In this document: positions 1 to 44,875 of the stretch, piece by piece | Numbering within the stretch: position 1 is the stretch's first letter | Layout of the letters: each line of letters begins with the position of its first letter | From: an uncultured Bacilli bacterium | GTDB lineage: Bacteria; Bacillota_I; Bacilli_A; RF39; UBA660 | Reading direction: 5' to 3' | Assembly (NCBI GenBank): GCA_947589675.1 | Contig: CANQCI010000010.1 | Location: 1-44,875 of the forward strand | DNA: 44,875 bases | Notes under the pieces: generated by a model | Told to the model about the DNA's origin: nothing | Seen by the model: the letters and a program-made list of their open reading frames with translations, nothing else | The model's database searches: none | Position numbers and translations under genes: made by a program

Positions 1-75
1 GAAGAGCCGTATGCGGGAAATCTGCACGTACGGTTCTGAGAGGGTTGTATGGGGTGACCCATACTTCTACTCAAT
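1..75 (+). mobile_element. Group II intron 3' end (domains V-VI), truncated by window edge
   Basis: Positions 4-37 fold as a group II intron domain V. The lower helix carries the AGC catalytic triad at 5-7, opposed by a GTTC strand, with a two-base bulge near 27-28 and a GAAA-type cap at 17-21. Positions 39-72 form the domain VI hairpin, with GTATGGG pairing to CCCATAC around a GTGA loop and an unpaired A near the 3' base as the likely branch point. The intron probably ends near 75. The rest of the intron and any reverse transcriptase lie left of the window, so activity cannot be judged. Confidence 0.88.
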
Positions 76-149
76 AAACTCTAAATTATGCTATCGATGA
101 TGCAAGTAAAATGGTTAATAAAAAAATGAATAACCTTAATAATAACTAA
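76..149 (+). pseudogene. 3' exon remnant of a gene interrupted by the group II intron
   Basis: Directly after the intron end an open frame runs to a TAA at 147-149 and encodes about 24 residues ending KMVNKKMNNLNNN. It has no start of its own and is followed by a weak terminator, as expected for the C-terminal tail of an intron-interrupted protein. The tail resembles the end of YbaB/EbfC nucleoid-associated proteins (helix, then KKM, then a disordered tail), but this is too short to prove. If the intron is active, splicing would restore the gene. Confidence 0.45.
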
Positions 150-173
150 AGGGGAGATTTTTCTTCCTTTTTT
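148..173 (+). terminator. Weak rho-independent terminator after the exon remnant
   Basis: An AAAGG strand pairs with CCTTT around a short loop, followed by a T-rich run. The stem is short and contains G-T pairs. Confidence 0.4.
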
Positions 174-216
174 AGTGGGTTATTTAGGCACTTTAAAAAT
201 TTTTTGAATTTTGTTA

Positions 217-246
217 TTGACAACTATAAATATCGTATGGTAATAT
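217..246 (+). promoter_or_regulatory. Promoter of the large ncRNA
   Basis: A consensus TTGACA (217-222) is followed after 18 bases by TAATAT (241-246). Transcription is expected to start near 252-254, about 20 bases before the closing helix of the structured RNA. There is no Shine-Dalgarno sequence or ORF downstream. Confidence 0.7.
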
Positions 247-251
247 TAAGT

Positions 252-898
252 TACATAAAAGATATGACATAAAGATATTGTTATTTGACATTTAGATAAT
301 TGAACCATATGAAAGACAAGACGCAAACTTGTATGGAGGGCATCTTAGCTTATTACCTGATAGGGCGACCTTTCGGGGGATTGAGAAAGAAAATATTAGC
401 AATTATATTTTCGAGGATCTACGAAGTAGAAAAAAGATGCCTGTGGTTTAGTAAGTGGATTTATAAAGCACAAAACTAATCGTGATCATCATAAACTTTC
501 TGATAGAATGCAGAAGAATAACTTTATCACTTATTAGGTTGGCACCTAAAGAGTTATAAAGACGCCTTAAGTCATAATGTTGTAGTTGATACCTGGTGAC
601 AGGAGTATAAGATTAGAAGTTGGTTAAAGTAGCACAAATCTACAACAATACTTTTCTGAAAAACGGAAGAGTTTCAAGAGTTTTAGATAATACCTAAGCG
701 TGTGAAATTTGGGAGTGAAATTCTCCCGTAGTGATTGTAGGTAGATGAAAATTAAAGGTCGCACCTTTATGAGGGCATCTACTGGCTAGTGGCTGAATGA
801 AAAAATAGATGTATTTATTAAACTAATGAGAGAATCATCATTATCTAATTGTCAAATAACAATAGAAATTAATACTCAAATTACTGAGTATTTTTTTT
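252..898 (+). ncRNA. Large structured non-coding RNA (OLE/ROOL/GOLLD-size class), family not determined
   Basis: The ends 276-300 and 840-864 form a 25-bp helix with one mismatch that encloses about 540 nt without a usable ORF. Internal perfect or near-perfect helices include 339-346/434-441, 418-422/426-430, 518-525/550-557 with 534-539/544-549 nested inside, 578-585/640-647 enclosing a GTGA-capped hairpin at 592-603, 651-656/666-671, 711-715/723-727, and 741-747/776-782 enclosing 753-759/763-769. It has its own consensus promoter upstream and a terminator at 871-898. Closed length (589 nt) resembles ROOL (mean near 580 nt) or OLE (about 600 nt). No OapA-like gene follows, so OLE is less favoured. 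The family name is an inference from size and architecture; being a large structured RNA is well supported. Confidence 0.8.
871..898 (+). terminator. Rho-independent terminator of the large ncRNA
   Basis: AATACTCA (871-878) pairs with TGAGTATT (885-892), followed by a run of T. The same stem sequence recurs in the terminators at 6952-6975 and 9312-9343. Confidence 0.85.
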
Positions 899-920
899 GA
901 CTTTAATTTTTAGGAATATA

Positions 921-929
921 TGTTATACT
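921..929 (+). promoter_or_regulatory. Extended -10 promoter for the membrane-protein pair
   Basis: TGTTATACT is an extended -10 element (TGnTATACT) about 30 bases before the ATG at 959. A TTGACT at 897-902 is too distant (21-base spacer) to be a good -35. Confidence 0.55.
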
Positions 930-958
930 TATAATAGTTAATAATTGAGGGATGTTAT

Positions 959-1711
959 ATGGAGGAAAGTTTTGAAAATGCCAAGGTTAAAGTTTTAATA
1001 GTTATATCGATAATGGCGTTATTATTTTCCATTTGTTTAATTAAGTATAGTGATATATTTAAACAAGATAATCATCTAGATGTAGATACTTTTTTTGAAT
1101 TAAAGGGTGGGAAAGATTATTTTAGTCAAAATTTACAAAAACTTATTCCTTATAGAGAAACTAATAATCCAAAATATTTAACCGCTTATCAAAATAAGAA
1201 TACTACTGCGATAAATATCAATAATGCTATCTTTTTAAGTATGGCTCGTAATTATATTGCTCATAAAGATGATTTTACATCAACTGAATTAATTGGCATT
1301 ATTAATCAATTTTATGGTAATGATATTTTTATTTATAATGATACCTTTAGTATTGATAATGAAGAAACCTGTACATATAGTTATGAAAAATATCATTGTG
1401 AAAAAACAGCTAAAAGTGGTATAATGTACGCAGCTGTTCGTAATATAACTAATTTAAGAATGGTGAATAATTTATTTTATTTAGAAGAAGAAAATATATT
1501 TTTTAGTATTAATGATTTAAATTATAAAATATATAGTGATGGTACTTATCAAAATGTAGTAGCAGAGTTTACCTCACAAGATATTATTGATAGCAATTTA
1601 GATGCTACTGACTATATAATTAAAACTTACAATCAATATAAGGTTAAATACGAAAGTACTTTTACTAAAAATGGAGATGGTTATTTATGGAAAGAAACAA
1701 AGGTAAATTAA
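959..1711 (+). CDS. Single-pass membrane protein, hypothetical
   Basis: The protein has 250 residues. A hydrophobic segment at about residues 10-28 anchors it, and the rest is a polar, probably extracytoplasmic domain with a Cys pair (TCTYSYEKYHC). Start: ATG 8 bases after GAGG (947-950). It ends with a motif (TFTKNGDGYLWKET) that matches the end of the minus-strand protein at 16531-17343 (TFKKSQNGTYYWVET). The AYQNKNTTA and CTYSYEKYHC regions also have counterparts there, so the two are paralogues of one family. The downstream gene overlaps by 25 bases and is probably co-translated. Function unknown; no enzyme motif seen. Confidence 0.85.
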   Translation: MEESFENAKVKVLIVISIMALLFSICLIKYSDIFKQDNHLDVDTFFELKGGKDYFSQNLQKLIPYRETNNPKYLTAYQNKNTTAININNAIFLSMARNYIAHKDDFTSTELIGIINQFYGNDIFIYNDTFSIDNEETCTYSYEKYHCEKTAKSGIMYAAVRNITNLRMVNNLFYLEEENIFFSINDLNYKIYSDGTYQNVVAEFTSQDIIDSNLDATDYIIKTYNQYKVKYESTFTKNGDGYLWKETKVN

Positions 1712-2154
1712 AAATTGGTATTATTAGTTTTTTAATTATTATTGGAGCCGCATTTTTAGGATGGTTTATAGCTGGTGGTTTTCGGCAAAGCCATGGGGTT
1801 ATCAATGGGTTAGTAGTTAATATTGTTAATTATCAAGATTATTCAACCAAAATGATTACCACTTATGATCAATATCAAAAAGTTTTAGCAGAAAATGGTT
1901 TAATGGCGGAAAAAGATACTTTAAAAGAAAAAAATTTCAAGAAAAAAGATTATATTGTCGATTATATACCATATGGGGAAGATTTAAAAGTTAGAAATAT
2001 TGAATTAACGGTTCAAAATAATAGTGCTAGTTTAATTTATTATGTTAATAAAAGTGTTGAAGAAAATGAAAAATTATTGTTATATTTTATTCCCGTTAAA
2101 AAAGGCTCAATTAAAGAATTTACTTTAGCTAATCGGAAATTTGTTTATGAATAA
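1687..2154 (+). CDS. Single-pass membrane protein, hypothetical
   Basis: This 155-residue protein has an N-terminal membrane segment (about residues 9-31, ending GWFIAGG) and a short polar domain. It starts inside the previous gene (25-base overlap, different frame) with GGAGATGG just upstream, so the two form one transcription unit ended by the terminator at 2157-2186. No family recognised. The short C-terminal beta-rich region could be an interaction module, but nothing specific can be said. Confidence 0.8.
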   Translation: MERNKGKLKIGIISFLIIIGAAFLGWFIAGGFRQSHGVINGLVVNIVNYQDYSTKMITTYDQYQKVLAENGLMAEKDTLKEKNFKKKDYIVDYIPYGEDLKVRNIELTVQNNSASLIYYVNKSVEENEKLLLYFIPVKKGSIKEFTLANRKFVYE

Positions 2155-2156
2155 TA

Positions 2157-2186
2157 GGTAAAGGTTAGAAGACTTTTACCTTTTTT
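2157..2186 (+). terminator. Rho-independent terminator
   Basis: GGTAAAGG (2157-2164) pairs with CTTTTACC (2173-2180), followed by TTTTTT. It ends the two-gene membrane-protein unit. Confidence 0.85.
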
Positions 2187-2262
2187 AAAGTGCAAAAGGG
2201 CAAGGTTTAAAGTGCAAAATTTGCACTTTAAACCTATGGAGCATATTAGTTTGAGATATAAT
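2184..2262 (+). promoter_or_regulatory. Operator-like palindrome and promoter of the Fic gene
   Basis: TTTAAAGTGCAAAA occurs directly repeated at 2184-2197 and 2206-2219 (22-base period, two helical turns), and inverted immediately after. 2204-2218 and 2220-2234 form a perfect 15-bp palindrome around a single A. A -10 (TATAAT, 2257-2262) follows, so the palindrome abuts the -35 position. No T-run follows, so this looks like a protein-binding operator more than a terminator. Confidence 0.6.
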
Positions 2263-2294
2263 AATAAGATAAATATTTAAGGAGATTTTAGGAT

Positions 2295-3137
2295 ATGGAT
2301 AAATTAGAAGCATGGGATAAAGAATTATCTTTATATGCTAAACAAGGGGAACAAGATAAAGCTAAAATATGGCAAATTGCCGTTGGGCTTCAAGATGTCG
2401 ATGGCTTAAAACCATCAAAATATTTAATTGATACAGCTAAAGAACATATCGAGGGAATTATTGGCATTGATGAAGCTAAAAGAAGAATAGATGAATATTA
2501 TAAATTTAAAGAAAATAATAATGAAGAAGCTGATAAAGTAGCAGTTAGAATAACCGAAATTTTAAGTGAAAATAGTTTTAATTTTAATGTTTTAGAACTT
2601 AATAATATTCATTTTAGATTATTTAAAGGAATATATAAAGAAGCTGGTAAAATAAGAGATTATAATTTTACTAAGAAAGAATGGATATTAAATGATGATA
2701 CAGTTATTTATTCTTCTTATGGATTAATAAAAGATACTTTAGAATATGATTTAGAACAAGAAAAAAAATATTCTTATAAAAATAAAACTTTAGAAGAAAT
2801 AGTAAAGCATATTGCTAGATTTACTTCTAATATTTGGCAAGTGCATCCTTTTTGTGAGGGAAATACGAGAACTACCGCAGTTTTTATTTTAAAATATCTT
2901 AGGACATTGGACTTTAAGATAAATAGTGAAGTATTTGCACAAAATTCATGGTATTTTCGTAATTCATTAGTAAGAGCTAATTATAAAAATTTTGCCAAAA
3001 ATATTTTTGAAGATACATCATATTTGGAAAAATTCTTTTTTAATCTATTAAGTGATACAGAATATGAACTTAAAAATCGCTATACGCATATAGACTATAA
3101 CGAAAAAATGGCAGGCGAAAAAATGGCAGAGGGATAA
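2295..3137 (+). CDS. Fic-domain protein with N-terminal VbhA-like antitoxin domain
   Basis: The protein has 280 residues. The Fic active-site motif is HPFCEGNTRT at residues 184-193 (HxFxEGNxR), and the flap region around DYNFTKKEW precedes it. Fic enzymes transfer AMP or other nucleotide moieties to target proteins. Residues about 25-69 resemble the VbhA antitoxin helix bundle (GLQDVDGLKP...GIIGIDEA), fused in cis; where VbhA has the inhibitory Glu this protein has Asp. The second Arg of the canonical motif is Ala, as in many HPFxEGNTRT proteins. Start: ATG with AGGAG at 2280-2284. It is a monocistronic unit behind an operator-like palindrome, suggesting autoregulation. Target and physiological role (toxin or housekeeping) unknown. 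Confidence 0.9.
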   Translation: MDKLEAWDKELSLYAKQGEQDKAKIWQIAVGLQDVDGLKPSKYLIDTAKEHIEGIIGIDEAKRRIDEYYKFKENNNEEADKVAVRITEILSENSFNFNVLELNNIHFRLFKGIYKEAGKIRDYNFTKKEWILNDDTVIYSSYGLIKDTLEYDLEQEKKYSYKNKTLEEIVKHIARFTSNIWQVHPFCEGNTRTTAVFILKYLRTLDFKINSEVFAQNSWYFRNSLVRANYKNFAKNIFEDTSYLEKFFFNLLSDTEYELKNRYTHIDYNEKMAGEKMAEG

Positions 3138-3151
3138 TTCTATCTTAACAC

Positions 3152-3180
3152 TTTTACTTTTTTTTATCTCATGTTATAAT
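3152..3180 (+). promoter_or_regulatory. Promoter of the HerA-type ATPase gene
   Basis: The extended -10 TGTTATAAT ends at 3180, with a weak -35 (TTTTAC) 17 bases upstream of the TATAAT. Confidence 0.55.
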
Positions 3181-3207
3181 TTGGATAGAAAAGTAGAGGT
3201 GTTTTTC

Positions 3208-5178
3208 ATGTTTGGAAAAATAATGTATATTGGAGATAGTGAAGCTCATGTGGAAAATACGCAACAAAATGCCGCTTCATCTGATTTAATGAATATGCAT
3301 GTTATATTTGAAGAAAATAATCAAAGAATATTAGGAGAAGTAAATGAGTTAAATAAAGATTTTATTCGAATTAGATTTTTAGGAGAATATATTGATAATC
3401 ATTATGTTAATGGGGTTTTAAGAAAACCACTTTTAACTTCTAAAATTAGAATTATTAATAGTGAAGAATTAATGGAATTAATGGGAACCTATAATGAAAA
3501 AACATTTATATTAGGTGAAAGTGCGATTTATAAAGGTTTTAATTTATGCCCAAGTGTTAATGATTTATTCTCTAATCACTTAGCTATCTTTGGTAACTCT
3601 GGTTCTGGGAAATCTTGTGGGGTATCACGGATTGTTCAAAATTTATTTAGTAATGAATTAGCTGTGCAATATAATGCTAATTTGTTTATATTTGATGCTT
3701 ATGGGGAATATAAAAATGCCTTTAGCTCCTTAGATAAAATAAATCCTACCTATAGTTATAAATTTATTACGACTAATCCCCATGATCCGACTGATGTTCC
3801 TTTGCAAATTCCGGTTAATTTATTAACGCTTGATGATATTGCTTTATTATTACAAGCCGCTAATCATGCTCAATTACCGATTATTGAACATACCATAAAA
3901 TTAGCGAAAATATTTTCAGTGGATAGTGAAGAAACTAGAGCCTATAAAAATCACTTAATTGCTAAAGCTTTGCTGGCCGTATTATTTTCAAGTGAAACAA
4001 CTGCAAATAAGAAAAATGAAATATTTACAATTATTGAAGTATGTAATACCCCAGAATTTAATTTTGATTCCGTTATTCCAGGACTAGGGTATACTAGAAC
4101 TTTTAGTGAATGTTTTGAAATTGATTCTAATGGAGCTTTTGGGGAATCAGTTTTGATTACTAATTATATTTTAGGCATGATTAAAGATGAATTAGAAACA
4201 ATGAGTGAACCAGATGGGGCAAGCTATTCATTAAGAGATTTTGCTAATGCTTTAGAATTTACCTTAATTAGTCAAGGTTTCCAACATAATAAAAATTTAC
4301 ATGATGATGCTACTATTTTGAAAGTAAGATTAACAAGTATTATTAATAGTAAAGTAAATAGTTATTTTACGGATAAATATATGGGAGTTCAAGAATTTAT
4401 TTCTTCCCTAGTTTCAGTTGGCAATAATCAAAAAGCTCAAATTATTAATATTAATCTTGAAGATGTTGATGATGTTTATGCTAAAGTAATAGTTAAGATA
4501 ATATCTCGGTTAATCTTTAATTTTGCCAAAGCTAGTGAAAGAAGAGCAACAGTTCCTTTCCATTTATTCCTAGAAGAAGCTCACCGTTATATCCAAAAAG
4601 ATAACGATACTTTCTTAATTGGTTATAATATATTTGACCGGATTGCCAAAGAAGGGCGGAAATATGGGGTAATTTTGGATATTATAAGTCAAAGACCAGT
4701 AGAAATTTCCGATACAGTTATTGCTCAATGTAATAATTTCCTTATCTTTAAAATGACTCACCCTTTAGATATAAAATATATTAGTGAAATGCTTCCAAAT
4801 ATTTCTGCAGATATTCTTGATAAACAAAAAGTATTGCAACCTGGTAATTGTGTTTGTTTCGGGGGAGCTTTTAAAATTCCGATGATTATTAAACTAAAAA
4901 TGCCAGATCCAATGCCTCAGTCATCAAACTGTGATGTTTCTAATTGTTGGCGGGCTGATAGTCCTGTTAGTAGTGCTAGTCCTGTTGGTGCTAATATGAA
5001 TCCAAGTGGGGGAGGTATGCCAACAATGACGCCAATCCCTCCAAGTAATCCTGGTATTCCTAATCCTATTCCTGCACCAGATGCTAGTATAAATACCGTC
5101 CCAGTCAGTGTAAGTAGCACTACACCAGAAAATACCGGAGCTCCTAAGTTCTTTTCTGGGCAAATCAATACTAATTGA
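3208..5178 (+). CDS. HerA/DUF87-type ATPase with disordered Pro/Gly tail
   Basis: The protein has 656 residues from the ATG at 3208, chosen because AGAGGTG lies just upstream; a TTG at 3181 lies in frame but falls on the -10. Residues 1-90 form a beta-rich HAS-barrel-like domain. Walker A is GNSGSGKS at 129-136, Walker B LFLEEAHRY follows later, and a sensor-like ISQRP lies beyond it, all typical of HerA/FtsK-superfamily DNA-translocating ATPases (DUF87). The last 80 or so residues are rich in Pro, Gly, Ser and Asn and probably disordered. No NurA nuclease or other known HerA partner is adjacent, so DNA repair, DNA transfer or defence cannot be distinguished. Confidence 0.85.
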   Translation: MFGKIMYIGDSEAHVENTQQNAASSDLMNMHVIFEENNQRILGEVNELNKDFIRIRFLGEYIDNHYVNGVLRKPLLTSKIRIINSEELMELMGTYNEKTFILGESAIYKGFNLCPSVNDLFSNHLAIFGNSGSGKSCGVSRIVQNLFSNELAVQYNANLFIFDAYGEYKNAFSSLDKINPTYSYKFITTNPHDPTDVPLQIPVNLLTLDDIALLLQAANHAQLPIIEHTIKLAKIFSVDSEETRAYKNHLIAKALLAVLFSSETTANKKNEIFTIIEVCNTPEFNFDSVIPGLGYTRTFSECFEIDSNGAFGESVLITNYILGMIKDELETMSEPDGASYSLRDFANALEFTLISQGFQHNKNLHDDATILKVRLTSIINSKVNSYFTDKYMGVQEFISSLVSVGNNQKAQIININLEDVDDVYAKVIVKIISRLIFNFAKASERRATVPFHLFLEEAHRYIQKDNDTFLIGYNIFDRIAKEGRKYGVILDIISQRPVEISDTVIAQCNNFLIFKMTHPLDIKYISEMLPNISADILDKQKVLQPGNCVCFGGAFKIPMIIKLKMPDPMPQSSNCDVSNCWRADSPVSSASPVGANMNPSGGGMPTMTPIPPSNPGIPNPIPAPDASINTVPVSVSSTTPENTGAPKFFSGQINTN

Positions 5179-5203
5179 AAACAGGGGATAATTATGCTAT
5201 AAT
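5175..5203 (+). promoter_or_regulatory. Promoter of the glucosaminidase gene
   Basis: TTGAAA (5175-5180), a 17-base spacer and TATAAT (5198-5203) preceded by TGC, an extended -10. The -35 overlaps the stop codon of the upstream gene. Confidence 0.75.
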
Positions 5204-5240
5204 ATGCGTATACTGTTATTAAGGAGCGAATTTTTAAATA

Positions 5241-6047
5241 ATGAAAGATTATCTACAGACCAATAAAAAGGGGATTATCTTGGTTTTAATAGGTTTACTC
5301 TTTGCTGGTTTGCTATTCATAAAAAGTAATAAAGTAGAAGATTTTAGTAAAAGGATGAAAAGATTAAGTTACGTTGCTAAAGAAGTAGAAGAACCAAATG
5401 TTATAATAAGTGTTGATGAAACTAAAGATATAGTTTTGAATGAATATTTTGATGAAATTGACTTTTATGCCAAAACTTTTCAAATTGATGGAAATGTTTT
5501 ATATAATAAATTAAAAGAGAATTATGATAATTTAGGTTTAGGTAATGAAGGAGTAAATATTGATTTAGTTTTAATTAATTATTTATTTGCTTTAGAAAAT
5601 GGGGAACCAGCATTATTTAATAAAAAGACTATTAGTCAAGTCAAAACTAAAGATTATATGCTTTCTTTAATTAATTACTTTAGTCATGTTTATGGTAATG
5701 TAGATTTTGCCATTGCCGCAGGGATTGCTCAAATTGAATCTGGGTATACAGCTCCACTTATGTTAAGTAAAAATAACATATTTGGAGGTATGTCTGGTAG
5801 TGGTTTAATTGGCTATCGTAATATTGAATACGGAATTTTAAGTTACATTCGTCTTTTGAGTGAAAGTTATTTCAGTCAAGGTTTGAATAGTGTTGAAAGA
5901 ATTGGTTATATTTATAATCCTATTGTTAATGCTCATGGGGCTAAAACAGCCAATCCGACTTGGGTTGCTAATGTCAAAAGAGCGGTTGGCGATTATCAAA
6001 ATTATCCAGCTATCACCGATTTAACCGGTTTAGTGTCTGTAAATTAA
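5241..6047 (+). CDS. Membrane-anchored N-acetylglucosaminidase (GH73/lysozyme-like fold)
   Basis: The protein has 268 residues with one N-terminal membrane segment (about 10-28), a linker, and a C-terminal peptidoglycan hydrolase domain from about residue 130. The motif AQIESGY (Glu166 the likely catalytic acid) and KNNIFGG are hallmarks of the glucosaminidase (GH73/LytG-like) family, which cuts the glycan strand of the cell wall. Start: ATG with AAGGAGCG upstream. It would act outside the cytoplasmic membrane. It has its own strong promoter and is followed by the 6S RNA gene. Confidence 0.85.
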   Translation: MKDYLQTNKKGIILVLIGLLFAGLLFIKSNKVEDFSKRMKRLSYVAKEVEEPNVIISVDETKDIVLNEYFDEIDFYAKTFQIDGNVLYNKLKENYDNLGLGNEGVNIDLVLINYLFALENGEPALFNKKTISQVKTKDYMLSLINYFSHVYGNVDFAIAAGIAQIESGYTAPLMLSKNNIFGGMSGSGLIGYRNIEYGILSYIRLLSESYFSQGLNSVERIGYIYNPIVNAHGAKTANPTWVANVKRAVGDYQNYPAITDLTGLVSVN

Positions 6048-6057
6048 AGAAAAGTTA

Positions 6058-6086
6058 TTGCTTAGTAAAAAGTAATTTGATATAAT
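6058..6086 (+). promoter_or_regulatory. Promoter of 6S RNA
   Basis: TTGCTT (6058-6063), a 17-base spacer and a perfect TATAAT (6081-6086) place the start near 6093. Confidence 0.75.
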
Positions 6087-6092
6087 TAAAAT

Positions 6093-6275
6093 GCCTAGAG
6101 GTATAGTTTACATTTTATAAAAACCGACTAAGATAAAAATAAGGGAATCTAATTGGTTAGTGGTGTAGAATACTCACCCATTAAGTGTCGTGAGGATCCT
6201 AAAATTAACCATGTGATGCCCACCTCGCGAGAGCGGGTTTTTTATCAGGTAGACTACCCTCCGGGTATTTTTTTA
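6093..6275 (+). ncRNA. ssrS: 6S RNA
   Basis: The roughly 180-nt transcript folds like 6S RNA, the promoter mimic that binds sigma70/sigmaA RNA polymerase. The closing stem pairs 6098-6111 with 6249-6261 (small bulges). A large central bubble follows, whose 3' strand holds a GCGA-capped hairpin (6219-6237). A long apical stem contains TGGTTA (6154-6159)/TAACCA (6206-6211), an ATC/GAT pairing below it and GGTG/CACC above. A terminator hairpin TACCC-TCC-GGGTA plus a T-run ends it. Position directly upstream of tcdA, with rarA nearby, matches B. subtilis bsrA (6S-1) next to yrvM. Family assignment rests on fold and synteny, not a covariance search. Confidence 0.8.
6255..6274 (+). terminator. Terminator at the 6S RNA 3' end
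   Basis: TACCC and GGGTA pair around TCC (6255-6267), followed by seven T. tcdA begins only 13 bases later, so some read-through probably supplies tcdA mRNA. Confidence 0.75.
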
Positions 6276-6287
6276 ATGGAGGTAATT

Positions 6288-6953
6288 ATGTTTGAGAGAA
6301 CAATAAAATTAATTGGCGAAGACAATTTAAATAAATTAAAAAAGGCTAATGTGTTAATTGTGGGCTTAGGTGGAGTCGGAGGCATTTGTGCTGAGGCTTT
6401 AGTTCGTTCAGGAATTGGCAAAATTACTATTATTGATTATGATACAATTGAAGAAAGTAATTTAAATCGGCAAATAATAACAAATATAAAAACAGTAGGG
6501 CAAAAGAAAGTAGAAATAGCTTTAGAAAAGTTACAAAATATTAATCCTGAACTCGAAATTAAAGCTTTAGATATATTTTTAAATGAAGAAAATATTAATA
6601 ATTTAGCTCAATATGATTTCATTATTGATGCTTGTGATACAGTAACTACCAAAGTATTATTAATCAAATATGCTTTAAATAATAATCTTAAAATAATATC
6701 TTGCATGGGAACGGGGAAAAGATTAGATTTAACTAAGTTAGAAATTAGTACCTTAAATAAAACTTATAATGATCCTTTAGCCAAAATTGTCCGCAAGAAA
6801 GTTAAAGAATTAGGATTACCTTTAAATATCCCGGTAGTATTTTCTAAAGAATTACCCCTTAATAACGAAAAGGATATAGCTTCAATGATTTTTGTACCCG
6901 CAACTGCGGGGCTATTATTAGCTAATTTTGTTATAAAAAAGATTATAGAATAA
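6288..6953 (+). CDS. tcdA: tRNA threonylcarbamoyladenosine dehydratase (ThiF/MoeB family)
   Basis: The protein has 221 residues. GLGGVGG near residue 24 is the ATP-binding loop of the E1-like ThiF/MoeB fold, followed by DYDTIEESNLNRQ, which holds the conserved Asp and Arg. TcdA cyclises t6A at position 37 of ANN-decoding tRNAs using ATP. I start it at the ATG at 6288, behind GGAGGT (6279-6284); a frame open further upstream lies inside the 6S RNA and is not protein-like. The C-terminus is shorter than the 268-residue E. coli enzyme. Order 6S RNA-tcdA is conserved with Bacillus. Confidence 0.9.
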   Translation: MFERTIKLIGEDNLNKLKKANVLIVGLGGVGGICAEALVRSGIGKITIIDYDTIEESNLNRQIITNIKTVGQKKVEIALEKLQNINPELEIKALDIFLNEENINNLAQYDFIIDACDTVTTKVLLIKYALNNNLKIISCMGTGKRLDLTKLEISTLNKTYNDPLAKIVRKKVKELGLPLNIPVVFSKELPLNNEKDIASMIFVPATAGLLLANFVIKKIIE

Positions 6954-6975
6954 AAATACTCATTTGAGTATTTTT
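6952..6975. terminator. Bidirectional terminator between tcdA and the XRE gene
   Basis: AAAAATACTCA (6952-6962) and TGAGTATTTTT (6965-6975) are perfect 11-bp arms, with A- and T-runs for both strands. Confidence 0.85.
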
Positions 6976-6997
6976 ATTCTATAATCTATCTTTATAA

Positions 6998-7234
6998 TTA
7001 CTTACTATTTTTAAAGATAACACTTTTAGGATACGGTTCTCTAACATCAGTGTTATATAATATATAATCAATAGAAACATTATAATATTCAGATAAAATA
7101 ATAAGTTGTTCATAAGTCATTTGATTTAATCCTGTTTCATAACGAGAATATTGTTGTTGTGAAACATTTAAAATTTTACTTAAATCTTTTTGATTTAAAT
7201 CGTGATCTTCTCTTAATTCCCTAATTCGATTCAT
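6998..7234 (-). CDS. XRE-family helix-turn-helix regulator
   Basis: A 78-residue Cro/CI-type HTH protein: LNQKDLSKILNVSQQQYSRYE at about residues 13-33 is the helix-turn-helix, and the tail carries REPYPKS. The protein at 40409-40654 is a paralogue of almost the same length with a matching tail (RNPYPRS). It is divergent from the surface-protein gene at 7358, and three operator-like palindromes lie in the 123 bases between them, so it very likely controls that promoter and perhaps its own. Ligand or signal unknown. Confidence 0.9.
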   Translation of the reverse strand: MNRIRELREDHDLNQKDLSKILNVSQQQYSRYETGLNQMTYEQLIILSEYYNVSIDYILYNTDVREPYPKSVIFKNSK

Positions 7235-7262
7235 TTACTTTTTATCACCAAGTTAATTTTAT

Positions 7263-7337
7263 CTTACCCACTAAGTAAGGATTGAAATCTACTCATAAAA
7301 CGAGTATAATTTAAAATAGATACTCACTTAGTGAGTA
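7263..7337 (+). promoter_or_regulatory. Promoter with three operator-like sites
   Basis: TTGAAA (7282-7287), 17 bases, TATAAT (7305-7310) drives the gene at 7358. Site 1 (7263-7279) has CTTAC/GTAAG arms just upstream. Site 2 (7290-7306), TACTC/GAGTA, fills the spacer. Site 3 (7321-7337) is the perfect palindrome TACTCACTTAGTGAGTA just after the start. Site 1 read on the minus strand shares 12 of 13 bases with site 3. The layout fits repression by the divergent XRE protein. Confidence 0.7.
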
Positions 7338-7357
7338 AAGAATAAAAGGAGTTAAAG

Positions 7358-9313
7358 ATGAAAAAAAGAGTTAGTTGGCAATTAGTATCCATTACTTCAC
7401 TATTTTTATTAGCAATAATTATCGGGGCAACTTATGCCTATTTTCAAGCCCAAAAGGGCAAGGGAACAAGTTCTAATATTACCATTCAAGCGGGAACGAC
7501 CGATGCTTTAACATTTAGTAACGGTGATGCTATTTTAATCAATGCTAATCAAGATAATTTTAAATCTGGTAGTGCTAATATAACCGATGAAACAGTTGTA
7601 ACAGCGACACTTACACCCAACAATAATACTAATATAGCAACTGACTATTATAATATTTATTTAGTAATTGAAAATAATGAACTTGATTATACAACTCAGG
7701 AATTAAAACCAGAGTTAATTTTAAAAGTAACTGACCCAAATGGTGATATGATTACTGAAATGAAGGGTTTTACTTATATAAAAGACCAAGGTTTTGATAT
7801 TACTAATATTAAACATGGAGCTTATCCAATCAAATTAAAACAAGAAATTACCGCGGAAAATGTCGCTAAAATAGATGAATGGCAAATTGAAGTTACTTTA
7901 GTAAATTTAGGAAGTAATCAAAATAAAAATGCTGGAAAAAGTTTTAAAGGAAGTATTTTAATAACTCCTCAAGATGTTGAAACATATGATTTAGCTGAAA
8001 TAAAAAAGATTACATCAACTACTACATATAAAAGTATTAAGACAAATCTAGAAATAGAAGAGGGGACTAACTCAATCGATACATACTATTTTGCCATTGA
8101 AGAAACCGATGAAGAACCCCAAAATATTAATATGCTAAGTTTAAGTGAAGCTATGAGTTATAGTTATCATGAAAGCAAGGAAGCTTCATATGAATTTACA
8201 ACAACTGATGATGGTAAACCTTTAAAAGAAAATCAAAATTATAAAATATATTCCTATGCTGTTGATACAGAGGGGTATCAAAGTAATATTTATGAAACCA
8301 TTATCACAACTGATAGCTATCAAATTCCAGAGGTAAATGTTGCAACTGAAACGACAATTAATTCTATCAAACTTAAAATAACTGTGATAAGTCATGATGG
8401 AAATATTAATAAATATACAATAACCAAGAATAGTGAACCAGAAATTGAACTAGAGGGGACTAATTATATTGAATATATTTTTGATAATTTAGATGCGGCT
8501 ACTCAGTATAATATTAAAGTAGTAGCTCATGATGAAAATAACCGTGTATCCAATCCTTATATTGAAACCATTACCACAGTTGCTAAGACTTTTACTTTAC
8601 TTGCTAATGCTAATATTGAAAATAATGCTTTTAAAATAACTAATATGATTAAAAATGGAAGCTATGAAAATGGTGAAGAAAATTGGGTTTTAGGATATAA
8701 AGTAGAAATTACAACTAAATATGCATCAGATGGAATGCATTCTTTAAAATTTAATACTGTTAATGATTTATCAATGACTAGCCAAGAATTAGAAGTAACT
8801 GCTCCAACATACCAACATTCTTATTATGGAAGATTAAAATTCTTATCTAATTTAAATTTTTGTACAAATGATTGCCGTTTTGAATGGTATGCTGGAGAAG
8901 AAATTGCAATAAATGATTTAAGGTTTGCTTATAAGCAAATACAGGTAAATAATTGGACTTTAATGTCTGATATTGCTACGCTTAAATCTAATGAATACAC
9001 CAATGTACCTTGGAAAATTAGAAATTTTCAAGTAAAACCTAACTCTGATAGTTACACTGATGAATTGATGATGATTGATTTAACCGAAACCTATGGTGCT
9101 AATATTCCTACCAAAAAATACTTAGATGAAAATTTAGTCTATTTTGATGGAACAGTAAGCATTAAAAGTATTGAGGTAAAAGAGGGAATATTTAAAGTTA
9201 ATGTTAATACAGGGAATATTGAATGTACTGATGGAGGACAGGCTAATTTAGCATCCGATGGAACTATCACTATAACTGGAACGCAAAAGACTACTACTTG
9301 TTATCTAAAATAA
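7358..9313 (+). CDS. Large secreted or anchored surface protein with SipW-type N-terminus and Fn3-like repeats
   Basis: The protein has 651 residues. The N-terminus (basic stretch, hydrophobic segment to about residue 27, then GATYAYF) resembles the signal region of TasA/camelysin-type proteins cleaved by SipW. A beta-rich domain follows to about residue 205. Two fibronectin type III-like domains lie at about 210-320 and 325-405. A C-terminal region (about 415-640) resembles carbohydrate-binding or lectin-like beta-sandwiches (NGSYENGEENW) and has three pairs of Cys or fewer. No LPXTG motif. Start: ATG behind AAAAGGAG. Likely role is adhesion or matrix; regulation by the adjacent XRE protein is inferred from the operators. 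Confidence 0.8.
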   Translation: MKKRVSWQLVSITSLFLLAIIIGATYAYFQAQKGKGTSSNITIQAGTTDALTFSNGDAILINANQDNFKSGSANITDETVVTATLTPNNNTNIATDYYNIYLVIENNELDYTTQELKPELILKVTDPNGDMITEMKGFTYIKDQGFDITNIKHGAYPIKLKQEITAENVAKIDEWQIEVTLVNLGSNQNKNAGKSFKGSILITPQDVETYDLAEIKKITSTTTYKSIKTNLEIEEGTNSIDTYYFAIEETDEEPQNINMLSLSEAMSYSYHESKEASYEFTTTDDGKPLKENQNYKIYSYAVDTEGYQSNIYETIITTDSYQIPEVNVATETTINSIKLKITVISHDGNINKYTITKNSEPEIELEGTNYIEYIFDNLDAATQYNIKVVAHDENNRVSNPYIETITTVAKTFTLLANANIENNAFKITNMIKNGSYENGEENWVLGYKVEITTKYASDGMHSLKFNTVNDLSMTSQELEVTAPTYQHSYYGRLKFLSNLNFCTNDCRFEWYAGEEIAINDLRFAYKQIQVNNWTLMSDIATLKSNEYTNVPWKIRNFQVKPNSDSYTDELMMIDLTETYGANIPTKKYLDENLVYFDGTVSIKSIEVKEGIFKVNVNTGNIECTDGGQANLASDGTITITGTQKTTTCYLK

Positions 9314-9343
9314 AAATACTCATATTTTGTTACGAGTATTTTT
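9312..9343. terminator. Terminator between surface-protein gene and gpsA
   Basis: AAAAATACTC (9312-9321) pairs perfectly with GAGTATTTTT (9334-9343). Confidence 0.8.
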
Positions 9344-9354
9344 GTTTAACTTTA

Positions 9355-10329
9355 TTAATCTTTATTAATTAAAAAGGTAGCTAAAGTTTCAGGATTATCT
9401 TCGTTGTATACAATATCATAAATAGTATTAATTAAAGGTATTTCAATATCTTTTTTTCGAAGAAGACGATAGACAGTATCTAAAGTAAAATAGCCCTCAA
9501 CTGTATTGTCTTGTAAGTATTTATTAATTTTATCGGAATTTTTGGTATTACCAATTGTATAACCAAAACTATAATTTCGACTTTTAGTACTAGTACAAGT
9601 TAGAAGTAAATCGCCAACTCCCGCAAAAGAAAGAATTGTTTTAGGATTACCACCTAAATAATAAATTATTTTTTGCATATCCAAAAGTGATTCATTAATT
9701 AAAAGAGCTTGCGTTGATTCTGAATAGCCAAGTCCTTTCAAAATGCCGGCAGCAATAGCAATGATATTTTTAACGGCTCCACATAATTGGATGCCAATTA
9801 TATCATTTGTAGGTCTTAACTTTAAACGATTATGAGCTAAAGCTTTTAATACTATCTTTCTAGTTTTGCGATTTTTGCTTCCTAAAGCTAGAGCCACTGG
9901 TTCATCATGAGCCATATCAATGGCAAAAGTTGGGCCAGATATAACTGCGATGTTATCAGTAAGCAAGGTTTTTTCTACAATATTTGATAAAAGTTCTTCT
10001 GTTGATTCTTCAATACCCTTGGTAGCAATACATATAGGAATACTTCTTTTATAAAAAGGTTTTATTTTTTGACAAACTATATCAGTATATTTACTTGCGG
10101 TTACTAAAAGAATTAAATCAGCTTCTTTTAAAGCATCTTCATATGAAGTTGTTAATTTAATATTTTTAGGGATATTGACATCCATTATTGACTTTAACAT
10201 ATGAGTTTCTTTAAATTCTTCATAGGTTTTAATATTTTCTGTCCACATCATTACTTTATTATCATTTTTGGCTAAAGATAGGGCTAAAGCTAAGCCATAG
10301 GCACCTGTGCCAATTACCGTTACATTCAT
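9355..10329 (-). CDS. gpsA: Glycerol-3-phosphate dehydrogenase [NAD(P)+]
   Basis: The protein has 324 residues, the normal length. GTGAYG at 7-12 is the dinucleotide-binding loop; SGPTFAIDMA follows near 131-140; Lys187 in CGAVKNI is the catalytic lysine; and GVGDLLLTC is the conserved C-terminal motif. It reduces dihydroxyacetone phosphate to sn-glycerol 3-phosphate for phospholipid synthesis. Its ATG overlaps the stop of rarA by 4 bases, so rarA-gpsA form a translationally coupled pair. Confidence 0.97.
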   Translation of the reverse strand: MNVTVIGTGAYGLALALSLAKNDNKVMMWTENIKTYEEFKETHMLKSIMDVNIPKNIKLTTSYEDALKEADLILLVTASKYTDIVCQKIKPFYKRSIPICIATKGIEESTEELLSNIVEKTLLTDNIAVISGPTFAIDMAHDEPVALALGSKNRKTRKIVLKALAHNRLKLRPTNDIIGIQLCGAVKNIIAIAAGILKGLGYSESTQALLINESLLDMQKIIYYLGGNPKTILSFAGVGDLLLTCTSTKSRNYSFGYTIGNTKNSDKINKYLQDNTVEGYFTLDTVYRLLRKKDIEIPLINTIYDIVYNEDNPETLATFLINKD

Positions 10330-11528
10330 TTGTTATCACTCCTCATTTCATTATGTAATTTATTTAAACTCATTTCCACTTTATTATTTTTACCATTGTA
10401 ATATTTCCGTCCCATTAAATTAGCTGGTAAGTAATCTTGTTTAACCCAATCATTAGAATAATTATGGGGATATAAATAATTAGGACTACTTTTTTTAATA
10501 TGATTAGGAACATTTCCAGTTGATCCTTTGTGAATATCATTTAGGGCTTCATCGATTGCTAAAACAGCACTATTACTTTTAGGTGATAAAGCCATTTCAA
10601 TCACAATTTCCCCTAAAGGAATACGAGCCTCAGGTAACCCCACTCGTTCTGCCGCTTCAATCGCCGCATAAAGGCGAGGACCAATTCCCGGATTAGCTAG
10701 ACCAATATCTTCATAAGCAATAACTGATAACCGGCGATAGATACTATCTAAATCCTCAGCTTCAATTAACCGAGCTAAGTAATGTAAAGAAGCATCAACA
10801 TCACTCCCACGAATTGACTTTTGAAAAGCACTTAAAACATCGTAATGCCCATCTTCATCTTTATCATGAAAAAATACTGGTTTAGAATTAATATTTTTTA
10901 TAACTTCTAAATCAACTTTTTGATTAGATGTCGAATAATAACCCATTTCTAATAAATTTAAAGCGGAACGCATATCGCCACTAGATAATTTAGCAATATA
11001 CTTTAAGGTTTCCTCATCAATCACTATATCCTTTAAATAATGACAGGCTCTTTTTAATCCCTCGATGATATCGTCTAAATTAAGTTCATGAAGTTCAAAG
11101 ATTTGACAGCGACTTCTAATGGCAGGATTAATCTTATAATAAGGATTACTGGTGGTAAGTCCAATTAAAATAACCGTGCCATTTTCAATAAAAGGAAGTA
11201 ATATATCTTGTTTATCTTTATTCATCCGATGAATTTCATCAATAATTAAAACCATTTCGCCATTCATTTTTGCTTCTAATATTGCTCCATCAAAATCAGC
11301 TTTATTATTAATTGTTGCATTCATAAATTTATATTTAATATTTAATTCTTTAACTAAAGCCGCAGCAATACTGGTTTTACCTATGCCAGGTTTCCCATAT
11401 AAAATCATTGAAAATAACTTCTTATTTAAAACTAAATTACTTAATATTTTATCTTTACCAATTAAATGACTTTGACCAATGACCTCATCTATTTTCTGAG
11501 GTCTTATTTTATCTGCTAAAATTTCCAT
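10326..11528 (-). CDS. rarA: RarA/MgsA replication-associated recombination ATPase
   Basis: The protein has 400 residues from the ATG at 11528, chosen because GTGAT just upstream matches the GGTGAT end of the Shine-Dalgarno sequence; a GTG at 11537 is the in-frame alternative. Walker A GKPGIGKT, Walker B LIIDEIHR and a sensor region TTSNPYYK identify a clamp-loader-like AAA+ ATPase. The C-terminal part (DALHYL-type helices, ARIPLGE, PNHIKK) is the RarA tetramerisation domain. RarA acts at stalled forks. An extended -10 lies on the minus strand at 11546-11551, giving a leader of only about 11 nt. tcdA and 6S RNA are close, as in Bacillus. Confidence 0.95.
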   Translation of the reverse strand: MEILADKIRPQKIDEVIGQSHLIGKDKILSNLVLNKKLFSMILYGKPGIGKTSIAAALVKELNIKYKFMNATINNKADFDGAILEAKMNGEMVLIIDEIHRMNKDKQDILLPFIENGTVILIGLTTSNPYYKINPAIRSRCQIFELHELNLDDIIEGLKRACHYLKDIVIDEETLKYIAKLSSGDMRSALNLLEMGYYSTSNQKVDLEVIKNINSKPVFFHDKDEDGHYDVLSAFQKSIRGSDVDASLHYLARLIEAEDLDSIYRRLSVIAYEDIGLANPGIGPRLYAAIEAAERVGLPEARIPLGEIVIEMALSPKSNSAVLAIDEALNDIHKGSTGNVPNHIKKSSPNYLYPHNYSNDWVKQDYLPANLMGRKYYNGKNNKVEMSLNKLHNEMRSDNK

Positions 11529-11545
11529 AACTATCACTAAAATAA

Positions 11546-11577
11546 ATTATAACACAACTCCCAGATTTTGATATAAT
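11546..11577. promoter_or_regulatory. Divergent extended -10 promoters, rarA and Xer gene
   Basis: Minus strand: TGTTATAAT with the TATAAT at 11551-11546. Plus strand: TGATATAAT with TATAAT at 11572-11577. Neither has a good -35, and both give leaders of roughly 7-12 nt with a GTGAT Shine-Dalgarno variant. The two -10 elements are only 20 bases apart, so they may interfere. Confidence 0.6.
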
Positions 11578-11590
11578 TAAAGAGTGATAA

Positions 11591-12505
11591 ATGATGAATA
11601 ACTTAATAGATAAAATAAATGAATTAAATAATAATAGTATCAAAGAATATTTTGATTATCTTACATTTGAACGAAAATTAAGTGATAATACAATTATCTC
11701 TTATATGGAAGAACTTATTCTATTTCAAGAATATTTACAAAAAGATATAGCTACTTGTACTAAAGATGATATTAAAGATTATCTATATAATTTAGAAAAA
11801 ACGATGCGAACCAAAGCCCATTATTTAACGGTATTAAATAATTTTTATAAATATTTAGTTATCAATGGAACTCTAAAAAATAATCCTTGTGAAACTTTGA
11901 ATCAACCCAAGTTAGAAAAAAAATTACCTAAATATTTAACTTTAGAAGAAATTGATAAATTACTTGATATAAGATTAACTAAACCGATTGATTATCGTAA
12001 TAAAGCTATGTTAGAAGTAATGTTTGCAACAGGAACTCGGGTTAGTGAATTATTAAATTTAGAATTAAATCAAATTGATTTTGATGAGTGCTTAATTAGA
12101 GTAACTGGTAAAGGGAAAAAAGAAAGAATTATTCCTATTTCTTCAATGGCTCTTAAATATTTAAAATTATATATTTATGATTATCGCAAATATTTATTAA
12201 AGAATACTAATAATTATGTCTTTTTAAATAGTCGGGGAGGGAAGATGACTAGGCAAGGCTTCTTTAAAATATTAAGAGAAATAGCGGAGGAAAATCACCT
12301 AAATAAAGAAATATCTCCCCATGTCTTAAGACATTCTTTTGCTACTTATCTTCTTAATAATGGGGCTGATTTAAGAATTATTCAAGAATTATTAGGTCAT
12401 GAGAATTTAAGTACAACGGAAATTTATTCTCATTTAAGTAATGAAAAAATAAAGAGTGATTATCAAAATCACCCTCGAAGTACCAAAGAAAAAGGGATAA
12501 ATTAA
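11591..12505 (+). CDS. xerD: Tyrosine recombinase, XerC/XerD type
   Basis: The protein has 304 residues, with an N-terminal SAM-like core-binding domain (about 15-105) and a catalytic domain holding the full set: Arg150 (ATGTRVSEL), Lys near 174 (GKGKKERIIP), His244 and Arg247 (HVLRHSF), His270 (LLGHENLSTT) and nucleophile Tyr279 (IYSHL). Length and motifs fit a housekeeping Xer enzyme that resolves chromosome dimers at dif. Nothing mobile is attached. Two adjacent ATG codons (11591, 11594) follow GAGTGAT; either could start. XerC versus XerD cannot be decided from the sequence alone. Confidence 0.9.
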   Translation: MMNNLIDKINELNNNSIKEYFDYLTFERKLSDNTIISYMEELILFQEYLQKDIATCTKDDIKDYLYNLEKTMRTKAHYLTVLNNFYKYLVINGTLKNNPCETLNQPKLEKKLPKYLTLEEIDKLLDIRLTKPIDYRNKAMLEVMFATGTRVSELLNLELNQIDFDECLIRVTGKGKKERIIPISSMALKYLKLYIYDYRKYLLKNTNNYVFLNSRGGKMTRQGFFKILREIAEENHLNKEISPHVLRHSFATYLLNNGADLRIIQELLGHENLSTTEIYSHLSNEKIKSDYQNHPRSTKEKGIN

Positions 12506-12520
12506 AATCTTTATCCCTTT
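12491..12520. terminator. Bidirectional terminator between the Xer gene and the small N-rich gene
   Basis: AAAGGGATAAA (12491-12501) and TTTATCCCTTT (12510-12520) are perfect 11-bp arms; the Xer stop codon lies at the loop. Confidence 0.85.
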
Positions 12521-12528
12521 TATAATTA

Positions 12529-12666
12529 CTATCTAGCTTCGTTATTACGAGCTTTATTATTTGCACGGCTGTTAGCTTTTTCGTTAGCTTGTTGTTTGTT
12601 ATTTGCTCTATTGCTGCAAGATGAATTATTATTTCTTGCACTTTTTTCATTTCTTAAATTACTCAT
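12529..12666 (-). CDS. Small Asn/Lys/Arg/Ala-rich protein (45 aa)
   Basis: The ATG at 12666 is preceded by a near-perfect GGGAGGT (12673-12679). The 45 codons run to TAG (12531-12529). The product starts MSNLRNEKSARNNN and ends NKARNNEAR: basic, low-complexity, with repeats of the form (A/S)N(R/K)A and a single Cys (SSCSN). It ends next to the shared terminator at 12491-12520. Composition recalls small acid-soluble or nucleic-acid-binding proteins, but no family is recognised. A longer frame that overlaps it on the same strand lacks a ribosome binding site. Confidence 0.75.
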   Translation of the reverse strand: MSNLRNEKSARNNNSSCSNRANNKQQANEKANSRANNKARNNEAR

Positions 12667-12845
12667 ATCTTTACCTCCCACTATTATTATGGTCAGGAAA
12701 ATAATTATTAATCCCTTAAATTAATGGTAATTATTGTCTATTTATTTAATTATTATTTAACTAAATATTAAACATTTCTTTTTATAAAAAAGAACCAATA
12801 AGCCATTTTTTACTTGTTTAATTCATATAATTAATTGGTGATACC

Positions 12846-13598
12846 ATGGTTTTTATTCCTTTATTAGTATCTACTTTAGCAGGATTTTCCACAATGCTTG
12901 GTTCATTGGTAATATTTTTTAAATTAAAAGAAGAAAAATATAATAAATTTATTACTTTATCTCTTTCTTTTTCTTTAGCTATTATGATAGGCATAAGTAT
13001 ATTTGATCTTATACCTGAGTCTTTCTTTAAATGTATTTATACCTATGGATTTAATAAATCAATTATTATATTATTAATAGCTTTTATTTTAAGTTATATA
13101 GTGATTACTTTGATAAGTGGTTTAATGGATAAAGAGGGAATTAAAGAAGATTTATATAAGCTAGGACTTCTTAATATGCTAGTTTTAATACTTCATAATT
13201 TACCTGAGGGAATAGCTACTTTCTTAAGTAGTTATCAAGATCTTAATCTGGGCTTAAAACTGGGTTTAGCTATTACTTTACATAATATTCCCGAGGGTAT
13301 TGCTATCGCAGTTCCCATTTATTATTCTACTAAAAGTAAGAAAAAGGCATTTAAAGCCACATTCATTTCTAGTTTAGCTGAGCCGCTTGGAGCAATACTT
13401 GCCTTTATATTCTTAAAAAATTATATTTCCGAAATGCTTATTAGTATTGTTTTAATTGTCGTAGCTAGTTTAATGATAACTTTATCAATTCAAGAAATGT
13501 TACCTAAAGCTTTAAAATATAAAGAAAATAAATATATTTATTTAGGTTTAATTCTCGGGATAATTTTAGTCTTTTTTAGTCTTTTGTTAGGTGCCTAA
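12846..13598 (+). CDS. zupT: ZIP-family metal (zinc) transporter, ZupT-like
   Basis: The protein has 250 residues and about eight membrane helices. The two paired motifs HNLPEGIA and HNIPEGIA are the ZIP metal-binding helices IV and V. ZIP proteins bring Zn2+ or other divalent cations into the cytoplasm. Start: ATG after GGTGAT, with TATAAT at 12826-12831. The variable loop lacks a His-rich stretch. Monocistronic or co-transcribed with the hypothetical gene 30 bases downstream. Confidence 0.92.
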   Translation: MVFIPLLVSTLAGFSTMLGSLVIFFKLKEEKYNKFITLSLSFSLAIMIGISIFDLIPESFFKCIYTYGFNKSIIILLIAFILSYIVITLISGLMDKEGIKEDLYKLGLLNMLVLILHNLPEGIATFLSSYQDLNLGLKLGLAITLHNIPEGIAIAVPIYYSTKSKKKAFKATFISSLAEPLGAILAFIFLKNYISEMLISIVLIVVASLMITLSIQEMLPKALKYKENKYIYLGLILGIILVFFSLLLGA

Positions 13599-13611
13599 TT
13601 TATAGTATAAT
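13584..13611 (+). promoter_or_regulatory. Promoter of the gene at 13629
   Basis: TTGTTA (13584-13589), a 16-base spacer and TATAAT (13606-13611), overlapping the end of the ZIP gene. Confidence 0.6.
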
Positions 13612-13628
13612 AATACATGAGGTAAGAT

Positions 13629-14687
13629 ATGAATTTAGTTTTAGATATATTTTATAAAGAAGTAATTAAGGAAGCCAGTAAGGGAGAAATAGATAGTTAT
13701 TTAATTTATAATGTTATATTTGCTACCACGATTGAAAATAAATTAATAACCAATGTGGTAAAGCCAGAATTATTTGTTCCCACTTTACTTATTAAAAATA
13801 AAGCGGCGTTTGATAAATTATTAATAATGTATACTAATATGGCATATGAATTTTATAAAGATAAATTTCCCGAAGATATTAGTGAACATGATAAAATTAA
13901 AAGTATTTTAGCTTTACTTTGGAGCAATGCCACTAGTGAAGATTTTAAAGATCCAATTATGTATTTACAAAAAAGAATAAGCTTTTTTAATTTAGATAAC
14001 CTAGATATTGAGGCTGATAGTTCTTTAGGGAAACTAAAAATTAATTTAATTAAAGATGAATTATGTAATGAAACCCCATATTATTTAGAAATTAAAGCAA
14101 ATGATAATATGCTTCCTAAAGTTTCTTTAGGTATTTTTGATGATACCGGTTATATATATGCTATTCAAAATAAAGAAAAAAATCGGGATAAAACTTTAAA
14201 TCGACAAATGTATAAAGTAAATGTGGGAATTAATTTAGACTTAGAAGAAAGTGATAATATTATGTTTCCCGAAAATCTTAAAGGAGTTACTCCTTCAACT
14301 TTAATCTCGGCTACTATTGCTCTTGCTTATTTAAAAAACTTAGGAGTTAGTAAAATAGCCATACCTGTTTTTTTGCCGGTAAGATGGAACTCAAAAGAAT
14401 TAAGTTTTCCGAAAAAATATCAATATATGCAAAAAAGAGGGCAAGATAATCCTAATTATTTAAAGGAAGCCATGGCTCATCATGAAGAAATACAAAGAAA
14501 TCTTAGTGATAAATTTATTCGTACCTTTAGAAGATTAGATTATCATTTTAGTAATATAGAAATTAATGCACTACCTTTTATTCATGCGGAGGACATGCTC
14601 ATGACCATTGATGATGATGTTGATTGTAATAATCCCTTACTTTTAGAGTTATACCAAATAGTTAGGCAAAAAAATTATCGTAAATAA
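13629..14687 (+). CDS. Hypothetical protein (352 aa)
   Basis: A soluble protein with no signal peptide or membrane helix. The N-terminal half is alpha-helical; the central part (about 160-235) is beta-rich with a FDDTGYIYAIQ segment; and the C-terminal part contains FLPVRWNSKE, KYQYMQKRGQDN and a MAHHEEIQRN stretch. Two adjacent His there and an Asp cluster (TIDDDVD) near the end could bind metal, but no known motif is complete. Start: ATG with GAGGT upstream. I do not recognise the family. Confidence 0.8.
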   Translation: MNLVLDIFYKEVIKEASKGEIDSYLIYNVIFATTIENKLITNVVKPELFVPTLLIKNKAAFDKLLIMYTNMAYEFYKDKFPEDISEHDKIKSILALLWSNATSEDFKDPIMYLQKRISFFNLDNLDIEADSSLGKLKINLIKDELCNETPYYLEIKANDNMLPKVSLGIFDDTGYIYAIQNKEKNRDKTLNRQMYKVNVGINLDLEESDNIMFPENLKGVTPSTLISATIALAYLKNLGVSKIAIPVFLPVRWNSKELSFPKKYQYMQKRGQDNPNYLKEAMAHHEEIQRNLSDKFIRTFRRLDYHFSNIEINALPFIHAEDMLMTIDDDVDCNNPLLLELYQIVRQKNYRK

Positions 14688-14696
14688 ATGAATTTA

Positions 14697-14705
14697 TGGT
14701 ATACT
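14697..14705 (+). promoter_or_regulatory. Extended -10 promoter of the gene at 14748
   Basis: TGGTATACT is an extended -10 element (TGnTATACT) 43 bases before the ATG. Confidence 0.5.
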
Positions 14706-14747
14706 AATTAACCAAAGGAATTACTATTTCGAGGTGATTAATAGACC

Positions 14748-15548
14748 ATGAATAATATAGAACTATATATAGAATTTCCTAATCATATAATTCATCGTAC
14801 TTTAATATATTCCGTTAATTTAACTACTAATGGGGAAGTATTAATTAACTTTATAGATTATGGAGAAGATGATCATGATTATATTACCAGTTTTACTTTA
14901 ATAAAGAAAATTAATAAAACTTGGTTTATTATGCCTACAAAAGATAATTATCGGGACTATACTTTAGTTTATGATAATGACTTAATTCTAAGAATTATTG
15001 AAGAGCTTAGAACTTATCAAATTATATATCAAGCTCCTTTAAAAGAAAATAAATTAATAACTTATTCAGATTACGAAGAGATAATTGTTATCTTACCAAG
15101 TAATCTTTTAACTAATGATGTTATATTTTATTCGGAAAATCCCCATGATTTAATGGCTATTTTTGATATGCTCTTTTTTAAAGAAAGTAAACAAGAATGG
15201 TTGATGCCTGAACGTCAATGCTATGAAAATTTGACCCCATATTATGTAAGTCGGATAGCTCAAGTTAATTTAAATCAAGCTTATCATCAATTATGTTTAT
15301 ATTTAAATAGCTTAGCCAAACCAAGAGGTGAGGGGAGAGTAATTATATATAATCCTAAAGACCAAGAAAGAACACCGATTATGAAAGCTGATAATACCAT
15401 TGAGGCTTATGCTGATGAGAATAATCAAGTAATTTATAAATTTATGATTTGTAATAATAAAGAATTACATCTCCAATTAAAAACTTCTAAATTCTTATAT
15501 TTAGACCAAGAGGGAAATTATTTATATTATTATAAGAATATCTTATAA
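14748..15548 (+). CDS. Hypothetical protein (266 aa)
   Basis: A soluble beta-rich protein without signal peptide or membrane segment. It begins with a strand-rich region (IELYIEFPNHIIHRTLIYSVNL shortened here) and has a helical middle (about 165-190, RIAQVNLNQAYHQLCLYL). Start: ATG behind GAGGTGAT (14731-14738), a strong example of the local Shine-Dalgarno variant. It follows the hypothetical gene at 13629 in the same direction but has its own extended -10. No family recognised. Confidence 0.75.
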   Translation: MNNIELYIEFPNHIIHRTLIYSVNLTTNGEVLINFIDYGEDDHDYITSFTLIKKINKTWFIMPTKDNYRDYTLVYDNDLILRIIEELRTYQIIYQAPLKENKLITYSDYEEIIVILPSNLLTNDVIFYSENPHDLMAIFDMLFFKESKQEWLMPERQCYENLTPYYVSRIAQVNLNQAYHQLCLYLNSLAKPRGEGRVIIYNPKDQERTPIMKADNTIEAYADENNQVIYKFMICNNKELHLQLKTSKFLYLDQEGNYLYYYKNIL

Positions 15549-15897
15549 AAAGGTTATTCTTTCCCACAATTTAGTTTACATAATATATATTATTTAGTAA
15601 GTTCTAATTTATAGATAAGTTTAAGATTATAGATTAATTAATAATATTTATAACTTAGAACTTACTAATTTACAGTTGGTTAGATTTATGATATGGCTTA
15701 GATGTTTAAGCATCTATTATAATCAAGTCATGCATCTTATACAAATGCCAAATAAAAAATAAATAATTTATACTTAATATATAGATTATTTATTTATAAC
15801 CTTATATTTATATATAATAAGGTTATAATATGCGTAATACCTCCCCTCTTGGGACTAAAAATATGCGAAAGGGGACTTTTTTTAAAAGAAGGGGACT
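15549..15897. repeat. AT-rich convergent intergenic region with serial perfect inverted repeats
   Basis: No gene is seen in these 349 bases. They contain four inverted repeats in series: 15594-15607/15655-15668 (14 bp), 15699-15704/15711-15716 (6 bp), 15757-15767/15785-15795 (11 bp) and 15794-15805/15817-15828 (12 bp), all perfect. A CCCCTCTT/AAAGGGG stem with a T-run (15844-15883) then forms a probable plus-strand terminator, and GGGGACTTT occurs twice near the end. The stems could be terminators or a structured transcript. Confidence 0.6.
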
Positions 15898-16488
15898 TTA
15901 TTTTTTAATTTGGTTTTCTTTTAAAGAATAGATTATGATTAAAAGAAGGGAACATAAAAATCCTGCGATAGTATCGGAAAAATAATGAACACCTAGATAA
16001 ATACGACTAACCATAATTAATAAAACCATTAGAAAAAGGGGGATTTCCCTTTTTAAGGAACGCTTCCCCTCTTTATTTAGATAATAAAGAAGTATCATGA
16101 CTAAGGAAGCACTTGCCATCGTGTGTCCACTGGGATAACTATAGCTTTTTTCTATAACTAAAGGTAAAATGTTTGGCCTAGGTCTTGCCACTAATAGCTT
16201 AATAATATTATTTATAATAGTTGATGCTATCATAAATAAGACGATTCCCCTTCCCTTAGCATCACCTTTAAATAACCAAAATAAGAAAATAGTTATAAAA
16301 ACCAGGAAATAAACACTTCCAAAGAACGTAATAAATTTCATTACTTTAGTTAAATTAGGATTAATAAAATAACTAATTTTTTGATAAATAAAGTTATCAA
16401 GGGCTAAGATTGAACCATTAATAACCAGTACTGTTAGAATTATAAAACTAATAAAAATAATTATACCTATAATATGTTTCTTTTGCAA
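15898..16488 (-). CDS. PAP2-family membrane phosphatase
   Basis: A 196-residue protein with about six membrane helices and the complete PAP2 signature: a lysine and RPRP near 98-105, PSGH at 119-122, and SRIYLGVHYFSD at 161-172 (Arg, His, Asp). These enzymes dephosphorylate membrane lipid phosphates; small bacterial members act on phosphatidate, phosphatidylglycerol phosphate or undecaprenyl diphosphate at the outer face. The exact substrate cannot be told. Ends convergently with the gene at 14748. Confidence 0.93.
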   Translation of the reverse strand: MQKKHIIGIIIFISFIILTVLVINGSILALDNFIYQKISYFINPNLTKVMKFITFFGSVYFLVFITIFLFWLFKGDAKGRGIVLFMIASTIINNIIKLLVARPRPNILPLVIEKSYSYPSGHTMASASLVMILLYYLNKEGKRSLKREIPLFLMVLLIMVSRIYLGVHYFSDTIAGFLCSLLLIIIYSLKENQIKK

Positions 16489-16530
16489 AATAAATCCCCT
16501 TTCCTTTTATAAAAAATAAATAGGTCTAAC

Positions 16531-17343
16531 CTATTTACTTTCTGTTTCTACCCAATAATAAGTACCATTTTGACTTTTCTTAAAGGTATGTTCATATACT
16601 GTACCATACTTTTTTAAAAACTTATAATCTATTTTGTCTTTATTTGTTATTTTACTACATTCATCATTTTCTAAATCATTAGCATAATCTTGATAACATT
16701 TATCATTTTCAATCTTTAAAAAATAATCAGTAATTTTAATAATATCATCTTTTTGGATAGCTTTTTTAATATTTCGATAAGTTTTAGGTACACTACCAAC
16801 TGTCACTGTATAAGTTTCGGATAAACCACAGTAGTAATATTCACCATCAGGATAACAAATATTACTATTATTAATTTGAATTGCTTCATAATTTTTTATA
16901 TCTTGATTGTAAATTTGTTGGTATCTTTTTAAAACTTCTTCTTTATTAAGTCGATAAACACTACAAACTTCATCTTCATAGTTGTCAGTGGCAAAAACAA
17001 TTTGTTCACTATCCCCAATTTGACAAACATTATTTTTCTTCTTTTTATCAATTTGGATTAACTTAGCTTGATCACTTAAATAAAGAGAAGCTAAAGCATT
17101 ACATAATTTTTTTGGCTCATCTAAATCAGCATATGTCGTCTTCCCTTTTTGATAAGTCATTAAGCCATCACAATAGGTTAAATCATTTTCCCCTAAGTAA
17201 CTATATAAATCAATAATTAATTTATCATTTACTTTAATTTGTTTACCATTAATGAAAGTATTTATCGTTAATAATAACAAACTAAAAATAATAATAGCAA
17301 CAATATAAATAATTATTTTTAAGATAATAGGTTTATTTTTCAT
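16531..17343 (-). CDS. Single-pass membrane protein, paralogue of the protein at 959-1711
   Basis: The protein has 270 residues, an N-terminal membrane helix (about 6-27) and an extracytoplasmic domain rich in Cys (at least eight, e.g. NICYPDGEYYYCG). The C-terminal TFKKSQNGTYYWVET and internal MTYQKGKTTYADLDEPKKLC have counterparts in the 959-1711 protein. Starts 8 bases after the HTH gene stops, so the two are one operon. No function known. Confidence 0.85.
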   Translation of the reverse strand: MKNKPIILKIIIYIVAIIIFSLLLLTINTFINGKQIKVNDKLIIDLYSYLGENDLTYCDGLMTYQKGKTTYADLDEPKKLCNALASLYLSDQAKLIQIDKKKKNNVCQIGDSEQIVFATDNYEDEVCSVYRLNKEEVLKRYQQIYNQDIKNYEAIQINNSNICYPDGEYYYCGLSETYTVTVGSVPKTYRNIKKAIQKDDIIKITDYFLKIENDKCYQDYANDLENDECSKITNKDKIDYKFLKKYGTVYEHTFKKSQNGTYYWVETESK

Positions 17344-17351
17344 ATTAATTA

Positions 17352-18125
17352 TTATACTTTACGAGATTGGATTTCGGCAATCTTTTCAAATACTTCGGTG
17401 GCATTACTAGAATTAATATCCATATAACCAAGTTCTCTTAAGGCTTGAATTTTAATAGTATTTAATTGTTGAGTTCGACTCATTTTTTCTTCATTCTTTT
17501 GTTCTATTTCCATAATAAAACGTTTATGACTTTCCGCTAATTTACTTTTGCTTGCTCCCCCATTATTATAAAGAGTTAAAGCGGAATATAATATTCCTTC
17601 AAAAATAAATTGTTTATCTTCATCAAAAACATATTCTTCGGGTTTAATAAAACCATTAGTTTTGGCCATATATCCTAAGATATATTTGATTTCGGGAACA
17701 TTTTCCATAGATTGCAATAAATAATATAAATATCTTATGGCATCAGGAGCTGTTTCATCATCTTCATCTAAAAGTTTTTCTTTTAATAAAAAACTTATAT
17801 CACTTAGAAGTGTCCGATTATCTTTACTTAACCCATTCAAATCTAAGAAATTTTCGACATCCGCGGAGTTTTTAACCGCTAAATTAAGTCTTTTTTCGAC
17901 TTCCATTAAATAAGAAGTATTAACAATAATATTGCCTATTTCTTCTTCACTACCATCTTTAATATCTAAAAGTTGGAGTAATAAAACCTTTTTTTCTTTA
18001 GGCCATTTGTCTAAACTGTCAAGCACTAAGTAATTGTACACCATTTGGCGACTTACGCCTAAATACTTGGCTAATTTAACTTTGGAAATGCCTAATTCCT
18101 GTAATAAATCATTTAATCTGTCCAT
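17352..18125 (-). CDS. HTH-domain protein with unknown C-terminal domain
   Basis: The protein has 257 residues. Residues about 10-33 (LGISKVKLAKYLGVSRQMVYNYL) form a clear helix-turn-helix. The rest is alpha-helical, with an acidic stretch (LDEDDETAPDA), and matches no family I know. It lies directly upstream of the membrane paralogue at 16531-17343 in the same operon, so it may control that unit. Confidence 0.8.
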   Translation of the reverse strand: MDRLNDLLQELGISKVKLAKYLGVSRQMVYNYLVLDSLDKWPKEKKVLLLQLLDIKDGSEEEIGNIIVNTSYLMEVEKRLNLAVKNSADVENFLDLNGLSKDNRTLLSDISFLLKEKLLDEDDETAPDAIRYLYYLLQSMENVPEIKYILGYMAKTNGFIKPEEYVFDEDKQFIFEGILYSALTLYNNGGASKSKLAESHKRFIMEIEQKNEEKMSRTQQLNTIKIQALRELGYMDINSSNATEVFEKIAEIQSRKV

Positions 18126-18195
18126 TTTTATTCACTACCATTCCTTCACTTTTACATTTTAATTATACATAACTTAACATTTAAAATCAAGCTAA

Positions 18196-19305
18196 TTATT
18201 GTAAATACCATAAATTCTCATTATTTTTTTTGACACTCTTAATAAAGCCACAACCTAAGCATTCACTTCCAAGATATAACACACAAGCTTGCCCAGGGGT
18301 AACACTCTTTACTTTTTCGGGATATTTAACAATAATATCGCCATTTTCTAAATACGTTAAATTAACCGCATGATCTTTATCTCGATACCGAAATTTTGCG
18401 GTGCAAAAAGTGGGACGAATGGGACTAATAAAATTAACATTTTCAATTACACATTCATCACTTAATAAATATTCATTATCTTCACCAAAAGCTACATATA
18501 AAATGTTTTCTTTAACATTCTTCCCACAAACATAATGACGATTTAAATTGCCACTGATGCCCACATGCCGTCTTTGCCCTATTGTATAATTCATTAATCC
18601 CTCATGGGTACCAATTACTTTTTTACTTTTGACATCGACTATATCCCCAGGATTAGGTTTTAGGTAATTAGCGAGGAACTTTTGAAAATTTCGTTCACCA
18701 ATAAAACAAATTCCCGTGGAGTCTTTTTTCGAAGCGACATTTAAATTGTTTTCAAGAGCCATCTTTCGCACTTCTGGTTTAGTATAATCACCTAAAGGAA
18801 ATAAAACTTTGCGAAACATTTCTTTATTAACATCGGCTAAAAAATAAGTTTGATCTTTATTAACATCTTTAGCCCTTTTTAAAAGCCCATTTTCTAATTT
18901 AGCATAATGCCCCGTGGCAATATAATCTGCTCCTAGTTCTTCGGCCTTTTTAATAAATAAATCAAATTTAATAAATTTATTACATAACATATCGGGATTA
19001 GGTGTATGTCCTTTTTTTAATTCTTCTAAAAAATATGTAAAAACATAATCCCAATATTCTTTAATAAAATCAACCCGGTGAAGTTTAATTCCTAAGATAT
19101 CACATAATTTCACGGCATCATTATAATCTTTTTCCTGAGGACAAATATCCGTAATGTCATTAGGATTACCTAAAATATCATTATTAATATTACTATCCCA
19201 ATTCCGCATAAATAATCCCTCAACAACATACCCTTGTTCTTTAAGTAACAAAGCACTAACCGCTGAGTCTACGCCTCCACTGATGCCCACGATAACTTTT
19301 TCCAT
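18196..19305 (-). CDS. mnmA: tRNA-specific 2-thiouridylase
   Basis: The protein has 369 residues. SGGVDSA at about 8-14 is the PP-loop ATP-binding motif; LCNKF holds the first catalytic Cys and STGICFIGE the second, with GQRRHVGISG after. It adds sulfur to U34 of Lys, Glu and Gln tRNAs. I start at the ATG at 19305, as GTGAT (19314-19310) is the Shine-Dalgarno variant; the GTG at 19314 is an unlikely start. No IscS gene adjoins it. Confidence 0.96.
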   Translation of the reverse strand: MEKVIVGISGGVDSAVSALLLKEQGYVVEGLFMRNWDSNINNDILGNPNDITDICPQEKDYNDAVKLCDILGIKLHRVDFIKEYWDYVFTYFLEELKKGHTPNPDMLCNKFIKFDLFIKKAEELGADYIATGHYAKLENGLLKRAKDVNKDQTYFLADVNKEMFRKVLFPLGDYTKPEVRKMALENNLNVASKKDSTGICFIGERNFQKFLANYLKPNPGDIVDVKSKKVIGTHEGLMNYTIGQRRHVGISGNLNRHYVCGKNVKENILYVAFGEDNEYLLSDECVIENVNFISPIRPTFCTAKFRYRDKDHAVNLTYLENGDIIVKYPEKVKSVTPGQACVLYLGSECLGCGFIKSVKKNNENLWYLQ

Positions 19306-19328
19306 ATAAATCACTACTTAAGTATAAC

Positions 19329-19907
19329 TTAATTTATTAAAAATTTAAAGATATTTAGCATATTTCCTCCGAGAAAATAAATGAATATATCACTAATTAT
19401 AATAAAACTTAAAAAGACTAAGCTTTTCTTAACCGTTATTTCTAATTTATCTTTACGATAATTTTTATTCTTTAAATAACCCCAGAAACAATTTTCGCCA
19501 ATCCGAAATAAATAAGTAAAATAAAAGAAAGACCAAAATAAAAATAAACCTTTGGTAATGATAATATATATTAAACTAAATAAATACCCTTTTAAACCAA
19601 AGATACTTCCTAAAGAAGCAATAATAAAACCTAAAGAAAAACCATTATAAAATATATAAAATAAATAAATGGGCATTCCCAAGATAAAAAAGGAGATAAC
19701 TAAGAATAAAGAAAGGACTAAAATATGGGAAAATATATAATTAATTTTAATATTTTTTAAATTAATTAACCATTCATTAATATTAGTTAATACAATTTCT
19801 TTATTAGCTTCATCTATACTATTTAAAAAAGAAAACCCCATTATTAAACCAATTAATAAAATGATACTAAATAATATTAAATACTTTTTCCGAGAGCTTG
19901 TCCACAC
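19329..19907 (-). CDS. SpoIIM/DUF95-type membrane protein
   Basis: The protein has 192 residues and five or so membrane helices; the IYLFYIFYNGFSLGFIIA region matches the core of SpoIIM-like proteins. In spore formers SpoIIM assists septal peptidoglycan hydrolysis with SpoIID/SpoIIP. No other sporulation gene is seen here, so it may be a remnant or a general DUF95 protein. I choose GTG at 19907, as AGGTGAT lies just upstream; a GTG at 19916 sits inside that ribosome binding site. Confidence 0.7.
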   Translation of the reverse strand: MWTSSRKKYLILFSIILLIGLIMGFSFLNSIDEANKEIVLTNINEWLINLKNIKINYIFSHILVLSLFLVISFFILGMPIYLFYIFYNGFSLGFIIASLGSIFGLKGYLFSLIYIIITKGLFLFWSFFYFTYLFRIGENCFWGYLKNKNYRKDKLEITVKKSLVFLSFIIISDIFIYFLGGNMLNIFKFLIN

Positions 19908-19990
19908 ATTTATCACCTATCTAATCTTATTGAAATATCCCTTAAAATATGATAAATTATTAATAACGAATTTGAAAAGTGGTGATTTAA

Positions 19991-20083
19991 GTGAATAAAA
20001 AAGTTCAAAAAATTGTGGCATGGATGATGCTTTTAGTAATGGTGGCAAGCTTTGTGGCTGGGTTAATAGTTTATATATTATAA
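19991..20083 (+). CDS. Small single-pass membrane protein (30 aa, DUF4044-like)
   Basis: GTG at 19991 follows GGTGAT (19981-19986). The 30-codon product begins MNKKVQKIVAWMM and is followed by a hydrophobic helix ending VYIL. The layout of a KK(V)QK head, then one membrane helix, resembles DUF4044, a tiny family of Bacilli. It is followed within 10 bases by a strong terminator at 20082-20120, supporting a real transcription unit. Function unknown. Confidence 0.75.
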   Translation: MNKKVQKIVAWMMLLVMVASFVAGLIVYIL

Positions 20084-20120
20084 AAAAGGCTTTTATTCAA
20101 AACTGAATAAGCCTTTTTTT
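20082..20120. terminator. Strong bidirectional terminator
   Basis: AAAAAAGGCTT...TTATTCA pairs with TGAATAA-GCCTTTTTT, with A- and T-runs on both sides. It separates the 30-aa gene from the prepilin peptidase gene. Confidence 0.9.
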
Positions 20121-20877
20121 AAAAACGAAATAAAAAATCAAATAGAAGTTCAAACTTCGGGGCTAACATAAAGACGATGAGCATAGCTCCCACTAAAAAA
20201 GGTCCATAGGGAACTTCATTATTTTTTATTAAATATAAGCTTGCGACTGAATATGGTAAAGCTAAAAAAGTAGAAAGAATTAACACAATCAAGCCTAAGC
20301 GAAAATCTAAAAGTAAACCAATTACAAAGGAAAGCTTAATATCTCCCCCACCTAAAGCATCTCGCTTAAACATAAACTTTCCGAGTTGTTGCACTAAAAG
20401 CATAATTACAAATAAACAAATACCACATAAAATGCTATATAAAGTTGGTTTTAAACCTAAATAAATTAGTTTTAAATTAATTATAAAGACACTAGAAACT
20501 ATTAAAGGACTATCTAAAATAATCATATATTTAAAATCACTAATATAAATTATGATTGTTAAAGAGACAATAATTAAATTGATTAAAAAATTATAACCAA
20601 AACCAAAATATAGATAACTAGCTAAAAACATAGTACCAGTTATAAGTTCGACAATGAGGTGTAAAGGATCAATTTTTTGCTGACAAAAACTACATTTACC
20701 GCCCTGAATTATATAAGAAAAGACCGGAATTAAATTATACCATTTTAAATCTTTATGACAATTATCACAATGGCTTCTTGAAAATAAGACATCTTCTCCT
20801 TTCGGAAGCCGAGTTGCAATAACTAAGTAAAATGAGCCTAAAATACAGCCCATCATAAATACTAAAACATAAATCAT
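20119..20877 (-). CDS. Prepilin peptidase (type IV leader peptidase, PilD/ComC family)
   Basis: The protein has 252 residues. GSFYLVIATRLP at 14-25 is the N-terminal motif; two CxxC pairs (Cys37/40 and Cys62/65) are the zinc site; ISDFKYMIILD and GGGDIKL carry the two catalytic Asp of the aspartyl-protease class. It cleaves and N-methylates type IV pilin-like precursors. Starts 9 bases after the secretion-F gene, with AGGTGG upstream, so the two form one unit. Confidence 0.93.
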   Translation of the reverse strand: MIYVLVFMMGCILGSFYLVIATRLPKGEDVLFSRSHCDNCHKDLKWYNLIPVFSYIIQGGKCSFCQQKIDPLHLIVELITGTMFLASYLYFGFGYNFLINLIIVSLTIIIYISDFKYMIILDSPLIVSSVFIINLKLIYLGLKPTLYSILCGICLFVIMLLVQQLGKFMFKRDALGGGDIKLSFVIGLLLDFRLGLIVLILSTFLALPYSVASLYLIKNNEVPYGPFLVGAMLIVFMLAPKFELLFDFLFRF

Positions 20878-20885
20878 TTTGCCAC

Positions 20886-22493
20886 CTAAACATTTACTTG
20901 TTCATAAATAGAGAACATTGGTACAATTACAGCAATAATGATTATCCCAACTATTAAAGCTAGAAAGGAAATCATAACTGGTTCAATAAATGATTTTAAA
21001 TTACTAACTAAGTTTTTATGCATGCCGCGATAATAATCACTGACCTTTTGCATCATTTCGCCGAGTTCCCCCGTTGATTCTCCGGTAACAATCATGTAGT
21101 AAGCCACATCTGGAATCGCCCAGTGGTCTTTGAAGGCTTCACTAATTTTTTCCCCTTTAACAATATTATTAATAGTTTTATAAAGAATAGATTTATATAC
21201 TTCATTGGAAGTTATACGACTTAAAATATCCATACTATCGGTGATAAAGACATTATTTTTTAATAAAGAGGAAAAGGTTTTGGAAAAAATAGTTAATTCA
21301 TTATAAATAATAATATTTTTAACTACCGGAATGTGCATTAACAGGACTTGAAAACTAGTCCGAAAGGCTTTAACTGATTTATAAGCTACTACTACTGAGG
21401 TAATCCCAATGCCCACGGTTACAATCATTAATAGCCAATAAGCTTTAATAAAATCACTGACATCAACAATTATTTTAGTAAGCCCCGTAATTTCGGTGCC
21501 ATTTGAAGCATAAATTCCGGTAAACTGTGGAACCACAAAGGTTAAAATAAAGATAATAACTGCTGTAGCAAAAATCGTAATAATCGCCGGATAAGTAATT
21601 GCACTTATCATTTGTTTTTTAGTTTCATCGATTTCCGTATAATAATTAGCCATATCATCTAAAGTTTCAATTAAGGTTCCACTGGCCTCAGCTGCTTTAA
21701 TCATGTTAATTAATAAAGCTGGAAACATATTTCCCTGTTTTTCCATTGATCTGGAAAAAGATTCACCTAAAACCAGTTCATAAGACATGGATGAAAAAGC
21801 TTGACTTCTAGTTTTACTTCCCTTCATTTGGGTATTTAAAATTTTAATTGCTTCATTTAATTTTAATCCTGCCTTTAAATAGGTAGATAATTGGGTCAAC
21901 CAGAAAATTAAATCTTTAGTTGACATGGTTTTACTACCTAAAATAGAAGTATCTTTATAAGCAAAATCAATAAATGGCGAAGTTTTAATAACATAAACTT
22001 CATAACCTTCATTTAATAAATAGGCATTTATATCTAGTTTTGACAACCCAGACATTGTTCCTGTCGTAATTTTTCCACTTGGTTCTTTTATTTTAAACCA
22101 ATAAATATGGGGATTGGTACTTCTAGAAGCACCGGCATTTTGCAAATCAATAACTAATTGTTGTTTTTCTTTTTCTAATTTAGCAAGGGTTGCTTTACTA
22201 TATTTATAAACTTTTTCTTTTTTCTTTTTTCTTTTAGTCATTTCATAGATGAGTTCTCCCTCTTCTAGGACGTTATCTTTCATGGTGGTACTTCGATAAG
22301 CTTTATCAGCTTGATAACTTACAGAATTAAATAATTGAGCCCATAGTTCAAAGCACATAAATTTAATCCCTGTATAAGTATATCCAACAATAGCAACAAT
22401 CGTTAAAAAAGGAGCCTTAAAAAGTTCTTCAAATTTATTAACTTCTGGTTCTTTACTTGCTTGAGGATTATTTTTATTAACTGCTTGATTCAT
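20886..22493 (-). CDS. Type II secretion/type IV pilus inner-membrane F protein (PilC/GspF/ComGB-like)
   Basis: The protein has 535 residues from the ATG at 22493 behind GGGAGGT; a GTG one codon upstream is too close. Two T2SSF modules sit at about 190-315 and 395-520, each with GESxS-like motifs (GESFSRSM and TGESTGELGEMM) and membrane helices. The N-terminal 180 residues, with one hydrophobic stretch (about 32-52), are an extension not usual for PilC. The partner ATPase and pilins are not in the window. Confidence 0.9.
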   Translation of the reverse strand: MNQAVNKNNPQASKEPEVNKFEELFKAPFLTIVAIVGYTYTGIKFMCFELWAQLFNSVSYQADKAYRSTTMKDNVLEEGELIYEMTKRKKKKEKVYKYSKATLAKLEKEKQQLVIDLQNAGASRSTNPHIYWFKIKEPSGKITTGTMSGLSKLDINAYLLNEGYEVYVIKTSPFIDFAYKDTSILGSKTMSTKDLIFWLTQLSTYLKAGLKLNEAIKILNTQMKGSKTRSQAFSSMSYELVLGESFSRSMEKQGNMFPALLINMIKAAEASGTLIETLDDMANYYTEIDETKKQMISAITYPAIITIFATAVIIFILTFVVPQFTGIYASNGTEITGLTKIIVDVSDFIKAYWLLMIVTVGIGITSVVVAYKSVKAFRTSFQVLLMHIPVVKNIIIYNELTIFSKTFSSLLKNNVFITDSMDILSRITSNEVYKSILYKTINNIVKGEKISEAFKDHWAIPDVAYYMIVTGESTGELGEMMQKVSDYYRGMHKNLVSNLKSFIEPVMISFLALIVGIIIIAVIVPMFSIYEQVNV

Positions 22494-22521
22494 CACTTTA
22501 CCTCCCTATTTTACTATTAAT

Positions 22522-22550
22522 AGTATAGCAAATATCTTCATTATTCGCAA
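22522..22550 (-). promoter_or_regulatory. Promoter of the pilus/secretion pair
   Basis: On the minus strand, TTGCGA (22550-22545), 17 bases and TATACT (22527-22522). It gives the F-protein/prepilin peptidase pair its own start, separate from the Bat operon. Confidence 0.65.
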
Positions 22551-22570
22551 TGAAATTATCATATTTACTA

Positions 22571-23221
22571 TCACCAAGTTTTCCCGTCATAATAAGTATA
22601 ATTATCAGCTTCTTTCGAGTAATTTAAATCATCTGTCCTTTGTTCTAAGGATTCTTGTTGCCGTTTTTTTAATTCTTCTTCATAATTTTTAGATGGCGTA
22701 TCATTATTATCTTCTTCTTTATTACTTGCATTACTCTCATCATTATTACTATCTTTAAATTTTTCTTCTAATTTTTTAATTTCTTCTTCCAAATTTTCGG
22801 CTTCCTCAGATTTACCCTCATCCCCATCCTCAGTCGCACATTCATCCTCATATAAAACATTCTTCGCAGTATTTAATAAATTTAAATCAGGATTATTTTC
22901 ATCAAATTTCCCTAAATAACTTAAAGCCAAATTAATTCTCACTTGGCAAACACGCCTAACTGGGGGTTTTAATTCTAAAGATTTTTGATATTGATCTATG
23001 GCTTGCGAGAAATTTTTTAACTGATAGTTAAGATTGCCATGATTATAATAAACAATATAAGGTTCTGATAGATTTAAAAAATATAAAATCTTAATTAAAT
23101 TTTGGTCATAATTTCCCTCATTATAATCATTAATAATTTTATTATTAACAAAATAACTAACGGAAAATTTAATAAATATTAATGAAAATACTAAAATTAA
23201 AACCATCATAACTTTTTTCAT
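22571..23221 (-). CDS. TPR protein, BatC-like
   Basis: The protein has 216 residues: an N-terminal membrane helix or signal (about 4-24), two tetratricopeptide repeats (about 50-125, YYNHGNLNYQLKNFSQAIDQY), then a long acidic, Asn/Glu/Lys-rich, probably disordered tail. It overlaps the stop of the upstream VWA gene (ATGA), as expected for the terminal gene of a Bat-type operon. Last of six coupled genes starting at the MoxR ATPase. Confidence 0.8.
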   Translation of the reverse strand: MKKVMMVLILVFSLIFIKFSVSYFVNNKIINDYNEGNYDQNLIKILYFLNLSEPYIVYYNHGNLNYQLKNFSQAIDQYQKSLELKPPVRRVCQVRINLALSYLGKFDENNPDLNLLNTAKNVLYEDECATEDGDEGKSEEAENLEEEIKKLEEKFKDSNNDESNASNKEEDNNDTPSKNYEEELKKRQQESLEQRTDDLNYSKEADNYTYYDGKTW

Positions 23222-24171
23222 AGACTTCTCCTTTTATATTCTTTATATAATAAAACTAAAATAACTAATAAAGGAGGAATTAATATATAGTAAGTATCGG
23301 TATAATTACTAGCAATTTTTTTCGCATTATCACCATTTTTAGATTGGGATAAAACTTGTTTTATTTTGGCATGAATACTACTAGCATTTGTTATATGAAC
23401 ATAGTCAATATTTATATCTTTGGCAATTTGCTTTAAATTATTTTCATCAATTTTAGATATGGCTGTTTTATATGGCCAACTCGAAGTATCTTCTAAAACT
23501 AAAGTCTTTTCCGTGTAATCATCATTATAATGCATAATTCCCCCTTGGGTTGTGCCATAGCCTAGTACCACCCCATCCGAAACATATTTACTAAGTTCCT
23601 TAAAAGATTGTAATTTTGAATCATCGGTTATCTCGCCATCACTAAAAAAGAAAAGAATTTTTTGCCTTTTTTCATCCTTATTATTACGATTTAAAACTTT
23701 GGTAATATCATTAATCGGGGTATTTAAAGATGAACCTCGAGCATAAAACGTAGCTAAGGGTTTTAAGACCGCAATCGCACTAGCAACCATATCCGCATCA
23801 TATGTAAAGGGGGCAACAACTTGCGAAGTATTATTAAATGTTATAAGAGCAAAACGGGCTCCAGCCAGATTATCGATTATATAGTTACAATCTTGTTTTA
23901 CCGCTTCCATTCTCGGTTTTTTATTATTTCCGTAATCCTCCGCATACATACTTATGGTATTATCTATAACAAATAAAACGTCTAAATCATTAGTTAACAC
24001 GTTAGTTTCCCCACTCGGGATCATGATTCGTAAATTAATTAAAAATAGAATTATAATAAGACCTAATTCGTAAAAATATTTTTTACTTTTTTGGGGTTTA
24101 CCAAGAATAATGATTAGTATCACTGAAATAAGGCTCATGAGCCACCCAGGAATCATCGGAGCTATTTTCAT
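23218..24171 (-). CDS. VWA-domain membrane protein, BatB-like
   Basis: The protein has 317 residues. A membrane segment near the N-terminus (about 10-50) and one at the C-terminus (about 292-310) flank a von Willebrand factor A domain with a MIDAS-like DNTIS motif (about 85-92; Thr where Ser is usual), ITFNNTS and FSDGEI. Overlaps its neighbours by 4 bases on both sides. In Bacteroides and Leptospira the equivalent Bat proteins help tolerance of oxygen or stress; the role here is inferred from order. Confidence 0.85.
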   Translation of the reverse strand: MKIAPMIPGWLMSLISVILIIILGKPQKSKKYFYELGLIIILFLINLRIMIPSGETNVLTNDLDVLFVIDNTISMYAEDYGNNKKPRMEAVKQDCNYIIDNLAGARFALITFNNTSQVVAPFTYDADMVASAIAVLKPLATFYARGSSLNTPINDITKVLNRNNKDEKRQKILFFFSDGEITDDSKLQSFKELSKYVSDGVVLGYGTTQGGIMHYNDDYTEKTLVLEDTSSWPYKTAISKIDENNLKQIAKDINIDYVHITNASSIHAKIKQVLSQSKNGDNAKKIASNYTDTYYILIPPLLVILVLLYKEYKRRSL

Positions 24172-25178
24172 GGTATCACCTTCTTATTTAGAAGAATTAA
24201 ACTAATTCCCAGTAACAATAAAAGGATAAACGGAATAGTTGGGACATCAGTTTCTTTAACTTCTCCTTTTTTCTTTAGAAGAGACTTACTAGTTTTTTCA
24301 ATATCACTAACAATATTTTTAACTAAAGAAGTTTTCCCTGCATAATATTTACCCCCAGTTATTGCCACAGCATTTTCATAATCAGCTTGATCTTTTTCAT
24401 TCATCTTTTCAATCCCTATTCCATAAACTATTACCCCTTCTTTTTTACTAAGGGAAGCAGCTTCCTTTAAAGTTAAAAGAGGATCTCCAGCTAAAGAATT
24501 ATCTGTCGACATAATAATTATTTTCGTTCTATTTTTATCTTCCTTAGCAAAATTATAAACACAAGTAGCAAGCCCATCGCCAATGAGCGATGAACCTCTT
24601 TCTTCATAACCAATATCGGTTCCATTGGCAAGATAACTAGCCGTGTAAAGATAATCAGGAGTCGAAAATATATCCAAATCTTTATCCATCGTATATTGAA
24701 GCGATTTTTTCATTTCATCTAAAACATCTAGCACATACTCATAATCATCAGTTAAAGGAACTAAAGTAACTGAGGAAGTATTGAAAACCGAAATACCAAA
24801 TCTTTCCCCTTTAAGCGATTTTACAGTATCTTTCAAGTTTTCAATTAATTCTAAATTAAGTTCATCCACCGATGCCGAAACATCCATACAAAGAAAAATA
24901 TCCCGATTATATTCCTCATCACTAACATTTTTCGTGGTAAAGGGACGAGCTAGCATTATACAAGCCACAATAATACTAAGTAAACAAATTACTTTCGTAA
25001 TATTTATAAATAATTTATATTCTTTTAATTTTTTTTGAAAATAAGGTAGCTCTCTAACAAAGCTGGAATTAGCTAACTTTACCCCTGTCTTATATTTTTC
25101 TTTCTTTTTCTTAATAAATAAACAACCAATAATAATTATAAAACCCAAAATTATAGCTAAAGGATATCTTACTGCCAT
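24168..25178 (-). CDS. VWA-domain membrane protein, BatA-like
   Basis: The protein has 336 residues. N- and C-terminal membrane helices flank a von Willebrand factor A domain. The MIDAS motif DVSAS is complete (near 98-102), unlike the next gene. Its start overlaps the end of the 25169-25624 gene by 10 bases and its end overlaps the next VWA gene by 4, so translation is coupled. Two VWA proteins in tandem are typical of MoxR-linked operons. Confidence 0.87.
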   Translation of the reverse strand: MAVRYPLAIILGFIIIIGCLFIKKKKEKYKTGVKLANSSFVRELPYFQKKLKEYKLFINITKVICLLSIIVACIMLARPFTTKNVSDEEYNRDIFLCMDVSASVDELNLELIENLKDTVKSLKGERFGISVFNTSSVTLVPLTDDYEYVLDVLDEMKKSLQYTMDKDLDIFSTPDYLYTASYLANGTDIGYEERGSSLIGDGLATCVYNFAKEDKNRTKIIIMSTDNSLAGDPLLTLKEAASLSKKEGVIVYGIGIEKMNEKDQADYENAVAITGGKYYAGKTSLVKNIVSDIEKTSKSLLKKKGEVKETDVPTIPFILLLLLGISLILLNKKVIP

Positions 25179-25624
25179 TTTAAAATAACCTCCCTTGTTC
25201 GCTTAATAGAAGCCATAATATCACCCTTTATCCCTAAAGCAAATTCGGGATGATAGTATTCCGTGATTAAAGAAGTTAAAACTGGCATATTCACCCTTTT
25301 AATTTCCTCTAAAGTATAATTTTGCACTTTAATTCCTGTTACTTCAAAAATAAAGTGGCGAATCAATTTACTTAAATTCTGATAAGCTTGACGGGAATCT
25401 ATTTTATTTTCGCTAGTTTCTTGCCAAAGATGATTAATACTAATAATATATTTCTTTTTTATATCTTCAACATTAATAGGTTTTACAACTTTAATAGGTT
25501 TCTTACCTTTACTTTGTTTATTCAAAAGAAAATATAATATTAAACATAAAATAATAATTAATAAAATAATAATTGGTATAAAAGAATAAGAAAACATAGC
25601 TTGTAATTTAACTGAAGAAGACAT
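25169..25624 (-). CDS. Membrane protein of MoxR operons (DUF4381-like)
   Basis: A 151-residue protein with one N-terminal membrane helix (about 15-35) and a helical cytoplasmic domain. It is placed between DUF58 and VWA genes, the position of DUF4381/TM proteins in MoxR-Bat clusters, and overlaps the DUF58 gene by 17 bases. The family match is by position and layout rather than a specific motif. Confidence 0.65.
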   Translation of the reverse strand: MSSSVKLQAMFSYSFIPIIILLIIILCLILYFLLNKQSKGKKPIKVVKPINVEDIKKKYIISINHLWQETSENKIDSRQAYQNLSKLIRHFIFEVTGIKVQNYTLEEIKRVNMPVLTSLITEYYHPEFALGIKGDIMASIKRTREVILKWQ

Positions 25625-26483
25625 ATTTATGACTTTCTAATAATTCAATAATTTTCGGAGTTATTTCTTTAAAACTCCCAATTGAAACAAGACAAATTTT
25701 ATTTTTTCTTAATCTTTCTTTATTACTTTCATAAATTTTATTTTTCGTTTCTTTTTCCATTTCCATCAACTTCTTATCATTTAAAAATATACTAGGAATA
25801 TATTTTTCTTCTTCTAAATCATAAATACTATCTTTATTTAGATAAGCATCTGTAATATTAATAAATAAAACATCATATAACATACTTAATTTTTTAATTA
25901 CACTAGTTTTTAAAGAGTTTAATCCTTTTAAATCAGTAATTACAAAAAGAATCATTTTTTTATTATTATGATGAGTTAAATACTCTAATGTTTTTTCTAA
26001 ACCATCTTGATTAGTTAAAGTAGCATCTTTATCATATTCAGTTAAGTATTGTTCTAAATTATAAAGATTATATTTTAATTTCTTAATAATAACTTCATCA
26101 TGTTTATTATATATCATTCCCACATAGTCATTGTTTTTAATACCTAAATAACCAATAGTTCCGGCGGTATATAAAGCAATATTCTTTTTATTTTCTAATT
26201 TATCAGTATCACCCGCCATTTTTAAACCAGTATCCATAAGAAGCATAATATTATGTTTTTTTTCAGCAATAAATTGTTTAACTAATAGGTTTTGATGGCG
26301 AGCTGAGGCTTTCCAGTCAATATCTTTTATATCATCATTAATGACATATTCTCTTAAATTTTCAAAATTCATACTTTTCCCACGGTAAATCGATTTGTAA
26401 GTTCCATCGAGAATATTACTAGTTTTTTTACTAGCATAAATAGCAATATTAGCTTTAATTTTATTAATATATTTTAAATTCAT
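25608..26483 (-). CDS. DUF58-domain protein
   Basis: The protein has 291 residues. The DUF58 signature lies at about 40-75: FENLREYVINDDIKDIDWKA, shortened as the YVxxDDIxxIDWKxSAR pattern. A VWA-like fold follows, with IMLLMDTGLKM. It follows MoxR with a 4-base overlap, the standard MoxR-DUF58 pair; the ATPase is thought to mature or remodel such metal-binding proteins. Confidence 0.9.
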   Translation of the reverse strand: MNLKYINKIKANIAIYASKKTSNILDGTYKSIYRGKSMNFENLREYVINDDIKDIDWKASARHQNLLVKQFIAEKKHNIMLLMDTGLKMAGDTDKLENKKNIALYTAGTIGYLGIKNNDYVGMIYNKHDEVIIKKLKYNLYNLEQYLTEYDKDATLTNQDGLEKTLEYLTHHNNKKMILFVITDLKGLNSLKTSVIKKLSMLYDVLFINITDAYLNKDSIYDLEEEKYIPSIFLNDKKLMEMEKETKNKIYESNKERLRKNKICLVSIGSFKEITPKIIELLESHKYVFFS

Positions 26484-27475
26484 GGTGTGGGAATAGCTCC
26501 TATTAAAGCATCAATAATTTGTTCAACTGTTACATTATCGGCGATAGCTGAAAAATTAAGAGATATCCGATGTCTTAAAACACTATATCTAAGACTCTTA
26601 ACATCATCGGGAATTACAAAAGTACGTCCATTTATTAAAGCTAATGCTTTAGCACATTCCATAAAGGCAATTGACCCCCGTGGACTAGAGCCAAGTTCAA
26701 TATAATCAGCAATATTTTTGGCTACAAACTTTTCCGGATAACGAGTAGCATAAATAATATTAGCAATATATTTTTTAATAGCTGTATCAATATATACTTT
26801 TTTTGTTAAATTTTGTAAAAATACTAAATCATCAAGTTCTAATATCGCTTCTTTACTAGCTAAATAATTGTTTTCTAAGCGATTTAAAACTTCCACTTCT
26901 TCTTCCAAAGTCGGATAATTTATTATTTCTTTAATTAAGAACCGGTCTAATTGAGCCTCCGCTAAAGTATAAGTCCCTTCTTGTTCGATAGGATTTTGGG
27001 TGGCTATAACAATAAATATATTAGGTAATTTATAAACAACATTATCAATGGTTATTTGACGTTCTTGCATAGCTTCAAGGGTGGCACTTTGGGTTTTCGC
27101 ACTTGATCTATTTACTTCATCTAGTAAGACAAAATTGGCATAAATAGGACCTATTCTTGTGTCAAAGGCATTCGTGGCATAATTAAATATTTGGGTGCCA
27201 ATAATATCACTGGGAAGTAAATCCGGAGTACATTGAATCCGAGCAAATTTACCATTAACAGCCTCCGTTATAACTTTGGCGGCGGTTGTTTTAGCTAAGC
27301 CTGGTACTGATTCTAAAAGAACATGCCCATTAGCCATTAAAGCTATAAGTAAAGCATACTCTAAATTCGTTTGACCTACTATTCTTTCTTTATAATAATT
27401 ATTTATTTTAAAAATAATCATTTTACTTTTTTCTAAATCTTCTTGACTAATCTTTTCATTAACATTATTTTCCAT
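26480..27475 (-). CDS. MoxR-family AAA+ ATPase
   Basis: The protein has 331 residues. Walker A SVPGLAKT at 56-63 and Walker B VLLDEVNRS followed by AMQERQITI are the classic MoxR sequence, with a sensor at IATQNPIEQEGT. MoxR ATPases act as chaperones for the products of linked genes. It opens a six-gene operon (MoxR, DUF58, TM protein, VWA, VWA, TPR) in which every junction overlaps. Start: ATG; upstream AGGTTG is a modest Shine-Dalgarno sequence. Confidence 0.93.
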   Translation of the reverse strand: MENNVNEKISQEDLEKSKMIIFKINNYYKERIVGQTNLEYALLIALMANGHVLLESVPGLAKTTAAKVITEAVNGKFARIQCTPDLLPSDIIGTQIFNYATNAFDTRIGPIYANFVLLDEVNRSSAKTQSATLEAMQERQITIDNVVYKLPNIFIVIATQNPIEQEGTYTLAEAQLDRFLIKEIINYPTLEEEVEVLNRLENNYLASKEAILELDDLVFLQNLTKKVYIDTAIKKYIANIIYATRYPEKFVAKNIADYIELGSSPRGSIAFMECAKALALINGRTFVIPDDVKSLRYSVLRHRISLNFSAIADNVTVEQIIDALIGAIPTP

Positions 27476-27548
27476 ATATTTTCAACCTACTTCTTCTATT
27501 ATCAATTGTAATTAATATATCATATTTTTAAAAAAAACTCTATCATTT

Positions 27549-27577
27549 AAAAAAGTTAGATTATTTGTCTAACTTTT
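27549..27577 (-). terminator. Terminator of the aspS-gatCAB operon
   Basis: AAAAGTTAG (27551-27559) and CTAACTTTT (27569-27577) pair; the T-run is on the minus strand. The gatB stop codon lies within the hairpin. Confidence 0.85.
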
Positions 27578-28991
27578 CTTTTAACAATTCTTTGGTCATA
27601 ACTGGATTAGCCTTACCTCTAGTTTCTTTCATTACTTGACCTACAAAGAAATCAAATAAATTAGTTTTCCCGCCTTTATATTGTTCTATTTGACTAGGAT
27701 TATTTTCTAAAATAGTATTAATTATTTCTTCTAACTTGCCTTTATCACTTAATTGTAAATTATCTTCTTTAATATAAGTTTTAGGCATCTTTTCTTCTTC
27801 TAAAGCCTTAAAGAATATTTCTTTCGCTTGTTTACTAGAAATAGTTCCTTTTTCTAATTCATCAGTTATTTGTTTTAAATACTCTGGTTTTAAATAAAAA
27901 TCTTTTAATTCAATATCATATTTATTTAAATAGGCAATAATTTGAACGGTCAACCAATTAGCTGCCACTTTGGGTTTAATTCCTAAACTTAGACATTCTT
28001 CAAAATAATCAGCACTTACCTTTTCTTTAACAATAATTGTAGCATCATAATCGCTTAAACCAAATTCTTCCATATATTTCTTTTTTCTTTCTCTAGGTAA
28101 AACCGGAATTGATTTTTTAATTTCTTCTAACCATTCTTTAGTTATCTTATATTTAGGAATATTTGGTTCCACGAAGTATTTATAATCAATGGCATCAACT
28201 TTACTGCGCATATGAATCGTGGTACCACTTTCTTCATCAAATCGCCTTGTATCTTGTTCTACTTCATCATATTTTCCTGCATCTTTTAAAGCACTTTGTC
28301 TTTTAATTTCATAATTTATAGCTTCATAAACATTACTAAAGGAATTAACATTTTTAATTTCTACTTTAGTACCTAATTCCGTCGCATCAGGATCCATAAT
28401 CGAAACATTAACATCGCATCTAATTTGTCCCTTTTTGGTATCCCCTTCGGAAACATCACAATATTGGTAAATTCGCCGCATTGTTTCAAGGAAAGCAACT
28501 GCTTCTTCCGCCGAATTTAAGCAAGGTTCTGTAACTAATTCTAACAAAGGAACCCCTGCTCGGTTATAATCAATCATAGAAACATCATAGTAATGATCTA
28601 AACTAGCCGCATCTTCTTCTAAGTGAATATCATGAATTAAAACTTCCTTTTCTTGCCCATCGACTTCAATGATTATTTTTCCATCTACCCCAACTGGATC
28701 ATGCATTTGGGTAATTTGATAGCCTTTTGGTAAATCCGGATAATAATAATTTTTCCGATCAAAATACATATATTCGGGTTGTTTACAATTTAAAACTAGT
28801 GACATTAATAAGGCTTTACGAACACATTCTTTATTAACAACAGGCAAAGTCCCAGGAAATGCCATATCTACAGGTCTAATATTACTATTAGGAATTTCAT
28901 TATAGGAATTTTCGGCACTAGAAAATACTTTGGAATTACTTTTAAGTTCACAATGCATTTCTAAACCAATAACAGCTTTATATTTACTCAT
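27561..28991 (-). CDS. gatB: Asp/Glu-tRNA amidotransferase subunit B
   Basis: The protein has 476 residues from the ATG at 28991, behind AGGAGGT; upstream in-frame TTG lies in the ribosome binding site. GLEMHCELKSNSKVFS near the start, the PGTLPVVN region, and RAGVPLLELVTEP plus DVNVSI are conserved GatB motifs; the C-terminal YqeY-like tail (about 400-476) is intact. GatB phosphorylates and amidates Glu-tRNAGln or Asp-tRNAAsn with ammonia from GatA. Overlaps gatA by 8 bases. Confidence 0.97.
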   Translation of the reverse strand: MSKYKAVIGLEMHCELKSNSKVFSSAENSYNEIPNSNIRPVDMAFPGTLPVVNKECVRKALLMSLVLNCKQPEYMYFDRKNYYYPDLPKGYQITQMHDPVGVDGKIIIEVDGQEKEVLIHDIHLEEDAASLDHYYDVSMIDYNRAGVPLLELVTEPCLNSAEEAVAFLETMRRIYQYCDVSEGDTKKGQIRCDVNVSIMDPDATELGTKVEIKNVNSFSNVYEAINYEIKRQSALKDAGKYDEVEQDTRRFDEESGTTIHMRSKVDAIDYKYFVEPNIPKYKITKEWLEEIKKSIPVLPRERKKKYMEEFGLSDYDATIIVKEKVSADYFEECLSLGIKPKVAANWLTVQIIAYLNKYDIELKDFYLKPEYLKQITDELEKGTISSKQAKEIFFKALEEEKMPKTYIKEDNLQLSDKGKLEEIINTILENNPSQIEQYKGGKTNLFDFFVGQVMKETRGKANPVMTKELLKEKLDK

Positions 28992-30441
28992 GACGACCTC
29001 CTGCAATCATATTTTTATAGTTCATTTGGGATTCTAAAGCATAAGCTATATTTAAAACATTAGCATCATCATAACAATTTCCCGTGATATTAATTCCCAC
29101 TGGTAAGGAATTTATAAAACCATCGGGAATAGTTATTGATGGAAAACCACCAAAATTACCTATTTGCAAATGTTCTTCAAGTAAAGCCGTATTATCCTTC
29201 GTAAGTTCATCTTTACTTCCATCAATATAAGGAGCAACTCCTGTTGAAACTGGTAAAATTAAGGCATCATATTTTTTAAATAAGTCTTTCATTTTATCAA
29301 CTATTATACGTCTTAAACGAGCAGCATTTAAAAAATATCGTTCTTGATTTTCTTTTTGTAAAATGAAAGAACCAATGACAAATCTTCTTTTTATTAAAGG
29401 CGAAAAACCTTTAGTTCGATGATCTTTCATCATATCCATGACATTATCACCCTTGCCCCTTGGACCAAAGATAATTCCTGTTAAATTGCTCATATTACTA
29501 GTAGCCTCAGCACAAGATAAACAAACATAAACACTAGGAAGAGCATTTAAAATATTTTTTTCAATGCTAACTTCTTCAATACTGACGCCTAAATCTCGTA
29601 ATTTATCCAAAGCTTGATGATAAATTTCCAAATGTTTTTTTAATTCATCAGTCGCATCAGGATAATTTTCTAAATCCACTATTTCTTTAATATAAAATAA
29701 TTTTTTACCTTTAACATTTCCATCAATACTTTTATAAAGATTAATATCTTTCGAATCCCAGCTGGTCATATCAAGTTCATCAATTCCCTTCATGGCATCA
29801 ACAACAATCGCCGCATCTTTGACGGAACGAGTGAGCACACCACAGTGATCTAGGGAAGAAGCAAAAGGAAATAAACCGTACCTAGAAATCATTCCATAAG
29901 TAGGTTTATAGCCAACAATACCACAGAAAGCCGCGGGTTTGCGAATAGAATCCCCCGTATCACTTCCTAAAGCATAAGGATAAACCCCAGCTGCTACCGC
30001 CGCCGCACTTCCTGATGAAGATCCCGCACACATTCTATCTAAATCCCAAGGATTTCTAATTACGCCGGTATGGGCGGTAGTTCCTGTGCCTCCCATTCCA
30101 AATTCATCTAAAGCCGTTTTATTAACCACAATAGCTCCATGTTCTTTTAATTTACGCACCGCCGTCGCATCGAAAAAAGGAACATAATCTTTTAAAGTAT
30201 TAGATGAACCAGTTGTTAAAATATCTTTAGTTGAATAGTTATCTTTAACCCCAAACGGAATCCCTGATAATAAGTCATCAGTAACCTCAGTTTCTTTAGC
30301 ATCATCCAAAATTGTGACAAAAGCATTGCATGAAGCTTCAACTTCATGAGATTTTTTTAAAGCTTCTTCTACTAGCTCTTTACTAGTTACTTTTTTATTA
30401 ATTAATAAATCATGTAATTCTTCAATAGTTTTATCCATCAT
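28984..30441 (-). CDS. gatA: Asp/Glu-tRNA amidotransferase subunit A (amidase)
   Basis: The protein has 485 residues from ATG at 30441 (AAAGGTGG upstream; a second ATG follows at once). The amidase triad is visible: Lys66 (GVKDN), a Ser in AGSSSGS (141-143) and nucleophile Ser165. The oxyanion-hole stretch reads DTGDSIRKP where most GatA proteins have DTGGSIRQP, so a Gly is Asp. It hydrolyses glutamine to supply ammonia to GatB. Confidence 0.96.
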   Translation of the reverse strand: MMDKTIEELHDLLINKKVTSKELVEEALKKSHEVEASCNAFVTILDDAKETEVTDDLLSGIPFGVKDNYSTKDILTTGSSNTLKDYVPFFDATAVRKLKEHGAIVVNKTALDEFGMGGTGTTAHTGVIRNPWDLDRMCAGSSSGSAAAVAAGVYPYALGSDTGDSIRKPAAFCGIVGYKPTYGMISRYGLFPFASSLDHCGVLTRSVKDAAIVVDAMKGIDELDMTSWDSKDINLYKSIDGNVKGKKLFYIKEIVDLENYPDATDELKKHLEIYHQALDKLRDLGVSIEEVSIEKNILNALPSVYVCLSCAEATSNMSNLTGIIFGPRGKGDNVMDMMKDHRTKGFSPLIKRRFVIGSFILQKENQERYFLNAARLRRIIVDKMKDLFKKYDALILPVSTGVAPYIDGSKDELTKDNTALLEEHLQIGNFGGFPSITIPDGFINSLPVGINITGNCYDDANVLNIAYALESQMNYKNMIAGGRHE

Positions 30442-30442
30442 T

Positions 30443-30739
30443 TTATCCCACCACCTTTGGTACTTCGATTTCTCGATCTTCGTAATCATCACAATTTTTT
30501 AATAAATCTTCAATAGGAACCGATTCTTCTTTAACATCTTCTCTTAGAGAAAAAACAAAATCATCTAAAGCATGGGTCATTGGTTCAATTTCAGCAATGC
30601 CAGGAATATTGGCAATAAGTTCCATATTTTCTTCAATAATATCCCCTTCTCTTACGACTAATTCATTTTCTTCGGGACTTAAGCCAATCAATAATTTGGC
30701 AGCTAAATCATCCACAACTTCTTTCGTAAATTTACTCAT
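30443..30739 (-). CDS. gatC: Asp/Glu-tRNA amidotransferase subunit C
   Basis: A 98-residue GatC, the small subunit that holds GatA and GatB together: the LAAKLLIGLSPEE helix and PMTHALDD...LREDV are typical. Start chosen as ATG 30739, 8 bases from AAAGGA; it overlaps the aspS stop codon by 8 bases (ATGAGTAA). Its end runs directly into gatA. Confidence 0.95.
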   Translation of the reverse strand: MSKFTKEVVDDLAAKLLIGLSPEENELVVREGDIIEENMELIANIPGIAEIEPMTHALDDFVFSLREDVKEESVPIEDLLKNCDDYEDREIEVPKVVG

Positions 30740-32495
30740 TTTCATCATCCTTTCTTAAAATTATTCCTAATTCTGCTAATTGTTTTTCGCTAACACTATC
30801 AGGAGCTCCATCCATTAAATCCGCGGCACTTTGGGTTTTTGGAAAAGCTACGACATCTTTTATATCATTAGTTCCAGCTAAAATCATTACTAATCTTTCT
30901 ATGCCTGGGGCAATTCCCGCATGAGGTGGAACCCCATATTTAAAGGCTTCTAACATAAAACCAAATCTTTTTTGAGCTTCTTCATCGCTAATATTTAAGG
31001 CTTTAAATACTTTTCGCAAATCAGCTTCTCGATGGTTTCTAACCCCTCCACTAGCCAGTTCATAACCATTAACGACTAAATCATAACTCCTAGAAATACA
31101 ATGTTCATAATCATTAAGTGTGTTAAAATCTTTAACCATCGTAAAAGGATTATGCTCAGCTTTCCATCTTTTTTCCGTTTCACTATATTCATAAAAAGGA
31201 AAATCGGTAATCCATACAAAATTTATTAAATCATTATTTATTAAATTTAAGTCTTTAGCAATCTTAGTTCGCAAAGCCCCAAGAGAAGCATAAACAATCT
31301 TTGGTTTATCAGCGACAATTAAAATTAAATCATTATTGCTAACTTGGTATGTTTCTTTAATAATTTCAAGTTTTTCATCTTCCAAATTTTTCGCTATAAC
31401 TCCTGTAAATTCATCATTATCATACTTTAACCAAGCCAGTCCCTTAGCTCCATAGATTTTCACAAAATCTGTTAAATGTTCAACATCACTTCGAGAATAT
31501 TTATCACCATTATTTTTAACGATTAGGCACTTAGCAATGCCTCCATTTTCGATAGCTCGTCTAAAAACATTCATGGAAGTATCTTTTAAAATTGTCGTTA
31601 AATCAAGTAAAGGCATTTCATACCTCGTATCTGGTTTATCACTTCCGTATTTATCCATGGCTTCTTGATAGGTTAATCTTGGAAAAGTACCTAAATCTAG
31701 TCCCTTGACATCTTTCACAATTTTTTTAATTAATCCCTCAGTTAAATTAAAAATATCTTCTTCATCTGCAAACGACATTTCTAAATCTATTTGGGTAAAC
31801 TCTGGTTGACGATCAGCTCTTAAATCTTCATCCCGAAAACACCGAGCAACTTGATAATATTTTTCAAAACCACTTACCATTAAAAGCTGTTTAAATATTT
31901 GGGGTGATTGGGGAAGAGCATAAAAACTTCCTTTATTAACCCGACTAGGAACTAAATAATCTCTTGCTCCCTCGGGAGTACTTTTACATAAAATGGGTGT
32001 TTCAATTTCTAAGAAACCTAAGTTATTTAAATATTCTCTAGCACTAGTAATTACTTGATGTCTTAAAATAATATTCTTTTGCAAATTAGTTTTCCGCAAG
32101 TCTAAATATCGATATTTCAAAGCCACATTTTCATTTATCTTTTCATTATCATCATAAACATTAAAAGGCAAACTAGCACATTCACTTAAAACCTCAATAT
32201 TTAAAGCCATTAACTCAACTTCTCCAGTAGGAATTTTTAAGTTAATCATTTCGGGATCTCTTTTAATAATTTTCCCAGTTACTTTTAAACAATATTCATT
32301 CTTTAAATTCTCAGCAATACTAAATTCATCTTTTAAAAAGCCCCGATTAAATACTACTTGTAAAATCCCCGAGCGATCTCTTAAATCAATAAAGATAACT
32401 CCTCCCATATCTCTTCTTTTATTAACCCAACCATAGACAGTTACTTCTTTATCAATATCTTTAGTTGTAAATAAACCATTATCGTATTTTTTCAT
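30732..32495 (-). CDS. aspS: Aspartyl-tRNA synthetase, gatCAB-linked copy (candidate non-discriminating)
   Basis: The protein has 587 residues with an OB-fold anticodon domain (1-105), a class II core with [16 protein letters not shown] (motif 2) and GIAPGIERLVM (motif 3), and a GAD insertion (about 290-410). The residue after RRD, known in bacterial AspRS to separate Leu (discriminating) from His (non-discriminating), is Met. It is first gene of the T-box-controlled aspS-gatC-gatA-gatB operon, so it may charge tRNAAsn with Asp for amidation. A second AspRS sits at 38498-40237. Confidence 0.95.
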   Translation of the reverse strand: MKKYDNGLFTTKDIDKEVTVYGWVNKRRDMGGVIFIDLRDRSGILQVVFNRGFLKDEFSIAENLKNEYCLKVTGKIIKRDPEMINLKIPTGEVELMALNIEVLSECASLPFNVYDDNEKINENVALKYRYLDLRKTNLQKNIILRHQVITSAREYLNNLGFLEIETPILCKSTPEGARDYLVPSRVNKGSFYALPQSPQIFKQLLMVSGFEKYYQVARCFRDEDLRADRQPEFTQIDLEMSFADEEDIFNLTEGLIKKIVKDVKGLDLGTFPRLTYQEAMDKYGSDKPDTRYEMPLLDLTTILKDTSMNVFRRAIENGGIAKCLIVKNNGDKYSRSDVEHLTDFVKIYGAKGLAWLKYDNDEFTGVIAKNLEDEKLEIIKETYQVSNNDLILIVADKPKIVYASLGALRTKIAKDLNLINNDLINFVWITDFPFYEYSETEKRWKAEHNPFTMVKDFNTLNDYEHCISRSYDLVVNGYELASGGVRNHREADLRKVFKALNISDEEAQKRFGFMLEAFKYGVPPHAGIAPGIERLVMILAGTNDIKDVVAFPKTQSAADLMDGAPDSVSEKQLAELGIILRKDDENE

Positions 32496-32514
32496 TATTT
32501 TCCTCTTTTCTTAA

Positions 32515-32726
32515 ATAAAAAGCCTAGAACTTGTAAGGGCGAGATTAACCCGCGGTGCCACCTTACTTTTCTAGGCTTAATTTCTTTTATCGCAATTTTT
32601 GCGTTTTATGTTTTTTTAAAAAACCGTTCTTCATTTATTTTCCCCTTAGACATTTCCACCCTCTAGTCCTCTCTTAAAGCTTCCAATAAACTACTTGTTT
32701 TTCCATAAAAATAAACTACGTTTTTA
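32515..32726 (-). promoter_or_regulatory. T-box riboswitch with overlapping GAA/AAC specifier region
   Basis: Read on the minus strand. The T-box core AAGGTGGCACCGCGGG (32564-32549) is unmistakable; its TGGC fits a tRNA discriminator G, as in tRNAAsn and tRNAGlu. The terminator pairs AAGCCTAGAA with TTCTAGGCTT followed by T-run (ending near 32515). Stem III is CGCAA/TTGCG (32603-32591). In Stem I, AAAAAC (32702-32697) pairs with GTTTTT (32624-32619) and TTTATT (32690-32685) with AATAAA. The specifier loop between has AGTA on one strand and GAA then GAAC (32629-32626) on the other, a loop-E layout. GAAC holds both GAA and AAC codons. It controls the aspS-gatCAB operon by uncharged-tRNA antitermination. 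Confidence 0.95.
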
Positions 32727-32754
32727 ATTTTACTACATTAATTTTATTTGTCAA
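32727..32754 (-). promoter_or_regulatory. Promoter of the T-box/aspS-gatCAB operon
   Basis: On the minus strand, TTGACA (32754-32749), a 16-base spacer and TAAAAT (32732-32727). The -35 overlaps the end of the 32744-33388 gene. Confidence 0.75.
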
Positions 32755-33388
32755 GCACACTATTTTTTAAATCTTTATTACCAAAATAAATATTTTTATC
32801 TTTTATTATTATTTTATAATTTTTCCCTTTATAAATTAAATAATCATCTTTTTCTTCCTTACTTATTTCTTTTTCCTTTACTAGTTCATCTAAATAATCC
32901 ATAATCATATTAATAGTTATATCACCACTGGCAATTAAATCCAGTAAATTTTCTTTTTTATTATCAAGGATTAACTGAATATCATTAAGATGATAATAAT
33001 AAATATTTGTTTGTTCAACATAATATTTACGAGCTAAATCTTGCTTAATATTTTCCGTAAAAGCTAAAGTAAAATTGGCTCTTTTTTCAATATTTACTTT
33101 TTTGATTAAATCCCCTAAAAAGATATAATTATTATTAATAGCATCACTTATCGAAAATTTATCACCATTTGCAAATAATATATAAGCATCTGGATCATAA
33201 TGAACAAAATAGTAAGAAAAATAACCACGATTAATTAATAATTTTTCAGGATTGTCTTGCTTTTCTTGATATTTAATTTCATAATTCATAAAAAGATAAT
33301 CTGGTTCTTCTTTACTTCGAAAATAAATTTCAATCGCAATCATTCCCGCTATAACTAAAGTTAAAATTATAAATAACCTAAATTTCAT
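32744..33388 (-). CDS. Single-pass membrane or secreted protein, hypothetical
   Basis: A 214-residue protein with an N-terminal hydrophobic helix (about 5-23) followed by a charged, Lys/Tyr/Asn-rich domain. It overlaps asnS by one base, so it is the tail gene of the hisS-asnS operon, and its last codons hold the promoter of the aspS operon. No recognised family. Confidence 0.75.
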   Translation of the reverse strand: MKFRLFIILTLVIAGMIAIEIYFRSKEEPDYLFMNYEIKYQEKQDNPEKLLINRGYFSYYFVHYDPDAYILFANGDKFSISDAINNNYIFLGDLIKKVNIEKRANFTLAFTENIKQDLARKYYVEQTNIYYYHLNDIQLILDNKKENLLDLIASGDITINMIMDYLDELVKEKEISKEEKDDYLIYKGKNYKIIIKDKNIYFGNKDLKNSVLDK

Positions 33389-34758
33389 TAAAAATCACAG
33401 TTTCCAGGGGTTCGGTAATAAGGAATTACATCTCTGATATTTTCAACCCCAGTTAGATACATTATAAGCCGTTCAAAACCTAAACCAAAGCCAGAATGTA
33501 CACAACTTCCATATTTGCGTAAATTAACATACCAATCAAGTTCTTCTGGATTCATGTTAAGTTCTTTCATTCGCTTAACTAATTTATCATAATCATCTTC
33601 TCTTTGACTTCCTCCCATCAGTTCACCAACAAATGGTACTTCTAAGTCCACAGCTGCCACGGTTTTACCATCATCATTTTGTTTCATATAAAAGGCTTTA
33701 ATATCTTTTGGCCAATTCGTAATAAATACTGGTCCATGAAAATATTCCGTAATATATTTTTCATGTTCCTTGGCAATATCTTCTCCTGAAACTGGGGGAA
33801 ATTCCCATTTAACATCTGCTTTTTTCAAAATATTTATAACTTCTTCATGAGTAACTCTTGTAAATTTACTATTTACTAAATCAGTTAATTTTTGAATTAA
33901 ACCTTTTTCCACGAATTGGTCTAAAAATTCTAATTCATCATGGGCATTTTCTAAACAATAATTAACTATAAATTTTAGCATGGCCTCTTCTTCATCCATT
34001 AATCCTTCTAAATCACAAAAAGCCATTTCGGGTTCAATCATCCAAAATTCGGACATATGAGTTTTAGTATTGGAATTTTCTGCCCGAAAAGTTGGTCCAA
34101 AAGTATAAACTTTACTAAAAGCTAAAGCAAAAGTTTCCGCTTCTAATTGCCCTGATACTGTTAATCCCGTTTTTTTACCAAAGAAATCTTTAGTATAATC
34201 GACTTTGCCAGTTTTGGCGATTTTTTCTAAGTCAAGAGTGGTAACTTGAAACATTTCGCCGGCTCCTTCACAATCACTTGCCGTAATTAAGGGGGTATGA
34301 ACATAAACAAAGCCATGTGATTGGAAGTAAGTATGAATAGCCATCGCGGCTAAAGAACGAATCCGAAATACCGCTTGAAACAAATTAGTGCGAGGACGAA
34401 GATAAGCTTGTTCTCTTAAAAATTCTCGTGTATGTTTCTTAGGTTGAATAGGATAATCCTCAGCACTTTTTCCTAAAATAGTTATCGTTTTAGCTTGTAA
34501 TTCAACATCATCTTTCCCAGCCATTTTGACTAACTTACCCGAAATACTAAGGGCTGATGCCACCAGAAGCTTAGTAACATCTTTAAAGTTAGCTAAATTA
34601 TTATCATAAACTATTTGTAATTGTTTAAAACAAGTCCCATCTGCTAAATTAATAAAACCAAATTCTTTTTGAGGACGATGATTTCTAATCCAGCCATTTA
34701 CTACAATTTCTTTATCTAAATATTTTTCTTTATTATCTAATATTTCTTTTATTGTCAT
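33388..34758 (-). CDS. asnS: Asparaginyl-tRNA synthetase
   Basis: The protein has 456 residues. An OB-fold N-terminal domain is followed by a class II core: FRAENSNTKTHMSEFWMIEPE (shortened) holds motif 2 and GFGLGFERLIMYLTG motif 3. VPYYRTPG at the end is AsnRS-specific. It makes Asn-tRNAAsn directly, so an indirect AspRS/GatCAB route would be redundant. Start: ATG behind GGGGAAG, 10 bases after hisS ends. Confidence 0.97.
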   Translation of the reverse strand: MTIKEILDNKEKYLDKEIVVNGWIRNHRPQKEFGFINLADGTCFKQLQIVYDNNLANFKDVTKLLVASALSISGKLVKMAGKDDVELQAKTITILGKSAEDYPIQPKKHTREFLREQAYLRPRTNLFQAVFRIRSLAAMAIHTYFQSHGFVYVHTPLITASDCEGAGEMFQVTTLDLEKIAKTGKVDYTKDFFGKKTGLTVSGQLEAETFALAFSKVYTFGPTFRAENSNTKTHMSEFWMIEPEMAFCDLEGLMDEEEAMLKFIVNYCLENAHDELEFLDQFVEKGLIQKLTDLVNSKFTRVTHEEVINILKKADVKWEFPPVSGEDIAKEHEKYITEYFHGPVFITNWPKDIKAFYMKQNDDGKTVAAVDLEVPFVGELMGGSQREDDYDKLVKRMKELNMNPEELDWYVNLRKYGSCVHSGFGLGFERLIMYLTGVENIRDVIPYYRTPGNCDF

Positions 34759-34768
34759 ATTTCTTCCC

Positions 34769-36031
34769 CTAAATATTTATCATTAACCAGTCTAATATGT
34801 CTTTTTCATCAACTTTCGTTTCTTCCTTTGTAACATTATCTTTGACATTAATTAAACCTTTCTTTAAATCTTCATTATTTAATATAATCAAAAATTTAGC
34901 TTTTAAACCATCGGCAATTTTAAATTGACTCTTAAGTCCCAGATTAGCGGTATTAATTTCGGTTCGTAAGTTATTAAGCCGAAATTCTTGAGCTAATTTT
35001 AAGGCGGTTAGTTTTTCTTCTTCACTAACACTCATAATATAAACATCAAGTTGTTTTTCTATAAATCTTTCTTCGATTACTTTATTTAATTCTAAAATAA
35101 TTCTTTCTAAGCCCATCGCAAAACCAACTGCTGGTAAATGAGGGCCACCTAGGGTTTCCACTAAATTATTATAGCGACCTCCCCCACCTAGGGTTACTCC
35201 CTCTTTGGTAACATATTCCCAAACATTATGATCATAATAATCAAGTCCACGGACAATATTAGGATCTATTTCAAAATCAACATCAAGTAAAGTTAAATTT
35301 TTTTGTAATTGTTTAAATCTATCCGCACTTTCTTTGGTTAAATAATCATTAATTCGGGGTGCTTTATCTAAGATAGCTCGCCCTTTTTCTAAAGACCTAT
35401 CATATTTACAATCAAGGATTCTTAAAGGATTAGTTTCTAATCTTCTTTGGCAATCTTCACATAATTCATTAATATGGGGTTTTAAATATTTAACTAAAGC
35501 CTCCGTATAATTTTTCCGTGATTCTAAATCACCTAATGTATTTAACTTAACAGTTATATCCGGAATATCTAATTCTTGTAATAAATTATAGCCCACACTA
35601 ATAACTTCCGCATCAAGCATGGGATCATCCGAATTAAAAGCTTCCACCCCGAATTGGGTAAACTCCCGATTTCTTCCTGATTGGGGTCTTTCATAACGAT
35701 ACATAGTTCCTAAATAATAATATTTTAAAACATCATTACGATTGCCATAAAGTTTATTTTCGATAACACTTCGAACGACTCCTGCTGTTCCCTCTGGTCT
35801 TAAAGTTATATCTCTATCTCCACGATCTTTGAAATCATAAGTTTCTTTTGTCACAATATCCGTTGTTTCTCCAACGCTGCGGTGAAATAGTTCACTTGCT
35901 TCAAAAATAGGTGTCCGAATCAAATCATAATTATAATTATCCATATAATTATCAATTACATTAGATAAGTAATTATAGATTCTGGCATCTTTTCCTAATA
36001 AATCATAAGTTCCTTTTGGTTTAGTAATCAT
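34769..36031 (-). CDS. hisS: Histidyl-tRNA synthetase
   Basis: The protein has 420 residues: class II motif 2 YRYERPQSGRNREFTQFG, the HisRS loop LGGGGRYNNLVETLGG and motif 3 GFAMGLERI, followed by the anticodon-binding domain from about 325. Start: ATG behind a strong AGGAGGG. First gene of the hisS-asnS unit, with its own promoter at 36057-36085. The MITE-like element lies immediately upstream of it. Confidence 0.97.
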   Translation of the reverse strand: MITKPKGTYDLLGKDARIYNYLSNVIDNYMDNYNYDLIRTPIFEASELFHRSVGETTDIVTKETYDFKDRGDRDITLRPEGTAGVVRSVIENKLYGNRNDVLKYYYLGTMYRYERPQSGRNREFTQFGVEAFNSDDPMLDAEVISVGYNLLQELDIPDITVKLNTLGDLESRKNYTEALVKYLKPHINELCEDCQRRLETNPLRILDCKYDRSLEKGRAILDKAPRINDYLTKESADRFKQLQKNLTLLDVDFEIDPNIVRGLDYYDHNVWEYVTKEGVTLGGGGRYNNLVETLGGPHLPAVGFAMGLERIILELNKVIEERFIEKQLDVYIMSVSEEEKLTALKLAQEFRLNNLRTEINTANLGLKSQFKIADGLKAKFLIILNNEDLKKGLINVKDNVTKEETKVDEKDILDWLMINI

Positions 36032-36056
36032 AGTTTTCCCTCCTAAATATAATATT

Positions 36057-36085
36057 ATTGTAGATTTAATTTCCTAATTAGTCAA
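36057..36085 (-). promoter_or_regulatory. Promoter of hisS
   Basis: On the minus strand, TTGACT (36085-36080), a 17-base spacer and TACAAT (36062-36057). Its -35 is 30 bases from the MITE-like element's end. Confidence 0.7.
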
Positions 36086-36107
36086 GCTAATAAAAGGCTT
36101 ATAACTA

Positions 36108-36318
36108 AAAAATAAGTTACAGTTCAGTCAGATAAATACAGGGATTGAGGGACATTTTTAGTATAAAAATAATGTTTTTTAGCAAAAATTCAGTCAATAT
36201 ATATAATTTTTGCTCTAAAAAGAGAATTTGATACTTTATTAAAAATATCTATTATTCCCATTAATTACAATGATTTATTTATATTTTTAATTCCTTGACT
36301 GAACTGTAACAAAAATAA
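36108..36318. mobile_element. MITE-like element (15-bp TIRs, 8-bp flanking repeats)
   Basis: GTTACAGTTCAGTCA (36116-36130) is the exact reverse complement of 36296-36310, bounding 195 bp without a gene. AAAAATAA flanks both ends (36108-36115 and 36311-36318), as an 8-bp target duplication would. An inner hairpin AGCAAAAATT/AATTTTTGCT (36181-36190/36205-36214) contains another TTCAGTCA. The flanks are A-rich, so chance is possible, but position exactly next to the TIRs supports insertion. Transposase unknown; 8-bp duplications are seen in several IS families. Confidence 0.65.
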
Positions 36319-36347
36319 TAGAATATTCGTACCTATTCTATTATTTT
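36312..36347 (-). terminator. Terminator of the J-domain/DUF1292 unit
   Basis: AATAATAGAAT (36314-36324) and ATTCTATTATT (36335-36345) form a hairpin with the T-run on the minus strand. The MITE-like element inserted into its A/T tail. Confidence 0.8.
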
Positions 36348-36358
36348 AAAATATTTAT

Positions 36359-36610
36359 TTAATTATAATTTTCAGCGTATTCGCTACCGTATTCTTCCAA
36401 CAATTGCGTTAAAGTATTTAAGTTATTAATTTGTTGAGCACAAACTACGCCATCTTTTTCGACTTTCTTTAACACAACATAATCAACTGTTGGCTCCATA
36501 TTATCATCTAGTAAAACCCCTAAAAAATAACTATCATCTAATATAGAGGATTCCATTAATAATAAATAATTTTTATTATTAGCTAAGGTTATAATGGAAT
36601 CGACCATCAT
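36359..36610 (-). CDS. DUF1292-like small protein
   Basis: An 83-residue acidic protein, MVDSIITLANNKNYLLLMES (shortened) followed by DVD-like strands and LTQLLEEYG. It resembles DUF1292 proteins (YrzB), small Bacilli proteins of unknown function. ATG codons at 36610 and 36607 are both possible; the ribosome site GGGAGGA lies in the overlapping end of the J-domain gene. Confidence 0.6.
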   Translation of the reverse strand: MMVDSIITLANNKNYLLLMESSILDDSYFLGVLLDDNMEPTVDYVVLKKVEKDGVVCAQQINNLNTLTQLLEEYGSEYAENYN

Positions 36611-38406
36611 AAGCTCATTCCTCCCTCTAATTCTTCACCTTGATCTATATCTTCAAATTGTCTATTAAGTTTTTCTGCTTTCTTTAATTGATTCAATAAT
36701 AATTGTTTTTCTCTATCAGATAATTCATTAGAATTATTAATATTTTCTCTTAAACTATTAATTTGATTTATAGCTTCATCATAACTTAAATCATTAAAAT
36801 CTCTAATTAATTGGCGAATATTTTTTTTATACTCTTTATAAGCTGCTGACTTCTTTTTAATTAATCCAGCGGTAAGACAGCTAAGTCCAAGGATACCTGA
36901 TCCAGCAGAAATGCCCCGTAAAATGGCTTGTAAATTTCCTGTAAGTAATTTTTGCCCAGCAATTGTCCAAACTCCACTTAAGCTATCATATGATGATTTT
37001 AAAGCAATAAGCTTAGATGTTAAATTAATATTTTTAGCATGTAAAGCTGCTTTTTCAGCAACACCGGCTGTCAAATGCCATAGATTTCCATTTCTAGCCA
37101 TTTGAGCTACTAAAGTTAAATTAATAGCTTGCGAAATCGCAATAGCTAAAGCAATAATGCCAATAATAATTAAAATTTGTTTCCGATGATCCATAATTTT
37201 AGCTGGTATACTTTTAATAACCGGAATTGGCTCTGGATCTGGTGTAGTATCATTAGAAGCTATCTGATCACCAACAGTTGGTCCTGTTGAAAGTGCTGGC
37301 TTCTCATTGTGAGTAGGAGCATCTTTTGGTCTGTCAGTTTGCCCATCATTTTTTTCATTATCAGCACTTGGAATATTTTGACTATTTTCATCTCCATTAT
37401 CATTTCTTGAATTATCCGCCTTTTCATTAGTAGGATTCATGCTGACTTGAGTACTTTGATTAGTAGTATCTTCCCGAGTTGGCGATTCTTGAACATTTTG
37501 TCTATTAATTAAATTTCGTCTTAAAATAGTATATACACCATAAATACTATTCATCGTTGCTCGATTTTTTTCAGCTTCTTCACTACCAATAGGAAAATTC
37601 ATAGGATTATATATTCTATCTAATCTATTGTATGCATCAATTAAATCGTTTTCGGTAAAATCTTCCTCTAAATTAAATAATCTTCTAGCATCATCCAATG
37701 TTAAATTTTCCACCCCAATGCGATTAACATCTTCCCAAGTAATATTACTATTTTCATTCCTTGGTTCATTATTTGCTGCTCCGGCATTATCGTTTAGATT
37801 TTCTGCTTCTGGTTCATCAGCTGTATTTTCAGATGTACTATTATCAGTTGTGCCGGCATTATCATTTAAATTTTCTACTTCCGGTTCATCAGCTGCATTT
37901 TCAGATGTACTATTATCAGTTGCTCCGGCATTATCATTTAAATTTTCTACTTCTGGTTCATCAGCTGTATTTTCAGAAGCACTATTATCTGTTGCCCCAG
38001 CATTATCATTTAAATTTTCTACTTCTGGTTCATCAGCTGTATTTTCAGATGTACTATTATCTGTTGCTCCAGCATTATCATTTATGTTTTCAGCTTCTGG
38101 TTCTTCTCTTGTGCTATCAGAAGAAGTGCTAGAAGTATCAGTCGCTCCCCCATTAGCATTATTTTGTTCAGCATTTCGACGATTTTTAATTTCATTTTTT
38201 AAAATATCATAAACAGCATTAATTTTAGACATAATATTTCCGCTGTCAGGATTTAAATCGGGATGATATTGTCTAGACAAAGCATTTCGAACCTTTTTTA
38301 ATTCTTCCTCCGTAAAGTTTGGCTCTAAACCAAATAACTTTTCCGCTTCACCAAGTGTAAGATTGTTCAAACTAGCTGCGTCGATATTTTTCCAATCAGT
38401 ATTCAT
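36607..38406 (-). CDS. Membrane protein with two J-like domains and a repeat linker
   Basis: The protein has 599 residues. Residues 5-78 form a J-domain with HPD at 48-50 (SRQYHPDLN). Residues 223-303 repeat the same layout (NLTLDDARRLFNLEEDFTE) but have NPM in place of HPD, so this copy cannot activate Hsp70. Between them, residues 102-213 are 4.7 copies of a 24-residue acidic unit. A Glu/Asp/Asn/Pro-rich linker follows to about 390, then hydrophobic segments near 400-425 and 490-510 and a coiled-coil tail. No DnaK gene is in the window. Strong promoter upstream; gene 36359 follows with overlap. Confidence 0.8.
   Translation of the reverse strand: MNTDWKNIDAASLNNLTLGEAEKLFGLEPNFTEEELKKVRNALSRQYHPDLNPDSGNIMSKINAVYDILKNEIKNRRNAEQNNANGGATDTSSTSSDSTREEPEAENINDNAGATDNSTSENTADEPEVENLNDNAGATDNSASENTADEPEVENLNDNAGATDNSTSENAADEPEVENLNDNAGTTDNSTSENTADEPEAENLNDNAGAANNEPRNENSNITWEDVNRIGVENLTLDDARRLFNLEEDFTENDLIDAYNRLDRIYNPMNFPIGSEEAEKNRATMNSIYGVYTILRRNLINRQNVQESPTREDTTNQSTQVSMNPTNEKADNSRNDNGDENSQNIPSADNEKNDGQTDRPKDAPTHNEKPALSTGPTVGDQIASNDTTPDPEPIPVIKSIPAKIMDHRKQILIIIGIIALAIAISQAINLTLVAQMARNGNLWHLTAGVAEKAALHAKNINLTSKLIALKSSYDSLSGVWTIAGQKLLTGNLQAILRGISAGSGILGLSCLTAGLIKKKSAAYKEYKKNIRQLIRDFNDLSYDEAINQINSLRENINNSNELSDREKQLLLNQLKKAEKLNRQFEDIDQGEELEGGMSL
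37768..38103 (-). repeat. 72-bp minisatellite in the J-domain gene
   Basis: About 4.7 in-frame copies of a 72-bp unit (24 codons; core EPEVENLNDNAGATDN), separating the two J-like domains. Copies differ mainly at single codons, e.g. NSTSENT, NSASENT, NSTSENA. Unit number is likely to vary between strains. Confidence 0.9.
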
Positions 38407-38437
38407 AAATTATACTCCCTTTCTTTCCAATATTGAA

Positions 38438-38476
38438 ATTATAACATAATATCCCTTAATTGTCAAAATATGACAA
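38438..38476 (-). promoter_or_regulatory. Consensus promoter with palindrome over the -35
   Basis: On the minus strand, TTGACA (38466-38461), 17 bases and TATAAT (38443-38438), the latter preceded by TGT. A TTGTCA-N5-TGACAA palindrome (38460-38476) covers the -35, suggesting an operator. It drives the J-domain gene. Confidence 0.75.
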
Positions 38477-38497
38477 AACATTGACATTCTTAGACAG

Positions 38498-40237
38498 TTA
38501 ATCAATCTTTAATCCTAAGTCAACTAATTGTTTCTTATCAACTTGACTTGGGCAATTACTCATTAAATCACTAGCACTGGCTGTTTTCGGAAAAGCAATA
38601 ACATCTCTAATATTATCGGTATTAGTAAGAAGCATTGTTAAACGATCAAGTCCTAAGGCTAACCCACCATGCGGAGGTGTTCCATATTTTAAAGCTTCCA
38701 CGAAGAACCCAAATTTTTCTTTGATATCTTCCTCAGTTAATTCTAAAGCGGCAAACATCTTTTCTTGAACCTCTTCATCATGGATTCTAATAGAACCCCC
38801 ACCAGCTTCATAACCATTAATCACAATATCATAAGCTTTTGAATAGCAATTAGCTTTGTCATTTAAAAGCTTATCGATATCTTCATCTTTAGGTGAGGTA
38901 AAAGGATGGTGCATCGCTGTAAATCTTTGTTCTTCTTCACTCCATTCAAAAGCGGGAAAATCAGTAACCCATAAAAGTTTATAGTCATCTTTATTAATTA
39001 AATCATTTTCTTTAGCTAGTTTTAATCTTAAAGCTCCAAGGGCTTCTTTAGTTTGTTTATAATTATCACTTACTATGAAAACTAAATCATTTTTTTCTAA
39101 TTCTAAACTTTTAATAATACTATTTTTTTCTTCATCAGTTAATAATTTACTAATTGATCCGGTTAATTCATCTTCATATTTTAAATAAGCAAGTCCTCCA
39201 ACTTGATAGTTTTTCACAAATTCCGTTAATTTATCAATTTCTTTTCGAGAATATTTAGCTGCTTTATTTTTAAGAATTAAACCATTAATAATTTTACCTT
39301 GAGCTAAATTATTTTTCATAAATTCAATATTAGTATCTTTAAATAAATATTCTAAATCAATTATCGGTATCGCAAATCTTAAATCTGGCTTATCTGACCC
39401 ATATTTTGCCATAGCCTCATTATAAGTCATTTTCATTAAAGGCAATTTAAGATCTATATTTTTAACCGTTTTAAAAATATAAGCAACTAACTTTTCCGTT
39501 AAAGCCATCACATCATCTTCATTAACAAAACTCATTTCTAAATCAACTTGGGTAAACTCTGGTTGGCGATCTGCTCTTAAATCTTCATCCCGAAAACAAC
39601 GGGCAATTTGAAAATACTTTTCCATTCCCCCGACCATTAAGAGTTGTTTAAATAACTGAGGTGATTGAGGAAGAGCATAAAAAGCTCCCTTATTTATCCG
39701 ACTAGGCACTAAATAATCCCTTGCTCCCTCGGGAGTACTTTTGCATAAAATGGGGGTTTCAACTTCCACAAAATCTTCTTTATCTAAAAAGTTTCTGATC
39801 GCCATCATTATCTTATGGCGAGTAATAAGCTTAGTTTGTAAATAATTTCTTCGTAAATCTAAATACCGGTATTTTAATCTTGTATCTTCTAAAGCATTGG
39901 TATCATCTTTTATTTCAAAGGGAAGTTCCCGACTTTTACTTAAAATATCCAACTTTAAAACATTTATTTCTATTTCCCCAGTGGCTAAATTAGGATTAGC
40001 TTTTTCCCTTAAAGCTACTTGCCCAGTTACTTTTAGACAATATTCATTTTTTAAAGTTTCCGCTTTTTCATAAACTTTTGTATCAGGTCTAAAGACTAAC
40101 TGAACTAAGCCGGAGCGATCTTTTAAATCAACAAATATAACCCCACCTAAATTCCGCAAACGACTTACCCAGCCATAAACAGTTACTTCTTTTTCTAAAT
40201 ATTCTTTATTTAAATCATTATTCCATATTTTTTTCAT
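38498..40237 (-). CDS. aspS: Aspartyl-tRNA synthetase, stand-alone copy (candidate discriminating)
   Basis: The protein has 579 residues with the same bacterial domain order as the 30732-32495 copy: OB-fold, class II core ([28 protein letters not shown]) and GAD insertion. The residue after RN in the OB-fold signature (LRNLGG) is Leu and the LREKANPN loop carries Lys, both resembling discriminating AspRS such as E. coli. No T-box; its promoter is TTGACA-17-TAAGAT. Thus probably the tRNAAsp-specific house enzyme. Assignment by residues is inference. Confidence 0.95.
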
Positions 40238-40259
40238 AAATTTCCTCCACGATAACTAA

Positions 40260-40288
40260 ATCTTAAGCTTTTTTATTTCTTTTGTCAA
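40260..40288 (-). promoter_or_regulatory. Promoter of stand-alone aspS
   Basis: On the minus strand, TTGACA (40288-40283), 17 bases and TAAGAT (40265-40260). GGAGG lies before the ATG. No leader RNA structure is seen. Confidence 0.75.
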
Positions 40289-40408
40289 TTTGAAAAAAAT
40301 AGGCAAAATTCTCTTCAAAATAAAGATTTTAGACATAATATAAGATGTTTTGGGCTAAATTATCATTAAATTAACAAGTTTATGCTAAATTGAATGTGGC
40401 CGATTGAT

Positions 40409-40654
40409 ATGAATAGATTAAAAGAAATACGCGAAGATCGTGATTTATTCCAAAAAGATTTAGCTCATATTTTAAGTATCTCCCAAACAGGATACTCAAA
40501 ATACGAAGTAGGAACAAATGATATTCCTACGGAGATTTTAGTGAAATTAGCTATATTTTATGGAACTTCAATTGATTATTTATTATGTTTAACTGATGAA
40601 CGTAATCCATATCCAAGATCAATTCTGCGTAAAGAAAAAAATGAAATTAAGTAA
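40409..40654 (+). CDS. XRE-family helix-turn-helix regulator, second paralogue
   Basis: An 81-residue HTH protein, DLFQKDLAHILSISQTGYSKYE being the helix-turn-helix. It matches the 6998-7234 protein over its length, including RNPYPRS near the end. I start at ATG 40409, matching the paralogue's MNR start; an ATG at 40394 adds five residues. A -10-like TATGCT (40381-40386) lies so close that the mRNA leader would be very short. No palindromic operator was found next to it. Confidence 0.85.
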   Translation: MNRLKEIREDRDLFQKDLAHILSISQTGYSKYEVGTNDIPTEILVKLAIFYGTSIDYLLCLTDERNPYPRSILRKEKNEIK

Positions 40655-40673
40655 TTCTTAACTTCATTTTTTT
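40635..40673. terminator. Bidirectional terminator between XRE gene and dtd
   Basis: TGAAATTAAG (40642-40651) pairs with CTTAACTTCA (40657-40666) with one mismatch, flanked by A- and T-runs. Confidence 0.75.
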
Positions 40674-40674
40674 A

Positions 40675-41118
40675 TTATTTATTTTGGCTATCAATAATAA
40701 TGGTAATAGGTCCATCATTTAAAATATTTACTTGCATCTCTGCTCCAAAAATCCCAGTTTCAACGGGAACAAAGGCTTTTAGTTTTTGCACAAATTCCGC
40801 ATATAATTTAATGGCTTCTTCACCATTTAAAGCTTTAATATAGCTGGGGCGATTCCCCTTCTTTGTTTCAGCATACAAAGTAAACTGACTGATAGCTAAA
40901 ATGGAACCAGATACGTCTAAAATCGATTTATTCATAACCCCTTTTTCATCATCAAAAATCCGTAAATTCACAATCTTTTTAACTATATAATTTAAATCTT
41001 CTTCCTTATCATTTTGCGTAAAACAAACTAAGACTACTAACCCATGGGTAATAGCCCCAACAATTTCGTCTTTAACTTTTACACTACTTTCCCTACTTCT
41101 TTGAATTACAACTTTCAT
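40675..41118 (-). CDS. dtd: D-aminoacyl-tRNA deacylase
   Basis: A 147-residue DTD with the two signature motifs SQFTLY (about 77-82) and NDGPITI near the end (NxGP). It removes D-amino acids from mischarged tRNA. The ATG overlaps the end of the Rel gene by 4 bases; the rel-dtd order is common in Bacillota. Confidence 0.97.
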   Translation of the reverse strand: MKVVIQRSRESSVKVKDEIVGAITHGLVVLVCFTQNDKEEDLNYIVKKIVNLRIFDDEKGVMNKSILDVSGSILAISQFTLYAETKKGNRPSYIKALNGEEAIKLYAEFVQKLKAFVPVETGIFGAEMQVNILNDGPITIIIDSQNK

Positions 41119-43250
41119 TCTCTCACCAAATTCTTTGTTACATCAACTACATTATGAACCTTATTTAATTCTTTACATACCGCTTCAATTTCTTTATTAT
41201 CCTTGACTCGTAAATTAATTTCATATATAAGTTTTTGATTATAATCAAGGGTATAAACTGAGCGAACTGTTAAAGCAAGTTTTCCAATCGCAGTAATTAA
41301 ATCAGTTAAAATATTAGTATCCGTACTACTATAAACATAAATATTCGTAAAATAATAATTATTACTTTCTTCATTCCAACTAGCTTTTATTAACCGATCT
41401 TGTTTATTTAAAACATTCGGACAATCTTTTTTATGAATACTAATACCTGATGCTTTGGTAATATAACCAATTATTTCATCCCCTTTAACAGGCAAGCAAC
41501 ACTTAGCAATATTAACCATGATATCGCCATTACCTTCCACTAAAATATCACTTTTATAATTAAGATGCGGAATAGTTTTCTTTCTTTCCATTAAAGCATC
41601 ATCAATATTCGTTTTATCATTATTAGCTAAATTAATTATATAACTGGCGGTAAACCGTAAAGAACCAATAGCTAAATAAATATCATCTAAGTCTTTAAGT
41701 TTTAAATCTTTAATAATTTTCTTAATTTTATCCTCAGTTAAAACTTCATTAAATGCCATCTTTCTTTTTCTTAATTCTTTTTCAAAAATATCTTTACCCT
41801 TACTTATATAATTTTCTTTATCTTTTTTACTAAAATAAGCCTTTATTTTATTTTTAGCTTGATTAGTTTTGACAAAACTTAACCAATCTTGATTGGGCGT
41901 AGCATCTTTATTAGTTTTTATATTAACAATATCATCATTTTTAAGTTCATAAGAAAGCGGTACAATTTGATCATTGACAATTGCCCCGATGGTTGTATCT
42001 CCAACATCAGAATGAATCCGATAAGCAAAGTCAATCGGTGTACTATTTTTCGGAAGCTCGATAACATCTCCTTTGGGGGTATAAACATAAATTAAATCAG
42101 TGAATAAATCGGCATTGATGGCTTGTTCAAAGTCTTTATCTTCACTATTACGGTTAGCATCAATAACATTCCGAAACATTTCGAGTTTTTGTTCCATTAT
42201 ATTTTGAATCTTTTTCGAACCCTTTTCTTTATATGACCAATGGCTAGCTATCCCCTTTTCGGCGATTTCATCCATTTCATAGGTGCGAACTTGAATTTCA
42301 AAAACATGCCCATTACTGCCAAAAACTGTGGTATGAAGTGATTGATACATATTTTCTTTAGGACTAGCTATATAATCTTTAAAACGTTTTTGCATCGGTC
42401 TAAACCGAGAATGAATTAAACCAATAACTTGATAACAATCACTTACTTTATCTACAAATACTCTTAAAGCTAAAATATCATAGATATTATCCCATCTTTT
42501 ACCATTATTCAATTTATTATAAATACTATAGACACTTTTAACACGTCCTTTTATTTTAAATTTAATTCCCGCATCTGTTAAAAGTTCAATAATACTTTCT
42601 TTCATTTCTTCTAAATAATCATTTAAATCTTCTACCGTATCATTTAATTTTTCTAATATATCATTATAAACATTAGGTTTTAAATAATATAAAGATAAAT
42701 TTTCTAATTCACTTTTAATCGAATTAATCCCCAAACGATGGGCGATAGGCACTAAAATATCCAAAGTTTCCTTGGCTTTTTGTTTTTGCTTTTTAGGGTT
42801 AACTGCCCAATTAGTTCGCATATTATGAAGTCGGTCAGCTAATTTAATATATAAAACACGAACATCTTCGGCTAAACCAACCAATATTTTTCGTAAATAA
42901 ATAATTGATGTTTCATTATTATCTGGTAACTCTAATTTATTTATTTTCGATACTGATTGTACAATCATAGCAACTTCCGTCCCAAATATTTCTTCTAAAT
43001 CTTCATAGGTAGCTTCTCCGTTATTCATTGTTTCATGAAGTAAGGAAGCAATAATAGTTACATCATCAACATTTAAATCAATTAATATTTTAGTTACTTC
43101 TAAAGGATGCGTAATAAAATCATCCCCCGTCAATCTTTTCATACCTTCATGCATTTTTTCCGCATATAAATAAGCTTTGCGAATCTCATCAATATTTTCT
43201 TTCATCGCTAATTTTAATTCTAATTCTTGAAAAGTAATTTTGTCATTCAT
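41115..43250 (-). CDS. rel: Rel/SpoT-type (p)ppGpp synthetase with degenerate hydrolase motif
   Basis: The protein has 711 residues, the full long-RSH layout: HD domain (about 25-185), synthetase (about 215-345), TGS (about 385-445), zinc-finger (CCLPVKGDEI) and ACT. Synthetase residues, including RFKDYIASPK and YQSLHTT, are intact. In the HD domain His48 and Asp139 remain, but the HDxxED catalytic stretch reads HETMNN (72-77): Asp to Glu, and Glu-Asp to Asn-Asn. Hydrolysis is therefore probably impaired though RxKD is the bifunctional type. Operon with dtd. Confidence 0.93.
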   Translation of the reverse strand: MNDKITFQELELKLAMKENIDEIRKAYLYAEKMHEGMKRLTGDDFITHPLEVTKILIDLNVDDVTIIASLLHETMNNGEATYEDLEEIFGTEVAMIVQSVSKINKLELPDNNETSIIYLRKILVGLAEDVRVLYIKLADRLHNMRTNWAVNPKKQKQKAKETLDILVPIAHRLGINSIKSELENLSLYYLKPNVYNDILEKLNDTVEDLNDYLEEMKESIIELLTDAGIKFKIKGRVKSVYSIYNKLNNGKRWDNIYDILALRVFVDKVSDCYQVIGLIHSRFRPMQKRFKDYIASPKENMYQSLHTTVFGSNGHVFEIQVRTYEMDEIAEKGIASHWSYKEKGSKKIQNIMEQKLEMFRNVIDANRNSEDKDFEQAINADLFTDLIYVYTPKGDVIELPKNSTPIDFAYRIHSDVGDTTIGAIVNDQIVPLSYELKNDDIVNIKTNKDATPNQDWLSFVKTNQAKNKIKAYFSKKDKENYISKGKDIFEKELRKRKMAFNEVLTEDKIKKIIKDLKLKDLDDIYLAIGSLRFTASYIINLANNDKTNIDDALMERKKTIPHLNYKSDILVEGNGDIMVNIAKCCLPVKGDEIIGYITKASGISIHKKDCPNVLNKQDRLIKASWNEESNNYYFTNIYVYSSTDTNILTDLITAIGKLALTVRSVYTLDYNQKLIYEINLRVKDNKEIEAVCKELNKVHNVVDVTKNLVRE

Positions 43251-43320
43251 AATATTATTTCCTCGCCTTTTTCATATATTTAATTATATAACAATAATAA
43301 AGAAAATACGAGGCTATTAT

Positions 43321-44622
43321 ATGGCAAAAGAAAAAAATATTTTTATAGTATCAACATTTATCTTAATTATCAGTGGTTTTTTTACTAAAATATTAGGTTT
43401 CATTATTCGGATTGTTTACACCCGCATAATTGGTTCCTATGGCATTAGTTTATATACCATTGCTACTCCCACTTATTCGCTTTTACTTACCATTGCTCCC
43501 ATGGCTATTCCTATTTCAATTTCTAAGTTAGTCGCCGAAAACAAAGGTCGAAGTATTCGGATTTTAATTACCGCGGCAACAATTATTTTAACCATTAATT
43601 TTCTGTTAATTTTAATTATTTTCTTTACCCATGATTTTATTGCCACCACTCTTTTAAAAGAACCTAAGGCCGGAATTATTCTGATGATGATGGCTTTAAC
43701 ATTGCCTTTTGTTTCAATCTCTAGTGTTTTAAAAGGCTACTTCGCGGGCAAGCAAAACTTAGTTCCACATGCTACTAGCAATGTCATTGAACAAATCATT
43801 CGCTTAATTATAATTTCCTTAATTTTACCGATTTTAATGAAAAAATCCGTTTTACATGCAGTAATTGGTTTAGTTTTATTAACTATTGTTTCCGAAATTT
43901 GTAGTATTATTGTCTTTTTCTTTTTTCTTCCTAAAAAAATTAGTTTTAAAAATACCAAACTTACCCCCACTTTAGAAATAACACATAATATCTTAGATAT
44001 ATCTTTACCCACCGTTTCAGGGCGAATTATTGGCAATATTGGTTATTTTTTTGAACCAATTATCTTAACCCATATATTACTTTTAAAAGGCTATACCAAT
44101 GATTTTATTTTAACCGAATATGGAACATACAATGCTTATAGCTTATCTCTTTTAACAATGCCTTCGTTTTTTATCGCGGCTATATCTACTTCCCTTTTAC
44201 CTGAGATTAGCAAATTTCATCAAAACGGTAATTATTATTTAATAAAAAAACGAATAAAACAAGCCTTGTTATTCGCTTTCTTAATTGGTTTTTCTTCCTC
44301 AGCTATTATCTTTTTATTTCGTCATCAGCTTCTTTTTACTTTATATGGTACCACCGCGGGTAGTGATTACATTAGAATATTAGCCCCATTTTTTGTTTTA
44401 TTTTATCTCGAGGGCGTACTAACATCCAGTCTTCAAGCTTTAGGAAAAGCCAAGAAAACAATGCAAATATCTCTTTTCGGAGTTTTAATTAAACTATTAA
44501 CTTTATCTCTTTTTTCATTTTTTAAAATTGGTTTATATGGCTTAGTAATTTCCGAGATTATTAATATCTTATTCGTAGTATCGCAAAGTGGAAAAGTTTT
44601 AAAAAAAGAAATACCAGTTTAA
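43321..44622 (+). CDS. Lipid/oligosaccharide flippase of the MurJ/SpoVB (MOP) family
   Basis: A 433-residue protein with 12-14 membrane helices. I start at ATG 43321 (MAKEKNIF), behind GAGG at 43309; an upstream in-frame ATG would overlap the Rel promoter region. The FTKILGFIIRIVYTRIIG opening and GYFAGKQNLVPHATSNVIEQ are typical of the polysaccharide-transport/SpoVB branch. It probably flips lipid-linked cell-wall precursors. Divergent from Rel; last gene in the window. Confidence 0.88.
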   Translation: MAKEKNIFIVSTFILIISGFFTKILGFIIRIVYTRIIGSYGISLYTIATPTYSLLLTIAPMAIPISISKLVAENKGRSIRILITAATIILTINFLLILIIFFTHDFIATTLLKEPKAGIILMMMALTLPFVSISSVLKGYFAGKQNLVPHATSNVIEQIIRLIIISLILPILMKKSVLHAVIGLVLLTIVSEICSIIVFFFFLPKKISFKNTKLTPTLEITHNILDISLPTVSGRIIGNIGYFFEPIILTHILLLKGYTNDFILTEYGTYNAYSLSLLTMPSFFIAAISTSLLPEISKFHQNGNYYLIKKRIKQALLFAFLIGFSSSAIIFLFRHQLLFTLYGTTAGSDYIRILAPFFVLFYLEGVLTSSLQALGKAKKTMQISLFGVLIKLLTLSLFSFFKIGLYGLVISEIINILFVVSQSGKVLKKEIPV

Positions 44623-44875
44623 TTTTTCATTGAAGATTTTTGCCACTTTTGCCACTTTTTTACAACGACAACTTTTTGCTTAATCAATTTTCTACTCGAT
44701 AATCAACTCTGCTATTTTTTTATTTCTTTGTTCAATTAATTTTAATTTATCTGCTTACATAAAAAAAATCCTTTCTCTAAAACTTTTATGAATTAAATAA
44801 GGCAAAATTTCAAAGTAAATGCATCCCATAAAAGTCAAAGTAAATACGACTAATAGGGAAAGTAAAAAATCAAAA
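44623..44875. other. Right-end non-coding stretch with small repeats
   Basis: No intact gene is seen in this 253-base stretch. TTTTGCCACT is duplicated (about 44636-44657), and TCAAAGTAAAT occurs at 44810-44820 and 44835-44845, a 25-base period. Either could be a binding site, and the unit may continue beyond the window. Confidence 0.5.
44692..44760 (-). pseudogene. Possible gene remnant with immediate stop
   Basis: AGAAAGGA, then ATG (44760), is followed at once by TAA; the frame then reads ADKLKLIEQRNKKIAELIIE and stops at TAG (44694-44692). The good ribosome site and helical protein-like tail suggest a decayed small gene. Chance is possible. Confidence 0.25.

Follow-up and report, generated by a model that had tools for sequence, protein, structure and literature searches.

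Two questions are raised by the 44,875-nt stretch of DNA analysed here (the window). Does the long non-coding segment near its start belong to a known class of large bacterial RNAs, and is it a host gene or the property of a virus or mobile element? A preliminary description, made from the letters alone, had proposed a large, ornate RNA of the OLE, ROOL or GOLLD type, with ROOL as the best-fitting class. To place it, positions 80–950 were compared with all 4227 Rfam families by cmscan with permissive filters. ROOL (RF03087) was the sole family above its gathering score; it matched positions 281–856 (+) at E 3.6e-33 with 149.5 bits, the gathering score being 99.1. This match, 50 bits over gathering, is untruncated and covers model positions 1–574 of 574. 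Neither OLE nor GOLLD gave an Rfam match in the same interval, even at E up to 10, and the first choice of class thus held. The window contains a new, full-length member of the known ROOL family, and the locus is, judged on its sequence, almost certainly a ROOL gene. Size and complexity alone would favour OLE, GOLLD or some new class of large RNA; this highly improbable reading is refuted by the full-model match to the one family above gathering. When Rfam's fast filters were applied at gathering settings over the whole window, ROOL was not recovered, so that routine annotation could leave the gene blank. As default Rfam settings can miss genuine ROOLs, the family is possibly under-counted in such genomes.

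The closed unit extends over 276–864 (+), which at 589 nt falls within the size range of non-coding ROOL RNAs (about 500–660 nt). It is closed by helix P1, whose 5′ arm at 276–300 (+) pairs with its 3′ arm at 840–864 (+) over 25 bp with one mismatch, as established from an opposite-strand self-match (96%) and base-by-base extension. A GUGA-capped hairpin with a GNRA-type loop is located at 592–603 (+; helix 17 of the consensus). Between conserved flanks, as in other ROOLs, lies a variable linker at 640–676 (+, limits approximate) that is poorly conserved among homologues in an 18-sequence alignment; low-identity alignment columns at about 425–500 line up with the part of the Rfam ROOL model that has no structure. 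In published structures, the variable linker of ROOL is disordered and lies inside the cage (PMC12286853). Folding of 250–897 yields –175.4 kcal/mol, compared with –127.2 kcal/mol (sd 6.3) for dinucleotide shuffles (z –7.6), and the longest open reading frame within 276–864 is 59 aa, with no sign of coding. AT-rich DNA such as that of the window gives spurious helices, but a chance fold or a coding region, to which we attach practically no probability, is refuted by this z-score, by the lack of any reading frame above 59 aa and by the covariation described below.

A predicted sigma-70-type promoter, TTGACA-18-TAATAT, was located by consensus scan at 217–246 (+), with TTGACA at 217–222, a spacer of 18 nt and TAATAT at 241–246. 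It has 10/12 matches and a TG before the –10 element. No other site in the 100 nt upstream scores better, and 18 of 500 shuffles reach its score. The fold further indicates an intrinsic terminator at 871–898 (+), composed of an 8-bp hairpin (871–892) and a T run (891–898), with –7.8 kcal/mol and z –3.75. A consensus scanner did not call this terminator because the hairpin has only two G-C pairs. We infer transcription from about 253 to 897: the housekeeping-type promoter would start transcription near 253, and the hairpin and T run would end it at about 897, giving an RNA of about 640 nt. The preliminary description had listed the non-coding 589-nt segment, the one-mismatch closing helix, the GTGA-capped hairpin, the promoter and a clean terminator, all of which were recovered.

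Homologues were collected at several distances. A DNA search of 59 relatives detected a copy about 76–77% identical (genome G021) and a more distant one (G017), both congeneric, and a search of 386 family genomes with a 31-nt motif returned seven copies, one of them that of the window (7/386). Further ROOL loci came from scanning genome and viral collections for patterns. All counts are lower bounds, as DNA and motif searches reach close homologues only. Seventeen homologues from related genomes and viral contigs were retained, 16 of them confirmed by cmscan at 142.9–203.5 bits; the 17th, located by motif on viral contig L057 and included in the alignment, gave no cmscan ROOL match at E 0.001. 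A further match, in contig C20 of G036, was discarded: it comprises the terminal arm only, and cmscan gives no ROOL there. No match to the RNA unit was found by blastn in 50,697 phage records.

The window copy and its 17 homologues were aligned by sequence only. Onto this alignment the Rfam structure was carried over from the window copy, with additional pairs at the closing helix, and then tested. Paired cells amounted to 74.1%, versus 65.9% in shuffles and 39–49% when the partners were slid (maximum 48.8%), percentages that are biased towards the structure because it derives from the family model. Double-sided changes are the stronger evidence. They occur in 85 pairs, compared with 58.9 in shuffles and at most 50 in slid controls, and account for 278 compensated cells, compared with 121 and at most 152, respectively. 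Across these 18 sequences, all five pairing measures beat 500 of 500 shuffles and every slid control. Helices 2, 4, 5, 6, 12, 22, 24 and 25 are well supported; P1 has double-sided changes in 13 of its 25 pairs, and the hairpin at 592–603 shows compensatory changes in three of five. The helices joining columns 189–210 with 629–687 are weak in the sequence-only alignment (0–58% of cells paired), which may be due to misalignment or real divergence. The nearest homologue is 77% identical to the window copy; of the 34 pairs that differ between the two, 24 still pair, against 14.4 expected. Seventeen of these 24 changed on both sides and seven on one, and 10 pairs are broken. Compensation across most helices thus bears out the many-helix RNA first described and shows conservation of the ROOL secondary structure that the window RNA is predicted to form. 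In the ROOL of G430 (L056:1247–1500), the 3′ domain is divergent and rearranged, with a possible 3′ closing arm further downstream.

The window ROOL stands alone as a chromosomal gene of a Bacilli-type bacterium and does not lie in a virus. The housekeeping genes rarA, gpsA, gatB, aspS, asnS and relA surround it, in line with the chromosomal context initially reported. The window contains no tRNA, and no phage gene was found among the window proteins tested; the region upstream of the contig start lies outside the window. ROOLs tend to occur in phages or prophages or next to tRNA genes, a tendency rather than a defining feature, which the window copy does not follow. The next open reading frame (959–1711) is shared with 20 further genomes of this genus and is followed by genes for a Fic protein and a HerA-type ATPase, a 6S RNA and a ThiF-family gene. 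The 6S RNA, at 6089–6271 (+), scores 58.8 bits and directly precedes the ThiF-family gene.

Comparison of the ROOL loci revealed two main settings. Eight copies are solo: the window copy, L035, L063, L066, L060, L059, L069 and L052. In these, the 3′ end of a promoter-like site of the type TTGnnn-16/18-TAtaAT is 12–37 nt ahead of where the model starts, and the ROOL is followed by a hairpin and T run (by eye; of five that were folded, four are clear). A comparable promoter score was obtained for 8/8 solo ROOLs versus 1/10 of the others, the groups having been set after seeing the sequences. In the tRNA-linked setting, L036, L070, L051, L062, L056 and L065 lie close behind tRNA genes without a separate promoter. 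Of these, L036 (G017) is part of a plain prophage; translations of nearby frames read as an SSB, a RusA-like protein and a terminase-like small subunit. L064 has a promoter, and its tRNAs come after the ROOL; L057 and L058 are viral contigs carrying ROOL copies, and the L061 ROOL lies among phage-like genes (by eye). In a maximum-likelihood tree, the solo ROOLs group together, apart from the tRNA-linked copies. Support is 69% for the split of solo copies from the rest, 100% for the main phage clade and 98% for the window copy with L035. Since the branch order of L052 and L061 is weakly supported (53–69%), we do not claim the solo group as a firmly supported clade. The modest added value of this analysis is a promoter-bearing, host-chromosomal ROOL group in this family of uncultured Bacilli. 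Compact chromosomal copies and sister phage copies within one bacterial family allow host-kept and phage-borne ROOLs to be compared.

The sites of the solo copies differ. The solo ROOL of G268 (L052) is situated between a HerA-type gene and 6S/ThiF-family genes, on the opposite strand to that block; the 6S-like sequence there (41.3 bits, just under gathering) lies about 120 nt from the ROOL in divergent orientation. The closest relative of the window copy, in G021, occupies another locus, beside an HTH/S24 repressor. The two closest solo copies, 77% identical and from the same genus, therefore reside at non-homologous loci, which indicates that the gene was gained or moved. Solo ROOLs are host-chromosomal, yet they are not strictly vertical in inheritance, having been gained, lost or moved. 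L063 (Candidatus Ventrenecus stercoripullorum) and L060 share one gene order: an asparagine synthase-like gene, then a tRNA cluster ending in tRNA-Lys, then the ROOL. L066 and L063 have sequence in common that runs from 13–14 nt before the tRNA-Lys 3′ end, through its terminator, into the ROOL. The opposite flank of this stretch in L066 carries lysin and HNH genes of phage-like type (by eye). This attachment-site arrangement in the tRNA-Lys 3′ end, directly upstream of a solo ROOL (L066:3400–3720, L063:4771–4900), has the pattern of a prophage that would have integrated into tRNA-Lys beside an already resident ROOL.

The contig itself begins inside a group II intron, whose 3′ end (domains V/VI) is at 2–75 (+; RF00029, 56.7 bits); the intron had already been noted as the neighbour of the RNA. 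The same 76 nt of intron end recur at the termini of contigs C50, C29 and C11 of this genome. The frame that follows the copy in C29 looks like an IS91-type transposase (by eye), and the window reading frame after the intron ends NYAIDDASKMVNKKMNNLNNN. A search of relatives with the sequence between intron and promoter returned short matches only, with no clear meaning.

How the solo copies came to be chromosomal allows more than one reading. Possible, if rather unlikely in our judgement, is that one ROOL lineage left a phage tRNA operon, gained a promoter and a terminator, and became a chromosomal host gene, with a fixed site at a tRNA array in some genomes; a host-beneficial role of the RNA cage would then be implied. 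A somewhat better prospect, which we would still not expect to prove right, is that the unit belongs to a mobile element (a plasmid, satellite or prophage that has integrated) and that the rest of this element's genes are located past the start of the contig. Everything upstream is out of view because the contig starts within the repeated intron; the transposase-like frame behind another intron copy, identified by eye, and the phage-type HTH/S24 repressor beside one solo ROOL would both fit such an element. Against it, only host genes lie downstream of the window ROOL, the ROOLs of L063 and L060 are flanked by a tRNA cluster of the host and by other genes that are not of phage type, and the attachment-site pattern of L066 leaves the neighbouring prophage outside the ROOL unit.

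We consider it doubtful that the window copy is instead the decaying remnant of a phage-borne ROOL, left behind after prophage loss and without present host function. The close copies are indeed few (7/386 genomes of the family), and among 29 other genomes of the genus a confirmed ROOL is present in two, one solo elsewhere and one in a prophage. The intron lies directly upstream, and the local gene order is broken relative to relatives: gatB, which in several congeners comes before the neighbour gene, is 27 kb away here. Decay is, however, at odds with helices that are intact, including the terminal 25-bp helix, with the compensated changes since the nearest homologue and with an intact promoter and terminator. 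The site of asparagine synthase-like gene, tRNAs and ROOL is moreover kept in more than one genome.

The window RNA would fold into the ROOL structure and then assemble, free of protein, as a hollow multimer. ROOL cages consist of RNA only, are larger than a ribosome and are joined by kissing loops and A-minor contacts between the copies. By analogy with ROOLs from other sources, for which cryo-EM shows octamers or hexamers that enclose a disordered linker (PMC12286853, PMC12191101), the window RNA probably forms such a protein-free multimer of six or eight copies with its variable linker in the interior. The ROOL of Ligilactobacillus salivarius is very abundant, stable and dispensable in the laboratory, and its deletion, the sole one published for a ROOL, disclosed no clear function (PMC5643018). 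It has been speculated that ROOL might act as a compartment or sponge, with RNAs or ribosomal particles as its content (PMC12286853). Following this literature hypothesis, we take as the likeliest role, with low confidence, that of a stable compartment or sponge that would hold other molecules, first for phages and plasmids, and that would now be kept or parked in the host chromosome.

The window RNA resembles the RF03087 ROOLs of env-120, Enterococcus faecalis and Firmicutes CAG:227 in its full-length model match, length class, helices and linker position; unlike that entry, it has its own promoter and terminator and host chromosomal neighbours. With the lncRNA of L. salivarius UCC118, which is present in 34/45 genomes, it shares family membership, a stand-alone gene and a patchy distribution across strains. 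The UCC118 ROOL differs in being on a megaplasmid, 520 nt long and a hexamer in vitro (PMC5643018, PMC12191101). At least as cited from the discovery paper, ROOLs outside prophages are already on record (PMC12191101). GOLLD is likewise large and phage-associated and forms an empty cage, but its sequence and structure are unrelated to ROOL (PMC12286853). OLE, also a large structured bacterial RNA, differs in binding OapA-type proteins and forming a dimer (PMC12286853).

Two minor observations concern the surroundings. The window carries two complete aspartate–tRNA ligase genes 6 kb apart, at 30732–32495 (–) and 38498–40237 (–), both far over the aspS cut-offs; asnS lies between them, and gatB adjoins one. 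Directly 3′ of several tRNA-linked ROOLs is a conserved non-coding stretch of about 550–730 nt (L070:2940–3660 (–); L051:548–1277 (–); L056 about 620–1170 (–); L062:1357–2040 (+); weakly L036:10155–10760 (+)), with pieces 77–91% identical between genomes. A scan of this stretch returned nothing above Rfam gathering. It includes tRNA-Leu-like halves in L070, L051 and L056, has a more stable fold than its shuffles (z –4.05 and –3.2), shows weak covariation in four sequences, and may be an undescribed large RNA.
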